64,000 bases of DNA from Rhodobium gokarnense (GTDB taxonomy: Bacteria; Pseudomonadota; Alphaproteobacteria; Rhizobiales; Rhodobiaceae). This document shows positions 1 through 64,000 of the stretch, one piece after another. A program made the position numbers and the translations under genes. A model generated the notes under the pieces. The model was not told the origin of the DNA, searched no databases, and saw only the letters and a list, made by a program, of their open reading frames with translations. The DNA lies in the NCBI RefSeq assembly GCF_025961475.1, contig NZ_JAOQNS010000003.1:72501-136500 (forward strand), in the 5' to 3' direction. Numbering within the stretch: position 1 is the first letter of the stretch; each line of letters starts with the position of its first letter.

Positions 1-1
1 G

Positions 2-1471
2 ATCTACGGCGCGGAGGTCGATGGCGAGGTCGCGATCACCGTTCGCGACTTCCCCAAGGACAATCCGCTGATCGATGCCGACGCCGCACCGAGCGAGCCG
101 GAGATCGAGGCGATGGTGCGGCGCCACGCCGTCAACCCGACCGGCGAGAACCTGCAGGTCGCTTCCCTGCCCCGGATCAACCCGGACCGGTTCGACTTCG
201 AACTGGCCAAGCGGCCCTCCGCGCTCGGCCGTTTCGCCATCCGCATCGTGCCGGAGAACGTCTCCTTCGTCGCCAAGACCGAGGAGCCGACGGCGGACAT
301 CACCCCGGGCCTGCAGGAAAAGGTCATCGACGTCGACGACAACACGTCCCTGAAGGACCTGTTGACCGGCAACGGCTCCACCGACGACGAGGCCGAGGAG
401 ATCACCGCCGTGCTCGGCCGCGTCTTCCGCATCGGCAAGCCGCCGGAGAACGGCCGCGTTCGCCTCGGCATCGATGAGGCCGAGATCGACATCGACCGCT
501 CGATCCCGGTGCGCATCAGCATCTATGACGGCGAAAAGCATATCGCCACGGTCGCCCGCTCCGACGACGGCTTCTACGTGCCGGCCAACGAGCCGCCGCC
601 GATCGTCACCGCGGCCGCGGAAGAGGAAGAGCCGCAGCAGCCCGCCGTCTACAAGGGCGGCCCCGCGCTCAGTCTTTATGAGAGCATCTACCAGACCGGC
701 ATGGAGCAGCAGATTCCGGTCGCGCTGATCAACGACATGATCCGCATCTTCTCGTTCGAGGTCGACTTCAACACCCGCGTCAGCCCGGCCGACAAGCTGG
801 AGGTGTTCTATGCGCTGGCCGACGAGCGCGACCCCGGCTCGGCCAAGGAGATCCTGTTCGCCTCGCTGACGCTGAAGTCCAACGAGCGCCGATTCTACCG
901 CTTCAAGACGCCGGACGACGGCGCCGTCGACTACTATGACGAGACCGGCAAGAGTTCGAAGAAGTTCCTGATGCGCAAGCCGATGTCGCGCGGCAAGTTC
1001 CGCTCCGGCTTCGGCAGCCGGCGCCACCCGATCCTCGGCTATGCGCGCATGCACAAAGGCGTCGACTGGGCGGCCCCGCGCGGCACCCCGGTCATGGCAT
1101 CCGGCAACGGCGTCATCGAAGAGGCCAAATGGAAGTCCGGCTACGGCCGCTGGGTGAAGATCCGCCACTCCAACGGCTACGCCACCGGCTACGGCCACAT
1201 GTCGGGCTTTGCCAAAGGCATCCATTCCGGCCAGCGCATCCGCCAGGGCCAGGTGATCGGCTTCGTCGGCTCCACCGGCCTGTCGACCGGACCGCACCTG
1301 CACTACGAGGTCATGGTCAACGGCCGCCACGTCAACCCGTTGCGCATCCGCCTGCCGCGCGGCCGCGTGCTGACCGACGAGGTCCTGACCTCCTTCGAGC
1401 AGGAGCGCAACCACATCGACGCCCTGCTCGCCAAGGACCCGAGCCAGCAGCGCCTCATCGCCACCAACTGA
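2..1471 (+). CDS. M23 family metallopeptidase, 5' end outside the window
   Basis: This is the C-terminal part of a murein endopeptidase of the lysostaphin-like M23 family, expected to cut peptidoglycan cross-links in the periplasm. The frame is open from base 2, so the true start lies upstream; the in-frame ATG at 113 is internal. The last third holds the zinc-site pattern: HKGVD (H-x3-D) near base 1050, a GHM motif near 1195, and HLHYEV (HxH) near 1300. The long region before it is acidic and varied, as in the OapA/G5-like spacers of other M23 cell-wall hydrolases. Stop TGA at 1469-1471. The following gene is on the opposite strand. Confidence 0.88.
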   Translation: MYGAEVDGEVAITVRDFPKDNPLIDADAAPSEPEIEAMVRRHAVNPTGENLQVASLPRINPDRFDFELAKRPSALGRFAIRIVPENVSFVAKTEEPTADITPGLQEKVIDVDDNTSLKDLLTGNGSTDDEAEEITAVLGRVFRIGKPPENGRVRLGIDEAEIDIDRSIPVRISIYDGEKHIATVARSDDGFYVPANEPPPIVTAAAEEEEPQQPAVYKGGPALSLYESIYQTGMEQQIPVALINDMIRIFSFEVDFNTRVSPADKLEVFYALADERDPGSAKEILFASLTLKSNERRFYRFKTPDDGAVDYYDETGKSSKKFLMRKPMSRGKFRSGFGSRRHPILGYARMHKGVDWAAPRGTPVMASGNGVIEEAKWKSGYGRWVKIRHSNGYATGYGHMSGFAKGIHSGQRIRQGQVIGFVGSTGLSTGPHLHYEVMVNGRHVNPLRIRLPRGRVLTDEVLTSFEQERNHIDALLAKDPSQQRLIATN

Positions 1472-1489
1472 GTTAGAGAAACAGCCGCA

Positions 1490-1855
1490 TCAGCCCGAAA
1501 GGCCGAGATCGGCCCGTTGCCTGCGCGTCAGCTTGGCCACGACGATGCGGTGGGATTCGGCGAGATAGGCCTTCAGGTCGTCGTCCGAAAGCCCCGGATC
1601 GTCATGCATCTGGATCCAGGTAGGGCTGCGCGGCGACAGATACGGCGCCGGCCTCAGGCCCGGCTGCTCCCTCAGGATCCGGTAGGCGAGCTCGCTGCAT
1701 TTGAAGGTGATGAAGGGCACCTCGCCCTTCGACCAGCCGGCGATGGCGAACACCTTGCCGCCGACCTTCCAGACATGCGCCCCGCCCCACTGCTCGACAT
1801 ATGTCGCTGCCCGCAGGCTGCCGCAGAAGGCATCGAAAGTCTCGTAACTCATCAT
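1490..1855 (-). CDS. MmcQ/YjbR family DNA-binding-like protein
   Basis: A 121-residue protein with the compact MmcQ/YjbR fold, recognised from the W-KVGGKVFA stretch near residues 29-36, the PYLSPR-WIQ segment in the middle and the LAESHRIVVAKL C-terminal helix. Family members are small double-wing proteins whose cellular role is unclear; some bind DNA. The start at 1855 is preferred because its ATG overlaps the TGA of the upstream acetyltransferase gene by 4 bp, which implies translational coupling. A second ATG follows at once (1852). It converges with the M23 peptidase gene. Confidence 0.82.
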   Translation of the reverse strand: MMSYETFDAFCGSLRAATYVEQWGGAHVWKVGGKVFAIAGWSKGEVPFITFKCSELAYRILREQPGLRPAPYLSPRSPTWIQMHDDPGLSDDDLKAYLAESHRIVVAKLTRRQRADLGLSG

Positions 1856-2328
1856 GACATTGGCTTCGTCATCGGCGTGAAGCGCAGACCGTTATCGTCC
1901 CTTTCGCCGCTGGCCGGGACAAAGTCGGCCTTTTCATAGAACGGGACCGAATTCGGCGAAGCGTTGACGGTCATCGTCTTGCCGTGGCGATCGATCTCGC
2001 GGCAACGCTCGGCCGCGAGCGCGACCAGGGCGCGACCGATCCCTTTGCCCTGGTATTCGGGAGCAACGAAGAGCAGCGCGATATGGTGTCCGCGCGCCAA
2101 TGCCACCATGCCGACAAGCACCGCCCCCTTTGCGGCAACGAATACGCCGCCGACAGGGTCCTCAGCCTTTTCCCGCAACGACGTTTCGGAAACCTGCGCG
2201 TAGAACCGGGCAACGCCGGACGGCGAATAGTGCGGCGCGACGCAGGCGTCGAAAACCCGCTGGATCAGGGAAAAGACGACAGGCTCTTGCCCCCTCTCCA
2301 TCTGCCGATAGCAAACCTCGTCGGACAT
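1852..2328 (-). CDS. GNAT family N-acetyltransferase
   Basis: A 158-residue single-domain acetyltransferase of the GNAT superfamily. The acetyl-CoA pyrophosphate loop is clear: APEYQGKGIGRAL around residue 90 fits Q/RxxGxG/A, followed by the helix LVALAAERC. The C-terminal V-NASPNSVPFYEKADF segment is the typical GNAT motif B. The substrate cannot be deduced. It is the first gene of a two-gene unit with the MmcQ-like gene (4-bp overlap). Its 5' end faces away from clpB, with an inverted repeat in between. Confidence 0.85.
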   Translation of the reverse strand: MSDEVCYRQMERGQEPVVFSLIQRVFDACVAPHYSPSGVARFYAQVSETSLREKAEDPVGGVFVAAKGAVLVGMVALARGHHIALLFVAPEYQGKGIGRALVALAAERCREIDRHGKTMTVNASPNSVPFYEKADFVPASGERDDNGLRFTPMTKPMS

Positions 2329-2368
2329 CGATCTTCCCCGAAAGCAAATCCCAGCGACCGAATTGGAT

Positions 2369-2396
2369 GGGCCGGCGGCAATCCCGCCGCCGGCCC
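2369..2396 (-). terminator. Perfect hairpin downstream of clpB
   Basis: Eleven-base perfect arms (GGGCCGGCGGC / GCCGCCGGCCC) with a 6-nt loop lie 30 bp past the clpB stop. There is only a weak T-rich tail on the minus strand, so the call as a terminator is moderate. Confidence 0.5.
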
Positions 2397-2425
2397 GATT
2401 CTACCTTGCACGAAGGTGCCTGTCG

Positions 2426-5035
<2,610 letters not shown>

Positions 5036-5175
5036 CATGACCTCCTGAGCCCGCCCCGACCCGTCCGAAGCACGGGAACCGGTGACGTCCGGCCGTTGAC
5101 AGATGTCCGCCCCGCATCCCCCGATAGCGGCAGGACGCGGACCCGGATCGGCCCCGGCACGCGCCGGGACGTCCT

Positions 5176-5205
5176 CAATATAGTGTTGCAGATCGGTAAC
5201 AGAAG
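5176..5205 (-). promoter_or_regulatory. Possible RpoH (heat-shock) promoter of clpB
   Basis: On the minus strand, CTTC (5202-5205) is followed after 18 nt by CTATATTG (5176-5183). This resembles the alphaproteobacterial sigma-32 pattern CTTG-N17/18-CYTATNT, with one mismatch in the -35 element. It lies within the 314-bp gap between clpB and the divergent MOSC gene, which otherwise shows nothing I can name. Confidence 0.4.
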
Positions 5206-5349
5206 AGGGTACGGCAGAGAAGTCGGCCGCGCGGCGGACCGCAAGCCAAATTGGCCCAAAAGCCGCCGGGATTGGCTCTCGCCCGCCGCGCGGGCGCGCT
5301 ATATGGTGGCCGCCAATCCGCCGATATTCCAGCCCACAGGACAAAGACG

Positions 5350-6117
5350 ATGACGTCGATCGCGAAAATCGCCGGCCTTTACCGCTTTCCGGTCAAGGGC
5401 CTTTCCGCCGAACCGTTGGACCGCGTGGCGTTGCAGGTGGACCGCCCGCTCCCCGGCGACCGGGCGATCGCCCTGGAATTTCGCGATTCGGGGATAGACC
5501 CGGACCATCCGGAGTTCCGCAAGAAGTCCTATTTCCTGCAGCTCGCCCTCTTTCCGGCACTCGCCGTCCTGAAGAGCCGGTTCGATCCTGAGACCGGACG
5601 GCTGGAAGTGACCCGCAGTGGCGCGCCCTTCGCCGAGGGCGTCATTTCCGATGCCGCCGACCGGGAACGTATCGAAACCGCGTTCCAGAACTTCTTCGAG
5701 CCGCCCCTGCCGCGACAGCCGCGGCTGATCGCCGGCGGCGACGTCCAGTTCACCGACCAGTCCGGGCCGCTGATCTCACTGATCAACCTTGCCACCGTCA
5801 ACGCCATCGCCGACGTCGCCGGCGGCCCGCTCGATCCGGTGCGCTTCCGCGGCAATCTGACCCTCGACGGCATGGAGGCCTGGGCCGAGAACGATCTCGT
5901 CGGCAAGCGGATCAGAGTCGGCGATAGAGCGGTGCTGGAGGTGGAAAAGCGCATCGACCGCTGCGCTGCCACCGAGGTCGACCTTGAGACCGGCGAGCGC
6001 AACCGGCCGGTCATCGCGCGCCTGCGCGAGACCTTCGGCCACATCGATTGCGGGGTGTTCGCCCGGGTCGTCGAACCGGGTGCCATCGCCCCCGGCGACG
6101 CTTTGAAAGTCCTGTAG
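5350..6117 (+). CDS. MOSC domain-containing protein (YcbX-like)
   Basis: A 255-residue protein made of an N-terminal MOSC beta-barrel ([17 protein letters not shown] at the start) and a C-terminal MOSC domain with the conserved Arg-Cys segment [12 protein letters not shown] near residue 205. MOSC proteins bind molybdenum cofactor through this cysteine; YcbX-type members reduce N-hydroxylated compounds, often with a ferredoxin domain, which is absent here. The frame is open back to 5251, but the residues before [11 protein letters not shown] do not look like the family. It is divergent from clpB and convergent with the DUF4167 gene. Confidence 0.88.
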
Positions 6118-6130
6118 GCAGAAAAGCAAA

Positions 6131-6158
6131 CGGCGCCGGACGTGACCGTCCGGCGCCG
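6131..6158. terminator. Bidirectional hairpin between convergent genes
   Basis: Perfect 12-bp arms (CGGCGCCGGACG / CGTCCGGCGCCG) with a TGAC loop. On the minus strand the stem is followed by TTTGCTTTTC, so it can end the DUF4167 transcript and possibly also that of the MOSC gene. Confidence 0.7.
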
Positions 6159-6229
6159 CAAATAAGCTGGCGAAAAAAGTCCTTTGCCGGCGCCTGCACG
6201 TTGACAGGTGCAAGGGCGCAAAGCGCGGG

Positions 6230-6973
6230 TCAGGCCTCCGAGACGGCGCCTTCCGCGGAATCCGCCTTGGTCTCGCCGCCGTCGGACTTGGCCTCGGCGC
6301 CCTTGGCCTCGTCGCCGCCATCCGCGCCGTCCTCGGCCTTGGTCTTGCGACTGCCGCGCCCGCGCGTGCCGCGCACCCGGCGCTTCGGCTTCGGGGCATC
6401 CTCGCCGGCGTCAGCGGACATCGCCTCTTCAGCCTTGGCTTCGCTGGCCTTGTCCTCACCGGCTTTGTCGTCGCTGCCCTTGGCCTCTTCGGCCTTGGCC
6501 GGAGCCTCGGACCCGGCGTCGTCGCCGGAGGAGCCCTTCGGCGGCTTGGAGCCGTTGCCGCCCTTGGTGTTGACGCCGGGCATGGCGTCGACGAAGGGTT
6601 GCGGGGCATCGGCGGCCATCACCTGCCGGGACTGCCCGGACGGACCCGAGCCGTTGTTGCCGCCCTCGGCATCAGCGCCATTGCCCTGATTGCCCTGGTA
6701 GGGCTGGTCGTTGTCGCGCTGGGGATTGTTGGCGCCCTGTGCCGCGGCAATGATCCGGAAATAATGCTCGGCGTGCTGCAGGTAGTTCTCCGCCATGACG
6801 CGGTCGCCTGCGGATTGCGCATCGCGGGCGAGCTGGACGTATTTTTCCGCGACATGCATGGCCGATCCGCGGATTTTCACATCGGGACCGTTCGATTCGT
6901 AGGACCGCGTCAGCGGATTCGGACCCTTGCGGGTCCGGCCCCGAACGCGCTTGTTCTGGTTGTTCTGCCTCAT
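6230..6973 (-). CDS. DUF4167 domain-containing protein
   Basis: A 247-residue protein with two distinct parts. Residues 1 to about 85 form the DUF4167 domain: a basic start (MRQNNQNKRVRGRTRKG), then YESNGPDVKIRG and a helical AENYLQHAEHYFRII segment. From about residue 90 it is low-complexity: first N/Q/G-rich, then an A/E/K/D-rich acidic stretch with a short basic patch (PKRRVRGTRGRGSRK). The function is unknown; the basic first 35 residues suggest RNA binding, which is inference. The start at 6973 matches the family; the longer open frame to 7039 does not. It sits downstream of prmC in the order usual for Hyphomicrobiales. Confidence 0.88.
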   Translation of the reverse strand: MRQNNQNKRVRGRTRKGPNPLTRSYESNGPDVKIRGSAMHVAEKYVQLARDAQSAGDRVMAENYLQHAEHYFRIIAAAQGANNPQRDNDQPYQGNQGNGADAEGGNNGSGPSGQSRQVMAADAPQPFVDAMPGVNTKGGNGSKPPKGSSGDDAGSEAPAKAEEAKGSDDKAGEDKASEAKAEEAMSADAGEDAPKPKRRVRGTRGRGSRKTKAEDGADGGDEAKGAEAKSDGGETKADSAEGAVSEA

Positions 6974-7320
6974 TACGCCGTAGTCTCTTTCGGAAAAAGG
7001 TGCTGAGAGTCCCTCAACGCGACCGGGCTTGGGAACCACGGTCCAGGATAAGAGATCGCCCGTCCGAAAAGGGTCGAGATCCGATCAATCGAAAAACCGA
7101 AAGTCCGACCGAAATCCCTCGCGTTCTGCTCCCTGCAACCACCCGTCAGGGGCGATCGATGGACCACGCAGTCAAGGTCAAGATCGAAGTTCGGTTGTCG
7201 GCATGAGCCCCTGCTACCCGTTTCCCGAAACGTTTGCGCGGCGAAAATTGTGCTGCGCCGGGGCCTCATGCAGTGCTTCGGCGAGGTGAACCTAGCCGGT
7301 CCGCCTCAATTTTCCAAGCG
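6974..7320. other. Intergenic region, 347 bp
   Basis: This gap lies between the prmC stop and the DUF4167 start, so it must hold the DUF4167 leader and probably its promoter. I see no convincing -35/-10 pair, no terminator with a T-run, no RNA gene and no coding frame with family features. Confidence 0.5.
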
Positions 7321-8232
7321 CTAATTTCCGTTTTGCCTAATACCTGCGGTTCTTTTGCCGCAATCGGGGCGACGCGCCGCAACAACCCGGTCGTGTCCGG
7401 CAAGGTCCGTGTATACAGAAACGCCGGCAAGACCGACATCCGTGAACAACCCCGCAACATCGCCGGCCTGCCCGGCACCGGTCTCAACGACAAGCCCGCC
7501 GCCGGGGGCGAGCAGGCGCGCTGCATCCGCGGCGATTGCACGGTAGGCGTTCAGCCCGTCGGCACCGCCGTCGAGCGCACGGGCCGGATCGTGATCGCGC
7601 ACCTCCGGGTCGAGCCCGGCGATCTCGCCGCTGGCGATATAGGGCGGGTTGGAGAGGACGAGGTCGAAACCGGGGCGCAGCCCGTCGCCGTAGTTCATGG
7701 CGGCAAAGGCCGCGCGGTCGCCGACGCCGGCCGCAACCGCATTTTCCCGCGCCATGGCGAGTGCGCCGGGCGCTAGATCGGTCCCGATGCCTTCGGCCTT
7801 CGGACATTCCGACAGGAGCGCGACGAGAAGCGCGCCGGACCCTGTGCCGAGGTCGGCGATCCGCAGCGGCGCCGATCGGCGGCCGGTGTCGTCGAGGAAG
7901 CCGAGCGCAGCCTCGACCACCGTTTCGGTATCGGCCCGCGGCTCCAGCGTGTCCGGCGACAGCCTGAACGAATGGCCCCAGAACTCCCGCGTGCCGAGGA
8001 TGCGTCCGACAGGCTCGCGCGCGGCGCGCCGGGCAACAAGGTTCTCGATCCGCGTGCATTCCGAAGATGTGACGAAACGATCCGCCTCCAGCGCCAGCCG
8101 GAGCGGCGCAATATCGAGGGCGGCACCGACGAGAAGGCGCGCGTCCGTCTCCGTGCCCTCGATGCCCGCTTGCGCCAGCCGGGCCCGGACCTGCCGTAAA
8201 AGGTCGCCGAGCCGGACCGGCCCGTCAGGCAT
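7321..8232 (-). CDS. prmC: Release factor glutamine methyltransferase PrmC (HemK)
   Basis: SAM-dependent enzyme that N5-methylates the glutamine of the GGQ motif in RF1 and RF2. About 303 residues, normal length. The N-terminal helical domain ([17 protein letters not shown]) recognises the release factor. The Rossmann domain has [14 protein letters not shown] for SAM and the diagnostic NPPY ([14 protein letters not shown]). The ATG at 8232 is preferred over an in-frame TTG at 8241. The gene overlaps the end of prfA by 8 bp, fitting co-expression of enzyme and substrate. Confidence 0.95.
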
Positions 8233-9301
8233 CTTCTTCAACGGCCGCCAGCAGCGTTGCCTGGTGATCGGTGATGAGCGCGTCGATCAGCTCGTCGAGA
8301 CCCTCGCCGATGAGGATCTCGTTGAGCTTGTAGAGCGTGAGGCCGATGCGGTGATCGGTCACCCGGCCTTGCGGGAAATTGTAGGTGCGGATGCGCTCCG
8401 AGCGGTCGCCGGAGCCGACCTGGACGCGCCGCGCCTCGGCTCGCTCGTCGGCCGCCTTCTGGCGCTCCATGTCGAACAGGCGCGTGCGCAGGATTTCCAT
8501 CGCCCGGGCCCGGTTCTGGTGCTGCGACTTTTCCGCCTGGACGACAACGATGCCGGTCGGGATATGGGTGATGCGCACGGCGGAGTCCGTCGTGTTGACG
8601 TGCTGGCCGCCGGCGCCGGAGGCGCGCATGGTGTCGATGCGGATGTCCTCGTTGCGGATCTCGATGTCGACGTCTTCCGCCTTCGGCAGCACCGCAACGG
8701 TCGCCGCCGACGTATGGATGCGCCCGCCCGATTCCGTTGCCGGCACCCGCTGCACCCGGTGGACACCCGATTCGAACTTCAGCCGGGCAAAGACGCCCGC
8801 CCCGGTGATCGTCGCGATGATCTCCTTGTAGCCGCCGACCTCGCCCTCGGTCGCCGACATCTCCTCCACCTTCCAGCCGCGCAGCGCCGCATAGCGTTCG
8901 TACATGCGATAGAGATCGCCGGCGAACAGCGCCGCCTCGTCGCCGCCGGTGCCGGCGCGCACCTCGATGATGACGTTCTTGTCGTCGGCCACGTCCTTGG
9001 GCAGGAGCGCGAATTGAATCTCCTGCAAGAGCCGCTCGACCGTCTCCTCAAGGTCCGGACGCTCCGCCTCGGCGAGCTCGCGCATTTCCCTGTCGGTATC
9101 GCCGTCCTCAAGCAGTTCGTCGAGGCCGGAAAGATCGGCGCGCGCGGACTGCAGCGCCCGGATCTTTTCCACGACCGGCTGCATCTCGGCGTATTCCCGC
9201 GACAGCCGGATATAGATCTCCGGCTCGGGGTTTTCCGCCATCGCCTGTTCCAGGTTGGAGAAGCGGGTAATGAGACTGTCGAGTTTTTCCTGTGCGAGCA
9301 T
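8225..9301 (-). CDS. prfA: Peptide chain release factor 1
   Basis: RF1 ends translation at UAA and UAG codons. The 358-residue protein has the RF1 codon-recognition tripeptide PAT at residues 187-189 and the catalytic GGQ loop at residues 231-233, within [18 protein letters not shown]. The [10 protein letters not shown] segment near 117-126 is also typical. It lies between ptsP and prmC on the same strand and probably shares a transcript with both. The start ATG at 9301 gives the usual [11 protein letters not shown]-terminus. Confidence 0.97.
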
Positions 9302-9367
9302 TCTTCTTGTCCGGATGGGTCGGGCACAGGCACCGCCGTGCCCGTGCGGGGTCCAGCGCCAGATGCG

Positions 9368-11635
9368 CTAGACGGGAATGTTCTGGTCGTCGGCGTAGCT
9401 TTTCAGGAACAGGCGCAGATCGCCGTCCCAGCGCCCGGCCTCCAGCCGCGGAAGCAAGCGCGCGCGCAGTTCGTTCGCCTTCAGCTTGCGCAGCATCGCC
9501 TTCACCGGGCCGATCGCCGAGGGCGACATGGAGAGCGTGCGGTAGCCGAGCGCGATCAGCGCCATCGCCTCCAGCGGCCGGCCGGCCATCTCGCCGCAGA
9601 TGCTGAGCGGCACGTCGGCAACGGCCGCCCGGTCGACGATGGTCTTCAGGACGCGCAGGAACGGCGCCGACATGGCGTCGTAGCGCTCCGCCACCCGCGG
9701 ATTGCCGCGGTCGGTGGCGGTGAGGAAATGGAACAGGTCGTTGGAGCCGACCGAGGCGAAATCGACGATGCGGAACAGCTCGTCGAGCTCGAACAGCAGC
9801 GAGGGCACCTCGATCATGGTGCCGAGCTTGATCTCGGCCGGGACGTCGTGGCCGTGCTTCTTCAGGTGCAGCTTGTCGCGCTCAAGGATCGCGCGCGCCT
9901 GCTCGAACTCGCCGGTCTCCGTCACCATCGGGAACATCAGCCTGAGGCGCCGACCCGCCGAGGCGCGCAGCAGCGCCCGCTGCTGGGTGCGCAGGAGCGC
10001 CGGCCGGTCGAGGCCGAGGCGCACGGCGCGCCAGCCCATTGCCGGATTCTCCTCCTGCACCGCGCGCAGATACGGCAGCACCTTGTCACCGCCGATATCG
10101 AGGGTGCGGAACACGACGGGGCGCTCGCCCGCGGCCGAAATGACGTTCTCATAGAGCCCGGTCTGCTCGCGCATGCGCGGAAAGGTCTGGGCGACCATGA
10201 ACGGGATCTCGGTGCGGAACAGCCCGATGCCGGCGGCCCCCGCCTCCTCCAGATGCGGCAGGTCGACGGTGAGGCCCGCATTCAGCATCAGCGAAATTTC
10301 CTCGCCGTCGAGGGTGACGGACGGGCGGTGCCGCAGCCGCTTGTACTGGGCCTGGCGCCGCGCCCGGAACCGGACCTTTTCCGCATAGGCGTTCTGGACG
10401 TCCGTCGGCGGGCGCAACTGGACGACGCCGGTGCTGCCATCGGCGATGATGGAATCGCCCGATTCGCAGAGCGATGTGACGCCCGCGACCTGGCCGACGG
10501 CGGGAATGCCGAGCGCCCGGGCGATGATCGTCGCATGGCTCGTCGGTCCCGCCTCTTCGAAGACGAGGCCGCGCACCCGGCCGCGCTCATAGTCGAGGAG
10601 TTCGGCGGCCCCCATGTTGCGGGCGACGATGATGGCGTCCTTCGGCAGGTCCTTGGCCGAGATCGACATCGGCACGCCGACCAGTTCGCGCAGCAAGCGG
10701 TTGGTCAGGTCGTCGATGTCGTGCAGCCGCTCGCGCAAATAGGGGTCGGTCTGGCGCATCATCCGCGCCCGGGTGTCGTTCTGGACCTTTTCCACCGCCG
10801 CCTCGGCGGTCAGGCCGTTGCCGATCGCCTCCTCGATGCGCCGCACCCAGCCGCGGTCGTTGGCAAACATGCGGTAGGCTTCCAGGACGTCCCGGTGCTC
10901 GCCGTGATGGGCGACGTCGCGGCTCGCCAGCATCCGGTCGAGCGACAGCCGCAGCTTGTCGACGGCGGCTTCCAGACGGTCGAGCTCGGTGTTGGCGTCC
11001 TCGGCAATGAGGTTGGTGACGACCACCCGCGGCTCGTGCAGCACGACCTCGCCGAGGCCGACGCCGTCGGCCAGCGGCTGGCCCTCGATCTGCATGGTCC
11101 GGCGCGCATCGAGCTGGTTCGCCTGCGGGAACATCGCCCCTGGCTCACGCGCGGCGACCATCTCGGCGATCACCATCGCCGTCGTCTGCAGCGCCTCGAT
11201 CTCCTCGTCGGTATAGGTGCGCTTGGCCCGGTTCTGGACGACGAGGACGCCGAGCGTCTGGCCGGCGCGCAGCACCGGCACGCCGAGAAAGGAGTGGTAG
11301 ATCTCCTCGCCCGTCTCCGGCTTGTAGGCAAAAGACGGATGGGCGCTGGCGTCGGTGAGGTTGAGCGGCTCGGCCTCGGCCGCGATCAAGCCGACGAGGC
11401 CTTCGCCGAGCCTGAGGCTGGTGCGGTGGACGGCGGTCCGGTTGAGGCCTTCCGTGGCGAACAGCTCGAGCTGCCGGTCGGCCCGAAGCAAATAGATCGA
11501 GCAGACTTCCGCCACCATGTTGGCAGCGATCAGCACCACGATTTTGTCGAGCCGTTCCTGAGGACTGATCTCCTCGGCCATCACCTCACGAAGACGGCGG
11601 AGCAACAGTCTTGGTCCGGCGAGCGTCCTGCGCAT
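9368..11635 (-). CDS. ptsP: PEP-protein phosphotransferase PtsP (EI-Ntr)
   Basis: First enzyme of the nitrogen phosphotransferase relay: it takes phosphate from PEP and passes it to NPr, then EIIA-Ntr. The 755-residue protein has an N-terminal GAF domain (about residues 25-165), the HPr-binding and swivel region with the active histidine H367 in EAGPTSHATI, and a C-terminal PEP-binding barrel (LFRTEIPFM, RTLDIGGDK, SICGEMAG). GAF distinguishes it from sugar EI; in other bacteria it senses glutamine. The start may be ATG 11635 or 11581. It lies between lysC and prfA, as usual in the order. Confidence 0.95.
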   Translation of the reverse strand: MRRTLAGPRLLLRRLREVMAEEISPQERLDKIVVLIAANMVAEVCSIYLLRADRQLELFATEGLNRTAVHRTSLRLGEGLVGLIAAEAEPLNLTDASAHPSFAYKPETGEEIYHSFLGVPVLRAGQTLGVLVVQNRAKRTYTDEEIEALQTTAMVIAEMVAAREPGAMFPQANQLDARRTMQIEGQPLADGVGLGEVVLHEPRVVVTNLIAEDANTELDRLEAAVDKLRLSLDRMLASRDVAHHGEHRDVLEAYRMFANDRGWVRRIEEAIGNGLTAEAAVEKVQNDTRARMMRQTDPYLRERLHDIDDLTNRLLRELVGVPMSISAKDLPKDAIIVARNMGAAELLDYERGRVRGLVFEEAGPTSHATIIARALGIPAVGQVAGVTSLCESGDSIIADGSTGVVQLRPPTDVQNAYAEKVRFRARRQAQYKRLRHRPSVTLDGEEISLMLNAGLTVDLPHLEEAGAAGIGLFRTEIPFMVAQTFPRMREQTGLYENVISAAGERPVVFRTLDIGGDKVLPYLRAVQEENPAMGWRAVRLGLDRPALLRTQQRALLRASAGRRLRLMFPMVTETGEFEQARAILERDKLHLKKHGHDVPAEIKLGTMIEVPSLLFELDELFRIVDFASVGSNDLFHFLTATDRGNPRVAERYDAMSAPFLRVLKTIVDRAAVADVPLSICGEMAGRPLEAMALIALGYRTLSMSPSAIGPVKAMLRKLKANELRARLLPRLEAGRWDGDLRLFLKSYADDQNIPV

Positions 11636-11720
11636 CGCCTAGGTGTCTCCGTGCCGCGGCCGGCAGGATCAAGGATATCGATTGCCGGAAGAAAAACGAC
11701 GGGTCGCCAGCCGCGCGTTG

Positions 11721-12974
11721 TTACTGTTTGTCGAGTCCGTATACCGAATGCAAAGTCCGCACCGCAAGTTCGGTATAGGCTTGGTCGATCAATACGGAAA
11801 TCTTAATTTCCGAGGTGGAGATCGCCAGAATATTGATATTCCGGTCGGCAAGAGCCTGGAAGGCGCGGGCCGCAACGCCGGCGTGCGAGCGCATGCCGAC
11901 GCCAACGACGGAGACCTTGACCACGTCGCGCACGCCCTCGATCTCGGTATAGGTGAGCGTGTTGCGGGCCGATTCGATGACCTGCTTGGCCTGGTCGTAG
12001 CTGCTGTCGGGCACCGTGAAGGTGATGTCCGTGGTCGATCCGTCCGGCGAGACGTTCTGCACGATCATGTCGACATTGATATGCGCATCGGCGAGCCTGA
12101 CGAAGACGTCGGCGGCAACGCCCGGCTTGTCGGCAACGCCGCGGATCGATATCTGCGCCTCTTCCTTGGAATAGGCGATTCCGGTGACGACCTGCTGTTC
12201 CACGATTTCGTCCTCGTCGCAGATAAGGGTTCCATGTGGCAATCCGTTGGCGCCGTCCGTGGCCGTTGCCGGATCCTCGAAGCTGGAGCGCACCATGACT
12301 CGGACGCCCTTGACCATGGCAAGCTCGACGGAGCGCACCTGCAGCACCTTGGCGCCGAGCGAGGCCATTTCCAGCATCTCCTCAAAGGAGACTTTTTCAA
12401 GCCGCCGCGCCCGGGCGACGATCCGCGGATCGGTGGTGTAGACGCCGTCGACGTCGGTGTAGATGTCGCAGCGGTCCGCGTTGATGGCCGCGGCGATCGC
12501 CACCGCGCTGGTATCGGAGCCGCCGCGCCCCAATGTCGCGATGCGGTTGTCCGGGGAAATGCCCTGGAAGCCGGCGACCACAGCGACCTGATTCTGTTCC
12601 AGCCGCTCGATCAGCCGCCCGCCGTCGATCTCCTCGATGCGCGCCACGCTGTGCGCCGCATCGGTCTTGATCGGGATCTGCCAGCCCTGCCAGGAGCGGG
12701 CATCGACGCCCATCGCCTGCAGCACCAGGGCAAGGAGCCCGGACGACACCTGTTCGCCGGAGGCGACCACCGCGTCGTATTCGCGGGCATCGTGCAGCGG
12801 CGAGGCCTCGCGGGCGAGCGCCACCAGCTTATTGGTCTCGCCGGCCATCGCCGAGACGACGACGGCGACCTGGTGGCCTGCGTCGACCTCGCGCTTGACG
12901 TGGCGCGCCACGTTGCGAATACGATCGATATCGGCGACGGACGTGCCGCCAAATTTCATCACCAGCCGGGCCAT
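11721..12974 (-). CDS. lysC: Aspartate kinase
   Basis: Phosphorylates aspartate, the first step toward lysine, threonine, methionine and diaminopimelate. The 417-residue protein begins with the kinase signature KFGGTSVAD, has GRGGSDTSAVA in the nucleotide-binding part, and ends in two ACT domains (from about residue 265: ISIRGVADKPGVAADVF, and VVGVGMRSHAGVAARAF), which normally carry feedback inhibition. Length and order match the monofunctional class found in Alphaproteobacteria. It is the first gene of the lysC-ptsP-prfA-prmC run and is divergent from ubiG across 178 bp. Confidence 0.97.
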   Translation of the reverse strand: MARLVMKFGGTSVADIDRIRNVARHVKREVDAGHQVAVVVSAMAGETNKLVALAREASPLHDAREYDAVVASGEQVSSGLLALVLQAMGVDARSWQGWQIPIKTDAAHSVARIEEIDGGRLIERLEQNQVAVVAGFQGISPDNRIATLGRGGSDTSAVAIAAAINADRCDIYTDVDGVYTTDPRIVARARRLEKVSFEEMLEMASLGAKVLQVRSVELAMVKGVRVMVRSSFEDPATATDGANGLPHGTLICDEDEIVEQQVVTGIAYSKEEAQISIRGVADKPGVAADVFVRLADAHINVDMIVQNVSPDGSTTDITFTVPDSSYDQAKQVIESARNTLTYTEIEGVRDVVKVSVVGVGMRSHAGVAARAFQALADRNINILAISTSEIKISVLIDQAYTELAVRTLHSVYGLDKQ

Positions 12975-13152
12975 GGGGCGAAACTCGTGTCCGGATTGCC
13001 TCGGATTGACGGGGGCACGACTGGGCCGCGCCGGGTCGGCGCATCAATACAGAGAACGCGCCGACATCGCAACGGCGACATCTGCAGCTTGACATCCGCG
13101 CCCGTCGGCCCGAGTTACCCGCCTAGAGACGTGCCACTTTCGGAGACCCGCC

Positions 13153-13938
13153 ATGACCGCAGCCGCCCCGGAAAAGAAAACGGCCGAGCCCCCCTTTGCG
13201 GAAACGGGGACAGTCGACGCCGACGAGGTCGCGCGGTTCTCCGCCATGGCCGACGCCTGGTGGGACCCGACCGGCAAGTTCCGGCCGCTGCACAAGATCA
13301 ATCCGGTCCGGCTCGCCTATATCCGCGACACCGTGACCCGCCAGTTGCGGCGCGACGCCAAGGCGGACAAACCGCTGAAGGGCCTGAAGCTTCTCGACAT
13401 CGGCTGCGGCGGCGGGCTGCTTTCCGAACCGATGGCGCGGCTCGGCGCAACGGTCGTCGGCGCCGATCCCTCCCGCAACAACATCGAGACCGCGCGGGTC
13501 CATGCCGAGCGCAGCGGAGTTGAGATCGACTACCGGCAGACGACGGCGGAAGACATCGCCGCGGGCGGGGAAAAATTCGACGTCATCCTCAACATGGAAG
13601 TGGTCGAGCACGTCGCCGACGTCGACCTTTTCCTGAAGACCTGCGCTGACTTGCTGAAGCCGGGCGGGATCATGACCGTCGCCACCCTCAACCGCACCCT
13701 GAAGGCCTATGCGCTGGCCATCGTCGGCGCGGAATATATCCTGCGCTGGCTGCCGCGCGGCACCCACCAGTGGGAAAAGTTCCTGAAGCCGGCGGAACTG
13801 CAGGCCTCGCTTGAGGCCGCCGGGCTCGAGGTCATCGACCGCTCCGGCATCGTCTTCGATCCCCTGCGCGACCAGTGGAACGCCTCGCCGGACATGAGCG
13901 TCAACTACATGCTGGCGACACAGAAGCCGATGGAATAG
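13153..13938 (+). CDS. ubiG: Ubiquinone biosynthesis O-methyltransferase UbiG
   Basis: SAM-dependent methyltransferase that carries out both O-methylations in ubiquinone synthesis. The 261-residue protein shows the UbiG signature [21 protein letters not shown] near residue 35, SAM motif [17 protein letters not shown], the acidic ribose-binding VGADPS, and motif NMEVVEHV. The C-terminal [14 protein letters not shown] is also typical. Start ATG 13153 is preceded by GGAGACCCGCC. It is divergent from lysC and convergent with the DUF1178 gene. Confidence 0.95.
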
Positions 13939-13964
13939 GCGGCGGCGCGACCGGCCGCGGCCGG

Positions 13965-14507
13965 TCAGTTGTGCTCTTCCGGCAGCCTCGGCAGCGGCAG
14001 AACGTCAATGCCCTCTTCCAGAAGCTCCGCGGCATCCTCGAGGGTCGCCTCGCCGTAGATGCCGCGCTTTTCCTCGTCGCCGAAATGCATCGCCCGGGCG
14101 ACCTTCGGGAATTCCTTGCCGACGTTTTCCGCGTTCTCGGTGACGAATTTCTTCACCTCGCGCACCATCTCGACCAGCTTCGTCATCTGCTTGTCACTGA
14201 GATGGCCGGAGATCTCAGGCGCCTGCGCGGGTGCCGGCGCGGCGACGGGCACCGGAACCTTGGCCGCCGGCTGCGGGGCCGCGCCGCCCTGCGAGGACGC
14301 ATCCGAATGCGCCTGGTCCGCAGGCGGCGCCGCGCGCGAGCGTGCCGTCACCACCGACGGCGCCATCAGCCGCTTGGCGATCTCGCGGTTGCCGCAATGG
14401 GGACAGGAGATCGCGCCCTCGGCGATCTGCCGGTCGCAGTCGTCGGAGCCGCGGAACCAGATCTCCAGGTCGTGGCCGTTGCCGCAGACGAGTTGGTAGC
14501 GGATCAT
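13965..14507 (-). CDS. DUF1178 family protein
   Basis: A 180-residue protein typical of Alphaproteobacteria, function unknown. The N-terminus holds a likely zinc-ribbon: a cysteine at residue 8 followed by GNGHDLEIWF, a CD at about 24, and CPHCG at about 35. The middle is A/P/Q-rich and probably disordered; the C-terminus (SDKQMTKLVEMVREVKKFV ... AEELLEEGIDVLPLPRLP) is helical and ends in the family's conserved tail. The ATG at 14507 overlaps the nitrilase stop by 4 bp. Fourth gene of comF-grxC-nit-DUF1178. Confidence 0.88.
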   Translation of the reverse strand: MIRYQLVCGNGHDLEIWFRGSDDCDRQIAEGAISCPHCGNREIAKRLMAPSVVTARSRAAPPADQAHSDASSQGGAAPQPAAKVPVPVAAPAPAQAPEISGHLSDKQMTKLVEMVREVKKFVTENAENVGKEFPKVARAMHFGDEEKRGIYGEATLEDAAELLEEGIDVLPLPRLPEEHN

Positions 14508-15358
14508 TCGCTCGTGCTTTCGAAAGGCCCGGGCAGCCCCTCCGTCTCGATGTCCCGGTCGTGGGTCAGGGCCGGGATGCGCTTGCGGGCCGCATCCACC
14601 TCGGCCGGATCGATCATCGCCTGGATGACGCCGGGATCGGTGCCGGCCTCGGCGAGGATCTCGCCCCACGGGTTGATGATCAGGCTGTGCCCGAATGTAT
14701 CACGTCCGTTCTCGTGATGCCCGCCCTGGGCCGCTGCAATGACGAAGGAGCCGGTCTCGATCGCCCGGGCGCGCAGGAGCACGTGCCAGTGGGCTGCGCC
14801 CGTCTGCTTGGTGAAGGCGGCCGGCGCGGTCAAAAGCCCGGCCCCGGCCCGTGCCAGCGCCCGGTAGAGATAAGCAAAACGCAAATCGTAGCAGATCGAA
14901 AAGCCGAGGCGGATCCAGGGAAGGTCGGCGACGGCCACGGCCGAGCCCGGCTGATAGGTCGCCGATTCCCGATAGGATTCGCCGCCGTCGAGATCGACGT
15001 CGAACATGTGGATCTTGTCGTAGCGGGCCGCGATCCCGCCGGTCGGCGAGATCAGATAGCCGCGGTTGGCGGCCTTGTCGGGCCCGACGCGCACGGCCAG
15101 CGATCCGATATGGAGCCAGATATTGAGGTCGTCGGCGAGACGCCTCAGCCGTGCCAGGCTCCGATCGCAGGCTTCCGGCGTGATGTTCTCGAACAACATC
15201 TTGCGGTCGAGCTCCATCAGCGCCGTCTGCTCGGGCGTCTGCACGAACCGGGCACCGCCGAGCGCTGCCTGACGGATCAGCGAAACCGCCTCGTCGATAT
15301 TGTTGGAAACGCTTCGTCCGGCCCGAAGCTGGACACAGGCGGCTTGAAAAGCGCCCAT
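14504..15358 (-). CDS. Nitrilase-superfamily carbon-nitrogen hydrolase (Nit-like)
   Basis: A 284-residue amidase of the nitrilase superfamily with the full Glu-Lys-Cys triad: E43 (QTPEQTAL), K115 (RYDKIHMFDVD) and C156 (FSICYDLRF). The sequence is close to the Nit1/Nit2 branch, whose members hydrolyse deaminated glutathione or omega-amides; that substrate fits the neighbouring glutaredoxin gene but is inference. It lies 42 bp after grxC and overlaps the DUF1178 gene by 4 bp, so the four genes are likely one operon. Confidence 0.92.
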   Translation of the reverse strand: MGAFQAACVQLRAGRSVSNNIDEAVSLIRQAALGGARFVQTPEQTALMELDRKMLFENITPEACDRSLARLRRLADDLNIWLHIGSLAVRVGPDKAANRGYLISPTGGIAARYDKIHMFDVDLDGGESYRESATYQPGSAVAVADLPWIRLGFSICYDLRFAYLYRALARAGAGLLTAPAAFTKQTGAAHWHVLLRARAIETGSFVIAAAQGGHHENGRDTFGHSLIINPWGEILAEAGTDPGVIQAMIDPAEVDAARKRIPALTHDRDIETEGLPGPFESTSE

Positions 15359-15400
15359 TCGGTCACCTTGATCAATGGAACAAAAGAACGCCCGTGAGGA

Positions 15401-15658
15401 TCATGCAGCGAGCAACGGATCGAGCTTGCCCTGGCGCTCAAGCGCATAGAGTTCGTCGCACCCCCCGACATGGACGTCGCCGATAAATATCTGCGGAAAC
15501 GTGCTGCCGCCATTCGCCCTTTTGATCATTTCCTGCCGTTTCGACGGGTCGAAGGTAGCATCGATCTCGGTGAACTCGGCGCCCTTTTCGGCAAGGAGGC
15601 GTTTTGCCGAAGAGCAATAACCGCAGAATTTGCGGGTGTAGATGACGATTTCGGGCAT
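15401..15658 (-). CDS. grxC: Glutaredoxin 3
   Basis: A small (85-residue) dithiol glutaredoxin that reduces disulfides with glutathione. It has the active site C12-G-Y-C15 directly after IVIYTRKF, the cis-proline segment STFPQIFIGD and the glutathione-binding HVGGCDELYAL. ATG 15658 is chosen because GGAGA lies about 5 nt upstream; an in-frame TTG at 15661 is less likely. Second gene of the comF-grxC-nit-DUF1178 unit. Confidence 0.95.
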   Translation of the reverse strand: MPEIVIYTRKFCGYCSSAKRLLAEKGAEFTEIDATFDPSKRQEMIKRANGGSTFPQIFIGDVHVGGCDELYALERQGKLDPLLAA

Positions 15659-15718
15659 CAACGTCTCCGTCAGGCCGGTCTGCCGGGAAAGGCAACCGGG
15701 ATCAATATCTTCTCTTTC

Positions 15719-16531
15719 TTATATTATGCCCGTTTCCTTCCCGACAACCCTTGCGAAAACAAGTACATCAACCGATTGTGCGCCGCCGCGAAGAAGCGCC
15801 CTGGTCGAAGCCTTGACCGTGGCACCGGAGGTCAGCACGTCGTCGATGAGAAGAACCCGCTTGCCCGCGACGGCCGGGCGCCGCTCCGCGGGCACCCGGA
15901 ATGCCCCGCGCACATTGCGGTCCCGCTCGCTGCCGGTCAGCCCGACCTGGTGCTGGGTGGCGCGAATGCGGTGGAGGATGAGCGGGTCGAAGGCTACGCC
16001 GGCGAGCCGGGAAATTTCCGCCCCGAGCAGCGCCGCCTGGTTGAAGCGCCGCCGCCACAGCCGCCAGCGATGCAGCGGCACCGGCACGATGACGTCCGCC
16101 TCCATGAGGAGTTCCCTCCCGGCCCGCGCCATCAGCCGCGCCATCAGGCGCACATGCTCGGTGTGGTCGCGATATTTGAAGCCATGGACGATGTCGCGGG
16201 CGACGTCGTCGAAGACGGCGGCGGCCCGCGCCCGCTCGAACGGCGGCGGATCGGCGATCGCCTCGGCGCTGAGCGCGCCCTCGCCGAGATCGTAGGAGAA
16301 CGGAATGCCGAGCCGGGCGCAATAGGGCTTGTCGATCAGGGTCAGCCGCGACCAGCAGTCCGCGCACAGCGCATCGGCCACCGCCACCGGCTGCCGGCAG
16401 GCCATGCAAACGGGCGGCAGAACCAGATCGAACAGCGCGCGCCCGGCGGAACCGATCGCGGAGCCGGCACGCCGAAGCCGTCCCGGTTCGGGCGCGATAG
16501 CAGTATCGGCAAAGGCGGGATCCGGCATCAT
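15719..16531 (-). CDS. ComF family phosphoribosyltransferase-like protein
   Basis: A ComF/GntX-like protein of about 270 residues. The N-terminal half has a zinc-binding double-zinc-ribbon pattern (CMACRQ ... CADCW) followed by the FKYRDHTEHVRLMA segment. The C-terminal half is a type I phosphoribosyltransferase fold with the PRPP loop LLIDDVLTSGATV. In naturally competent bacteria ComF is needed for DNA uptake; in most Alphaproteobacteria the role is unknown. Adjacent ATGs at 16531 and 16528 precede MPDPAFAD; the frame is open back to 16633 but upstream residues look non-coding. It is divergent from the methyltransferase gene. Confidence 0.88.
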   Translation of the reverse strand: MMPDPAFADTAIAPEPGRLRRAGSAIGSAGRALFDLVLPPVCMACRQPVAVADALCADCWSRLTLIDKPYCARLGIPFSYDLGEGALSAEAIADPPPFERARAAAVFDDVARDIVHGFKYRDHTEHVRLMARLMARAGRELLMEADVIVPVPLHRWRLWRRRFNQAALLGAEISRLAGVAFDPLILHRIRATQHQVGLTGSERDRNVRGAFRVPAERRPAVAGKRVLLIDDVLTSGATVKASTRALLRGGAQSVDVLVFARVVGKETGII

Positions 16532-16662
16532 GCTACAACGATAGCGCGAAGAACGGTCTCCGTCATCCGCGCCGGCAGCATCGATCGACATATCGGCTTT
16601 GACCATCGCGCTCCCCGGACCCATAACCACCACAACGGAACGGCAAGCCGAAAGGAGAAGGT

Positions 16663-17556
16663 GTGGCCGACGACAGCCGGGTCTTTGATCGCGAACTCCT
16701 GAAGACGCGCCGCCGCCGGGCCCTTGCCCGCAGCGGCGAGCCGGCCGATTTCCTCGCCCGCATCGTTGCCGAAGACCTCGCCGAAAGGCTGAAGGCCGTC
16801 ACCCGCGACTTCGACATCGCCGTCGACCTCGGCGGCATCGCGGGCGCGGCCACGGGCGCCATCCTGGAAACCGGCAAGGTCGACATGCTCATCCGCGCCG
16901 ACGACCTCGCCGGAGGCGGTCCGGCGCCGGGCATCCCCATCACCATCGATGCCGAGATCCTGCCCTTTGCCGAATCGTCCCTCGACCTCGTCGTCTCCTC
17001 GCTCTCCCTGCAATTCGTCAACGACCTGCCGGGAACCCTCGTCCAGATCCGCAAGGCGCTGCGGCCGGACGGCCTGTTCCTCGGCACCGTCATCGGCGGC
17101 GATACACTGAGCGAACTGAGGATCGCGCTCACCGAGGCCGAAATCGAGGTCACCGGCGGCATCAGCCCGCGCGTTGCCCCGGCGCTGGACGTGCGCGATG
17201 CCGGCGCTCTATTGCAGCGGGCGGGCTTCGCCCTTCCGGTCGTCGACCGCGACGCCCTCACCGTGCGCTACGACACGCTGTTCGACCTCGCCCGCGACTT
17301 GCGGGCGATGGCCGCCGCCAACTGCCTTGCCGAGCGCCGGCGGGCGCCGACGCCGAAGGCCCTGTTCCTGAGGGCGGCGGAAATCTATGCGGAGAAATTC
17401 AGCGATCCGGACGGGCGCATCCGCGCCACCTTCGAGGTGATCTCGCTGTCCGGCTGGGCACCCGACGAGAGCCAGCAAAAGCCGCTGAAGCCCGGCTCGG
17501 CGAGGGCAAGTCTCGCCGATGCCCTCAATACGGAAAAACCTAGCGACGCAGGATGA
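16663..17556 (+). CDS. SAM-dependent methyltransferase, BioC/NDUFAF5-like
   Basis: A 297-residue class I methyltransferase. It resembles the BioC/NDUFAF5 group in its start (VFDRELLKTRRRRAL), a degenerate SAM motif I (AVDLGGIAGAATGAIL), motif LPFAESSLDLVVSSLSLQFVNDLP (split here for length: LPFAESSLDL, then VVSSLSLQFVNDLP) and GLFLGTVIGGDTLSELR. NDUFAF5 hydroxylates a complex I arginine in mitochondria, whose ancestors were alphaproteobacterial, so a complex I assembly role is a reasonable inference. The start is GTG at 16663 behind AAGGAGAAG. Its 3' end overlaps the convergent pilin-like gene by 17 bp. Confidence 0.85.
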   Translation: MADDSRVFDRELLKTRRRRALARSGEPADFLARIVAEDLAERLKAVTRDFDIAVDLGGIAGAATGAILETGKVDMLIRADDLAGGGPAPGIPITIDAEILPFAESSLDLVVSSLSLQFVNDLPGTLVQIRKALRPDGLFLGTVIGGDTLSELRIALTEAEIEVTGGISPRVAPALDVRDAGALLQRAGFALPVVDRDALTVRYDTLFDLARDLRAMAAANCLAERRRAPTPKALFLRAAEIYAEKFSDPDGRIRATFEVISLSGWAPDESQQKPLKPGSARASLADALNTEKPSDAG

Positions 17557-17824
17557 CCGGCGGCAGTTGCGGGCAGGTGACCGCGCTCGGCGCCGTCGCC
17601 GCGTCCTTGCGGGCAGCGGTGATTGAGCCGGTGATCAGCATGTCGACGCCGTCCGGCGCCTCCGCATATTGGCGTTCCTTAGCCGGCTGAATACCAAGGC
17701 CGAGCGCCAGCAACCCCACCGACAGGGCCATCGCGAGCGAGGCCGAGATCAACGCGAAATCAAGGGCGCCCATCCCGCGCTCATCGCGCCAGAAACGGCG
17801 GGCGCCCGAAAGAAACCGACCCAT
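17540..17824 (-). CDS. Flp/TadE-like small membrane protein
   Basis: A 94-residue protein with a basic start, a DERG motif at 14-17 and one hydrophobic segment (ALISASLAMALSVGLLALGLG). This is the layout of type IVb pilins or pseudopilins, in which prepilin peptidase cuts after the Gly and residue +5 is Glu. Here +5 and +6 are Asp22 and Phe23 in place of Glu-Tyr, and a 50-residue polar tail follows. It could be a TadE/F-like minor component rather than a major pilin. ATG 17824 has GGAG about 10 nt upstream. Confidence 0.65.
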   Translation of the reverse strand: MGRFLSGARRFWRDERGMGALDFALISASLAMALSVGLLALGLGIQPAKERQYAEAPDGVDMLITGSITAARKDAATAPSAVTCPQLPPVILRR

Positions 17825-17988
17825 GAGCGAACACTCCATCGACACGAAAACCAGCCGGCCAAGCACGCAAGGCGCCGGCCGAACGCCGATGACGATACGG
17901 GATCGCACTTAATACTTCGGTAACGACGAGGACGGAATTGGCGCGATGGCCGCGGTGTGCCGGAAATCTTGCAGGGCAGCCGCTTCGT

Positions 17989-18204
17989 TCAGGAGGACCC
18001 CGGATACATCTCCAGGATTCGCCCGAAGTAGTTTTCCGATAACTCCGTGCCCAACTGGCTGATAGCGGTGATCGCCATGACGCCCGTGATTATCGCAACG
18101 AGCGCGTATTCGATCGCGGTCGTGCCGCGTTCGTCGGCAGCAAAACACCGTAGCAGATCGGAAAATTGTCGTTTTGAAACCGTAAGGTAGGTCTTTTCCG
18201 CCAT
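17989..18204 (-). CDS. Flp family type IVb pilin
   Basis: A 71-residue pilin with the class III prepilin signal: DERG27 followed by TTAIEY, giving Glu at +5 and Tyr at +6 after the expected cleavage, and then a single hydrophobic helix (ALVAIITGVMAITAI). Such pilins form the Flp adhesive fibre assembled by the Tad system. No tad or cpa genes are in this window, so the secretion machinery must lie elsewhere or be missing. ATG 18204 is preceded by GGCAGGA. It lies upstream of the second, atypical pilin-like gene on the same strand. Confidence 0.88.
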   Translation of the reverse strand: MAEKTYLTVSKRQFSDLLRCFAADERGTTAIEYALVAIITGVMAITAISQLGTELSENYFGRILEMYPGSS

Positions 18205-18247
18205 TCCTGCCTCGCAGCGCATGGGCCGCGACACCGCAGGTGATTGC

Positions 18248-18646
18248 CTAGAGCAGGTCAATCAGGTGCGGGATCAGCGGCTCGTCCGCCGGCGGCATCG
18301 GATAATCCCTGAGCCGCGCCGGGCGCACCCATTTCAGGTCCTGCCCCTCGCGCGCCTCGACCGTTCCCGACCATCTCCGGCAGACGTAAAGTGGCATCAA
18401 AAGGTGAAAATCCTCATAAGCGTAGCTGGCGAAGGTAAGCGGCGCGAGGCAGGCCGGATTGATGTCGATGCCGAGCTCTTCGTTGAGTTCGCGGATCAGG
18501 GAATCTTCCGGCCGCTCGCCGGGCTCCAACTTGCCGCCGGGAAATTCCCACAGGCCTGCGAGCGCCTTGCCCTCGGGACGCCGGGCGATCAGCACCCGCC
18601 CGTCCACATCGATGAGCGCACAGGCAACGACGAGAAGGAGATTCAT
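18248..18646 (-). CDS. mutT: (Deoxy)nucleoside triphosphate pyrophosphohydrolase, MutT-like
   Basis: A 132-residue Nudix hydrolase. The Nudix box is complete (GX5EX7REUXEEXGU, from GGKLEPGERPED through RELNEELG) and is preceded by the MutT-type sequence EGKALAGLWEFPGG. MutT removes 8-oxo-dGTP to prevent A:T to C:G mutation. The start ATG at 18646 overlaps the end of the upstream GNAT gene by 4 bp. Last gene of the parvulin-argJ-GNAT-mutT unit, the order usual in Hyphomicrobiales. Confidence 0.93.
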   Translation of the reverse strand: MNLLLVVACALIDVDGRVLIARRPEGKALAGLWEFPGGKLEPGERPEDSLIRELNEELGIDINPACLAPLTFASYAYEDFHLLMPLYVCRRWSGTVEAREGQDLKWVRPARLRDYPMPPADEPLIPHLIDLL

Positions 18647-19431
18647 CCGGTCCCTTCCTCCGCAGGCCGGGGGGCCCGCCGGTAGTGATAGCGATAGGCC
18701 TCGGCGAACCCGCAGCCTTCGTAAAGGGCGCGCGCCGGGGCATTGTCGACTTCGACGCCGATCCAGAACAGCGTGGCGCCGGCGCCTGCCGCCCACGCGA
18801 ACGCCGCCCCAAGGCAGGCCCGCGCATGGCCGCGGCGCCGGGCGGCGGGGTCGGTGGCGACCGCAAAGACCGTCGCAATATCCCGGTGCAGCGCCGCGAT
18901 CAGGCAGCTTGCGGGCATCCCCTCCCGGTCGCGGGCGAGCACGAAGACGGTCTCGTCGGCCATCGCGGACAGGATCGCCCAGAAGCCGGCCCGCTCCCGG
19001 TCCGACTGGTTGGAGAACCGGGCGACAGCGCCGAGGAACTCGTCCGTCGCCGTCTCCAGGACCTCGACAGCCTGGGCCGGCGTCGCGGCCTCCGTGACCG
19101 GCACCGCAGGGGCGTCGCGGACCAGCATCAGCGTCTCGCCGAAGCGCGCAAACCCGAGCGCATCCGTCCGGGCAAGGACGGGCGCGGGCGTCAGCGGCGT
19201 TACCCTGACCACCGGATCGAGGCCGGCGCGACGATAGAGGCGAAAGACCCAGTCGAGCCGCTCGTCCGTCCCGTCCCCGTCATGGGGATCGAGAATGTTG
19301 AGGGAGTTGGCGCGGTTGGTGTGGCCGCCGGAAATCCGGACGATCCAGCTCCCGTCGATCGCCGTGCGGACGCCCGGCCAGACCGAGAGCTGGGCGTCCT
19401 CGATGCGGCGGACGAGGGCGGGATCGGCCAC
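18643..19431 (-). CDS. GNAT family N-acetyltransferase
   Basis: A 262-residue acetyltransferase. The GNAT signature is in the C-terminal part: VFAVATDPAARRRGHARACL (acetyl-CoA loop RRRGHA), then ALYEGCGFAEAYRYHYR. The N-terminal half (EDAQLSVWPGVRTAIDGSW-RISGGHTNRANSLN) is specific to the group found between argJ and mutT. The start appears to be GTG at 19431, six bases after the argJ stop. The substrate is unknown; the neighbourhood with argJ does not prove a role in arginine synthesis. Confidence 0.85.
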   Translation of the reverse strand: MADPALVRRIEDAQLSVWPGVRTAIDGSWIVRISGGHTNRANSLNILDPHDGDGTDERLDWVFRLYRRAGLDPVVRVTPLTPAPVLARTDALGFARFGETLMLVRDAPAVPVTEAATPAQAVEVLETATDEFLGAVARFSNQSDRERAGFWAILSAMADETVFVLARDREGMPASCLIAALHRDIATVFAVATDPAARRRGHARACLGAAFAWAAGAGATLFWIGVEVDNAPARALYEGCGFAEAYRYHYRRAPRPAEEGTG

Positions 19432-19437
19432 GTGCCG

Positions 19438-20679
19438 TCAGCTCCGGTAGTCGCCGTTGATGGCGATGTAGCCCTTTGTGAGGTCGCAGGTCCACACCGT
19501 GTCGCGTCCCTTGCCGAGGCCGAGGTCGACGCGGATGGCGATCTCCGGCTCTTTCATCACCGCCGAGGCGGCCGCCTCCGAATAGTCCGGGTCGCGCTCG
19601 CCCTCGACGGCGACGCGCACGTCGCCGAACCAGATCGCCAGCCGGTCCCGGTCGGCCGGCTCGCCGGCCTTGCCGACGGCCATGACGACGCGGCCCCAAT
19701 TGGCGTCCTCGCCGGCGATCGCGGTCTTGACCAGCGGCGAATTGGCGATCGCCATGCCGATCTTTCGGGCCGACGCCTTGGAGGTCGCGCCCTCAACGGT
19801 GATGGAAACGAACTTGCGCGCCCCCTCGCCGTCCTTGACCACCTGGTGGGCGAGGTCGAGGAGGAGACCGTCAAACGCCTTGCGGAAGGCGAAAAGCCGG
19901 CGGTCGCCGGGCTCGGCAATCTCTGGCGCGCCGCGCGTCGCGGCAGCACCCGTGGCGAACGCCAGCACCGTGTCGCTGGTCGAGGTATCGCCGTCGACGG
20001 TGATGGCGTTGAACGAGTCCTTCACGCCGCGCGAAAGGAGCTTCTGCAGTACGGCCGCCTTGATCGGCGCATCGGTGAAGACGAAGGACAGCATGGTCGC
20101 CATGTCCGGCGCGATCATGCCGGAGCCCTTGGCAATGCCGACGAGCGTCGTCTCGACGCCGCCGATCTTTGCCGTCGCCGTCGCCACCTTCGCGAAAGTG
20201 TCGGTGGTCATGATCGCCTTGGCCGCGTCCAGGAACCGGCCGGACACCGCATCGCGCACCAGCCCGTCGACGACGGCCCCGAACTTCGTCGCATCGAGCG
20301 GCTCGCCGATGACGCCTGTGGAGGCGAGATAGACCTCCTCAGGCGTGCAGCCCGCCGCCGCCGCCATCTGGTCGGCGGAAAGCTTCACGGCCTCGGCACC
20401 GCGTTTTCCCGTAAAGGCATTGGCGTTGCCGGAATTGACGAGAAGCGCCCCGGCCCGGCCGTGGCCGAGGTTCTGCTTGCACCAGTCGACCGGCGCGGAG
20501 GCGCATTTCGACTTCGTGAAGACGCCGGCAACCTCGGCCCCGCCGTCGAAGACGACGGCGAGCACGTCGGTGCGGCCCTTGTACTTGATGCCGGCCGCGA
20601 CTGTTGCCAGCCGCACGCCGGCGACCTCCGGCGGCTCGGGATAGGAGGCCGGCGCGAACGGCGAGGGCGTCAGCTCCAT
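19438..20679 (-). CDS. argJ: Bifunctional glutamate N-acetyltransferase / N-acetylglutamate synthase ArgJ
   Basis: Transfers acetyl from N-acetylornithine to glutamate in the cyclic arginine pathway and can also use acetyl-CoA. The 413-residue precursor cuts itself into alpha and beta chains between Ala194 and Thr195 in [13 protein letters not shown], Thr195 becoming the nucleophile. The oxyanion-hole STGVIGEPL lies at 120-128. The C-terminus [13 protein letters not shown] is the conserved ArgJ end. It follows the parvulin gene by 7 bp. argE, at 45.7 kb in this window, would make an acetylornithine deacetylase as well, so both routes are present. Confidence 0.96.
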
Positions 20680-20686
20680 GGCGCGC

Positions 20687-21544
20687 CTATTCGCTCTTCT
20701 TGGCCGCTTCGTCGAGCCGTTCGATGGTCGCGTCTTCCTTCAGCTTGGCCACGGACTCGATGTACTTCTCGCGCATCAGGCTTTCGCGGATGCGGTCCTT
20801 GACCTGATCGAAGGCCGGCGGCTCCTGCTTGCGGCGCTCCTCGACCTTGATGACGTGCCAGCCGAACTGGGTCTGCACCGGCTCCTTGGTGTATTCGCCG
20901 GCGGCGAGCTGGAAGGCCGCGTCCTCGAATTCCTTGACCATCCGGCCCTTGGTGAAGAAGCCGAGATCGCCGCCGTTCGGGCCGGACGGGCCGGTCGACT
21001 TCTCCTTCGCCAGCGCCGCGAAATCGGCGCCGTCGTCGAGCTGCTTGATGATGTCCTTGGCCTCGTCCTCGGTCTTGACGAGGATGTGCCGCGCCTTCAG
21101 CTCTTCGGACGCTTCGAAGTCGGCGGTGTCCTTGTCGTAGCGCGCCTTGATCGCGGCCTCGTCGATCGCGCCGGCGATGTTTTCCTGCACATAGGCGTCG
21201 CGCAGCGCCCGCATCTTCAGGAAGTTCATCCGCGTCTTGAACGCCTCGCTCTCGGCAAGGCCCTGTTTTTCGGCGGCCTGGGACATCAACAGCATGTCGA
21301 TCAGGGCCGAGACCAGGATCGGCCGGCGCTGGTCTTCAGGCACCCGGCGCAACTCGGCGAGGAAGTCCTCGGCCATAAAGGCGAGGTCGGACTCCCGGAT
21401 GACGCCGTCACCGACCTTGGCAAGAACGTTGTTCTCCACGGCCGCATCCTCGGCAAGGGCGCTCGCGGGCACCATCACCGAAGGCGTGGCAAGGAGCAGG
21501 AAAGCGGCCGAAAGGGCGGCGCTGACGCGGGATCTGGATGGCAT
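20687..21544 (-). CDS. Periplasmic parvulin-type peptidyl-prolyl isomerase
   Basis: A 285-residue exported folding factor. Residues 1 to about 31 are a signal peptide ending ASALA. A SurA-like helical segment follows, then a parvulin (rotamase) domain near residues 145-235 with [31 protein letters not shown] and [14 protein letters not shown]. It should help outer-membrane and periplasmic proteins fold after SecA/SecYEG export, which fits its divergent placement beside secA. ATG 21544 is favoured over 21550 because AAAGGA lies about 6 nt upstream of it. Confidence 0.93.
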
Positions 21545-21626
21545 TGTCATTCCTTTCGCTCGGAAACGGGCCGCAATTCCGTTTCCACGGGGCTTGCGGC
21601 AGACAGATATGCCGAATTCGGTGGCG

Positions 21627-21655
21627 TTGACAACATACCGACCCCCTCTTATCTG
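21627..21655 (+). promoter_or_regulatory. Sigma-70-type promoter for secA
   Basis: TTGACA (21627-21632) and TATCTG (21650-21655) are separated by exactly 17 nt on the plus strand. The predicted transcript would have a leader of about 180 nt before the secA ATG. Confidence 0.65.
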
Positions 21656-21730
21656 TCGAACGGTTCCGCACGGCCCGTCCGGAGCCGCCTTTTCGTTGCG
21701 GTCGCGGCCGCCTCCACCGGCAGTCCGGCC

Positions 21731-21781
21731 GCCATGAAGTCGCGGAACCGACTTCATGGCACGTTCATGCACCGCTCTTAG
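21731..21781 (+). promoter_or_regulatory. secA leader hairpin with 15-codon uORF
   Basis: A perfect inverted repeat (GCCATGAAGTCG / CGACTTCATGGC, 6-nt loop, 21731-21760) lies in the secA leader. The stem contains an ATG at 21734 that opens a 15-codon frame, MKSRNRLHGTFMHRS, stopping at TAG 21779-21781, 60 nt before secA. No T-run follows, so it is not a standard terminator. No clear Shine-Dalgarno precedes the uORF; translation of it is unproven. Confidence 0.5.
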
Positions 21782-21841
21782 ATAGCGCTTGCCAGCGACC
21801 GCACCGGCTGTTTCCGGCCGCAGGCAAAGAAAGGATCACCA

Positions 21842-24649
<2,808 letters not shown>

Positions 24650-24696
24650 GGGGCGGGCGAGCGGCCGGAACACTGCCTGTCCTGATCACCGAAGAC

Positions 24697-24734
24697 AAAA
24701 AGGGCGCGCACCAAAAATGGCTGCGCGCCTTTTT
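24697..24734. terminator. Strong intrinsic terminator after secA
   Basis: AAAAGGGCGCGCA pairs with TGCGCGCCTTTTT across an 11-12 nt loop and runs into TTTTTGCTTTT. The A-tract on the left makes it able to work in both directions. It lies 47 bp after the secA stop. Confidence 0.88.
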
Positions 24735-24989
24735 GCTTTTCGGTCGGCGAAGGCCGGCCGTCGTTGATGCACCCTCCGCCCTGTTCGGTGCCGCATCGCC
24801 TGGCTCGCGAGCCTCGTCTGACGTCGTCACGCCATCGCTCTTATTCGCCATCACCTGCCGACGATCGCGATCGTCTGGCACCGTGGCGGGCTCATGCGTT
24901 GCGCAGCCCGACGCCCCGCCCCGCGTCAAGAACGGGCGCGCGCCACCACTGTCCGGCTCATGGCTTACGCACTCCCGGTCCCAATCACT

Positions 24990-25154
24990 CCACGTCATTG
25001 CCGTGCTTGACACGGCAATCCATGCGGCGCCAACCGATTGTTTCGACAGCCAGAATGGATCACCGGGTCAAGCCCGGTGATGATGCAGAGCGTGTGGGTC
25101 CCAGAGTGCATTGGCCTTTAACCGGACAGCAGTGGGTCAAGCCCGGCAATGACG
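24990..25154. repeat. Three copies of a REP-like palindromic element
   Basis: Three imperfect copies of the pattern TGGAT-xxCCGxG-TCAAG-CxCGGxx-ATGA occur here: 24998-25018 (reverse orientation, arms TTGCCGTG/CACGGCAA), 25059-25081 (arms ATCACCGGG/CCCGGTGAT), and about 25131-25153 (GGGTCAAGCCC, with a truncated left arm). Loop TCAAG is constant while arm bases change in pairs, so the hairpin is kept. Short repeats of this kind are common between alphaproteobacterial genes. No protein-coding gene is apparent from 24650 to 25497. Confidence 0.7.
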
Positions 25155-25310
25155 CATGAGAGGGGGCAAACGAGGAGCAAAAAATGCATCCCCATGGTCC
25201 TGCCGGCGACTTCTGCCCGCCGCCTCACCGACCCGTTCCCCGAGAAGCTCCCTCACACCGTCGTTGCTCCGTCCGAACACCCCGGTCGATCCGTCACCCT
25301 CCACGCACCT

Positions 25311-25375
25311 CTTCTCCCCTTCCTACATCCCTTCCTACATCCCTCCCTACCTTCCTTCCTGCCCCCTTCCTCCCC
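25311..25375 (+). repeat. Polypyrimidine tract with short tandem repeats
   Basis: About 65 nt that are almost only C and T on the plus strand, with the unit TTCCTACATCCC twice in tandem followed by decayed copies (TCCCTACCTTCC). It lies between the REP-like elements and the TetR operator, inside the presumed promoter region of the exporter operon. Confidence 0.65.
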
Positions 25376-25400
25376 GAACCCGCCCAGCTTTTCCACGATC

Positions 25401-25420
25401 TCAATCAAACGATTGATTGA
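25401..25420. promoter_or_regulatory. Likely TetR operator
   Basis: TCAATCAAACGATTGATTGA is an inverted repeat with perfect 8-bp arms and a 4-nt centre, in a locally AT-rich stretch 78 bp before the tetR start. Size and symmetry fit a TetR-family dimer site and autoregulation; this is inference from form and position. Confidence 0.6.
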
Positions 25421-25497
25421 TTCTGAAAAATCGAATATCGTCATCTGAATGGGAAAGGCGTAGCGGCGCCGGGCGCCCACTTCCCCGGGCCGGAGAG

Positions 25498-26199
25498 ATG
25501 AGCAGACGGACAAAAGACCCCATGGATGCTGAGACGAAGGCCACCCCCACGGCCAAGACCGCACCCGCCTCCCCCGGCCGCCAGAAACTCCTCGATGCCG
25601 CCATCGTCCTCTTCGGCCGCAAGGGGTTCGACGCCACGACGACGCGCGAGATCGCGGAGGCCGCCGGCGTCAACATCGCCAACATCGCCTACCATTTCGG
25701 CGGCAAGGAGGGGCTCTACCGGGCCTGCGCCGAGGAGCTTGGCCGCGCCATCAAGGCCCGGCTCACCGTCGTCCTCGACCGGGCGCCACCGCAAGGCCCC
25801 CTTGAGGCCCGCGACGCCATGACGGCGGTGCTGTCGCGGATGACCCGGCTGATCGCCGCCGATCCGGCCATGGCGGCCCCGGCCCGCTTCATCCTGAGGG
25901 AATATTTCGACCCGACGCCGGCGCTGAGGCTCCTCTACCGGGGCCTGATCGAGCCGATATCGGGCCGCCTCATCGCCCTGTGGGCGGCGGCCACCGGCGC
26001 CGATCCGGACAGCGAGGAGACGCGGCTCATCGTCCTCGGCCTCGTCGGCCAGATCCTTGTCTTCCGCGCCGCCCGCGACGCCGTCTGCCTGCGCATGGAG
26101 TGGGAGACCATCGGCCCGCGCGAGGCCGAAGCCATCGAAACCATGGTGATCGCGACGCTCGATGCGCGGATCGCCGCTGAAAAGGAGAAAAGGCCGTGA
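25498..26199 (+). CDS. TetR/AcrR family regulator, CecR-like
   Basis: A 233-residue repressor-type protein. The N-terminal helix-turn-helix covers about residues 28-75 (RQKLLDAAIVLFGRKGFDAT, TTREIAEAAGVNIANIAYHF, GGKEGLYRA). The ligand domain contains FILREYFDPTPAL, as in CecR/YbiH-type regulators. The start at 25498 follows GGAGAG closely; ATG 25522 is an alternative. It overlaps the hlyD start by 4 bp and therefore heads the exporter operon, as cecR does before ybhGFSR in E. coli. It should bind the inverted repeat at 25401. Confidence 0.9.
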   Translation: MSRRTKDPMDAETKATPTAKTAPASPGRQKLLDAAIVLFGRKGFDATTTREIAEAAGVNIANIAYHFGGKEGLYRACAEELGRAIKARLTVVLDRAPPQGPLEARDAMTAVLSRMTRLIAADPAMAAPARFILREYFDPTPALRLLYRGLIEPISGRLIALWAAATGADPDSEETRLIVLGLVGQILVFRAARDAVCLRMEWETIGPREAEAIETMVIATLDARIAAEKEKRP

Positions 26200-27170
26200 T
26201 CGACCTGATCTGCAAGATCGCTGTCATCGCCCAGATCGCCGCCTTTTGCGGGCCCGACACAGGGCCGGTCTTTGCCGGCTATGTGGAGGGCGACTACACC
26301 CGCATCGCCCCGATCGAGGCAAGCCGCATCATCGACGTCCATGTCGGCCGCGGCGACCGGGTGACAAAGGACCAGTTGATCGCCGACATGGAAAAGGACG
26401 ACGCAAAACTCGCCGTCGACAATGCGCGGGCGAGCGTCGCCGAGGCGGAGGCGCGCTACGCGGACCTCAAGCTCGGCAAACGGCCGGAGGAGATCGCCGC
26501 CATCGAGGCATCGCTGCGCTCCGCCGAGGCCCAGGCCAAGCAGGCGAGCGCCACCTTCGAGCGCCAGAAACAGCTCTTTGAGCGCGGCCATGCCTCCAAG
26601 GCACAACTCGACGAGGCCGAGGCCAACCACGACGTCGCCAAGGCCAAGGTCGGCGAGATCGAGGCCAATCTCGCCGTCGCCCGCCTGCCGGCCCGCAAGG
26701 AAGAGATCAAGGCGGCCGACGAGCGCCTGAGCCAGGCCCGCTCGAACCTGGAGACCGCCCTCTGGAAGCTGGAGCAGCGACGGCTTCTGGCGCCGGCGAA
26801 CGGGCGCATCTTCGACGTCCTCAGGCGCTCCGGCGAGATCGCGGCGCCGGAAAGCGCCGTCGTCACCATGCTCGCCGACGGCGCCATCAAGCTGCGCTTC
26901 TACGTGCCAGAACAAAGCATCGCCGACATCAAGACGGGCACAAAACTCTCCGTCGGTTGCGACGGCTGCGCCGACGACCTCACTGCCACCGTCAGCTATG
27001 TCGCCGCCGAGCCGGAATTCACCCCGCCGGTGATCTACTCCATCGAGACCCGCCAGAAGCTCGTCTATCTGGTCGAGGCCCGCCCGCCCGAGGGCGACGA
27101 CCGCCTGCGGCCCGGCCAGATCATCGACGTGCGCCTTGCCGAGCCGAAGACCGCGGAGGCGTCCCGATGA
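26196..27170 (+). CDS. HlyD/YbhG-like membrane fusion protein
   Basis: A 324-residue periplasmic adaptor. A hydrophobic N-terminal signal or anchor (IAVIAQIAAFCG) is followed by the biotinyl-lipoyl-like half-motif (RIIDVHVGRGDRVTKDQLIA), a long alpha-helical hairpin (about residues 70-190, rich in A/E/K/Q), the second half-motif (LLAPANGRIFDVLRRSGEI) and a beta-barrel. It should link the inner-membrane ABC exporter to an outer-membrane channel. The start is GTG 26196, overlapping the tetR stop; the 3' end overlaps the ATPase gene by 4 bp. Confidence 0.92.
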   Translation: MIDLICKIAVIAQIAAFCGPDTGPVFAGYVEGDYTRIAPIEASRIIDVHVGRGDRVTKDQLIADMEKDDAKLAVDNARASVAEAEARYADLKLGKRPEEIAAIEASLRSAEAQAKQASATFERQKQLFERGHASKAQLDEAEANHDVAKAKVGEIEANLAVARLPARKEEIKAADERLSQARSNLETALWKLEQRRLLAPANGRIFDVLRRSGEIAAPESAVVTMLADGAIKLRFYVPEQSIADIKTGTKLSVGCDGCADDLTATVSYVAAEPEFTPPVIYSIETRQKLVYLVEARPPEGDDRLRPGQIIDVRLAEPKTAEASR

Positions 27171-28114
27171 CGGCAGACGCCCCCGGCGCGGACCAGCCCA
27201 ACGCCATCGACGTCACCGGCATCACCAAGAGCTTTTCCGGCAAGACGGTGGTGGACGATGTGGACCTCACGGTCCGGCACGGCGAGATCGTCGGCTTTCT
27301 GGGCCCGAACGGCTCCGGCAAGACGACGACCATCCGCGTCATCTGCGGCCTCTTGCTGCCCGATGCCGGCGCCGGCACGGTCCTCGGCTACGACGTCATC
27401 CGCGAGGCGCGGCGCATCAAGCACCAGGTCGGCTATATGACGCAGCATTTCTCGTTCTATGGCGACCTGACCATTGCGGAAAACCTCGACTTCGTCGCCC
27501 GGCTCTACGGCCTGAAGCCGCGCAGGAAGCACGTCTTAGAGGCGCTGAAAGGCCTCGGCATGGCGAGCCGCGCCGACCAGCTCGCCGAGACGCTCTCCGG
27601 CGGCTGGAAGCAGCGCCTGGCGCTCGCCGCCTGCATCATGCACAAGCCGAAGCTGCTGCTCCTCGACGAGCCGACGGCGGGCGTCGACCCCAAGGCGCGG
27701 CGCGACTTCTGGGACGAGATCCACCAGCTCGCCGCCGACGGCCTCACGGTGCTGGTCTCCACCCACTACATGGACGAGGCCGAGCGCTGCCACCGCATCG
27801 CCTATATTTCTTACGGCAAGCTGATCGCTCAAGGCACCGTCGCGGACATCGTCGCCGGTTCCAACCTCATCACCTATGTCGTGGAAGGCCCCGACCTCGC
27901 CAGGGTCCAGCGCCGGCTGCAGGACACCGACGGTATCGAGCAGATCGCCCCCTTCGGCGCGACGCTCCATGTGGTCGGCTCCGATCCGGGCCGGCTGAAG
28001 GCCGCGCTCCGCCCGCTTGAGGAAGACGCCGCCTATTCCGTGCGCCCGGCCGACACGAGCCTGGAAGACGTCTTCATCAAGTTCATGGGCACGGCCACGG
28101 ACAACATGCAATGA
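27167..28114 (+). CDS. ABC exporter ATP-binding protein (YbhF-like, single domain)
   Basis: A 315-residue ABC ATPase of the ABC-2 exporter class (CcmA/NodI type). It shows Walker A GPNGSGKTT, Q-loop YMTQHFSFYGDLT, signature LSGGWKQRLALAA, Walker B KLLLLDEPTAGVDP and switch histidine STHYMDE. The C-terminal extension (TSLEDVFIKFMG) is typical of this class. E. coli YbhF has two nucleotide-binding domains; this protein has one. ATG 27167 overlaps hlyD by 4 bp, and its stop overlaps the permease start by 4 bp. Confidence 0.93.
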   Translation: MTADAPGADQPNAIDVTGITKSFSGKTVVDDVDLTVRHGEIVGFLGPNGSGKTTTIRVICGLLLPDAGAGTVLGYDVIREARRIKHQVGYMTQHFSFYGDLTIAENLDFVARLYGLKPRRKHVLEALKGLGMASRADQLAETLSGGWKQRLALAACIMHKPKLLLLDEPTAGVDPKARRDFWDEIHQLAADGLTVLVSTHYMDEAERCHRIAYISYGKLIAQGTVADIVAGSNLITYVVEGPDLARVQRRLQDTDGIEQIAPFGATLHVVGSDPGRLKAALRPLEEDAAYSVRPADTSLEDVFIKFMGTATDNMQ

Positions 28115-29247
28115 ACCGCTTCTTCTCGCTCTCGCGGACCGGCGCCGTCCTCATCAAGGAGTTTATCCAGATGCGGCGCGACCGCATCACCTTCGCGATG
28201 ATGCTCGGCGTGCCGCTGATGCAGCTCCTCCTCTTCGGTTATGCCATCAACATGGACCCCAAGGGCCTGCCCGCCGCCCTCGTCCCCCTCGACCAGGGCC
28301 GCTATGCGCGAGCCGTCGTCTCGGCCCTGGAAAACACCGACTACTACCGCTTCGATTACGTGGTCGGCAGCATTGCCGAGGCCGAAGAGCTCATCCTTGC
28401 CGGCGACGTCGCCTTCGTCGTCACCATCCCGAGCGACTTCACGCGCCGGGTGGAGCGGGGCGAGAGCCCGCAGATCCTGGTCGATGCCGATGCCTCCGAT
28501 CCGACCGCGGCAACCAACGCCCTCGGCGCCCTGCCCCAACTCGCCCGCCGCGCGCTCAGCCGAGAGCTCGGACAGGAACTGCAGGCGGCGGAGGAAAGCA
28601 CCCGGAACCTGGAGATCGTCGTCCACCGCCGCTACAACCCGGAAGGCATCTCGCAATACAACATCGTGCCGGCCCTTCTCGGCGTCATCCTGCAGATGAC
28701 CATGGTGATGATGACGGCGATGGCGCTGACCCGAGAGGTCGAGCGCGGCACCATGGAAAACCTGCTCGCCATGCCGGCGAACCCGCTGGAGATCATGATC
28801 GGCAAGGTGACGCCCTATATCGGCGTCGGCGCGGTGCAGGTCGTTGTCGTGCTGACGACGGCAAAGCTGCTTTTTTCCATCCCCTTCGTCGGCTCGCTGG
28901 CGCTGCTCCTTGCCGCCATCCTCGTCTTCATCATCGCCCTGGTGCTCCTGGGCTACACCTTTTCCACCTTCGCCCGCACCCAGATGCAGGCGATGCAGCT
29001 CACCTTCTTCTTCTTCCTGCCCTCGATCATGCTGTCGGGCTTCATGTTCCCGTTCCGCGGCATGCCGGAATGGGCGCAGGTCTTCGGCGAGGTGCTGCCG
29101 CTCACCCATTTCCTTCGCGTTGTGCGCGGCATCATGCTGAAGGGCGCGGACTGGCGCGCGATCTCGTTCGAGGTCTGGGTGCTGGTCGCCTTCGTTCTCG
29201 CCTACGCCGTCATGGCGCTGTTGCGTTTCCGGCGGACGCTCGATTGA
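28111..29247 (+). CDS. ABC-2 type permease (YbhS/YbhR-like)
   Basis: A 378-residue inner-membrane permease. The first helix (ITFAMMLGVPLMQLLLFGYAI) is followed by a large extracytoplasmic domain of about 130 residues, then five C-terminal helices with the conserved EVERGTMENLLAMPANPLEI motif and the final MFPFRGMPEWAQ...LPLTHFLRVVRGIMLKG. That arrangement defines the ABC2_membrane_3 family. E. coli pairs YbhS with YbhR; here there is only this one, so a homodimer is likely. The likely cargo is drugs or lipids, by family only. Confidence 0.92.
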   Translation: MNRFFSLSRTGAVLIKEFIQMRRDRITFAMMLGVPLMQLLLFGYAINMDPKGLPAALVPLDQGRYARAVVSALENTDYYRFDYVVGSIAEAEELILAGDVAFVVTIPSDFTRRVERGESPQILVDADASDPTAATNALGALPQLARRALSRELGQELQAAEESTRNLEIVVHRRYNPEGISQYNIVPALLGVILQMTMVMMTAMALTREVERGTMENLLAMPANPLEIMIGKVTPYIGVGAVQVVVVLTTAKLLFSIPFVGSLALLLAAILVFIIALVLLGYTFSTFARTQMQAMQLTFFFFLPSIMLSGFMFPFRGMPEWAQVFGEVLPLTHFLRVVRGIMLKGADWRAISFEVWVLVAFVLAYAVMALLRFRRTLD

Positions 29248-29367
29248 GGACGGGTCGCGAGGGCAATGGCCCGCCGCGCCGACAACGAGGTCGTGACGGC
29301 ACCACAGCGCACCCCCACACCTCCGGCCACCCCTGCGCAGTCTGGCCGCAGGGCTATAACCGGCGAT

Positions 29368-29406
29368 TGTATCCGTTTAATACGACGAACGTATAAATCG
29401 GATACA
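29368..29406. repeat. Imperfect 17-bp inverted repeat in an AT-rich patch
   Basis: TGTATCCGTTTAATACG and CGTATAAATCGGATACA face each other across ACGAA; 15 of 17 positions pair. It lies between the convergent exporter operon and putA, has no T-run, and could be a protein-binding site or a small mobile remnant. The rest of the 250-bp gap shows nothing else except the hairpin at 29456. Confidence 0.55.
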
Positions 29407-29455
29407 TACACCTGACAGGCGCTCTGCAGACCGGATTGGGCGTTCGGCATTTTCA

Positions 29456-29479
29456 GGGGCGGCACGCCGGCGCCGCCCC
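29456..29479 (-). terminator. Hairpin downstream of putA
   Basis: GGGGCGGC pairs with GCCGCCCC over an 8-nt loop; flanking TTTCAG/CTGAAA extends the stem. It begins 18 bp past the putA stop. No strong T-run on the minus strand. Confidence 0.5.
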
Positions 29480-29497
29480 TTGCCTGAAACGGGTCGC

Positions 29498-32400
29498 CTA
29501 ACTGCCGCTTGCCGCCAGCAGCGAGGCGTTGCCGCCGGCCGCCGTGGTGTCGATGCAAAGGTGCCGCTCCAGCACGTAGCGCTCCGGCGCGACCAGCTCG
29601 GTGATCAGCGGCAGGATGGCCCCGTGGCGACCGGCGAGCGCCTGCCGCAGCGCGGCAAGGTAGCTGCCGTCGCCCGTCGCCGCCACCGCGCCGATGCCGG
29701 TCAAGGTGCCGACGGCCGCCGCATCGAACGCACCGTCGAGCCCGGCTATCGGCGCACCCCGCGACGCGAACTCGTGAACGAAGCCGGGAGCGCCCGGCGC
29801 AACGGCAACGACCGCATTGCCTGCCGCAAGCGCCTGCACGGTCTGCACGGCCAGGCTTTCAAGATCCGGCCCGAGGCAGAGAACCCGCCCGCGCGGCGGA
29901 AAGGAGAGCCGGTTGCTTTCGCCCGTCGGTCCCGGCAGGTCCATGGTCGCGGCAATGCCGGTCGCGGCCTCAAGCGCGTCGGAGGCTGGCGCGCCGGAAC
30001 GCGACAGCGCCTCGCCGAGCACCGCGGCCCGGTCCTCGCGCCCCGCCCAGACCGCAGTGTCGAGCTTGTCGAGCGCCGCCTGAACGGCGCCCGCATCGAT
30101 GGTCTTTGCCTCCGGCGCCGGTGCCGGCGCATCGGGCGCGGCCGCTCCGGCCGCCTCGCCGCCGCGGCGCATGAAGCGGGCCACATAGTGCGGCCCGCCG
30201 GCCTTCGGGCCGGTGCCCGAAAGCCCCTCGCCGCCGAAGGGCTGGGAGCCGACGATGGCGCCGATCTGGTTGCGGTTGACGTAGAGATTGCCCACATGGA
30301 GCCGGTCGACGACCTGCTGGACGCGGCTGTCGACGCGGGTGTGCAGCCCGAAGGTGAGGCCGTAGCCCTTGGCGTTGACGGCATCGATCACATCGTCGAT
30401 GCCCTCGGCCGGGAACGTCGCCACATGCAGCACCGGCCCGAAGATTTCCCGCTCCATCTCCTCGATGCCGGAGACCTTTATGACGGTCGGCGCAACGAAC
30501 CGGCCGCCGCCCGGAACGCTGAGCTTCTTGATCAGCTTGCCGTCCGCCTCCATCTGCCGGCAATAGCCCTCGATGGTGTCGCGCGCCTCGTCGTCGATGA
30601 CCGGACCGATGTCGGTCTGGAGCTTCCAGGGATCGCCGAGTTCCAGCTCGTCCATGGCGCCGGACAGCATCTTCATGATGCGGTCTTCCACATCCTCCTG
30701 CACATAGAGGATGCGCAGCGCCGAGCAGCGCTGGCCGGCGCTCTGGAAGGCTGAGGCGAGGATATCGCCGACCGCCTGCTCCGGCAGCGCGGAGGAATCG
30801 ACGATCATGGCGTTGAGGCCGCCGGTCTCGGCAATCAGCGGCGCCGACGGCGCAAGCGTTTCGGACATTGACCGGTTGATGCGCTGCGCGACCTCCGTGG
30901 AGCCGGTGAAGCAGACGCCCGCGATCCGCGGATCGGCGGCAAGCGGCGCGCCGACCGTCGGCCCGTCGCCGGGAAGAAGCTGGATTGCGGCCTCCGGAAT
31001 GCCGGCCTCGCACATCAGGGCGACGGCCCGCGCCGCGATCAGCGGCGTCTGTTCGGCGGGCTTGGCAATCACCGCGTTGCCGGCGGCAAGGGCGGCCGAA
31101 ATCTGGCCGGTGAAGATCGCCAGCGGGAAGTTCCACGGCGAGATGCAGGCAAAAACGCCCCGGCCGGAGCCCGCCGCTTCGCCTTCCAACCGCCGCGCCT
31201 CACTGGCGTAGTAGCGCAGGAAGTCGACCGCCTCGCGTACTTCAGCGACCGCATCGTTGAGCGTCTTGCCGGCCTCGCGGGCGCACAGCGCAAAGAACTC
31301 CGGCGCGTTCTCCTCATAAAGATCGGCGACGCGCTCAAGGGCGCTCGCCCGCTCGTCGACGGAGCGCGCCGACCACTCGGAGAATCCCTCGGCCGCAGCC
31401 GACAGCGCCGCCGCAAGGTCCTCCTGGCTCGCCTCGACGACCGTGCCGACGACGTCGCCCGGTTTTGCCGGGTTAGCCATCTCGCGCCCGCCATCGCGCA
31501 TCGCCTGCCCCGCCACCATCGGCGCGGCATGCCAGCGGCTTGCCGCGAACCGGTCGCGCGCGGCAAAGAGCTCGTCCAGTTCCAGCGGATCGGTCAGGTC
31601 CCAGCCCTTGGCGTTCCGGCGCGCCTCGCCGTAAAGCATCGGCGGCAGCGGAATGCGCGGATTGGCGATCGCCTGGCCATGCGCTTCCAAGACCGCGAAG
31701 GGATCGCGGGCGACTTCCTCCGGCGGGATCTCCTCATCGACAATCTGGTTGACGAAGGAGCTGTTGGCGCCGTTTTCCAAGAGCCGCCGGACGAGATAGG
31801 CAAGGAGGTCCCGGTGCTCGCCGACCGGCGCATAGATGCGGCAGCGCACATCGTTGGACTTCTTCACCGTGTCGTAGAGCGACTCGCCCATGCCGTGCAG
31901 CCGCTGGAACTCGAACGACGTCTTCCCATCCGCCATTTCCAGGATCGAGGCGACGCTGTGGGCGTTGTGGCTGGCGAACTGCGGATAGATGCGCTCGCTC
32001 ATGGAGAGAAGCTTCTGCGCACAGACCAGGTAACAGACGTCGGAATTGACCTTGCGCGTATAGACCGGATAGCCGGGAAGGCCCTCCGTCTGGGCGATCT
32101 TGACCTCGCTGTCCCAATAGGCGCCCTTGACGAGGCGCACCATGATCTTGCGGTCGAGCTTTGTCGCCAGCGCATGGAGCCAGTCGATCTCGGCCGGCGC
32201 GCGCTTGGCATAGGCCTGGACGACGATACCCATGCCGTCCCAGCCGGCAAGTGCGGGATCGGAGAGCACCGCCTCGAAGACGTCGAGCGACAGGTCGAGC
32301 CGGTCCATCTCCTCGGCATCGATGTTGAAGCCCATATTGGCGCTCTTGGCGATGAGGGCGAGCGCCCTTGTCCGCGCCACCAGCTCCGTCATCACCCGCT

Positions 32401-33211
32401 CGCGCTTGGCGAACTCGTAGCGCGGATGGAGCGCGGAAAGCTTCACCGAGACGCCCGGATTGGCGCGGATGTCCGGCCCACAGGAGGCGGCCAGTTCGGT
32501 GATGGCGTTGGAATAGGAAAGGTGGTGGCGCCGCGCATCAGCCTCGGTCAGCGCCGCCTCGCCCAGCATGTCGTAGGAATAGCAGTAGCCGGCGGCCTCG
32601 CGCTTCTTGGCCCGCGCGATCGCCTCGTGGATGTTGCGGCCGAGCACGAACTGGCGGCCGAGCTCCTTCATGGTCTGGCCGACGGCGACGCGCACGACGG
32701 GCTCGCCGAGCCGGCGGATCATGCCGCGCACGGTCTTGGCGACGTTCTGCCCGTCCTTGTCGGTGAGAACGTGGCCGGTCAGCATCAGCGCCCAGGTCGA
32801 GGCATTGACCAGCACCGAGCTCGACTGGCCGAGATGGGTGCTCCAGTCCGACGGCGCGATCTTGTCGGAGATCAGCGCATCGATCGTCTCGTCGTCCGGC
32901 ACACGTAAGAGCGCCTCGGCAAGGCACATCAGGGCGACGCCCTCGCGGGTCGAGAGCCCGAACTCGGCCAGGAAACTTTCCATCATCGTCGGCTTCGACG
33001 AGGACCGCACCTTGGCGACCAGTTCCGCGCCGCGCGCGGCGATCTTCTTGCGGGTCTCCTCCGTGATCGGCGTTGCGGCGGCGAGCGCCCGCATGGTCTC
33101 CGCCTCGTCGGCGATGATCGCCTCGCGCATGCGCTGGCGGATAGCAGCGAGATCGGACGGGTCGGAAGCGGAAACGGGGGACGGAGCGGCACCGGAGGAG
33201 GCGTCAGACAT
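29498..33211 (-). CDS. putA: Bifunctional proline dehydrogenase / glutamate-semialdehyde dehydrogenase PutA
   Basis: Oxidises proline to glutamate in two steps at the membrane face, with substrate channelling. The 1237-residue protein has the FAD-dependent proline dehydrogenase barrel in roughly residues 190-490 (VKLSALHPRYEF, NIDAEEMDRLDLSLDV, VRLVKGAYWDSEV, RLHGMGE) and the NAD-dependent aldehyde dehydrogenase in about 580-1010 (ISPWNFPLAIFTGQ, CFTGSTEVAQ, nucleophile in SAGQRCSAL), with a C-terminal domain to the end. There is no N-terminal ribbon-helix-helix DNA-binding domain as in E. coli PutA, so regulation falls to the divergent Lrp-type gene. Confidence 0.96.
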   Translation of the reverse strand: MSDASSGAAPSPVSASDPSDLAAIRQRMREAIIADEAETMRALAAATPITEETRKKIAARGAELVAKVRSSSKPTMMESFLAEFGLSTREGVALMCLAEALLRVPDDETIDALISDKIAPSDWSTHLGQSSSVLVNASTWALMLTGHVLTDKDGQNVAKTVRGMIRRLGEPVVRVAVGQTMKELGRQFVLGRNIHEAIARAKKREAAGYCYSYDMLGEAALTEADARRHHLSYSNAITELAASCGPDIRANPGVSVKLSALHPRYEFAKRERVMTELVARTRALALIAKSANMGFNIDAEEMDRLDLSLDVFEAVLSDPALAGWDGMGIVVQAYAKRAPAEIDWLHALATKLDRKIMVRLVKGAYWDSEVKIAQTEGLPGYPVYTRKVNSDVCYLVCAQKLLSMSERIYPQFASHNAHSVASILEMADGKTSFEFQRLHGMGESLYDTVKKSNDVRCRIYAPVGEHRDLLAYLVRRLLENGANSSFVNQIVDEEIPPEEVARDPFAVLEAHGQAIANPRIPLPPMLYGEARRNAKGWDLTDPLELDELFAARDRFAASRWHAAPMVAGQAMRDGGREMANPAKPGDVVGTVVEASQEDLAAALSAAAEGFSEWSARSVDERASALERVADLYEENAPEFFALCAREAGKTLNDAVAEVREAVDFLRYYASEARRLEGEAAGSGRGVFACISPWNFPLAIFTGQISAALAAGNAVIAKPAEQTPLIAARAVALMCEAGIPEAAIQLLPGDGPTVGAPLAADPRIAGVCFTGSTEVAQRINRSMSETLAPSAPLIAETGGLNAMIVDSSALPEQAVGDILASAFQSAGQRCSALRILYVQEDVEDRIMKMLSGAMDELELGDPWKLQTDIGPVIDDEARDTIEGYCRQMEADGKLIKKLSVPGGGRFVAPTVIKVSGIEEMEREIFGPVLHVATFPAEGIDDVIDAVNAKGYGLTFGLHTRVDSRVQQVVDRLHVGNLYVNRNQIGAIVGSQPFGGEGLSGTGPKAGGPHYVARFMRRGGEAAGAAAPDAPAPAPEAKTIDAGAVQAALDKLDTAVWAGREDRAAVLGEALSRSGAPASDALEAATGIAATMDLPGPTGESNRLSFPPRGRVLCLGPDLESLAVQTVQALAAGNAVVAVAPGAPGFVHEFASRGAPIAGLDGAFDAAAVGTLTGIGAVAATGDGSYLAALRQALAGRHGAILPLITELVAPERYVLERHLCIDTTAAGGNASLLAASGS

Positions 33212-33267
33212 GGCGGTTCTTTCGGCTGGAAGGGTTGTTTCCCCTAGGATACTCCAATCCTTGTAGC

Positions 33268-33285
33268 CGATTTTCCCGAGAATCG
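33268..33285. promoter_or_regulatory. Possible PutR operator between putA and the Lrp gene
   Basis: CGATTTTCCCGAGAATCG is an imperfect palindrome (5-bp outer arms, further partial matches) in the AT-rich middle of the 143-bp divergent region. Lrp-family regulators bind such degenerate AT-rich palindromes. Weak evidence on its own. Confidence 0.35.
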
Positions 33286-33354
33286 ACGTAAGATAGGAAA
33301 AAATCGCGAAAATATGCTACTCGTCAGTCCGAATGCACCGGCAAAGGCCCGACA

Positions 33355-33807
33355 ATGGACGATCTGGACGCCATCGACAGGAGGATCATCGACGCGCTGG
33401 TCGCCAACGGGCGGATCACCGTCACCGATCTCGCCGCCAAGGCCGGGCTTTCCAAGACGCCCTGCCAGAACCGCATGCGCCGGCTGGAGGAGCGCGGCTA
33501 CATCCGCGGCTACACGGCGATCACCGACCCGGCAAAGCTCGGCGCCGGCCACATCGCCTTCGTCCAGGTGACGCTCAGCGACACCCGCTCCGCCGCACTC
33601 GCCGCCTTCAACGAGGCGGTGCGGAGCGTGCGCGAAATCGAGGAGTGCCACATGATCGCCGGCGGCTTCGACTATCTCCTGAAGGTCCGCACCCGCGACA
33701 TCGCCGGCTACCGGCGCGTCCTCGGCGAGCGCATCTCGGCGCTCCCCCACGTCACCCAGACCTCCACATTCGTCGTCATGGAGGCGGTCAAGGACCGGAG
33801 CCGATAG
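33355..33807 (+). CDS. putR: Lrp/AsnC family regulator, probable PutR
   Basis: A 150-residue regulator. The N-terminal winged helix-turn-helix (DLDAIDRRIIDALVANGR, ITVTDLAAKAGLSKTPCQNR) is followed by the RAM ligand domain (about 65-150; IEECHMIAGGFDYLLKVRT). Lrp-type genes divergent from putA in Alphaproteobacteria encode the proline-responsive activator PutR; that assignment rests on position and family. ATG 33355 gives the usual MDDLDAIDRRI start. Confidence 0.9.
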   Translation: MDDLDAIDRRIIDALVANGRITVTDLAAKAGLSKTPCQNRMRRLEERGYIRGYTAITDPAKLGAGHIAFVQVTLSDTRSAALAAFNEAVRSVREIEECHMIAGGFDYLLKVRTRDIAGYRRVLGERISALPHVTQTSTFVVMEAVKDRSR

Positions 33808-33905
33808 GAGGTCGCACCGACAAAGCGCCGCAGCGGGCCGCCACATTCGCTCCACGCCGCTGGCGCACAGTCGCCGTGCCCCGATCCGGTGAGGAGACGA
33901 CCCCG

Positions 33906-34412
33906 ATGTCTATTCTGAGGCTTCTCGGCGCGGCCGCCCTTGCCGCCGCCCTGTCTGCCGCGAGCGCGGCGAGCGCCCCGAAACCGATGCCCGATGCCTG
34001 CGCCGTGATGAAGGGTCTCGAGGCGGGAGCGTACCTGTCCGGCGAAGCGCGCTACGACCTGATGGTCAATCGCCGGGACGAGGCCGTCGCCTTCAGTCAG
34101 TGCGTCGTCGTGGAAAAAGACGGCGCAGCGTCCGTCAGCCTGCAGATCCGCGAGCAGCGGTCGGGCGCCTCCCCGGCGACGGCCGCCACCCAGCGCGAGG
34201 ACTACGTCAAGGAACTCGCAGGGACCTTCGGCTTCGTGCCGAAGGCGGAGGAGGTTGCCGTCGGCGAGGCGGCGGTCTGGATCGGCGACGTCGGCCAGTT
34301 GACCGTCTGGTACCGCGACGGCCGGGTGCAGATGATCGTCTCCGGCCGCGGCGGCGACAGCAAAGGACTGGCGGCCGAGATCGCCCGCCGCGTCGTCGAA
34401 GCCTACCCCTGA
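33906..34412 (+). CDS. Small secreted protein of unknown function
   Basis: A 168-residue protein I do not recognise. Residues 1-24 are a clear signal peptide (LRLLGAAALAAALSAASAASA). The mature part has two cysteines, C32 and C66, that could form a disulfide, and a mixed alpha/beta pattern ending GLAAEIARRVVEAYP. The start ATG 33906 has GAGGAGA upstream. It follows the putR gene by 98 bp on the same strand. Codon use is like the neighbours, so it is not visibly foreign. Confidence 0.78.
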   Translation: MSILRLLGAAALAAALSAASAASAPKPMPDACAVMKGLEAGAYLSGEARYDLMVNRRDEAVAFSQCVVVEKDGAASVSLQIREQRSGASPATAATQREDYVKELAGTFGFVPKAEEVAVGEAAVWIGDVGQLTVWYRDGRVQMIVSGRGGDSKGLAAEIARRVVEAYP

Positions 34413-34518
34413 TCGCCGGCGCCGCGACGAGGTCGGCATTCCGATCCGGCCCGGCCAAATCCCATGCCCGAAAATACCTATCGCGACGATTTCATTTGCC
34501 GTCGGACGACAACCATAA

Positions 34519-34536
34519 TATTAGTCTATTCTAATA
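34519..34536. promoter_or_regulatory. Inverted repeat upstream of the SulP gene
   Basis: TATTAG-TCTATT-CTAATA, 6-bp arms and 6-nt spacer, in an AT-rich patch. It could be an operator or part of the promoter for the transporter gene. No clear -35/-10 pair. Confidence 0.4.
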
Positions 34537-34655
34537 AGAAAGAATAAGTTCAGGGAGGGCGGTGCGCGATGCCCGGAAGCGGCCTGTTCGGGCCGCCGGC
34601 CGCTGGTCAGGCGCACACATGCACCGCCGCTCAAACATTTGGGCGACGCGACACC

Positions 34656-36440
34656 ATGCTGAATTCCACCCTTTGGGAGGCCTTTACCCCGTTCACCAAA
34701 TGGGCGCCGCGGGTCACCCGCGACGACCTGCAGCGCGACCTCGTCGCCGGCATCACCGGTGCCCTCGTCGTCCTGCCGCAGGGCGTCGCCTTCGCCTCCA
34801 TCGCCGGCATGCCGCCGGAATACGGCCTCTATGCCGGCATCGTCCCGGCCATCGTCGCCGCCCTCTTCGGCTCCTCGCGCCACCTCGTCTCCGGTCCGAC
34901 GACGGCCGCCTCGATCGTCCTCTTCTCCGCCCTCTCGGTGCAGGCGGTGCCGGAAAGCGCGCAATATGTGACGCTGGCGCTCACCCTCACCTTCATGGTC
35001 GGCCTTTTCGAGCTGGCGCTCGGCCTTGCCCGCATGGGCGCACTCGTCAACTTCATCTCCCATTCCGTCGTCGTCGGCTTCACCGCCGGCGCTGCCGTGC
35101 TCATCGCCGCCAAGCAGCTGAGGCATTTCTTCGGCATCGAGATGCCCTCCGGCGGCCATCTCCACCACATCCTCATCGCCTTCGTCGAACAGATCGACCG
35201 CCTCAACCCCTATGTCACGGCCGTCGCTGCCGCGACCCTCGTCAGCGGCATTCTCCTCAAGATGTTCGCGCGAAAGATCCCCTATCTCATCGTTTCCATG
35301 GTCGTCGGCAGCCTCGTCGGTGTTTTGCTCAATGCCCGCTTCGGCCAGGAGGTGACGGGGATCGCCACCGTCGGCGCCCTGCCGACCCATCTGCCGCCAC
35401 TGTCAGCGCCCGACCTCACCTTCGACACCATCAAGGAGCTCGCCCCGACGGCCCTTGCCATGACGCTGTTCGCGCTGACCGAGGCGGTCTCCATCGGCCG
35501 CTCGCTTGCCGCCCGCGGCGGCTACCGCATCAACGGCAGCCAGGAATTCGTCGGCCAGGGCCTGTCCAACATCTTCGGGGCGTTCTTTTCCGGCTATGTG
35601 GCGACAGGCTCCTTCAACCGCTCCGGCCTCAACTACGAGGCGGGGGCAAGGACCCCCTTCGCCGCGGTCTTCGCCGGCGGCCTCCTTATGGTCGTCCTCC
35701 TCTTCGTCGCCCCGCTCGCGGTCTACCTGCCGAAGGCCACCATGGCCGGGCTCCTCTTCCTCGTCGCCTGGGGCCTTTTCGACTTCAAGGAGATCGGCCA
35801 CATCCTGAAGGCGTCGGGGCGCGAGACGGCCGTCCTCCTCGTCACCTTCTTCAGCGCGCTCTTTTTAGAGTTGGAACTCGCCATCTTCGCCGGCGTCATG
35901 CTGTCGCTGATCATGTATCTGGAAAGGGTCTCCAAGCCGACGATCCGCCGCCAGGTGCCGGACCCCTATGGCGCCAAGAGGGTCTTCGTGTCCGACCCCA
36001 CCCTGCCGGAATGCCCGCAGCTCCGCTTTGCCCAGATCGACGGCTCGATCTTCTTCGGCAACGTCAATCGCGTGGAGGACACCTTCGACCTCTATCGCAA
36101 CACCCATCCGGACCAGAAACACCTCGCCATCGTCGCGCAGGCGATCCGCTTCGTCGACCTGCAAGGGGCCGAAGCTTTCGTCGAGGAAGCCAAAAAGAGG
36201 AAGGAAATGGGCGGCGGTCTCTACATCGTCAACGCCCAGATCCCCTTGTGGGAAATCCTGGAAAGCCTCGGCAGCCTCGACGACATCAACGAAAAGCACT
36301 TCTTCCAGGGCAAGACGGCCGCCGTCCACGCCATCTACCAGAAGCTCGACAAAACGGTCTGCAAGGGCTGCAACCAGCGCATCTTTACCGAATGCATGTG
36401 GGACCACGGGGTAAGAGGCAAGCCAGCGCCGGGGGAGTGA
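34656..36440 (+). CDS. SulP family inorganic anion transporter
   Basis: A 594-residue SLC26/SulP permease, probably for sulfate, bicarbonate or another anion. It has the SulP signature (DLVAGITGALVVLPQGVAFA, then GMPPEYGLYAGIVPAIVAAL), about 12-14 membrane helices, and a C-terminal cytoplasmic STAS domain (about nucleotides 36030-36330; AQIDGSIFFGNVNRVED, IRFVDLQGAEAF). A cysteine-rich tail (CKGCNQRIFTECMW) follows STAS. The frame extends to an ATG at 34569 behind GGGAGGG, but those 29 extra residues are unlike the family; 34656 is preferred without certainty. Confidence 0.92.
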   Translation: MLNSTLWEAFTPFTKWAPRVTRDDLQRDLVAGITGALVVLPQGVAFASIAGMPPEYGLYAGIVPAIVAALFGSSRHLVSGPTTAASIVLFSALSVQAVPESAQYVTLALTLTFMVGLFELALGLARMGALVNFISHSVVVGFTAGAAVLIAAKQLRHFFGIEMPSGGHLHHILIAFVEQIDRLNPYVTAVAAATLVSGILLKMFARKIPYLIVSMVVGSLVGVLLNARFGQEVTGIATVGALPTHLPPLSAPDLTFDTIKELAPTALAMTLFALTEAVSIGRSLAARGGYRINGSQEFVGQGLSNIFGAFFSGYVATGSFNRSGLNYEAGARTPFAAVFAGGLLMVVLLFVAPLAVYLPKATMAGLLFLVAWGLFDFKEIGHILKASGRETAVLLVTFFSALFLELELAIFAGVMLSLIMYLERVSKPTIRRQVPDPYGAKRVFVSDPTLPECPQLRFAQIDGSIFFGNVNRVEDTFDLYRNTHPDQKHLAIVAQAIRFVDLQGAEAFVEEAKKRKEMGGGLYIVNAQIPLWEILESLGSLDDINEKHFFQGKTAAVHAIYQKLDKTVCKGCNQRIFTECMWDHGVRGKPAPGE

Positions 36441-36458
36441 GGGGGCTCTCACTTTTTT
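36436..36458 (+). terminator. Intrinsic terminator of the SulP gene
   Basis: AGTGAG pairs with CTCACT over a GGGGCT loop, followed by TTTTT. The left arm overlaps the stop codon. The AT-rich island starts directly after it. Confidence 0.7.
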
Positions 36459-36623
36459 CTATTTCAAATGGTCAAAGTATTTTAGTATTCACAACGGCTG
36501 GGGCCACCCAAGCGGTCAATCCTGACGTCCGCCACGAAATAAGGAACATACTTTAGGTCTTTGGTAATTAATTTATTGAGCCTCAGATTCCATCAGTTAA
36601 TATGGCAAATAACAGAAAGCGCA

Positions 36624-37640
36624 ATGAGTATAGTTAAATTCACAGCGTTTTATCCATCGAGGCCGTATTTTGCTGACCGAAAACCAACATCCATCCCTAA
36701 GAGTACAACAGATTTCTTTAAGAAAATGGACAAAGTCGTTTTCTCAAACGACAACGATTCATTCCTCCTGAGGGTCTGCAGAGATGGACGCATCATAGTA
36801 AGAATCAAAAGCCTTGAAAAGGATATCGAAGGCAAAAACACAAGGTCAATTGAACAAAACGTTAAGCATTGGAGCCAGTATCTAGAATACTTAAATTCGA
36901 TATATCTTCTGATTGATTCTGCTATGCTTGAATTAGATAATAATGCATACTTTAATATTCACGAAATCACAAGACGAGATGCGTTTCGCGTATCCTATAA
37001 AAATGGGGAGTGGAACGGTGAGCAGATGGCAGATGAAAGCCTAGCATCACGATTTCAAAGAACTCGCCTATTCAAAGAAAGCATCTACGGTGGCGCATGG
37101 GCTCTTGAAATGGATTTCGATCAGAGACAAACTGTGCCAATAAAAATATTCGATCATGCATGTCAGAATTTTTATAAATGTTCGAAGCAGGCTATTATAA
37201 TAAAATATCTATCTAGATTGACGAAGAGCATATCGGAATACAAAGTTGGCAGCTATGAGAATTCTATTATTTTTTCTTGGTTCATTATTGAGTCAATAAT
37301 GAATGATTTCTGGGATAAAGTTTTAGCCGAAAAGGATCGCCAAATCTCCCCAACAGAGAAGCGTATAAATAAGGACAGAAAGAAATTTCTAACAGGAAGA
37401 GAATTCCCTTCCAGCGTTGTCTCAAATTTACTCGAACTTGAAGGGGAAATAGATTATGAAGAATTCAAAGAAATCAACAACGTCAGAGGACACCGAAACG
37501 ACATAGTGCACTCGATTGGGAAGAAACCGATAACCGTTAAAGAGGCAAGGGCAGCATTAAATATAGCGAGAAAAATGATTGAAAAGCGGTCTGGGATCGA
37601 CCTTCATATCAACGATGGCTACCACGTATTCGGGCTTTAG
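36624..37640 (+). CDS. HEPN-domain protein, AT-rich and probably horizontally acquired
   Basis: A 338-residue cytoplasmic protein with no signal peptide or membrane segment, and no function I can assign firmly. The C-terminal 130 residues look like a HEPN domain: a helix around 212-232 (NSIIFSWFIIESIMNDFW) and then R291-N-D-I-V-H296 before a last helix (VKEARAALNIARKMIEKR). RX4-6H with a polar residue after Arg is the catalytic motif of HEPN ribonucleases in toxins and abortive-infection proteins, including ApeA-like ones. Residues 1-200 may be a sensor or partner domain. The DNA is visibly AT-rich (about 40% GC by eye) against GC-rich flanks, with codons such as ATA, AGA and TTA. ATG 36624 has AGAAAG upstream; an earlier TTG at 36561 is less likely. 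No antitoxin or second gene accompanies it. Confidence 0.75.
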   Translation: MSIVKFTAFYPSRPYFADRKPTSIPKSTTDFFKKMDKVVFSNDNDSFLLRVCRDGRIIVRIKSLEKDIEGKNTRSIEQNVKHWSQYLEYLNSIYLLIDSAMLELDNNAYFNIHEITRRDAFRVSYKNGEWNGEQMADESLASRFQRTRLFKESIYGGAWALEMDFDQRQTVPIKIFDHACQNFYKCSKQAIIIKYLSRLTKSISEYKVGSYENSIIFSWFIIESIMNDFWDKVLAEKDRQISPTEKRINKDRKKFLTGREFPSSVVSNLLELEGEIDYEEFKEINNVRGHRNDIVHSIGKKPITVKEARAALNIARKMIEKRSGIDLHINDGYHVFGL

Positions 37641-37682
37641 CTACCTCCCTAATCAAAAGCTCAAAATTGATCTCGAGCGCCT

Positions 37683-38684
37683 CTACTCCACCCGCCACGT
37701 ATTCCCCGCATGCATCGCGCCGGCAAGCCGCGCGGCGGATTTGGCCATGGTGCCTTGGGGGATCGGCTGGCGGCCGATGAAGGTGGCTTCCGGGGCCGCG
37801 TAGATGACGCCGACGGGGAGCGGGGCCTCTAACGCCGAGAGCATCATGGCAAGGCCGTGGCTGGTCTCGTCGTGGACGACGATGTCGTCGAGCGTGACGC
37901 CGTCGAGGCCGATCGTCACCGGCTCCAGCGCATAGGTCTTGGGGTTGAACAGGATGCCCTTCGACTTGTCGGCGCCATAGAGCATGGGCTCGCCGTGGTG
38001 CAGCCACAGGAGCGTGTCGTCGATCTTCTTCTTGTCCTCCTGGTCGGAAAAGACGCCGTCATTGAAGACGAGGCAGTTCTGCAGGATTTCAACGAAGCTC
38101 GTGCCGTGGAAGGCGTGCGCCCGGGCGAAGGTCTCCGACAGAAGGTTCTGCAGCGCGTCGACACAGCGGGCGATGAACCGGCCGTGGGCGCCGATGGCGA
38201 ACTCGATCGGATTCACCGGCTGGTCGAGCGTGCCGTGCGGCGAGGTCGGCGACAGGGTGCCGCGACGCGAGGTCGGCGAGGCCTGGCCCTTGGTGAGGCC
38301 GTAGATCTCGTTGTTGAGCAGCAGATAGGTGACGTCGACGTTGCGGCGCAGGAGATGCAGCAGGTGGTTGCCGCCGATGGCGAGCGAGTCGCCGTCGCCG
38401 GAGACCACCCAGACGTCCAGTTCCGGCTTGGAAATCTTGACGCCGGTGGCGACCGCCGCGGCGCGGCCGTGGATGGTGTGGAAGCCGTAGGTCTCCATGT
38501 AATAGGGGAACCGGGACGAGCAGCCGATGCCGGAGACGAAGACGGTGTTCTCCGGATTGCAGCCGGCCTCGGCCAGCGTCTTCTGCACCGCCTTGATGAC
38601 GGAATAGTTGCCGCAACCGGGGCACCAGCGAACGTCCTGCGCGGACGCGTAATCCTTCGGCTTCAGGGCGACTTCTGCGGTCAT
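37683..38684 (-). CDS. korB: 2-oxoacid:ferredoxin oxidoreductase, beta subunit
   Basis: The 333-residue thiamine-diphosphate subunit of a KorAB-type enzyme, probably oxidising 2-oxoglutarate to succinyl-CoA with ferredoxin. Visible: RWCPGCGNYSVIKAVQ and GIGCSSRFPYY (iron-sulfur cysteines), HTIHGRAAAVATGVK, and the TPP/Mg site VVSGDGDSLAIGGNH followed by LLNNEIYGLTKGQ. Its ATG overlaps the korA stop by 4 bp, so the two are co-translated. It ends 42 bp from the convergent HEPN gene. Confidence 0.93.
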   Translation of the reverse strand: MTAEVALKPKDYASAQDVRWCPGCGNYSVIKAVQKTLAEAGCNPENTVFVSGIGCSSRFPYYMETYGFHTIHGRAAAVATGVKISKPELDVWVVSGDGDSLAIGGNHLLHLLRRNVDVTYLLLNNEIYGLTKGQASPTSRRGTLSPTSPHGTLDQPVNPIEFAIGAHGRFIARCVDALQNLLSETFARAHAFHGTSFVEILQNCLVFNDGVFSDQEDKKKIDDTLLWLHHGEPMLYGADKSKGILFNPKTYALEPVTIGLDGVTLDDIVVHDETSHGLAMMLSALEAPLPVGVIYAAPEATFIGRQPIPQGTMAKSAARLAGAMHAGNTWRVE

Positions 38685-40585
38685 GACGACATCTCCGAAA
38701 GCGCGGCGCGGATCGCCGTCTCAACTTCACCGATCTGGAACGGACGGCCGGCGACCTTGGTCACGGCCTCCACCGGCAACAGGGTCTTGGCCCTGAGAAG
38801 CATGGTGAGTTGGCCGGTGTTCAACTCCGGCACGATCACCTTCTTGAATCCCTTGAGGAGCTCGGGAAGGTTGCGCGGGAAGGGGTGGATGTAGCGCAGG
38901 TGAATGTGGCTGACGGACAGCCCCTCGGCGACGAGCTTTTCGACCGCATCGGTGATCGCCCCATAGGTCGAGCCCCAGCCGAGGACCGCGATGTCGCCGG
39001 TCTCCGCGCCGAGTTCCACCTCCTGCAACGGAATATCCTCGGCGATGCCGTCGATCTTGCGCATCCGCAATTCGGTCATGCGCTCGTGGTTCTTGGCGTC
39101 GTAGGAGACCTCGCCGCTGCCGTCCTGGCGCTCCAGACCGCCGAGGCGGTGGACGCCGCCGGCCATGCCGGGAACGATCCACGGCCGCGCCAGGGTGTCC
39201 GGGTCGCGCGCGAAGGGCTGGATGCCGTGGGCATCGCCCCGTTGCAGGCGCCGGTCCGGCAGGTCGGTGAGGCTCGGGATCTTCCAGGGCTCGGCCGCAT
39301 TGGCGATATAGCCATCGGACAGCACGATCACCGGCGTCATGTATTTGACGGCAATCCGCGCGGCCTCGACCGCAATGTCGAAGCCCTCGGACGGTGAGCG
39401 CATGGCGATCACCGGCATCGGCGCATCGCCGTGCCGGCCGGCGACGGCCTGCAAGAGGTCCGACTGTTCGACCTTGGTCGGCAGGCCGGTGGACGGGCCG
39501 CCGCGCTGGACGTTGACGATGACGAGCGGCAGTTCGGCCGCGACCGCAAGGCCGAAGCCTTCAGACTTCAGCGCCATGCCGGGCCCGGAGGTGCCGGTCA
39601 TGCCGAGGCCGCCGGCGTAGGACGCGCCGATGGCGGCGCAGATCGCCGCGATCTCGTCCTCGGCCTGGAAGGTGCGGATGCCCGCCTCCTCGCCGAGCCG
39701 GGCCAGCGTGTGCAGCATGGTGGTCGCTGGCGTGATCGGATAGGAGCAGTAGACCGGCAGGAGGCCCTGCTTCAGGGCGCCGGCGGCAAGGCCGTAGGCG
39801 GTGGTCTCCGCGCCGGTCGCCGTGCGGTAAAGCCCGGGCGCGGCCTTGGCCGGCTCGATGGTCACGGGCTCCAGCCCGCTCGGCAGAAGCGCCGTTGCGC
39901 CGAAGGCATAGCCGGCCTCGATGGCTGCGGAATTGACCGCGCGCACGATCGGCTTGGTGCCGAACTTCTTGTTGATCCACTCAAGGGTGGCGCCCTTTTC
40001 CCGGCCGTAGAGCCAGAGCACCAGGCCGAGCACCCACATGTTGCGGGCCTTCAGCGCGTCCTTCTTGGAGGAGACGTCGATATCGGGAATGGCGCTGACC
40101 GTCTCGCGGGTCAGCGTCGAGATGTCGACATTGAGGAGCCGGTAGTCGGCGAGTTCGTCGGCGTGGTCCTCGGACAGGGGATCGTGCTCATAGCCGGCCT
40201 TCTTCAGGCCCGCGGCCTTGAACGCGCCGGCATCGACGATGAGGACGCCGCCCGGCTTCAGGTCGCCAAGGTGCACCTTGAGAGCCGCCGGGTTGAAGGC
40301 GACGAGGCAGTCGAGCTTGTCGCCCGGCGTATGGATCTCCTGGGAGGCGATCTGGATCTGGAACGAGGAGACGCCGTAGGTGGTGCCGGCGGGGGCGCGG
40401 ATCTCGGACGGGTAGTCCGGATAGGTCGACAGGTCATTGCCGGCGAGTGCTGCCTCGATCCCGAACTGGCTGCCGGCGGCCTGGATGCCGTCGCCTGAGT
40501 CTCCTGCGAAGCGGATGACGACCGCCTCGCGCCGTAAGCGGCGCCCTTCGTCCGGGGCGGTTCCGGCCGACGTTTGGAAATTCAT
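38681..40585 (-). CDS. korA: 2-oxoacid:ferredoxin oxidoreductase, fused gamma-alpha subunit
   Basis: The 634-residue partner of korB. Residues about 20-200 are the gamma domain (RFAGDSGDGIQAAGSQFGIE, GTTYGVSSFQIQIASQEIHT); the remainder is the pyrimidine-binding alpha subunit (CSYPITPATTMLHTLARL, QAEDEIAAICAAIGASYAGG, TSGPGMALKSEGFGLAV). Two-subunit enzymes of this form in aerobic bacteria act as 2-oxoglutarate:ferredoxin oxidoreductases and are oxygen-tolerant. Substrate specificity is inferred. The 225-bp region before its start holds no recognisable promoter that I can name. Confidence 0.93.
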   Translation of the reverse strand: MNFQTSAGTAPDEGRRLRREAVVIRFAGDSGDGIQAAGSQFGIEAALAGNDLSTYPDYPSEIRAPAGTTYGVSSFQIQIASQEIHTPGDKLDCLVAFNPAALKVHLGDLKPGGVLIVDAGAFKAAGLKKAGYEHDPLSEDHADELADYRLLNVDISTLTRETVSAIPDIDVSSKKDALKARNMWVLGLVLWLYGREKGATLEWINKKFGTKPIVRAVNSAAIEAGYAFGATALLPSGLEPVTIEPAKAAPGLYRTATGAETTAYGLAAGALKQGLLPVYCSYPITPATTMLHTLARLGEEAGIRTFQAEDEIAAICAAIGASYAGGLGMTGTSGPGMALKSEGFGLAVAAELPLVIVNVQRGGPSTGLPTKVEQSDLLQAVAGRHGDAPMPVIAMRSPSEGFDIAVEAARIAVKYMTPVIVLSDGYIANAAEPWKIPSLTDLPDRRLQRGDAHGIQPFARDPDTLARPWIVPGMAGGVHRLGGLERQDGSGEVSYDAKNHERMTELRMRKIDGIAEDIPLQEVELGAETGDIAVLGWGSTYGAITDAVEKLVAEGLSVSHIHLRYIHPFPRNLPELLKGFKKVIVPELNTGQLTMLLRAKTLLPVEAVTKVAGRPFQIGEVETAIRAALSEMSS

Positions 40586-40810
40586 GATGGACCCTCAATG
40601 CCTTGCGCGGCCTCCTCCCCAGGTGGCCTTCGCGTTGATCGCGTCGCCTGCATACCACCCGCAGGGCGCAACCGAATTGATGTGAATCACATACCGCATT
40701 TAAGGGAGCGGCTTCCCTCCTTCAAGGCGGTGTCGAACGTGCCGCAGCGGCAGCGCTTACGCCCCAAATGCGGCCATTCGACGTTGTCTCACAAATCCTT
40801 TCAAATTCTT

Positions 40811-43066
40811 CTAATGGCTCTTAAACGCAGGTCGCCAGCGCTTCAAGAGAGCGGCATTACTGACCACCGAGATCGAGCTCATCGCCATCGCCGCACCGGC
40901 CAGTTCCGGCGACAGGAAGCCGAGGGCGGCCAGCGGCACGCCGACGACGTTGTAGACGAAGGCCCAGAAGAGGTTCTGGCGGATCTTGCGCCCGGTCGCG
41001 CGCGACACGTCGAGCGCGGCGGAGACGAGCCGCGGGTCCGGCCGCATCAGGGTGAGGCCCGCGGTCTCCATGGCGATGTCCGTGCCGGTGCCCATGGCAA
41101 TGCCGATGTCGGCGGCGGCGAGTGCCGGCGCATCGTTGATGCCGTCGCCGACCATGGCGACCACCCGGCCCTCCTTGCGCAGCGCCTCGACCCGGCCGCT
41201 CTTGTCTTCGGGACGCACCGGCCCCTGCCAGTCGTTGAGGCCGATATCGGCGGCAACGGACGCAGCAACACCGGCCGCATCGCCGGTCATCATCGTCGTC
41301 TCGATGCCGCGGCCCTTCAGCGCCGCAACGGCCTCGCGGGCCTCCTCGCGCACCGGGTCGGCAAGCGCGACGATGCCGAGGGCAACGCCGTCGCGGGCGA
41401 CCGTGACGACGGTTTCCGCACTGCTTTCACGTGCCGCCAGCAGGGCCTCGACCGGCGCCATATCGACGCCGTTCTCGGCCATCAGGGCGCTGTTGCCGAC
41501 CAGGACCGACGCGCCGTCGACGGTGGCGGAGACGCCCCGCCCGGCGATCGCCTTGAGGCCGGAGGATGGCGCCAGCGCAAGGCCCCGCTCCTCGGCGGCC
41601 ATTACGCTCGCCTTGGCCAGCGGGTGCTCGCTGGAGCGGTTGGCCGAAGCGGCGAGCGCCAGCACCTCGTTGTCAGAAATGCCGTCGGCAGCTTCCACGG
41701 CCGTGACCGCCGGCCGGCCTTCGGTCAGCGTCCCGGTCTTGTCGAAGACGACGGTGTCGACCCGGTGCGCCACTTCCAGCGCCTCGATGTCCTTGATGAG
41801 GACGCCGGCGCGGGCCGCCGCCCCGGTGCCGGCAACAAGCGCCGTTGGCGTCGCAAGGCCGAGCGCACAGGGGCAGGCAATGACGAGAACCGAGACGGCC
41901 GCAACGAGCGCTGTCTCGAAGGTGCCGCCGGCGACCATCCAGCCCGCGAAGGTGACAATGGCGATGGCGACGATCACCGGCACGAAGACGGCGGCGATGC
42001 GGTCGACCAGCCGCTGGATCGGCGCCTTGCCGACCTGGGCGGTTTCCACCAGCCGGATGATCCGGGCAAGGGTGGTGTCCTCGCCGACGGCGCCGGTCGA
42101 AACCTCCAGCGCGCCGGAACCGTTGATCGTCCCGGCCGTGACCTTGTCGCCGACGTCGCGCGCAACCGGCAGGCTCTCACCGGTGACGAGCGACTCGTCG
42201 AGCTCGCTGGCACCGGAGGAAATCGTGCCGTCGACCGGCACCCGCTCGCCCGGCCGCACCAGGACGATATCTCCGGGCGCGACGCGCTCGATCGGAACGA
42301 CCTCGGGCTGGCCATCGCGCAAGACGGTCGCCGTTTCGGGCCTCAGCGCCATCAGGGCGCGGATCGCGGCCGTGGTGGAGCGCTTGGCGCGGGCCTCGAT
42401 CAGCTTGCCGGTGAGGATGAGGGTGAGGATGACGGCGGCGGACTCGAAATAGAGCGCTCCGGCCGCCGACGGCCCCCGCTGGATCAGCAGCACCAGCGAA
42501 TAGAAATAGGCCGCCGAGGTGCCGAGCGAGACCAGCACGTCCATATTGGCCGAGCCGCCGCGCAGCGACTTGTAAGCGCCGATATAGAACCGCTGGCCGA
42601 CCAGTACCTGGACGGGCGTCGCCAGGGCGAGCTGGACCAGCGCCGGGATATACCAGTCGAGCCCGAACGCCATCGCCACCATGGAGACGATGAACGGCGC
42701 GGTGAGGACGACGGAGAGGGCCAGGAGCAGCATCATGCGCCGCTCCTGGGCATGCCGCGCCTGTTCGGAAGCCTCTTCCGCTTCGCGCCGCTTGGAGGCT
42801 GCCGTCTCGGCTTTCTTGGCCGTGAAGCCGGCCTTTTCCACGACGGCGATCAGCCGCGCGGTATCGACCTTTGCTGCGGGCACCACCTCGGCGCGCTCCA
42901 GCGCCAGGTTGACGCTGGCCGAACCGACGCCCTCGACCCGCGACAGCACCCGCTCGACGCGGGCCGAGCAGGCGGCGCAGGTCATGCCGCCGATTTCAAG
43001 GGTGATGGGATCCGCGGGCGGTGCCGGCTGAACCGGCGTGTCGGTGCGGGCTTCGGCAATGGTCAT
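40811..43066 (-). CDS. copA: Copper-exporting P1B-type ATPase CopA
   Basis: A 751-residue heavy-metal ATPase that pumps Cu(I) out of the cytoplasm. It has one N-terminal metal-binding domain (GMTCAACS at 27-34), eight membrane helices, the transport motif C398-P-C400 (VIACPCALGLATPTA), the phosphorylated Asp in D442-KTGTLTEG, SEHPLAKA and GDGINDAPALAAADIGIAMG, and the CopA-type MSSISVVSNA near the C-terminus. CPC with these helix-7/8 residues points to copper or silver. A CueR-type promoter lies upstream (43118-43148), although cueR is not in the window. Confidence 0.96.
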   Translation of the reverse strand: MTIAEARTDTPVQPAPPADPITLEIGGMTCAACSARVERVLSRVEGVGSASVNLALERAEVVPAAKVDTARLIAVVEKAGFTAKKAETAASKRREAEEASEQARHAQERRMMLLLALSVVLTAPFIVSMVAMAFGLDWYIPALVQLALATPVQVLVGQRFYIGAYKSLRGGSANMDVLVSLGTSAAYFYSLVLLIQRGPSAAGALYFESAAVILTLILTGKLIEARAKRSTTAAIRALMALRPETATVLRDGQPEVVPIERVAPGDIVLVRPGERVPVDGTISSGASELDESLVTGESLPVARDVGDKVTAGTINGSGALEVSTGAVGEDTTLARIIRLVETAQVGKAPIQRLVDRIAAVFVPVIVAIAIVTFAGWMVAGGTFETALVAAVSVLVIACPCALGLATPTALVAGTGAAARAGVLIKDIEALEVAHRVDTVVFDKTGTLTEGRPAVTAVEAADGISDNEVLALAASANRSSEHPLAKASVMAAEERGLALAPSSGLKAIAGRGVSATVDGASVLVGNSALMAENGVDMAPVEALLAARESSAETVVTVARDGVALGIVALADPVREEAREAVAALKGRGIETTMMTGDAAGVAASVAADIGLNDWQGPVRPEDKSGRVEALRKEGRVVAMVGDGINDAPALAAADIGIAMGTGTDIAMETAGLTLMRPDPRLVSAALDVSRATGRKIRQNLFWAFVYNVVGVPLAALGFLSPELAGAAMAMSSISVVSNAALLKRWRPAFKSH

Positions 43067-43117
43067 TTCAAGGAGCGTCCCTGCCGCCAGTTGAAGAAGG
43101 AAAGGGGTATTGACGCT

Positions 43118-43148
43118 CAGATAGGTCTTCCAGTCACTGGAAGGTCAA
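43118..43148 (-). promoter_or_regulatory. CueR/MerR-type promoter of copA
   Basis: On the minus strand, TTGACC (43143-43148) and TATCTG (43118-43123) are separated by 19 nt, the lengthened spacer typical of MerR-family targets. The spacer region is spanned by the dyad CTTCCAGT-G-ACTGGAAG (8-bp perfect arms). This matches known CueR operators in form and sits 52 bp before the copA start. Confidence 0.88.
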
Positions 43149-43212
43149 GATGCGGGCGCAAGGCAAGACGCGACAAAAGGGAACGGCGCGGGGATGCGCC
43201 GGTCCCGAAAAA

Positions 43213-44757
43213 CTAGTCCTTGTCGTGCCAGAACGGCCGCGTGTCGGCAAAGGCGTACCAGTCCTTGATGAGTTGCCGGTCGATTTCCGCCGCCCGCCGC
43301 TGGTGCCAGCCGAGCACCTGACCGCCGGCGAGCACCCGCCGACGCTCCTCCTCCGCCGTTGCCTCCGGCGCGCCCGGGATCGGCGCGGTCAGCCTCTCGA
43401 TCATCGTCTCGGCCATGGCGACGTCGTTGAGCCGGCCGAGATCGTCCTGCAGGGCCGCAAGGCGCTTGTTGTAGCGCTCCTGCTTCTTGCCCGGGAACAG
43501 CCCGCCGAAGAACTCGACCGCATAGCGCATCTTCTTGACCGCAATCCGCACCCGGTGACGCTTTTCCGCCGACAGTTTCTCGAATTTCCTGCCCCGCTTC
43601 AGGAGCTTGGCGTGCAGCGTGTCGAGCGAGCGCCGAGCGAAGGCGACGACCGGCATCTTGGCGGCCTCCGTCAGCCCCGGCCGGGTCTCCATGAAGCGGC
43701 AGAGATCGATGAGGAGCGCGCCGTAGCGCTCCGACGACAGCGCCGCGGCCACCTCCTCATAGGCGGCGGCGCGCAGGATCTCGCCGCGGGCGATCAGCGC
43801 GTCGAGGAGGCTGGTGTCCTCCATCGTCGCCATTACCGGGTCGAAGAGATCGGCCTTCAACACGTCGAGATCGCGCGCCGGGCCCATGGACGAGCCGAGC
43901 CAGCGCACCTCTTCGCTCAGCGGTGTGAGGACATCTCCGTCGACGACATCCTTGAAGGTGCCGAAGGCCGAGCGCAGGCGCCGCGCCGCCACCCGCGACT
44001 GGTGCACGCCCTCGATGTGGCAGTTGACCCGCGCGCACTCGTCATTGGCGGTGAGGTGCGACAGGCAGGTGCCGACGATGGCCGACAGCGCCTCCCCGGC
44101 GGTCATCTGCGGATCGAGGTCGAGCTTTTCCGCCTTCGACCAGGGCTTCAGCTTGGACGCCGCCAGGCGATAGCCGGCGTCGGATTTGGAAAAGAGGTGC
44201 AGCCGCGTCGGCACCACCGCGTTGATCGCTTCGGCTTCGGCAAAGAGCGCGGCCGGATCGCCATCCTTGAGCTCCAGTTCCAGCTCGCAGAAATGAAGCC
44301 GCGCATCGCCGGCCATGATCGTGCCGTCGTCATAGGCCAGTTCGATCTCCGCCCCGTCGGCGGCAAATGTCCGTGTCTCGCGGGTCACTTCGGACGAGAA
44401 CACCGGGGCGACGTCCGCCGACGTCAGCCCGCGCACGGGTTCAGGCAGCGCTTCGTCGATAACCAGGGAGGGATCCGGCACGGCGTCCGGCACGATCGCT
44501 TCCCATTCGGTCCGCGAAATGCCGCTGTCGCCGGGATCGCGCAGCTTGATGGTCTGGCGATAGGTGCTGCCGTCGTGGCGGATGCGCAGGTCGACCCCGA
44601 GGCCGCGCAGCGCTTGCTCCGCCGTATCGAAATAGGTGTTGTGGAGGGTCTTCTTCCTGCCCCGGCCGAGCTTCTTCCACCAGGCGGATTTGCGCAGGCG
44701 CGCCATTCTCTCCGGATCGATACGCAACTTCAGTTCGATCTCGCGCGGCGTCGTCAT
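43213..44757 (-). CDS. CYTH and CHAD domain protein
   Basis: A 514-residue cytoplasmic protein. The N-terminal CYTH domain (about 1-205) begins with the triphosphate-tunnel motif REIELKLRID and contains YFDTAEQALRGLGVDLRIR; such proteins hydrolyse inorganic triphosphate. The C-terminal CHAD domain (about 215-500) is helical and rich in conserved His and Arg (HQSRVAARRLRSAFGTFK, HRVRIAVKKMRYAVEFFG), and binds polyphosphate. This fusion is YgiF-like. It is the first gene of its strand here and is divergent from parA; copA follows 146 bp downstream with its own promoter. Confidence 0.93.
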   Translation of the reverse strand: MTTPREIELKLRIDPERMARLRKSAWWKKLGRGRKKTLHNTYFDTAEQALRGLGVDLRIRHDGSTYRQTIKLRDPGDSGISRTEWEAIVPDAVPDPSLVIDEALPEPVRGLTSADVAPVFSSEVTRETRTFAADGAEIELAYDDGTIMAGDARLHFCELELELKDGDPAALFAEAEAINAVVPTRLHLFSKSDAGYRLAASKLKPWSKAEKLDLDPQMTAGEALSAIVGTCLSHLTANDECARVNCHIEGVHQSRVAARRLRSAFGTFKDVVDGDVLTPLSEEVRWLGSSMGPARDLDVLKADLFDPVMATMEDTSLLDALIARGEILRAAAYEEVAAALSSERYGALLIDLCRFMETRPGLTEAAKMPVVAFARRSLDTLHAKLLKRGRKFEKLSAEKRHRVRIAVKKMRYAVEFFGGLFPGKKQERYNKRLAALQDDLGRLNDVAMAETMIERLTAPIPGAPEATAEEERRRVLAGGQVLGWHQRRAAEIDRQLIKDWYAFADTRPFWHDKD

Positions 44758-44983
44758 ATGTCCCTCGGTCTTTTTCTTACGCGCCGACGGCCGGCACCCC
44801 GTTGCCCTTTCTAAGCGTTTCGGGGCGGCCCGTCACGCCCCCGGCGCATCGGCTGCGACCTTTGCGACCCTGCAAGGAAATAGGCGCGGCCCCTCGACAA
44901 GGCTCTGCGTTTTGGCCGACAGTGGCGGCAATCGAGGCCCGCCGGCACCGCCGGTCCCCATTCGGAGGCAGGAACCCCCAAAG

Positions 44984-45661
44984 ATGGCCCGCCGCATCCT
45001 CTTCACCTCGCAAAAGGGCGGCGTCGGCAAGTCGACGCTCGCCCGCGCCGCCGCCGTCGCCCTTGCCGCCAGGGGCCGCAAGGTCCTGCTTGCCGATTTC
45101 GACGAAGCCCAGCAGACGGTGATGCGCTGGAACGCCCAGCGCCGCGCCCGCGGCCTGGAGCCTGAACTCGATGCGGCGGTGTTTTCCAAGAAGAAGAAGC
45201 TGCGCGGCGTCGACGATAGCTATGACGACATCGTCATCGACACGCGCGGCCACCACGACGAGGCGACGCTGGAGCTTGCCGGTGCCTCGGACGTTGTCTT
45301 CCTGCCGGCGAGCTTTTCCAGCGATGACCTCTTCCCGACGTTGAGGGTCGTGGCGAGCTTGCGCGAGACCGGCGTCGCGCCCGAGCGCGTTGCCATCGTC
45401 TTCTGCCGCACCGGCGGCTCCAAGCGCCAGGAGGAGCAGGCACGCTCGGTGCTGGAAATGAACCGCATCGCGGCGCTGTCAGAGGCCCTGCCGCAAAAGG
45501 ACGGCTTCGTCACCGCCTACGCCACCGGCCGCACCGGCGCCGAGGCCCCGAACCGGTACCTGCGCGCCGCAGCAAAAGCCGTCGACGACGCCATGCTGGA
45601 CTTCATCGACAAGGTGGCGGTGGAGAAAAAGCGCGGGAAGAAGAAGGCCGCGAAGGCCTGA
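44984..45661 (+). CDS. Orphan ParA/MinD-like ATPase
   Basis: A 225-residue P-loop ATPase of the ParA family. It starts with the deviant Walker A KGGVGKST (residues 11-18), has FDEAQQTVMRWNAQRRARG and the Walker B-like IVIDTRGHHDEATLELA. The Lys-rich tail (KKRGKKKAAKA) may bind DNA or membrane. There is no parB partner or parS-like site next to it, so it is an orphan; VirC1-like or protein-positioning ParA relatives are possible. The frame is open upstream to 44636, but family homology begins at ATG 44984. It converges with argE. Confidence 0.88.
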   Translation: MARRILFTSQKGGVGKSTLARAAAVALAARGRKVLLADFDEAQQTVMRWNAQRRARGLEPELDAAVFSKKKKLRGVDDSYDDIVIDTRGHHDEATLELAGASDVVFLPASFSSDDLFPTLRVVASLRETGVAPERVAIVFCRTGGSKRQEEQARSVLEMNRIAALSEALPQKDGFVTAYATGRTGAEAPNRYLRAAAKAVDDAMLDFIDKVAVEKKRGKKKAAKA

Positions 45662-45670
45662 GCGACAGCC

Positions 45671-46828
45671 TTACTTCAAATGCTCAACTAAACGCCGCAC
45701 GAAGTCCGTGCCGGCCTGAAGCTGGTCGAGCGAGAGGAACTCGTCCGGCTGGTGGGCCTGGTCGATGGAGCCGGGCCCGCAGATGACGGTGGCGAACCCC
45801 GCCTTCTGGAACTGGCCGGCCTCGGCACAAAAGGCAGCGCCGCGCACCTCGTTGTCGCCGGTCAGCATGCGCGCCAGCCGCTCCGCCTCGTTCTCCGCCT
45901 CCGGCCTCAGGCCGGGCACGACGGAGCGGACCTCGATGTCGATGCCGGTCTCCGGCGCCACCGACCGCATCGCCGGCACCACGGTCTTGCGCACATGGGC
46001 CTCGAAGCGCTGCAGATAGGCTTCCGGGTCTTCCTCCGGCAGGGCACGGATGTCGGTGACGAAGCGGCATTCCCTAGCGACGATGTTGGACGCCGTGCCG
46101 CCGTTGAGGAGCCCGACATGGATCGTGGTGAAGGGCGGATCGTAGGCCGGGTTTTCGACGGCCGTCCCCTTCCCCTCCTCCATCATGTCTTCCAGGAAGG
46201 TGACGAGCCGGGCGGCGATCATGGTCGCGGAGACGCCGCGCGGGATCTGGCTGGAATGCACCGAATGGCCGGTCACGGTCGTCGTAAAGACCAGGATGCT
46301 CTTGTGGCCGGTGATCACCTTCATGGAGCTCGGCTCGCCGACGATGACGGCGACCGACGGCGGCAGTTCGGCCGCCATTTCCGCGATCATCTCCGGCGCA
46401 CCGAGGCAGCCGACCTCCTCGTCATAGGAGAGCGCCAGGTGGATCGGACGTGACAGCCCCGCCCGCTTCATCTCCGGCACCAGCGAAAGCGCGATCGCCA
46501 AAAACCCCTTCATGTCGCAGGTGCCGCGGCCGAAGAGTTTTCCGCCCCGTTCAGTCAGCGTGAACGGATCGCTCGACCAGTGCTGGCCATCGACCGGGAC
46601 GACGTCCGTATGACCGGAAAGCACGACACCGCCGGCCACATTCGGTCCGATGGTGGCGTAGAGATTGGCCTTGGAGCCGTCGGCGTTCGGGACGATCCGC
46701 GCCTCAATGCCGAGATGGGCGAGATAGCCGGCGACGAAGTCGATCAGCGCCCGGTTGGAGTCCCGCGACACGGTCGGAAAGCCGACGAGCTTTGCCAGCA
46801 TCTCCCGCGGGGTCAGTTCCTTCATCAT
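45671..46828 (-). CDS. argE: Acetylornithine deacetylase ArgE
   Basis: An M20-family zinc hydrolase of 385 residues that removes acetyl from N2-acetylornithine. It shows the metal ligands in LSGHTDVVPVD, GRGTCDMKGFLA and the catalytic YDEEVGCLGAPEM, with the dimerisation lid GHSVHSSQIPRGVSA and final PGSIDQAHQPDEFL. It starts 20 bp after dppF and is probably transcribed with the dipeptide transporter, so a role in using imported peptides or acetylated amino acids is possible in place of arginine synthesis. Start ATG 46828 or 46825. Confidence 0.9.
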   Translation of the reverse strand: MMKELTPREMLAKLVGFPTVSRDSNRALIDFVAGYLAHLGIEARIVPNADGSKANLYATIGPNVAGGVVLSGHTDVVPVDGQHWSSDPFTLTERGGKLFGRGTCDMKGFLAIALSLVPEMKRAGLSRPIHLALSYDEEVGCLGAPEMIAEMAAELPPSVAVIVGEPSSMKVITGHKSILVFTTTVTGHSVHSSQIPRGVSATMIAARLVTFLEDMMEEGKGTAVENPAYDPPFTTIHVGLLNGGTASNIVARECRFVTDIRALPEEDPEAYLQRFEAHVRKTVVPAMRSVAPETGIDIEVRSVVPGLRPEAENEAERLARMLTGDNEVRGAAFCAEAGQFQKAGFATVICGPGSIDQAHQPDEFLSLDQLQAGTDFVRRLVEHLK

Positions 46829-46847
46829 TGCCGTGACGCCCGCCGGG

Positions 46848-47819
46848 TCATATCCGGCCTTCTTCGATGCCGTGGCAGGCGACCAGTGTCTCGCCGTCCG
46901 CAAGCACCTCCGGCACTTCCTCGCGGCAGCGCTGGTTGGCGTAGGGGCAGCGCGGATGGAAGGCGCAGCCGGAGGGCGGGTCGATCGGCGACGGCAGTTC
47001 GCCCTCAAGCTGGATGCGCTCGCGGGCAAGGGTCGGATCGGCGATCGGCGTCGCGGACAGCAGCGCCCGCGTATAGGGGTGGCGCGGGTTCGAAAAAATC
47101 TCGTCGACCGAGCCCTTCTCCACCGCCCGGCCGAGATACATCACCATGACGCCGTCGGCGACGTGCTTCACGACCGAAAGGTCGTGCGAGATGAAGAGAT
47201 AGGTGAGCTGGAACTCCTGCTGCAGGTCGTAGAGGAGGTTGAGGATCTGCGCCTGGATAGAGACGTCGAGGGCCGAGACCGGCTCGTCCAGCACGATGAT
47301 CTTCGGCTCCAGCATCAGCGCGCGGGCGACCGCGATGCGCTGGCGCTGGCCGCCGGAGAACATGTGCGGATAGCGCCCGTAATGCTCCGGCCGGAGCCCC
47401 ACCTGGGCCAGCATCTTCTTGGCCTTGTCCCGCCGCTCGGCGGCTGAGAGGTCGGTGTTGATGACCAGCGGCTCTTCCAGCGCCTTGCCGATCTTCTGGC
47501 GCGGATTGAGCGAGCCGACCGGGTCCTGGAAGACGATCTGCACTGCCCGCCGCAGCTTCCGGCGCTCGTGGCCGGAGGCCGAGAGCACGTCGATGCCGTC
47601 GATGGTCAGGTGCCCCGCCGTCGGCGGCTCGATCATGGTGACAAGCCGGGCGAGCGTGGACTTGCCGCAGCCGGATTCGCCGACGATGGCGAGCGTCTCG
47701 CCCTCTCCGACGGCAAAGCTCGCCTGCGCCAGTGCCTTCAGCTCGGCCGGCTTTGAGAACGGCCCGCGCGAGACCAGGTAGTGGCGCGCCAGATCGGTTG
47801 CTTCGATGACCGCCGTCAC
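46848..47819 (-). CDS. dppF: Dipeptide ABC transporter ATP-binding protein DppF
   Basis: A 323-residue ATPase of the Dpp/Opp peptide importer. It has Walker [10 protein letters not shown], signature [15 protein letters not shown], Walker [14 protein letters not shown], switch ISHDLSVV and the C-terminal oligopeptide/dipeptide domain with [17 protein letters not shown], whose cysteines bind an iron-sulfur cluster in relatives. The start overlaps the dppD stop by 4 bp. It ends 20 bp before argE. Confidence 0.93.
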
Positions 47820-48787
47820 GCCGCTTCCTCCCCGTTGATCGGATAATGGCAGAGCGCCTCGCCGAGCTCCGGCCCGGTGCGGGGCGGCACCACGCGGCGG
47901 CAGCGCTCGTCGGCATAGCCGCAGCGCGGATTGAAGAGGCAGCCGTCGGGCTGGTCGCCGAGGCCCGGCACGACGCCGGGGATCTGCGGCAGCCGTCCGC
48001 GCCCGGCCCGCTCCGGCAGGGCGGCAAGGAGCGCGGCCGTATAGGGATGGTGCGGCGCCTGGAAGAGGCCGCGGATCGACTGGCGCTCGACCTGCTGGCC
48101 GGCATACTGGACGACGACCCGTTCCGCCGTCTCGGCGACGACGCCCATGTCGTGGGTGATCAGCACCAGCGCCATGCCGGTGTCCTTCTGCAGGCTGATC
48201 AGCAGCTCCAGGATCTGCGCCTGGATGGTGACGTCGAGCGCCGTCGTCGGCTCGTCGGCGATCAAAAGCTTCGGCTGGCAGGAGATCGCCATGGCGATCA
48301 TCACCCGCTGGCTCATGCCGCCGGAAAGCTGGTGCGGAAAGGCGGAGAGCCGCTGCGCCGGCTCCGGGATGCCGACGGCTTCGAGCAGTTCGATGGAGCG
48401 CTTGCGCCGCGCCGACCGGTCAAGCCCGAGATGGGTCTTCAGCGCCTCGCCGATCTGGAAGCCGACCGTGAAGCACGGATTGAGGCTGGCGATCGGCTCC
48501 TGGAAGATCATCGACATGTCGCGGCCGATGATCTTGCGCCGCGAGCGCGCGTCGAGCTTCCGAAGGTCATGGCCGTTGAACGCCATCAGGTCGGCGGTGA
48601 CGGTCGCCGTCTTCGGCAACAGACCCATCACCGCCAGCATCGCCACCGACTTGCCGGAGCCGGATTCGCCGACGATCGCCAGCCGCTCGCCGGTGTCGAC
48701 GGAAAAGTCCACCGAATCGACCGCCCGGAACGGTCCCTGCGCCGTCTCGAAGGTGACGGAGAGATTGCGGATATCGAGGAGGGCCAT
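47816..48787 (-). CDS. dppD: Dipeptide ABC transporter ATP-binding protein DppD
   Basis: A 323-residue partner of DppF. Walker [10 protein letters not shown], signature [14 protein letters not shown], Walker [14 protein letters not shown], switch ITHDMGVV and the C-terminal cysteine segment [17 protein letters not shown] are all present. The two ATPases are expected to form a heterodimer under the DppBC channel. It follows dppC by 3 bp and overlaps dppF by 4 bp. Confidence 0.93.
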
Positions 48788-48790
48788 CGC

Positions 48791-49702
48791 TCAGCTCCTC
48801 TTCAGCTTCGGATCGAGGGCGTCACGGAGGCCGTCACCAATGAGGTTGATGGCGAGCACCGTTGTCAGGATGGCAACGCCCGGGAAGGTCACCACCCACC
48901 AGGCGCGCAGGATGAACTCGCGCGCCTCGGCGAGCATCGTGCCCCATTCCGGGGTCGGCGGCTGGGCGCCGACGCCAAGGAAGCCGAGCGCGGCGGCATC
49001 GAGGATGGCGGAGGAAAAGGCGAGCGTTGCCTGCACGATCAGCGGCGCCAGGCAGTTCGGCAGGATGGTGCGGATCATCACCCGGAGCGGTCCCGCCCCG
49101 GCGACCCGGGCCGCCACCACATAATCGCGCGAGCGCTCCGACATCACCGAGGCCCGCGTCAGGCGGACGAAATGCGGCTGCAGGATGATGCCGATGGCGA
49201 TCATCGCGTTCATCAGGCCGGGCCCGAGGATGGCGACGAGGACGAGGGCGAGCAACAGGCTTGGGAACGACAGGATGACGTCCATGATGCGCATGATCAC
49301 GGTGTCGACCCAGCCCCCGAAATAGCCGGAGATGAGGCCTAAGAGGATGCCGCCGGCAAGGGCAATGGCGACCACCATGCAGCCGATGAAGAGCGAGAAC
49401 TGGGTGCCGTAGATGAGCCGCGAGAGCATGTCGCGGCCGACGGCGTCGGTGCCGAGCAGGTAGTCGATGCGCCCGCCCTCCTGCCAGAACGGCGGCAAGA
49501 GCAGCGCGTCGCGGTACTGGTGGATCGGATCGTGCGGCGCCAGCAGCGGCGCCAGCAGTGCCACCACGACCAGCGCGACAAAGACGAAAAGGCCGACGAC
49601 CGCGCCCCGGTTCTCGCGGAAATAGAACCAGAATTCCTTCAGGAGCGCGACGGTGGGGTTCTGCTGGGGCGCCGGGGCGGCGTCGGCGGTTCGATCGCTC
49701 AT
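48791..49702 (-). CDS. dppC: Dipeptide ABC transporter permease DppC
   Basis: A 303-residue inner-membrane permease. The N-terminal OppC_N helix (AVVGLFVFVALVVVALLAPL) is followed by HPIHQYRD-like DPIHQYRDALL, the domain GTDAVGRDMLSRLIYG, and the EAA coupling loop around VAGAGPLRVMIRTILPN. It pairs with DppB. It lies 4 bp after dppB and 3 bp before dppD. Confidence 0.93.
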   Translation of the reverse strand: MSDRTADAAPAPQQNPTVALLKEFWFYFRENRGAVVGLFVFVALVVVALLAPLLAPHDPIHQYRDALLLPPFWQEGGRIDYLLGTDAVGRDMLSRLIYGTQFSLFIGCMVVAIALAGGILLGLISGYFGGWVDTVIMRIMDVILSFPSLLLALVLVAILGPGLMNAMIAIGIILQPHFVRLTRASVMSERSRDYVVAARVAGAGPLRVMIRTILPNCLAPLIVQATLAFSSAILDAAALGFLGVGAQPPTPEWGTMLAEAREFILRAWWVVTFPGVAILTTVLAINLIGDGLRDALDPKLKRS

Positions 49703-49706
49703 GGCG

Positions 49707-50717
49707 CTACCTCTTGTGCCGGATTCTGGGGTTGATGAGGCCGTAGAGGATGTCGACGGAAAGGTTCACCAGCATCACCAGCGAGGCGATCAGCAGGAGC
49801 CCGCCCTGCACGGCCGGATAGTCGCGCCGGGAGACCGAATCGATCATCCACTTGCCGACCCCGGGCCAGGAAAAGATCGTCTCGGTCAGGATCGCGCCGG
49901 CCAGGAGCACGCCGACCTGCAGGCCGATGGTGGTGATCACCGGGATCATCGCGTTGCGAAGGGCATGGAGCCCGATCACCCGGCGCGGCGCGAGGCCCTT
50001 GGCCCGTGCCGTGCGCACATAGTCCTCGCCGAGCACCTCCAGCATCGCCGAGCGGGTCTGGCGGGCGATGACGGCAAGCGGAATGGTGCCGAGCACGATG
50101 GTCGGCAGGATCAGGTGTTCGACCGCACTGGCAAAGGCGCCCTTCTGACCGGAGAGCAGCGAGTCGATCAGCATGAAGCCGGTGACCGGCTCGAAGAAGA
50201 ACATGAATGATATTCGCCCCGACACCGGCGTCCATCCGAGCGTGCCGGAAAAGACGATGATGAGCAGCAGCCCCCACCAGAAGATCGGCATCGAATAGCC
50301 GGTCAGCGCCGTCGCCATGACGGTGTGGTCGAACACCGAGCCGCGCCGGACGGCGGCGATGATGCCGGCCGGCAGGCCGACGGCGATGGCGAAGATGATG
50401 GCGCAGATGGAAAGTTCCAGCGTCGCCGGGAACAGCGTGAAGAACTCGTCGAACACCGGCCGCTTGGTGACGATCGAGCGGCCGAGATCCCCCTGCAGCA
50501 CGTCACCGACGAAGGTCAGGTACTGCTGCCAGATCGGCTGGTCGAAGCCCATCAGGTGCATGAGCTGGGCGTGCCGTTCGGGCGTCACGCCGCGCTCGCC
50601 GGCGAGCAGCTCGATGGGGTCGCCGGGCAACAGCCGGATGAACAGGAACGCGATGATGGTGACGCCGATGAATGTCGGCACAAGCACGGCGATGCGGTTA
50701 AGAAGAAAGCGCAGCAT
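49707..50717 (-). CDS. dppB: Dipeptide ABC transporter permease DppB
   Basis: A 336-residue permease with six helices. It shows the conserved start LLNRIAVLVPTFIGVTIIAF, the GDLGRSIVTKRPV segment, and the EAA loop DYVRTARAKGLAPRRVIGLH. It is the first gene after the terminator that follows dppA, so its level may be lower than that of the binding protein. Confidence 0.93.
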   Translation of the reverse strand: MLRFLLNRIAVLVPTFIGVTIIAFLFIRLLPGDPIELLAGERGVTPERHAQLMHLMGFDQPIWQQYLTFVGDVLQGDLGRSIVTKRPVFDEFFTLFPATLELSICAIIFAIAVGLPAGIIAAVRRGSVFDHTVMATALTGYSMPIFWWGLLLIIVFSGTLGWTPVSGRISFMFFFEPVTGFMLIDSLLSGQKGAFASAVEHLILPTIVLGTIPLAVIARQTRSAMLEVLGEDYVRTARAKGLAPRRVIGLHALRNAMIPVITTIGLQVGVLLAGAILTETIFSWPGVGKWMIDSVSRRDYPAVQGGLLLIASLVMLVNLSVDILYGLINPRIRHKR

Positions 50718-50850
50718 ATGGGTGCCGGGAAATCCGTGTCAGTGATCCGCAAGAAAAGCGCCGCTTCGACCAACGGTTGATGGCGCCGATTGTTCCGCCG
50801 TCGGCTCTGCGGATCGTCCCGCCCGGCCCTGTCGCCGAGGGGAAGAAAAA

Positions 50851-50876
50851 TCGGGCGCCGGCAGGCCGGCGCCCGA
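50851..50876 (-). terminator. Terminator or attenuator between dppA and dppB
   Basis: A perfect 12-bp stem (TCGGGCGCCGGC / GCCGGCGCCCGA) with a 2-nt loop, followed on the minus strand by TTTTTC. It starts 12 bp after the dppA stop and would limit readthrough to dppBCDF, giving excess binding protein, as is common for ABC importers. Confidence 0.88.
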
Positions 50877-50887
50877 AATGGACCGTT

Positions 50888-52483
50888 CTACTTGAGGTCG
50901 ACACCGTAGAAGATGTGACCGCCGAACGGATCGATCTTGTAGTCCGAGACTTCCTTGCGGACCGGCTCGAAGACGACCGAGTGCGCGATGGTCGCCCACG
51001 GCGCCTGCTCCTTGAAGACCACCTGGGCGTCTTCATAGAGCTTGGTGCGCTCGTCGGTGTCGGAGACGATCTTGGCCTTCTGGATCAGGTCCTCGAACGG
51101 CTTGTGGCACCACTGGGCGCGGTTGGCGCCGCCGACCGCATCGCAGCCGAGCAGCACGGCGAGGAAGTTGTCCGGGTCGCCATTGTCGCCGGTCCAGCCG
51201 AGCAGCACGGCACCGTCGCGATCCTCTTCCTTGGAGCGCTTCAGGTACTCGCCCCACTCATAGGAGACGATCTCGGCCTTGACGCCGACCGCGGCCCAGT
51301 CGGCCTGGATCAGCTCGGCCATGCGCCGTGCGTTCGGGTTGTAGGGCCGCTGCACCGGCATCGCCCAGAGCTTCATGGACAGATCCGTGACGCCGGCATC
51401 CTCCAGCATCTTCTTGGCGACCTCAGGCTCGTAGGTGTCGTCCTTCAGGTTCGCATTGTAGGACCAGATGGTCGGCGGGATCGGCGCCACGGCGACCTTG
51501 CCGGCGCCCTGGAACACGGCGTCGAGGATCGCCTGCTTGTTGATCGCCTTGTTCAGAGCCTTGCGCACCTCGACCTTGTCGAACGGCGCCACCTTGGTGT
51601 TGTAGGCGAGATAGCCGACGTTGAGGCCTTCCTGTTCCATCAGGTTGATGGCGGCATCCGTCTTCATCGCGGCGATGTCGGCCGGATTCGGATACGGCAT
51701 GATGTGGCATTCGCCGGCCTTCAGCTTCTGATAGCGCACCGAAGCGTCCGGGGTGATGGCAAAGACCAGGTCGTCGATCGGCGCCTTGCCGTCCCAGTAG
51801 TCCTCATGCGCCTTGTAGCGGATGACGGCGTCCTTCTGGTAGGCGACGAACTTGAACGGACCGGTGCCGACGGGCTGCTGGTTCAGCATCTCCGGCTTGC
51901 CTTCGGCCACGAGCTGGTCGGCGAATTCCTTCGACAGGATCGAGGCGAAATCCATCGCCAGGTTCGCCATCATCGGCGCTTCCGGCCGGTTCAGCACGAA
52001 CTTGACGGTATAGTCGTCGACCTTGACGATCTCCTTGATGAGATCGGGCATCGACATGCCGTTGAAGTATTCCCAGGACGCGCCGCCGACATAGGCATGC
52101 ATCGGATGGTCGGCCTTGAGCTGCCGGTTGAAGCTGAACAGCACGTCGTCGGCGTTGAAGTCGCGGGTCGGGGTGAAGAAGTCCGTGGTGTGGAACTTCA
52201 CGCCCTTGCGCAGATGGAAGGTGTATTCGGTGCCGTCCTTGGAAATGTCCCAGGACTCGGCAAGGCCGGGAATGATCTTGGTGGTGCCGCGCTCGAATTC
52301 GGCGAGCTTGTTGAAAACGTTTTTCGACGTCGCGTCGAAGGTCGTACCGGCGGTGTAGAGCGCCGGGTCGAACCCTTCCGGGGACCCTTCGGAGCAATAG
52401 ACGAGGGTCTTTGCGTGCGCGGCGCCGGCAATCATGGTCGCGGCGAACAGTCCCGCAGCCAGTCGTACCAGGGTTTTTGACAT
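50888..52483 (-). CDS. dppA: Dipeptide-binding periplasmic protein DppA
   Basis: A 531-residue solute-binding protein (family 5, SBP_bac_5). Residues 1 to about 24 form the signal peptide ([20 protein letters not shown]). The mature protein has the family's [20 protein letters not shown] start and the conserved [16 protein letters not shown] and [11 protein letters not shown] motifs. ATG 52483 follows AGGAGGACAAG, a strong ribosome site; the frame continues upstream to 52552 without support. It is first in the dppABCDF-argE unit. Confidence 0.94.
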
Positions 52484-52634
52484 TCTTGTCCTCCTTGTTT
52501 CGGACGGCATCTGCGTATGCTTATGAAAAAAGGCCCGACACCGAGGTGGCATGGAGCTACCGCCGTCCGACGTGCCGGCAATTTAGACTCGCCGGAGTGC
52601 CGTAGGGCAAGAGCGAATAGATAACAATCCTGTT

Positions 52635-54350
52635 TTAATTGCTTTCGGAAAGGTTTCCTTTTTCATGCAAATGATGTGCAAGAGCAGACAGGTCCTTAAA
52701 GACGCTGGCCTTCAGGGATTTGCGTCGTCCGCGCACGGAAATGTCTGTGTGATCAATGTCCGCGCTGTCGAAACCGGCATGGACGAGCACCGCTTCTGAG
52801 ACAACGAGACGCGCTCCGTAGTCCTTCGACATGCTTTCCAGGCGGCTGGCCGTGTTGACGGTGTCGCCGAGCGCGGTGATGTGGGCGGAGATGTGTTCCG
52901 CGCCGACCGCGCCGATACGCCCGAGGATCGCTGGGCCGGCATGGATGCCGATGCCGATGGCGAGCGGCGCATCGAGGCTGGCCGCCAGTTCCTCGTTGAG
53001 CGCGGCGAGCGCGGCATCGATGCGCACGGCGGCCTCCAGCGCCTGGCGCGCGCCGGTCCTGGCGCCGCTCGACATGCCGAAGATCGCCATGATGCCGTCG
53101 CCGATGAACTTGTCCACATAGCCGCCGGCGCCGTCGATCGCCCGGGTCATGACGTCGAAATAGCGGTTGAGAACATAAACGATGTCGTAGGAGAGCCGCT
53201 GTTCGGACAGGGTGGTGAAGCCGCGGATGTCGATGAACATCACCGCAACGGTCTGCTCCACGCCCCAGTAATAGGCATCGGCCGCGCGCGCCGCGGCACG
53301 CCCGGAACTGCGCGCCGGCAACAGCGGGCGCACGGTCATGTCCTCGCTCGGCCGGATCTGGCAGGCAAGCCGAACGTCCTTTTCCGCGCCGATCCGCTCA
53401 AGCACGGCGGTCTCGTTTGCATCCGGCGGGTCCAGGTGGTCGAGGCCCTTGAGAATCTTGGTCCGGCAGGTGGAGCACCGGGCGCGTCCGCCGCAGACCG
53501 AGGCGTGCGGAATGCCGCTCATGCGGCTGATTTCCAGAAGGGTCGGCCCGGGCGGCGTGCGGATGGCGAGGTCGCCGGGATAGGTGATCTGGATGCCTTT
53601 GACCATGCTGCGCTGCAGGCGGTAGGCGATCAGCGCGCCGGCGATGGTGGCGACGACGACGATGAGGACGGCATGGCCGATATCTGTCGTCCGGTTGATC
53701 CAGTCGAACTGTTCCTGGGTCAGGGTGCCGGTGTTCTGGCCGAGCAGCCAGAGGCGCCTTGCGGCATCGACCCAACCCCACATCGCCAGCGCCGGAATGG
53801 CGACGGCAAGGGACAGGAGGTAGGGAAAGGCGCGCGAATACCAGGGCCGGATGCGCAGCCAGAAATGGAGGCCGATGCAGCCATGGGCCCAGACGATGAG
53901 CAACAGGATCGACTGGGAGGCGACACTGCCCGGCCACAGGATCGACAGCTCCTGGGTATAGGTGACGTTGACGCCGAAAACCTCATAGATGCCGCGCGTC
54001 GCCGCCACGTGCTTGACGAGGTAGTAGGGAATGGTGAGACCGAGCAGGAGCTGGACCGCCTCCCAGGGCGGCAGCCGGAGGGTGCGCCGGCGCGCCGTCT
54101 TCATCACCGCAAGGGTCGCATGGGTGAGCGCCGCACCGGCCAAGAGGATCGTGCCGGGAATGGAGTGCCAGACCGCCTCGCGCCAGTCCTGCACCTCCTC
54201 CATCAGCCCGACGGAATAGACGCCGATGATGTGGTTGAGGAAGTGGGTCAGCACGAAGGTGAAGAGGACGAGGCCGGAATAAAGCCTCAGCCGTTGCAGG
54301 AGATCGCCCTGCCCCGGCGCCCAGCGAAACGTCTGCTCGCGTTCAGCCAT
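52635..54350 (-). CDS. Membrane adenylate cyclase with 2Fe-2S ferredoxin domain
   Basis: A 571-residue three-part sensor. Residues about 20-245 hold six or so membrane helices with several histidines (H36, H40, H77, H114, H156, H162) that could bind heme, as in SdhC-like cytochromes. Residues 252-345 are a ferredoxin-like domain with C286-x5-C292-x2-C295 and C330. Residues 360-530 are a class III nucleotide cyclase with metal-binding Asp374 (FIDIRGFTTLSEQ) and Asp418 (KFIGDGIMAIFG), and the TALGDTVNTASRLE motif. A redox-controlled cAMP signal is the likely role, by inference. ATG 54350 follows the unrelated creatininase gene, separated by 65 bp. Confidence 0.9.
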   Translation of the reverse strand: MAEREQTFRWAPGQGDLLQRLRLYSGLVLFTFVLTHFLNHIIGVYSVGLMEEVQDWREAVWHSIPGTILLAGAALTHATLAVMKTARRRTLRLPPWEAVQLLLGLTIPYYLVKHVAATRGIYEVFGVNVTYTQELSILWPGSVASQSILLLIVWAHGCIGLHFWLRIRPWYSRAFPYLLSLAVAIPALAMWGWVDAARRLWLLGQNTGTLTQEQFDWINRTTDIGHAVLIVVVATIAGALIAYRLQRSMVKGIQITYPGDLAIRTPPGPTLLEISRMSGIPHASVCGGRARCSTCRTKILKGLDHLDPPDANETAVLERIGAEKDVRLACQIRPSEDMTVRPLLPARSSGRAAARAADAYYWGVEQTVAVMFIDIRGFTTLSEQRLSYDIVYVLNRYFDVMTRAIDGAGGYVDKFIGDGIMAIFGMSSGARTGARQALEAAVRIDAALAALNEELAASLDAPLAIGIGIHAGPAILGRIGAVGAEHISAHITALGDTVNTASRLESMSKDYGARLVVSEAVLVHAGFDSADIDHTDISVRGRRKSLKASVFKDLSALAHHLHEKGNLSESN

Positions 54351-54415
54351 GGCCGTCGCTCCCGGACGCGCGGCGCATGCCGGTGGGGGATTTGTCGCTC
54401 GGCAACTGCGCCATG

Positions 54416-55207
54416 TCAGGCGAACCGGTCCGGATCGAACCGGTCGACATCGGAAAGAAGCTCCACGAAGCCGCGCGCGGCGTGGTCGAGGATCGCCCGG
54501 CCCGCCTCCGCGGTCGCAAGGCGCGCATCGCCGACGACACCGGCCGGGTTGAGGTCGTCGGAGCGCCAGCCGAACCGGGCCGGCCCGTAGGCGCGCAGAT
54601 GCGTGAAGTCTTCGGCAAAAGTCTCCTGCGCCGAGGCGAACCGGTCGGCCTTGTCCATCGCCACCAGATCCGGGCGCAGATGCAGCATCAGCGAGGTCTC
54701 GACGGCGCCGCCATGGATGCCGAAGGCCTTTTCCTCGGCCGGGAACAGCCCCTCGGGCAGGCCGAACCGGCTCCACGATGCGGCGACCGCCAGCATCCGG
54801 TGCTCCGTCCTCAGCTTCTGAATGACGATGTCGACGACGGGCGAGTTGCCGCCGTGGGAATTGACGATGACGAGCTTGCGAACCCCGGACGCGCAAAAGC
54901 TCCCGCCGATCTCCGTCAGCACCCTGAGAAGCGTCTCCGGCGACAGGGTCAGCATGCCGGGAAAGGCCCGGTGCTCCTCGGACCAGCCGACGGAAAGGAG
55001 CGGCAGGAAGGAGACAGGCAGATCGTCCGGCATCAAGGCGATGACGCGCTCCACATGCCCGCGCGCGATCTCCGCGTCGGTGGCAAGCGGCAGGTGGCCG
55101 CCATGGGGCTCGACCGCCGCGATCGGCAGCACCCCGATCCAGCGCGCGGTATCCGCCGCTGCGATCTCTTCGGCCGTCATCTCCTGCCAGGTGCGGCGCG
55201 GCAGCAT
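54416..55207 (-). CDS. Creatininase family amidohydrolase
   Basis: A 263-residue metal-dependent hydrolase of the creatininase/MftE family. The metal ligands are visible in AAVEPHGGHLPLATDAEIA and NSHGGNSPVVD, with the later GIHGGAVETSLML. The family includes creatinine amidohydrolase and enzymes of formamide or pyrimidine-related salvage, so the substrate is open. The gene is divergent from an ABC ATPase of the NitT/TauT class across 147 bp, a pairing that suggests uptake and hydrolysis of one nitrogen compound. Confidence 0.9.
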   Translation of the reverse strand: MLPRRTWQEMTAEEIAAADTARWIGVLPIAAVEPHGGHLPLATDAEIARGHVERVIALMPDDLPVSFLPLLSVGWSEEHRAFPGMLTLSPETLLRVLTEIGGSFCASGVRKLVIVNSHGGNSPVVDIVIQKLRTEHRMLAVAASWSRFGLPEGLFPAEEKAFGIHGGAVETSLMLHLRPDLVAMDKADRFASAQETFAEDFTHLRAYGPARFGWRSDDLNPAGVVGDARLATAEAGRAILDHAARGFVELLSDVDRFDPDRFA

Positions 55208-55354
55208 CGTCTGTCCTCTTTTGTCGTCTGCGTATAAATGATTAGGCGCTGCCGCAACGCCCGTAAAGGCCGCGAACGGAAACCGAACGGCTTGCGCGGT
55301 TTCGCAAACCCGACAATGATGGCCGGCGAATCCGGAAAAAGAAAGCAACCGCCG

Positions 55355-56158
55355 ATGTCCGCCACCGCCGGCCCGATCCGCGAGGAAATGCCCGCACCCG
55401 CCGTTTGTCTCCAGGACGTCTCGATGACCTATCCGAGCGGCCACGAGGCGCTCCGGGACGTCTCGCTGACCGTGGCGCCCGGCGAATTCGTCAGCATCAT
55501 CGGCCCGTCCGGCTGCGGCAAGACGACGATCCTCAGAATCATCGCCGGCCTCGTGCGCCCGACCGCAGGCGGCGTCTTTCTCGACCTGCCGCAAAATCCG
55601 GGTGCGGGAAACGGCAATATCGGCTTCGTCTTCCAGGAGCCGACGCTGATGCCCTGGGCCGACGTCTTTTCCAATGTCTGGCTGCCGCTGCGCCTGCGCG
55701 GCCTGTCGAAGGCGGCTGCCCGGCCTGAGATCGAGACGATGCTGGAACGGGTCGGTCTTGCTGATGCCGCAGGCGCCTTTCCCGGCGAATTGTCGGGCGG
55801 CATGAAGATGCGGGTGTCGATCGCCCGCGCCCTCGTCACCGGCCCGCCGCTCCTGTTGATGGACGAGCCCTTCGCCGCCCTCGACGAGATCACAAGGTTC
55901 CGCCTCAACGACGACCTCCTGTCGTTGTGGTCGGACCTCGGCTGCACCATTCTGTTCGTCACACATTCGGTATATGAATCGGTCTACCTGTCGGACCGCA
56001 TCGCCGTCATGGGCAATGCACCCGGCCGGATCTGCGAAGAAATGACCGTAGACGGCAAAAGACCCCGCAACGGCGATTTCAGGGTTTCCGGGGACTATCT
56101 GGCGGCATGCGCCACGGCGTCGCGGCTGCTCAGGGCCGCAACCGCAGGAGGCGGCTGA
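55355..56158 (+). CDS. Orphan ABC transporter ATP-binding protein, NitT/TauT type
   Basis: A 267-residue ATPase like SsuB/TauB/ThiZ. It has Walker A GPSGCGKTT, Q-loop FVFQEPTLMPWADVF, signature LSGGMKMRVSIARAL, Walker B LLLMDEPFAALDE and VTHSVYESVYLSDR. The permease and binding protein that such importers need are not adjacent: the next gene is an oxidase. ATG 55355 is chosen before SATAGPIREE; 55388 (MPAPAV, behind GAGGAA) and 55319 are alternatives. Divergent from the creatininase gene. Confidence 0.87.
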   Translation: MSATAGPIREEMPAPAVCLQDVSMTYPSGHEALRDVSLTVAPGEFVSIIGPSGCGKTTILRIIAGLVRPTAGGVFLDLPQNPGAGNGNIGFVFQEPTLMPWADVFSNVWLPLRLRGLSKAAARPEIETMLERVGLADAAGAFPGELSGGMKMRVSIARALVTGPPLLLMDEPFAALDEITRFRLNDDLLSLWSDLGCTILFVTHSVYESVYLSDRIAVMGNAPGRICEEMTVDGKRPRNGDFRVSGDYLAACATASRLLRAATAGGG

Positions 56159-56397
56159 AATACCCCGTATCCAACAGGGGTTGAGCCCCGAGCCCGGCCT
56201 TGCCGGCGGAATTCCCGGGCCGCTTTTGGCGGATCAACCTTGCATATCGGAGGCGTTCGTTTCATCGTCTCTTATTGAACACGCGTTGAAGAAGAGATGC
56301 GGAGCCAGATCGGGGTGTGGCTGCCCAAAGGCATGTCCGCGAGGGTGGATAACGCAGCAGCCATCGCGCCGCGACCGGCGACATCTGGAGGCATGAA

Positions 56398-57816
56398 GTG
56401 ACGAACATCGACGCGTTCAAGGCCGATATCGCCGGAATAGACTTCCGCGACCAGGGCGCCATCGTCCAGCAGAAGAGCCGCGATTTCTTCTGGTATTCGC
56501 CGGTCCTGCGGCGCCAGCTCGACAAGGCGTGCGCCGACGTCATCGTCATTCCCCAGGGCGAGGCCGACATCCTGCGCGTGCTCGCAGCCGCGTACCGCCA
56601 CGACATACCGGTCACCGCCCGCGGCGCCGGCACCGGCAATTTCGGCCAGTCGGTGCCGCTGTCCGGCGGCGTCGTGCTCGACCTGTCGCCGTTCGATGCC
56701 ATCACCGATATCCGCCCCGGCGCCATCGTCGTGCAGCCCGGCGCCAAGCCGATCGCAGTTGACCAGGCAGCCCGCGACCAGGGCCGCCAGGAACTGCGCG
56801 TGCGCCCGACCACCCACCGCACCGCGACCATGGGCGGCTTCGTCGCCGGCGGCATCGGCGGCATCGGCTCGGTCCGCTACGGCACCCTCAGCGATCCCGG
56901 CAACGTCCTGAAGCTGCGCATCGCCACCCTTGAGGCCGAGCCCCGGATCATCGAGCTTTCCGGCGCCGACGTCTTCAAGGCGATGCACACCTACGGCACC
57001 ACGGGCGTCTACACCGAGCTGGAGCTGGGGCTGACCGAGGCCCATGACTGGGTCGACGTGCTGGCCGGCTTCGACCGCTTCATGGCCGCCTCCCGCTTCG
57101 GCTACGACATCGCCAATGACGAGGGGGTCGTCGTCAACGAGGTGGCGGTGATCGCCGCGCCGTTCCCCTATGACAGCTTCATCCACCACCAGAAATACAT
57201 CCGCACCGGCCAGCATGTCTGCCTGGTGAAGGTCGCCGCCTCGTCCCTTGCCGCCTTCGAGGAAGCCGTCGCCCGCCATGACGGCGAGATCATCTTCCGC
57301 ACCGACGAGATGGAATGCACCGACCTCACCGGCCTGCCGAGCGTCGACGAGATGGTCTGGAACCACACCACCCTGCGCGGCATTCGCATGGACCCGACCG
57401 TGACCTATCTGCAGGTGCTCTATCCGGCCGAGAACGTGCTGGGCGTGATCGAGAACCTTCTCGGCAAGATGAACGACGAGGTCACCACCCACCTGGAATT
57501 CATCCGCGTCGGCGGCAAGATCACCTGCTACGCCATGCCGGTGGTGCGCTATACCACCGACGACCGCCTCGACGAGATCAACCTCGCCTATGAGGAGCTC
57601 GGCTGCCGCGTCTTCAATCCGCACCGCTACACCATCGAGGAGGGCGGCATGAAGGCGACCGACGAGGCACAGGTCGCGTTCAAGCGCGAGACCGACCCCA
57701 AGGGCCTTCTCAACCCCGGCAAGATGATCGCCTGGGAAGACCCGGACTACAGCGTTTCCTCCGGCTCCATGTACCTGTTTCCGGGCCTGGAGCCGCGCAC
57801 CTTCGACATCGTCTGA
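56398..57816 (+). CDS. FAD-linked oxidase
   Basis: A 472-residue flavoprotein of the PCMH/FAD_binding_4 type (glycolate oxidase GlcD / D-lactate dehydrogenase group). The FAD-binding motif is VTARGAGTGNFGQSVPLSG with TMGGFVAGGIGGIGSVRYG, and the C-terminus DPKGLLNPGKMIAWE is the family's conserved end. The natural substrate is unknown. The start is GTG 56398 with GGAGG about 8 nt before. Separated from the ABC ATPase gene by 239 bp, which holds no feature I can name. Confidence 0.88.
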   Translation: MTNIDAFKADIAGIDFRDQGAIVQQKSRDFFWYSPVLRRQLDKACADVIVIPQGEADILRVLAAAYRHDIPVTARGAGTGNFGQSVPLSGGVVLDLSPFDAITDIRPGAIVVQPGAKPIAVDQAARDQGRQELRVRPTTHRTATMGGFVAGGIGGIGSVRYGTLSDPGNVLKLRIATLEAEPRIIELSGADVFKAMHTYGTTGVYTELELGLTEAHDWVDVLAGFDRFMAASRFGYDIANDEGVVVNEVAVIAAPFPYDSFIHHQKYIRTGQHVCLVKVAASSLAAFEEAVARHDGEIIFRTDEMECTDLTGLPSVDEMVWNHTTLRGIRMDPTVTYLQVLYPAENVLGVIENLLGKMNDEVTTHLEFIRVGGKITCYAMPVVRYTTDDRLDEINLAYEELGCRVFNPHRYTIEEGGMKATDEAQVAFKRETDPKGLLNPGKMIAWEDPDYSVSSGSMYLFPGLEPRTFDIV

Positions 57817-57964
57817 GCGCCCTTGAGGCCGGACGTTTCCCGGCTCCCCTGCCGCCTGCCCCGCAATTGCCCGCCGCGACGACCCCGCCCGGTCCAGCCT
57901 TGACACTCAGCCGGCTGCCGACGTCATTTTGCCGTCATAGAGAAATGGAAGTAATACGCCCGTC

Positions 57965-58444
57965 ATGGCCTTCGATCACAAAAAGAGCGTCACCTTCCGC
58001 CTCGCCCAGGCCGCCAAGGCCCAGCGCGCGAGGGCCGGCAGCTATTTGAGCCAGATCGGCCTGCATCCGGGCCAGGAAGCGGTGCTGAAGTCGCTCTTCG
58101 ACGACGACGACCAGACCATGAGCCAGCTTGCCGCCGCCCTTGGCGTGCAGCCGCCCACCGTCACCAAGATGGTGACCCGGCTTTCGGCCCAGAACCTCGT
58201 CCGGCGCACCGCCTCCAAGTCCGACGGCCGGCTCGCCCATGTCTGCCTCACCGACGAGGGCCGCGAGCTGGTCAAGAACATCGACCGGACCTGGAAGCGG
58301 CTGGAAAAGGAAGCCGTCGCCAAGCTCGACGACAAGGACCGCAAGCGCCTGCGCAAGCTGTTGCGGATCGTCGAACGCAGCCTCTCCAACGCGCCGGCGG
58401 TCGATGCGCTCGATGCCGAGATGGACGACGCGGACGCCGACTGA
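57965..58444 (+). CDS. MarR family transcriptional regulator
   Basis: A 159-residue winged-helix regulator. The recognition region is MSQLAAALGVQPPTVTKMVT followed by the wing VRRTASKSDGRLAHVCLTDEG, typical of MarR. It begins with a basic FRLAQAAKAQRARAGSYLSQ segment used for dimerisation. It precedes an EamA-type exporter by 80 bp on the same strand and may control it. Upstream, CGTCAT occurs twice within about 15 bp before the start. Confidence 0.9.
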   Translation: MAFDHKKSVTFRLAQAAKAQRARAGSYLSQIGLHPGQEAVLKSLFDDDDQTMSQLAAALGVQPPTVTKMVTRLSAQNLVRRTASKSDGRLAHVCLTDEGRELVKNIDRTWKRLEKEAVAKLDDKDRKRLRKLLRIVERSLSNAPAVDALDAEMDDADAD

Positions 58445-58524
58445 TAGAACGGCAACCGTTGCGGGTGCGCGGCCAGGCGCCGCCCGAAAATCCTGATTTC
58501 CCCTCCGGAACCGGACCTTCTGCC

Positions 58525-59448
58525 ATGGGCGAACCCCGCCATGCGGCCGCCCTTCAGCCGCGCCCCACGTCGATCGCGCTCGGCATTGCGCTGACCTGCT
58601 TCGCCTTCTTCTGCTTTTCCGCACTCGATACGACGGCAAAATATCTCGGCCAGAGCCTGCCGGTGCTGCAGATCGTCTGGTTCCGCTTCGCCTCCCATGT
58701 GGTAATGGCCGCGATCCTGTTCCGGCTCTGGAAGCGGCCGTATCTGATCCGGACCCGGCGCCCGGTCCTGCAGCTCCTGCGCGGCTGTTTCATGCTCGGC
58801 GCCACGGTGTTCAACTTTCTGGCGCTGCGCCACCTGCAGCTCACCGAGGCCAACGCCATCATGTTCGCGACGCCGCTGACGGTGGTCATCCTCGCCGGCC
58901 CGATGCTCGGCGAATGGGCCGGCCGGCACCGCTGGGCGGCGGTCATCGTCGGCTTTCTCGGCGTCCTGGTGGTGACCCGGCCGGGCATCGGCGGCATGCA
59001 CTGGGCCGCCTTCCTGTCGGCCGCGGCGATGCTGTGTTTCGCGCTCTACACGGTAACCACCCGGATGCTGACCGCGACCGACACCATCGAGGGCCTGCTC
59101 CTGATCAGTGCGATCGTGCCGACCGTGGTCATCGCCGTCCCGGCGCTTGCCGTGTGGGAGACGCCGGAGAGCCCGGCGATCTGGTTCCTCCTGCTGTTGA
59201 CCGGGGTGTCCGGCGGCCTCGGCCACTGGGTTCTCACCAAGGCCTATGCGGTCGCGCCGGCGCCGACGCTGGCACCGTTCAGCTACACCCAGATCGTCTG
59301 GATGACGATCCTCGGCTATCTGGTGTTTTCCGACGTCCCCGGCGTCTACACCCTCGTCGGCATGGCGATCGTCGTCGGCTCCGGCCTCTACGTGCTCTAC
59401 CGCGAGCGCCGGCGCGGCCCGGCACGGGTGGCGGACGTGCGAGGCTGA
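58525..59448 (+). CDS. EamA/DMT family exporter
   Basis: A 307-residue drug/metabolite transporter with about ten membrane helices and two EamA repeats. Recognisable parts are CFFCFSALDTTAKYL-like first helix, VWFRFASHVVMAAILF, FLALRHLQLTEANAIMFATP at the end of the first repeat, and APFSYTQIVWMTILGYLVFS in the second. ATG 58525 (MGEPRHAA) is used; the frame is open to 58459. The substrate is unknown; a threonine/amino-acid or drug exporter is usual. Confidence 0.9.
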   Translation: MGEPRHAAALQPRPTSIALGIALTCFAFFCFSALDTTAKYLGQSLPVLQIVWFRFASHVVMAAILFRLWKRPYLIRTRRPVLQLLRGCFMLGATVFNFLALRHLQLTEANAIMFATPLTVVILAGPMLGEWAGRHRWAAVIVGFLGVLVVTRPGIGGMHWAAFLSAAAMLCFALYTVTTRMLTATDTIEGLLLISAIVPTVVIAVPALAVWETPESPAIWFLLLLTGVSGGLGHWVLTKAYAVAPAPTLAPFSYTQIVWMTILGYLVFSDVPGVYTLVGMAIVVGSGLYVLYRERRRGPARVADVRG

Positions 59449-59452
59449 AAGC

Positions 59453-59872
59453 TCATGCCGCGTCCTCCCGGCTCTCAGCATCACGTTCGGCGAACACCGC
59501 CCTTGCCGCAAAGAGGCCGTTGAGCGCGGCCGGAAAGCCGGCATAGACCGCCATCTGCATGATGGTCTCGACGATCTCGGTGCGGCTGAGCCCGACATTG
59601 AGGCCGGCCTCGATATGGACCTTCAACTGCGCCTCGGCCGTCCCCATCGCCGTCAGCGCGGCAATGGTCGCGATCTCGCGCGAGCGCAGGTCGAGACCCG
59701 GGCGGGAGTAGATGTCGCCGAAGGGGAACTCGAACAGATAGGTGGCGAAATCGGGGGCGATGTCGGCAAGGGCCGCCACCACCCGTTCTCCGGCCGCGCC
59801 GTCGATCTCAGCGAGGGCCCGCCGGCCGCGCTCCAGACGGCTTTCGCCGCCGTTCAGGGGGTGCTGCGTCAT
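59453..59872 (-). CDS. Carboxymuconolactone decarboxylase family protein
   Basis: A 139-residue CMD/AhpD-like helical protein, close to the PcaC branch: FPFGDIYSRPGLDLRSREI, ATIAALTAMGTAEAQLKVHI and MQMAVYAGFPAALNGLF. It has no cysteine, so it is not an AhpD-type peroxidase. Whether it decarboxylates a protocatechuate product is open, since no other pca genes are present. It begins 65 bp inside the end of the MerR gene. Confidence 0.9.
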   Translation of the reverse strand: MTQHPLNGGESRLERGRRALAEIDGAAGERVVAALADIAPDFATYLFEFPFGDIYSRPGLDLRSREIATIAALTAMGTAEAQLKVHIEAGLNVGLSRTEIVETIMQMAVYAGFPAALNGLFAARAVFAERDAESREDAA

Positions 59873-60236
59873 AGTCCTTCAACCTCGTTTCCGCGCCGGC
59901 ATATCCGGCGATCTTGGTATCGAGGACGAGAAGGCTGTCCTGAAGCTCGGCAACATGCGCGCGGACGCGGGCACGGTGCTCTTCCAGCAACCGGCGCCGC
60001 TCCGCTTCCGTCCCGGCGCCCTGTTCCCTGAGCGCCGCATAGCGCAGCATGTCCCGGATCGGCATCCCGGTCGTCTTCAGACGGCCGAGGAATGCGATCC
60101 AGACGAGAACCGAAGCGTCGTAGTCGCGCTGACCCGATGCGTCGCGGTCGGCATAGGGCAACAGCCCGATCCGCTCGTAGTAGCGGATGGTGTGGGCCGT
60201 CAGTCCCGAGCGCTTCGCCAGCTCACCGATCTTCAT
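59808..60236 (-). CDS. MerR family transcriptional regulator
   Basis: A 142-residue MerR protein: N-terminal MKIGELAKRSGLTAHTIRYY and ERIGLLP with the wing DASGQRDYDASVLVWIAF, then a coiled coil (LEEHRARVRAHVAELQDSLL). No metal-binding cysteines are visible, so an aldehyde/redox or drug signal is more likely than a metal. The reading frame runs 65 bp into the downstream CMD gene. It is preceded by a textbook MerR promoter at 60267. Confidence 0.9.
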   Translation of the reverse strand: MKIGELAKRSGLTAHTIRYYERIGLLPYADRDASGQRDYDASVLVWIAFLGRLKTTGMPIRDMLRYAALREQGAGTEAERRRLLEEHRARVRAHVAELQDSLLVLDTKIAGYAGAETRLKDYDAAPPERRRKPSGARPAGPR

Positions 60237-60266
60237 GGACGTCCTTCCTTCGCCACGACGCAAGCA

Positions 60267-60297
60267 AGGCTAGGGGTTAGAGCGCGCTCTAAGTCAA
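60267..60297 (-). promoter_or_regulatory. MerR-type promoter with 16-bp palindrome
   Basis: On the minus strand, TTGACT (60292-60297) and TAGCCT (60267-60272) are separated by 19 nt. The spacer is filled by the perfect 16-bp palindrome TTAGAGCGCGCTCTAA (60277-60292). This is the classic autoregulated MerR architecture, 31 bp upstream of the merR start. Confidence 0.85.
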
Positions 60298-60374
60298 GGG
60301 GGGAAAATGCGGGGCATCGCCCGCGCCCGCAAAGCCGGTGCGCGAGACGTGGCAACTGCCGAAAACGGCGCGCC

Positions 60375-63092
60375 TCAGGCCATGCCGGCGGCGAGCTCGC
60401 GCTGCCGGTCGGCGGAGACCTGCAGGGTCACACGGACAACGCCGGCCTCCTGGGGGTGCCGCTCGATCTCAAAGCCCAGTTCCCGGCACATCTGCAGCAT
60501 CGTCGTGTTGGCGGCCAGCACGTCGCCATAGATCGTCTTGACGCCTTCGGAGGCGGCAAAGCCGATCAGCTTCTGCATGAGAAGCCAGCCGAGGCCGCGG
60601 CCCTTGAGGTCGGAGCGCACGGCAACGGCATATTCGCCGACCTCCCGGTCCGCATCGAGGATCAGGTGGGAGACGCCGAGGAGCTCGGTATCCCCCGGCG
60701 TCAGCGCGCAGAACGCCATCGACCGGTCGTAGTCGATCTGCGTCAACCGGGCGACGAACTTGTGCGACAGCTCCTTGATCGGCGTGAAGAAGCGGAGCCG
60801 GATGTCCTCCGGGTCGAGACGGTCGAAGAACCGCCCGTAGAGCGGCTCGTCCTCCGGCTTCACCGGGCGGACGGTGACGTCGAGATCGCCGGAGGTGGTC
60901 TCGCGCGAGATCCAGTTGTCGGGATAGGGCCGGATCGCGAAATTGTGCCCCGGCACGACTCCCGCCGCCGCAGGATCCAGGCGGATGCGGGCATCGAGCG
61001 CGATGACGCCGTGCTCGTCTGCGGTCAGCGGGTTGATGTCGAGTTCGGAGAGCTCCGGGATGTCGACGAGGATGCGCGACAGCGCGATCAGCGCATCGAC
61101 GATGGCATCGATATTGGCCGGCGGCCGGTCGCGGTAGCCGGCAAGCAGCTTGGAGACGTTGGTCTCCTCGATCATGTCGCGGGCGATCAGCCGGTCGAGC
61201 GGCGGCAGGCCGACGGTGCGGTCGGCCAGCACCTCCACCGCCGTGCCGCCGGCACCGAAGAGGATGATCGGCCCGAACAGCGGATCGGTGGCGATGCCGG
61301 TGATCAGCTCGATGCCGTGGGCGCGCGAGACCATCGGCTCGACGGTGAAGCCGTCGATGCGGGCCTCCGGCTTCACCCGGCGCGCCGTCTCCAGCATGGT
61401 CCGGGCGGCCGCCCGTGTCTCGTCGGCACTGCGCAGGCCGAGGCGCACGCCGCCGACATCGGATTTGTGGGAGATGTCCTGGGAGCGGATCTTCAGGACC
61501 ACCCCGCCCTCACGCTCCAGGATGCCAGCGGCAATCGCCGCCGCCTCGTCCGGGTCGGCCGCCGGCTCGGCCAGCGCCACCGGCACGTGGTAGGCGGCAA
61601 GCACCATCTTGGCCTCGTCCGAGGTCAGCATGGTGCGGCCGGTGGAAAGCGCCGTGTCGACGATCTTGCGGGCCAGGTCCTTTTGCGGCCGGCGCACCCC
61701 GTCGCCGACCGGCGGCGTGCGGATCAGGAGTTCCTGGACCTTGCTGTAGTCGACGATGTGGCGGAAGCCCTCGATGGCGCTCGTCGGCGTCGCATAGCTC
61801 GGCACGCCGCCCGCCGCCAGCACCTTGCGGGCGTCCGTGGCGCCGCCGTCGCCGAGCCAGCAGCCGAACAGCGGCTTGAAGACGCCGCTGTCCTTCCAGG
61901 CCTTCAGCGAGGCCTCGGCCGCGTCGGTGACGGAGGCAAGCGCCGTCGGGCAGTTCATCGCCATCACCGCGTCGACATTGGGGTCGCGCATCACAGCGGT
62001 AACGGCCGCCGCATAGCGCTCCGGCGGCGCATCGCCGATGACGTCGACGGGATTGCCGTGCGACCAGGTCTCCGGCAGTTTCTCATCGAGCGTCGCCATC
62101 GTTCCCGCGGACAGCGTCGCCAGCTTGCCGTTGCGGTCTTCCAGGGCGTCGGCGGCAAGAACGCCCGCACCGCCGCCATTGGTGACGATGGCGAGCCTTT
62201 CGCCGCGGAACGGCTTGACGAAATGGAGCGTCTCTGCCGCGGTGAAGAGTTCGTCGAGCGAGAAGACGCGCAGCACGCCGGCCCGGCGCAGCGCCGCATC
62301 GAAGACGATGTCGGAGGCGGCGAGCGCGCCCGTGTGGGAGGCCGCGGCCTCGGCCGCCGAGGCGTTGCGCCCGGCCTTGATGGCGACGATCGGCTTCAGG
62401 CGCGAGGCGAGCCGCGCCGCCGACATGAAGCCGCGCGCCTCGTTGATGGATTCCAGATAGAGCAGGATCGCCCGCGTGCGCACGTCGGAGGCGAAATAGT
62501 CGAGGAGGTCGCCGACATCGACGTCGAGCATGTCGCCGAGCGAGACCACGGCGCGAAAGCCGATGCCACGCGAGGCCGCCCAGTCGACGACGGCGGTGAC
62601 GAGCGCCCCCGATTGCGACAGGAAGACGAGGTCGCCGTCGCCGGGCATGACATGGGAGAAGCTGGCGTTGAGCCCGACCGGCGGCACCAGCAGGCCGAGG
62701 CAGTTCGGCCCGACGATGCGCATGCCGTAGTGGCGCGCGATCCGGCCCGCCTCCTCGGCGAGGCTGCCGGAACCCTTGCCGAGGCCGGCCGTGATGATCA
62801 GCACCGCCAGGGCGCCGCGCTTGCCGAGTTCTTCCACGGTGTCCGGAACGTATTTCGCCGGTGCCGCGACGATGCCGAGTTCCGGTACGCCGGGAAGGTC
62901 GGCAATGGACGCGTGACAGGGATGCGGTCCGACATGGTCGTGCTTGGGATTGACCAGCCAGACCGGACCGTCGAAGCCGGCGGTCATCAGGTTGGCAAGC
63001 ACGGTGGCGCCGACGCTGCCGGGACGGGGACTGGCACCGATCAGCGCAATGGACTGCGGTTTGAAGAAGGAGGAGAGGTTCTTGACGGACAC
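60375..63092 (-). CDS. ADP-forming acyl-CoA synthetase fused to GNAT acetyltransferase
   Basis: A 905-residue fusion. Residues about 1-470 are the CoA-binding and ligase domains (SIALIGASPRPGSVG near the start, GPNCLGLLVP, FLSQSGALVTAVVDW), with the conserved phospho-His region in VSSHTGALA-like SHTGALAASD; about 490-700 is the ATP-grasp domain (LKIRSQDISHKSDVGGVRLG, GAGGTAVEVL); the last 150 residues are a GNAT domain (AVRSDLKGRGLGWLLMQKL). Such proteins acetylate acetyl-CoA synthetase and similar enzymes (Pat-like). It is divergent from the inhibitor gene and shares no strand with the MerR unit. Confidence 0.93.
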   Translation of the reverse strand: MSVKNLSSFFKPQSIALIGASPRPGSVGATVLANLMTAGFDGPVWLVNPKHDHVGPHPCHASIADLPGVPELGIVAAPAKYVPDTVEELGKRGALAVLIITAGLGKGSGSLAEEAGRIARHYGMRIVGPNCLGLLVPPVGLNASFSHVMPGDGDLVFLSQSGALVTAVVDWAASRGIGFRAVVSLGDMLDVDVGDLLDYFASDVRTRAILLYLESINEARGFMSAARLASRLKPIVAIKAGRNASAAEAAASHTGALAASDIVFDAALRRAGVLRVFSLDELFTAAETLHFVKPFRGERLAIVTNGGGAGVLAADALEDRNGKLATLSAGTMATLDEKLPETWSHGNPVDVIGDAPPERYAAAVTAVMRDPNVDAVMAMNCPTALASVTDAAEASLKAWKDSGVFKPLFGCWLGDGGATDARKVLAAGGVPSYATPTSAIEGFRHIVDYSKVQELLIRTPPVGDGVRRPQKDLARKIVDTALSTGRTMLTSDEAKMVLAAYHVPVALAEPAADPDEAAAIAAGILEREGGVVLKIRSQDISHKSDVGGVRLGLRSADETRAAARTMLETARRVKPEARIDGFTVEPMVSRAHGIELITGIATDPLFGPIILFGAGGTAVEVLADRTVGLPPLDRLIARDMIEETNVSKLLAGYRDRPPANIDAIVDALIALSRILVDIPELSELDINPLTADEHGVIALDARIRLDPAAAGVVPGHNFAIRPYPDNWISRETTSGDLDVTVRPVKPEDEPLYGRFFDRLDPEDIRLRFFTPIKELSHKFVARLTQIDYDRSMAFCALTPGDTELLGVSHLILDADREVGEYAVAVRSDLKGRGLGWLLMQKLIGFAASEGVKTIYGDVLAANTTMLQMCRELGFEIERHPQEAGVVRVTLQVSADRQRELAAGMA

Positions 63093-63180
63093 TGGAGGGG
63101 CCTCCGTTTATGGCGAACCGGGCCTTTTTTTATTGCAACGCAGCATACACCATAGGAGTGCATCTGCCAACGCCTGCCGG

Positions 63181-63210
63181 TATTGCAATATTATCATATT
63201 CTTAATGATA
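63181..63210. promoter_or_regulatory. AT-rich palindromes between the synthetase and inhibitor genes
   Basis: A perfect 10-bp palindrome TATTGCAATA (63181-63190) is followed by TATCAT-N7-ATGATA (63192-63210). The 274-bp divergent region is otherwise GC-rich, so these are candidate operator sites. Confidence 0.45.
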
Positions 63211-63366
63211 GCAGGTTGCATTCCGCACGCGTTCGCACCTGCGAGAAGAGAGCCCCGGAACCGCGGATTTCGGAACGGGTCCGGAAATCGCCGCGGTGGC
63301 GGGCGTTTACGGGGCGCTAACGGTTTGCCGATCAACTGTATTCATGCGAGTCGAGAGGTGCCGCAC

Positions 63367-63801
63367 ATGTTCCGTACCCATGCGTCTGCGTCGATCAGCG
63401 CCACCGCCCTTTTCCTTGCCCTTGCGGCCGTCGCGGCCGGGCCGGCCAGCGCCCAATCGTCGGAGCCGGCGATCACTGCCGCCTGGACCATCGGAGACGA
63501 TTTCTCCAATGCCAGTTGCGAGGCGGAACTGAGCAACGAGGCCGGCCCCAACGGCGCTCGCATCGCCCGCCTTTCCGACTGCGCCGGGCTCTATCCGGTG
63601 CTCGCCCCGGTGCGCGGCTGGCGCCCGGACGGCATGGGCGGGATCGTCCTCGTCGACGGGGCCGGCGCCGCGGTCGTCACCTATGCGCTCGGCGAGGCCG
63701 ACGCGCTGTTGTCCGTCGAGCCGGAAAACGTCTTCCTGCGCCTGGCGCCGAAGGACAGCGGCGCCCTCATCACCGGCACCATCGGCGAAACCCTGGACTG
63801 A
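63367..63801 (+). CDS. AprI/Inh family metalloprotease inhibitor
   Basis: A 144-residue exported protein. Residues 1-29 are a signal peptide (ISATALFLALAAVAAGPASA). The mature part has the Inh pattern: W40, C51 and C72 as the expected disulfide pair, and GGIVLVDGAGAAVVTYAL as the beta-barrel core. Relatives plug serralysin-type secreted metalloproteases; Brucella Omp19 is one of them. No protease gene is next to it. ATG 63367 is preceded by GAGAGGTG. Confidence 0.85.
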   Translation: MFRTHASASISATALFLALAAVAAGPASAQSSEPAITAAWTIGDDFSNASCEAELSNEAGPNGARIARLSDCAGLYPVLAPVRGWRPDGMGGIVLVDGAGAAVVTYALGEADALLSVEPENVFLRLAPKDSGALITGTIGETLD

Positions 63802-63822
63802 CCGGATAGCGTTGGAGCGCCG

Positions 63823-64000
63823 TCAGGTGTTCTTCTTCAGGAATCCGTCCATGCGCTCGATGGCGCGGGAGATGTTCTCCGTCGAATTGGCGTAGGAAAG
63901 CCGCATATAGCCCTCGCCGAGGACACCGAAATCCGGCCCGCCAATGGTCGCGACCCCGGCCTCCTCCAGCAGCGCGGAGGCCAGCTCCTTCGCCTTCCAG
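63823..64000 (-). CDS. PLP-dependent aminotransferase, C-terminal end only
   Basis: The last 59 codons of a minus-strand gene whose start lies beyond the window. The visible part reads LLEEAGVATIGGPDFGVLGE and then MRLSYANSTENISRAIERM, ending FLKKNT. That is the conserved C-terminus of class I/II aminotransferases of the aspartate-aminotransferase fold. The substrate cannot be told from this piece. Confidence 0.9.
   Translation of the reverse strand, partial: WKAKELASALLEEAGVATIGGPDFGVLGEGYMRLSYANSTENISRAIERMDGFLKKNT

Follow-up and report, generated by a model that had tools for sequence, protein, structure and literature searches.

We identified, in the 64,000-nt stretch of Rhodobium gokarnense DNA analysed here (the window), a gene for a 338-aa HEPN-like protein at 36624–37640 on the + strand. 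The protein consists of an N-terminal domain (residues 1–187; 36624–37184, +) followed by a C-terminal HEPN-like domain (residues ~188–323; 37185–37592, +), and its gene is carried in an islet of ~1.2 kb (36444–37659) between two host genes. Kinship of the protein to the HEPN superfamily is well supported. On balance, we favour the view that it is a horizontally acquired single-gene HEPN effector, a Tha-like RNase whose N-terminal part would serve as sensor or regulator and which would act by abortive infection. The novelty seems to lie in the N-terminal domain and in the rare family that bears it; literature searches, made with words and not with sequences, gave no evident description of this family among the matches listed.

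An AT-rich islet between sulP and korB

The islet is flanked on the left by sulP (34569–36440, +; start as in the ORF list) and on the right by a korB-like gene (37683–38684, −; from the ORF list and a match in the same-genus genome G002), both of which are host genes with names assigned by eye. The two flanking genes are convergent, with the HEPN-like gene between them. The ORF at 36624–37640 starts with ATG and is a real gene, with full-length relatives in Bradyrhizobium and Paraburkholderia. Its GC content is 38.3%, compared with 66.1% for the whole window, and the two 1-kb bins that contain it are the lowest of all 64 (GC 0.480 and 0.484; next lowest, 0.593), in agreement with the sequence-only reading of an AT-rich gene in GC-rich DNA. 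Likewise, GC3 was 0.40 in the HEPN-like gene vs 0.89–0.91 in sulP, korB and korA. An ORF scan of the islet detected no second ORF of more than 63 aa. Terminator-like sites, identified by consensus match only, lie at both edges of the islet, on the left after sulP (36433–36450, +) and on the right after korB (37659–37678, −), and three such sites were found in the region vs 1.1 expected from shuffles. Promoter-like sites on the + strand were detected only within the HEPN-like gene. An 11-nt inverted repeat, perfect and with a spacer of a single nucleotide, also lies inside this gene (37281–37303), probably by chance in AT-rich coding DNA.

The genus sample comprised three genomes, namely, that of the window (G000), G001 and G002, and the protein was absent from both of the other two. 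In the flank alignment with G002, sulP and korB each matched at 94%, while homology stopped at 36443 and restarted at 37660; the stretch without homology agrees almost exactly with the limits of 36441–37660 that had been read from the letters. Different DNA was observed past sulP in G002: 1.9 kb of unrelated sequence with a GC content of 0.50 runs to the end of the contig and contains two ORFs, of 195 and 303 aa, both on the minus strand (L018:5313–6789). The 195-aa ORF resembles a PIN domain by eye, and gave no convincing match in Pfam, PADLOC, NCBIfam or PDB. Past korB, the G002 contig ends 77 bases later. The two flanks are on separate G002 contigs, near their ends, and we infer their adjacency. 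In G001, korB has a different neighbour, CobW-like by eye.

Because the flanks are ~94% identical in G002, the homology breaks and other DNA follows, the islet appears to be an acquired insert that can be replaced, and, on the evidence of just two genomes, the sulP–korB gap resembles a site of replacement. The proposal that acquired DNA lies between the convergent genes is supported by the composition, the other DNA at this site in G002 and the patchy occurrence of the gene. If so, the gap would be a small exchange site, with foreign-looking DNA that differs between two sister genomes, and a place to seek similar genes. A scan of the islet and its region found no integrase or repeat marking its entry. 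An ordinary inherited host gene was rejected on the basis of the absence from two of two same-genus genomes and by the deviant composition, and assembly contamination by the position of the islet inside a 536-kb contig with host flanks. A phage gene was also rejected, as no relative was found among the phage records searched.

The HEPN-like domain and the conserved N-terminal domain

Residues 288–296 of the protein read R-G-H-R-N-D-I-V-H. The R291-N292-D-I-V-H296 motif (37494–37511, +; from the sequence, alignment and model) had been proposed as the Rx4H motif of HEPN ribonucleases, and R291-N292-x3-H296 agrees with a feature of the superfamily, an Rx4-6H motif with a polar residue after the arginine. 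R-N-x3-H was conserved in six of the seven copies that cover it (the window, L003, L004, L005, L029 and the C-terminal piece in L007, which is the same as L030) and was lost in the decayed copy of the Bradyrhizobium genome G972; it was also present in a distant match, L051. E223 (codon at 37290–37292, +), a conserved acidic residue placed in helix 2 by alignment and model, was detected in six of six sequences examined, being invariant in five aligned family members and present in L003.

The HEPN layout described in PMC3710099 has four core helices, with the motif at the end of helix 3 and the acidic residue in helix 2. Our model of residues 185–338, with a pLDDT of only 58.6, showed helices at 211–236, 278–295 and 305–323, with E223 in the second core helix and H296 directly following the third. 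The motif thus took the HEPN position expected of it, at the end of helix 3. In the VIA-align comparison of this domain model, the HEPN protein 2hsb ranked first of all (Z 8.3, rmsd 3.0, 100 aligned residues), the highest Z obtained here, where values below ~13 can arise by chance for helical bundles. Among the 23 chains with a Z of at least 5.0, 19 are HEPN proteins by title or associated papers, three (1ufb, 2jpu and 9oij) we take to be HEPN proteins and one is a designed protein. With the full-length model (pLDDT 42.3, low as for the domain model), 2hsb gave a Z of 8.1, and 15 of the 18 chains with a Z of at least 5.0 were HEPN, counting four that are presumably so (6m6u, 7bxo, 6m6w and 3c8g); the other three were Wzc. 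The two models share sequences, and these comparisons are not independent of each other. Foldseek gave nothing significant (best E 0.92), and a BFVD fold search gave no match at E ≤0.001.

In profile searches, HEPN families recurred, but always below their cut-offs. The protein reached no curated family cut-off in Pfam, NCBIfam, PADLOC or PHROGs. In Pfam, sub-threshold matches were obtained with DUF4145 for four of the five family members, with RiboL-PSP for three and with Swt1-HEPN for one. The DUF4145 (PF13643) score was 12.9 bits for the whole protein and 14.6 bits for the domain alone, below the curated cut-off of 23.1 bits, and we did not assign membership of this family. The distant match L051 also gave DUF4145 below the cut-off (E 0.0029), while the L029 protein gave no Pfam match up to E 0.5. 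A comparison of the family profile with nine DUF4145 stretches scored 24.5, with a probability of only 17.6%, compared with a maximum of 15.3 over 60 column shuffles and with 11.5 for the reversed control; in this alignment R288, rather than R291, pairs with the arginine of DUF4145. The likeness to DUF4145 and RiboL-PSP-HEPN (PF18735) thus consists of recurring sub-threshold matches over the motif, whereas the curated cut-offs of both remain above the scores of the window protein.

Several further matches were set aside. With the domain alone as query, SelB-wing_3 (E 0.0072; 0.016 for the whole protein) was better than RiboL-PSP (0.015) and DUF4145 (0.034), but it was taken as chance because it appears in one family member only. 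The HECW_N and Arm-DNA-bind_3 matches in Pfam, a single PHROGs match (E 0.2) and the PADLOC matches to SspB (E 0.0027), HEC-08 (0.011) and CARF_HEPN (0.036) were also taken as chance; the last two overlap the HEPN part and are too weak to use. NCBIfam gave no match for the protein or its relatives, and a PDB search by sequence with the protein and two profiles gave no HEPN chain. Pfam and PADLOC, which may or may not contain ApeA N-terminal and ApeA HEPN models, gave no such match up to E 10.

Taken together, the position of the motif, the conserved E223, the HEPN fold matches and the sub-threshold Pfam HEPN matches support the reading of RNDIVH as a HEPN motif. A helical domain outside the superfamily, with RNxxxH present by chance, would fit the failure of any family to exceed its threshold, the low model confidence and the Foldseek result. 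However, the motif and the acidic residue occupy HEPN positions and are kept even in distant relatives, both VIA-align comparisons have HEPN chains at their top, HEPN-family matches recur, and the DUF4145 profile comparison exceeds its shuffle control; we regard this alternative as very improbable. Residues ~190–323 are very probably a HEPN domain, and our confidence in the HEPN fold is high.

The N-terminal domain had been described as matching nothing recognizable, and this view held: residues 1–187 gave no convincing family match in Pfam, NCBIfam, PADLOC or PHROGs. Of the 94 residues that are invariant across the three full-length proteins, 49 lie in this domain, including those of the stretches FYPS, CRDGR and RDxFR (x being A or V). 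As it is conserved among relatives, we consider the N-terminal part to be a real domain, although its model is unreliable (block pLDDT 24–48). Between the window and Bradyrhizobium proteins, identity was 44% for the N-terminal domain vs 38% for the HEPN part. In this pair, the N-terminal domain is not the faster-evolving part, contrary to a possible expectation for a phage sensor.

Comparison with Tha-1 and the proposed mode of action

The nearest proven parallel that we found, by analogy, is Tha-1. Its description (PMC11087260) presents Tha-1 as a 301-aa tail-activated HEPN anti-phage protein of Staphylococcus phage 80alpha, with no discernible N-terminal domain and with a C-terminal HEPN domain carrying R265NSIMH270; its RNase activity is non-specific and is switched on by phage tail proteins, and the H270A variant is inactive. 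The window protein is likewise a single protein, of 338 aa, with an undescribed N-terminal part and with R291NDIVH296 in its C-terminal HEPN domain. In addition, Tha-1 matched DUF4145 in Pfam only below the cut-off (15.1 bits), and since Tha-1 is a proven HEPN RNase, the low DUF4145 score of the window protein is no argument against a real HEPN RNase. In contrast, sequence kinship between the two is confined to the motif stretch and is not significant (BLASTP E 0.22; profile comparisons, probability 1–2%), the hosts differ, and any trigger or action on phage is, for the window protein, a prediction. Membership of Tha by sequence was rejected on the basis of this alignment. We propose, by analogy, that the protein works like Tha, and do not class it as Tha.

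According to this proposal, the C-terminal HEPN domain (residues ~190–323) would be a dimeric, metal-independent endoribonuclease with a catalytic set of R291 (or R288), N292 and H296, helped by E223. The N-terminal domain (residues 1–187) would hold the HEPN RNase inactive and, on sensing a phage or mobile-element cue, would release its activity. The active protein would then cleave cellular RNA and cause growth arrest, that is, abortive infection as described for Tha. The dimer, the catalysis, the RNA target and the activation by infection are steps that we infer. We predict that the protein is likely an active RNase, and, with moderate confidence, that its role is in defence; the analogy with Tha and the gene neighbourhoods of the relatives make a single-gene defence or toxin plausible. 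If the proposal is correct, the gene represents a HEPN effector whose control domain is undescribed, missed by the Pfam, NCBIfam, PADLOC and PHROGs models (no cut-off reached or convincing E-value) and inserted by itself between two genes of the host, and R291, H296 and the N-terminal domain would be direct handles on its mechanism.

Other known systems resemble the window protein in part. HEPN-MNT (MntA-HepT) shows a similar arrangement of the HEPN model, with a Z of about 5–7, but the window islet has no nucleotidyltransferase partner and the window protein has a large extra N-terminal domain; a HEPN-MNT pair was rejected, as no other ORF of more than 63 aa is present in the islet and the flanks are sulP and korB. 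DS-11, as presented in PMC13092281, is a one-protein CBS-HEPN defence system, which also joins a control domain to a HEPN domain; its control domain is CBS, whereas the window protein has no CBS match in Pfam. HEPN effectors are well known in combination with other partner domains (PMC3710099; PMC13092281).

A HEPN protein acquired for another reason, with a role in regulation or in some other function outside defence, as in the MtlR branch, is quite improbable in our estimation. MtlR-family chains are among the fold matches, and catalysis has been lost in some HEPN families (PMC3710099), but the relatives retain the catalytic motif and the acidic residue, and the distribution of the family is rare and mobile.

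Relatives and their neighbourhoods

Full-length relatives were identified in Paraburkholderia caribensis MBA4 (L004:11989–13041; 35% identity) and Bradyrhizobium sp. CSS354 (L029:10001–11014; about 41–42% identity). The copy in Bradyrhizobium sp. 199 (G887; L030, the same as L007) is broken by a frameshift, and that in G972, also Bradyrhizobium, has decayed to N-terminal and C-terminal fragments; two of the three Bradyrhizobium copies are thus broken. A patchy spread was observed in all searches, the genome sets of which overlap. Relatives were found in 2 of 199 related genomes (G000 itself and G165, a distant HEPN-only match, which is L003), 1 of 385 class-wide (G000), 2 of 398 phylum-wide (G000 and G887) and 3 of 242 Bradyrhizobium genomes, and the HEPN part alone as query detected 4 of 297 genomes of the order (G000, G052, G165 and G887). 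A first scan of genome contigs gave no relative, and phage records gave no match. Two of 72,556 plasmid records matched, the one from P. fungorum over the C-terminal half only, and viral contigs matched only when the P. fungorum HEPN relative was the query (L052 and L053; partial, 57 residues, 40%). The Bradyrhizobium protein is 46% identical to the betaproteobacterial one vs 42% to the window protein, which comes from the same order as itself, a pattern that fits horizontal spread, for which three sequences are a weak test.

Mobile-type or defence-type neighbourhoods were observed around the relatives. In P. caribensis, the gene is located between two identically reading 389-aa transposase ORFs ~16 kb apart, together with AbiTii (E 2.9e-39), TIR_2 (E 9.1e-11) and a resolvase. 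The region L004:5013–23726, which also contains Abi_2-like and M48-like ORFs, both below cut-off, may be a composite transposon that carries defence genes. The relative in P. fungorum, a distant one, is 0.4 kb away from the gene for a TrlF ATPase and ~6 kb from BREX pglX. In G972, PIN-domain genes adjoin the remnants, which are located behind guaA and without DUF4365. By inspection, these neighbourhoods suggest mobile or defence cargo.

The PIN-domain genes beside the decayed G972 copy, together with the HEPN toxins of toxin–antitoxin pairs among the best fold matches, would also suit a HEPN addiction toxin that maintains the DNA around it and is kept in check by the N-terminal domain or an unrecognized antitoxin, such as an RNA. 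However, the islet has no partner ORF of more than 63 aa, the P. caribensis gene also has no evident adjoining partner on its strand, and the matched HEPN toxin chains, at 130–150 residues, are less than half as long as the protein; an addiction toxin thus appears rather unlikely.

In Bradyrhizobium strains CSS354 and 199, both of which have the full-length region, the gene is located behind guaA, directly after a DUF4365 gene (E 1.2e-10, over the cut-off), and the guaA-linked DNA with both genes has a GC content of 47–58%. The C-terminal part of the DUF4365 product (L029:8943–9974) is undescribed, and the protein resembles the PADLOC model for a short-Argonaute-associated REase (E 1.4e-5). 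The idea of a lone gene, as first put forward, therefore stands for the window islet but not for Bradyrhizobium. This order and the resemblance to the REase model raise the alternative that the gene acts as one half of a pair with a DUF4365 nuclease-like protein and that the window copy is an orphan. We consider this unlikely, as DUF4365 is lacking in the window, in P. caribensis and at the decayed G972 locus, and the window copy is intact.

The single-gene HEPN effector that we prefer may be extended, tentatively and with less confidence, to a wider scheme. In this scheme, the N-terminal domain would be a new sensor gating the HEPN ribonuclease, and the gene would belong to a rare one-gene abortive-infection family that moves between Alpha- and Betaproteobacteria via replaceable islets (the sulP–korB gap and the guaA 3′ end), possibly drawn, in Bradyrhizobium, into a module of two genes together with the DUF4365 nuclease-like protein.

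The guaA 3′ end is a described insertion site, and repeats of this type mark the islands inserted there, with a printed core repeat of ACAATNGAGTGGGA (PMC7775301). The same core repeat, ACAATNGAGTGGGA, is present at the end of guaA in Bradyrhizobium. In strain 199, a copy of the guaA 3′ end (213 columns, 92%) lies past the cargo at L030:11758–11968. The segment L030:7211–11968 is an islet at the guaA 3′ end, with the DUF4365 gene, the broken HEPN gene and a 128-aa ORF as its cargo. In CSS354, no such long copy was found within 1.6 kb, and a near copy of the short guaA-end repeat was detected at L029:16207. The short repeat at L029:8852 thus recurs 7.4 kb downstream, at 16207, possibly marking the far end of a larger island.
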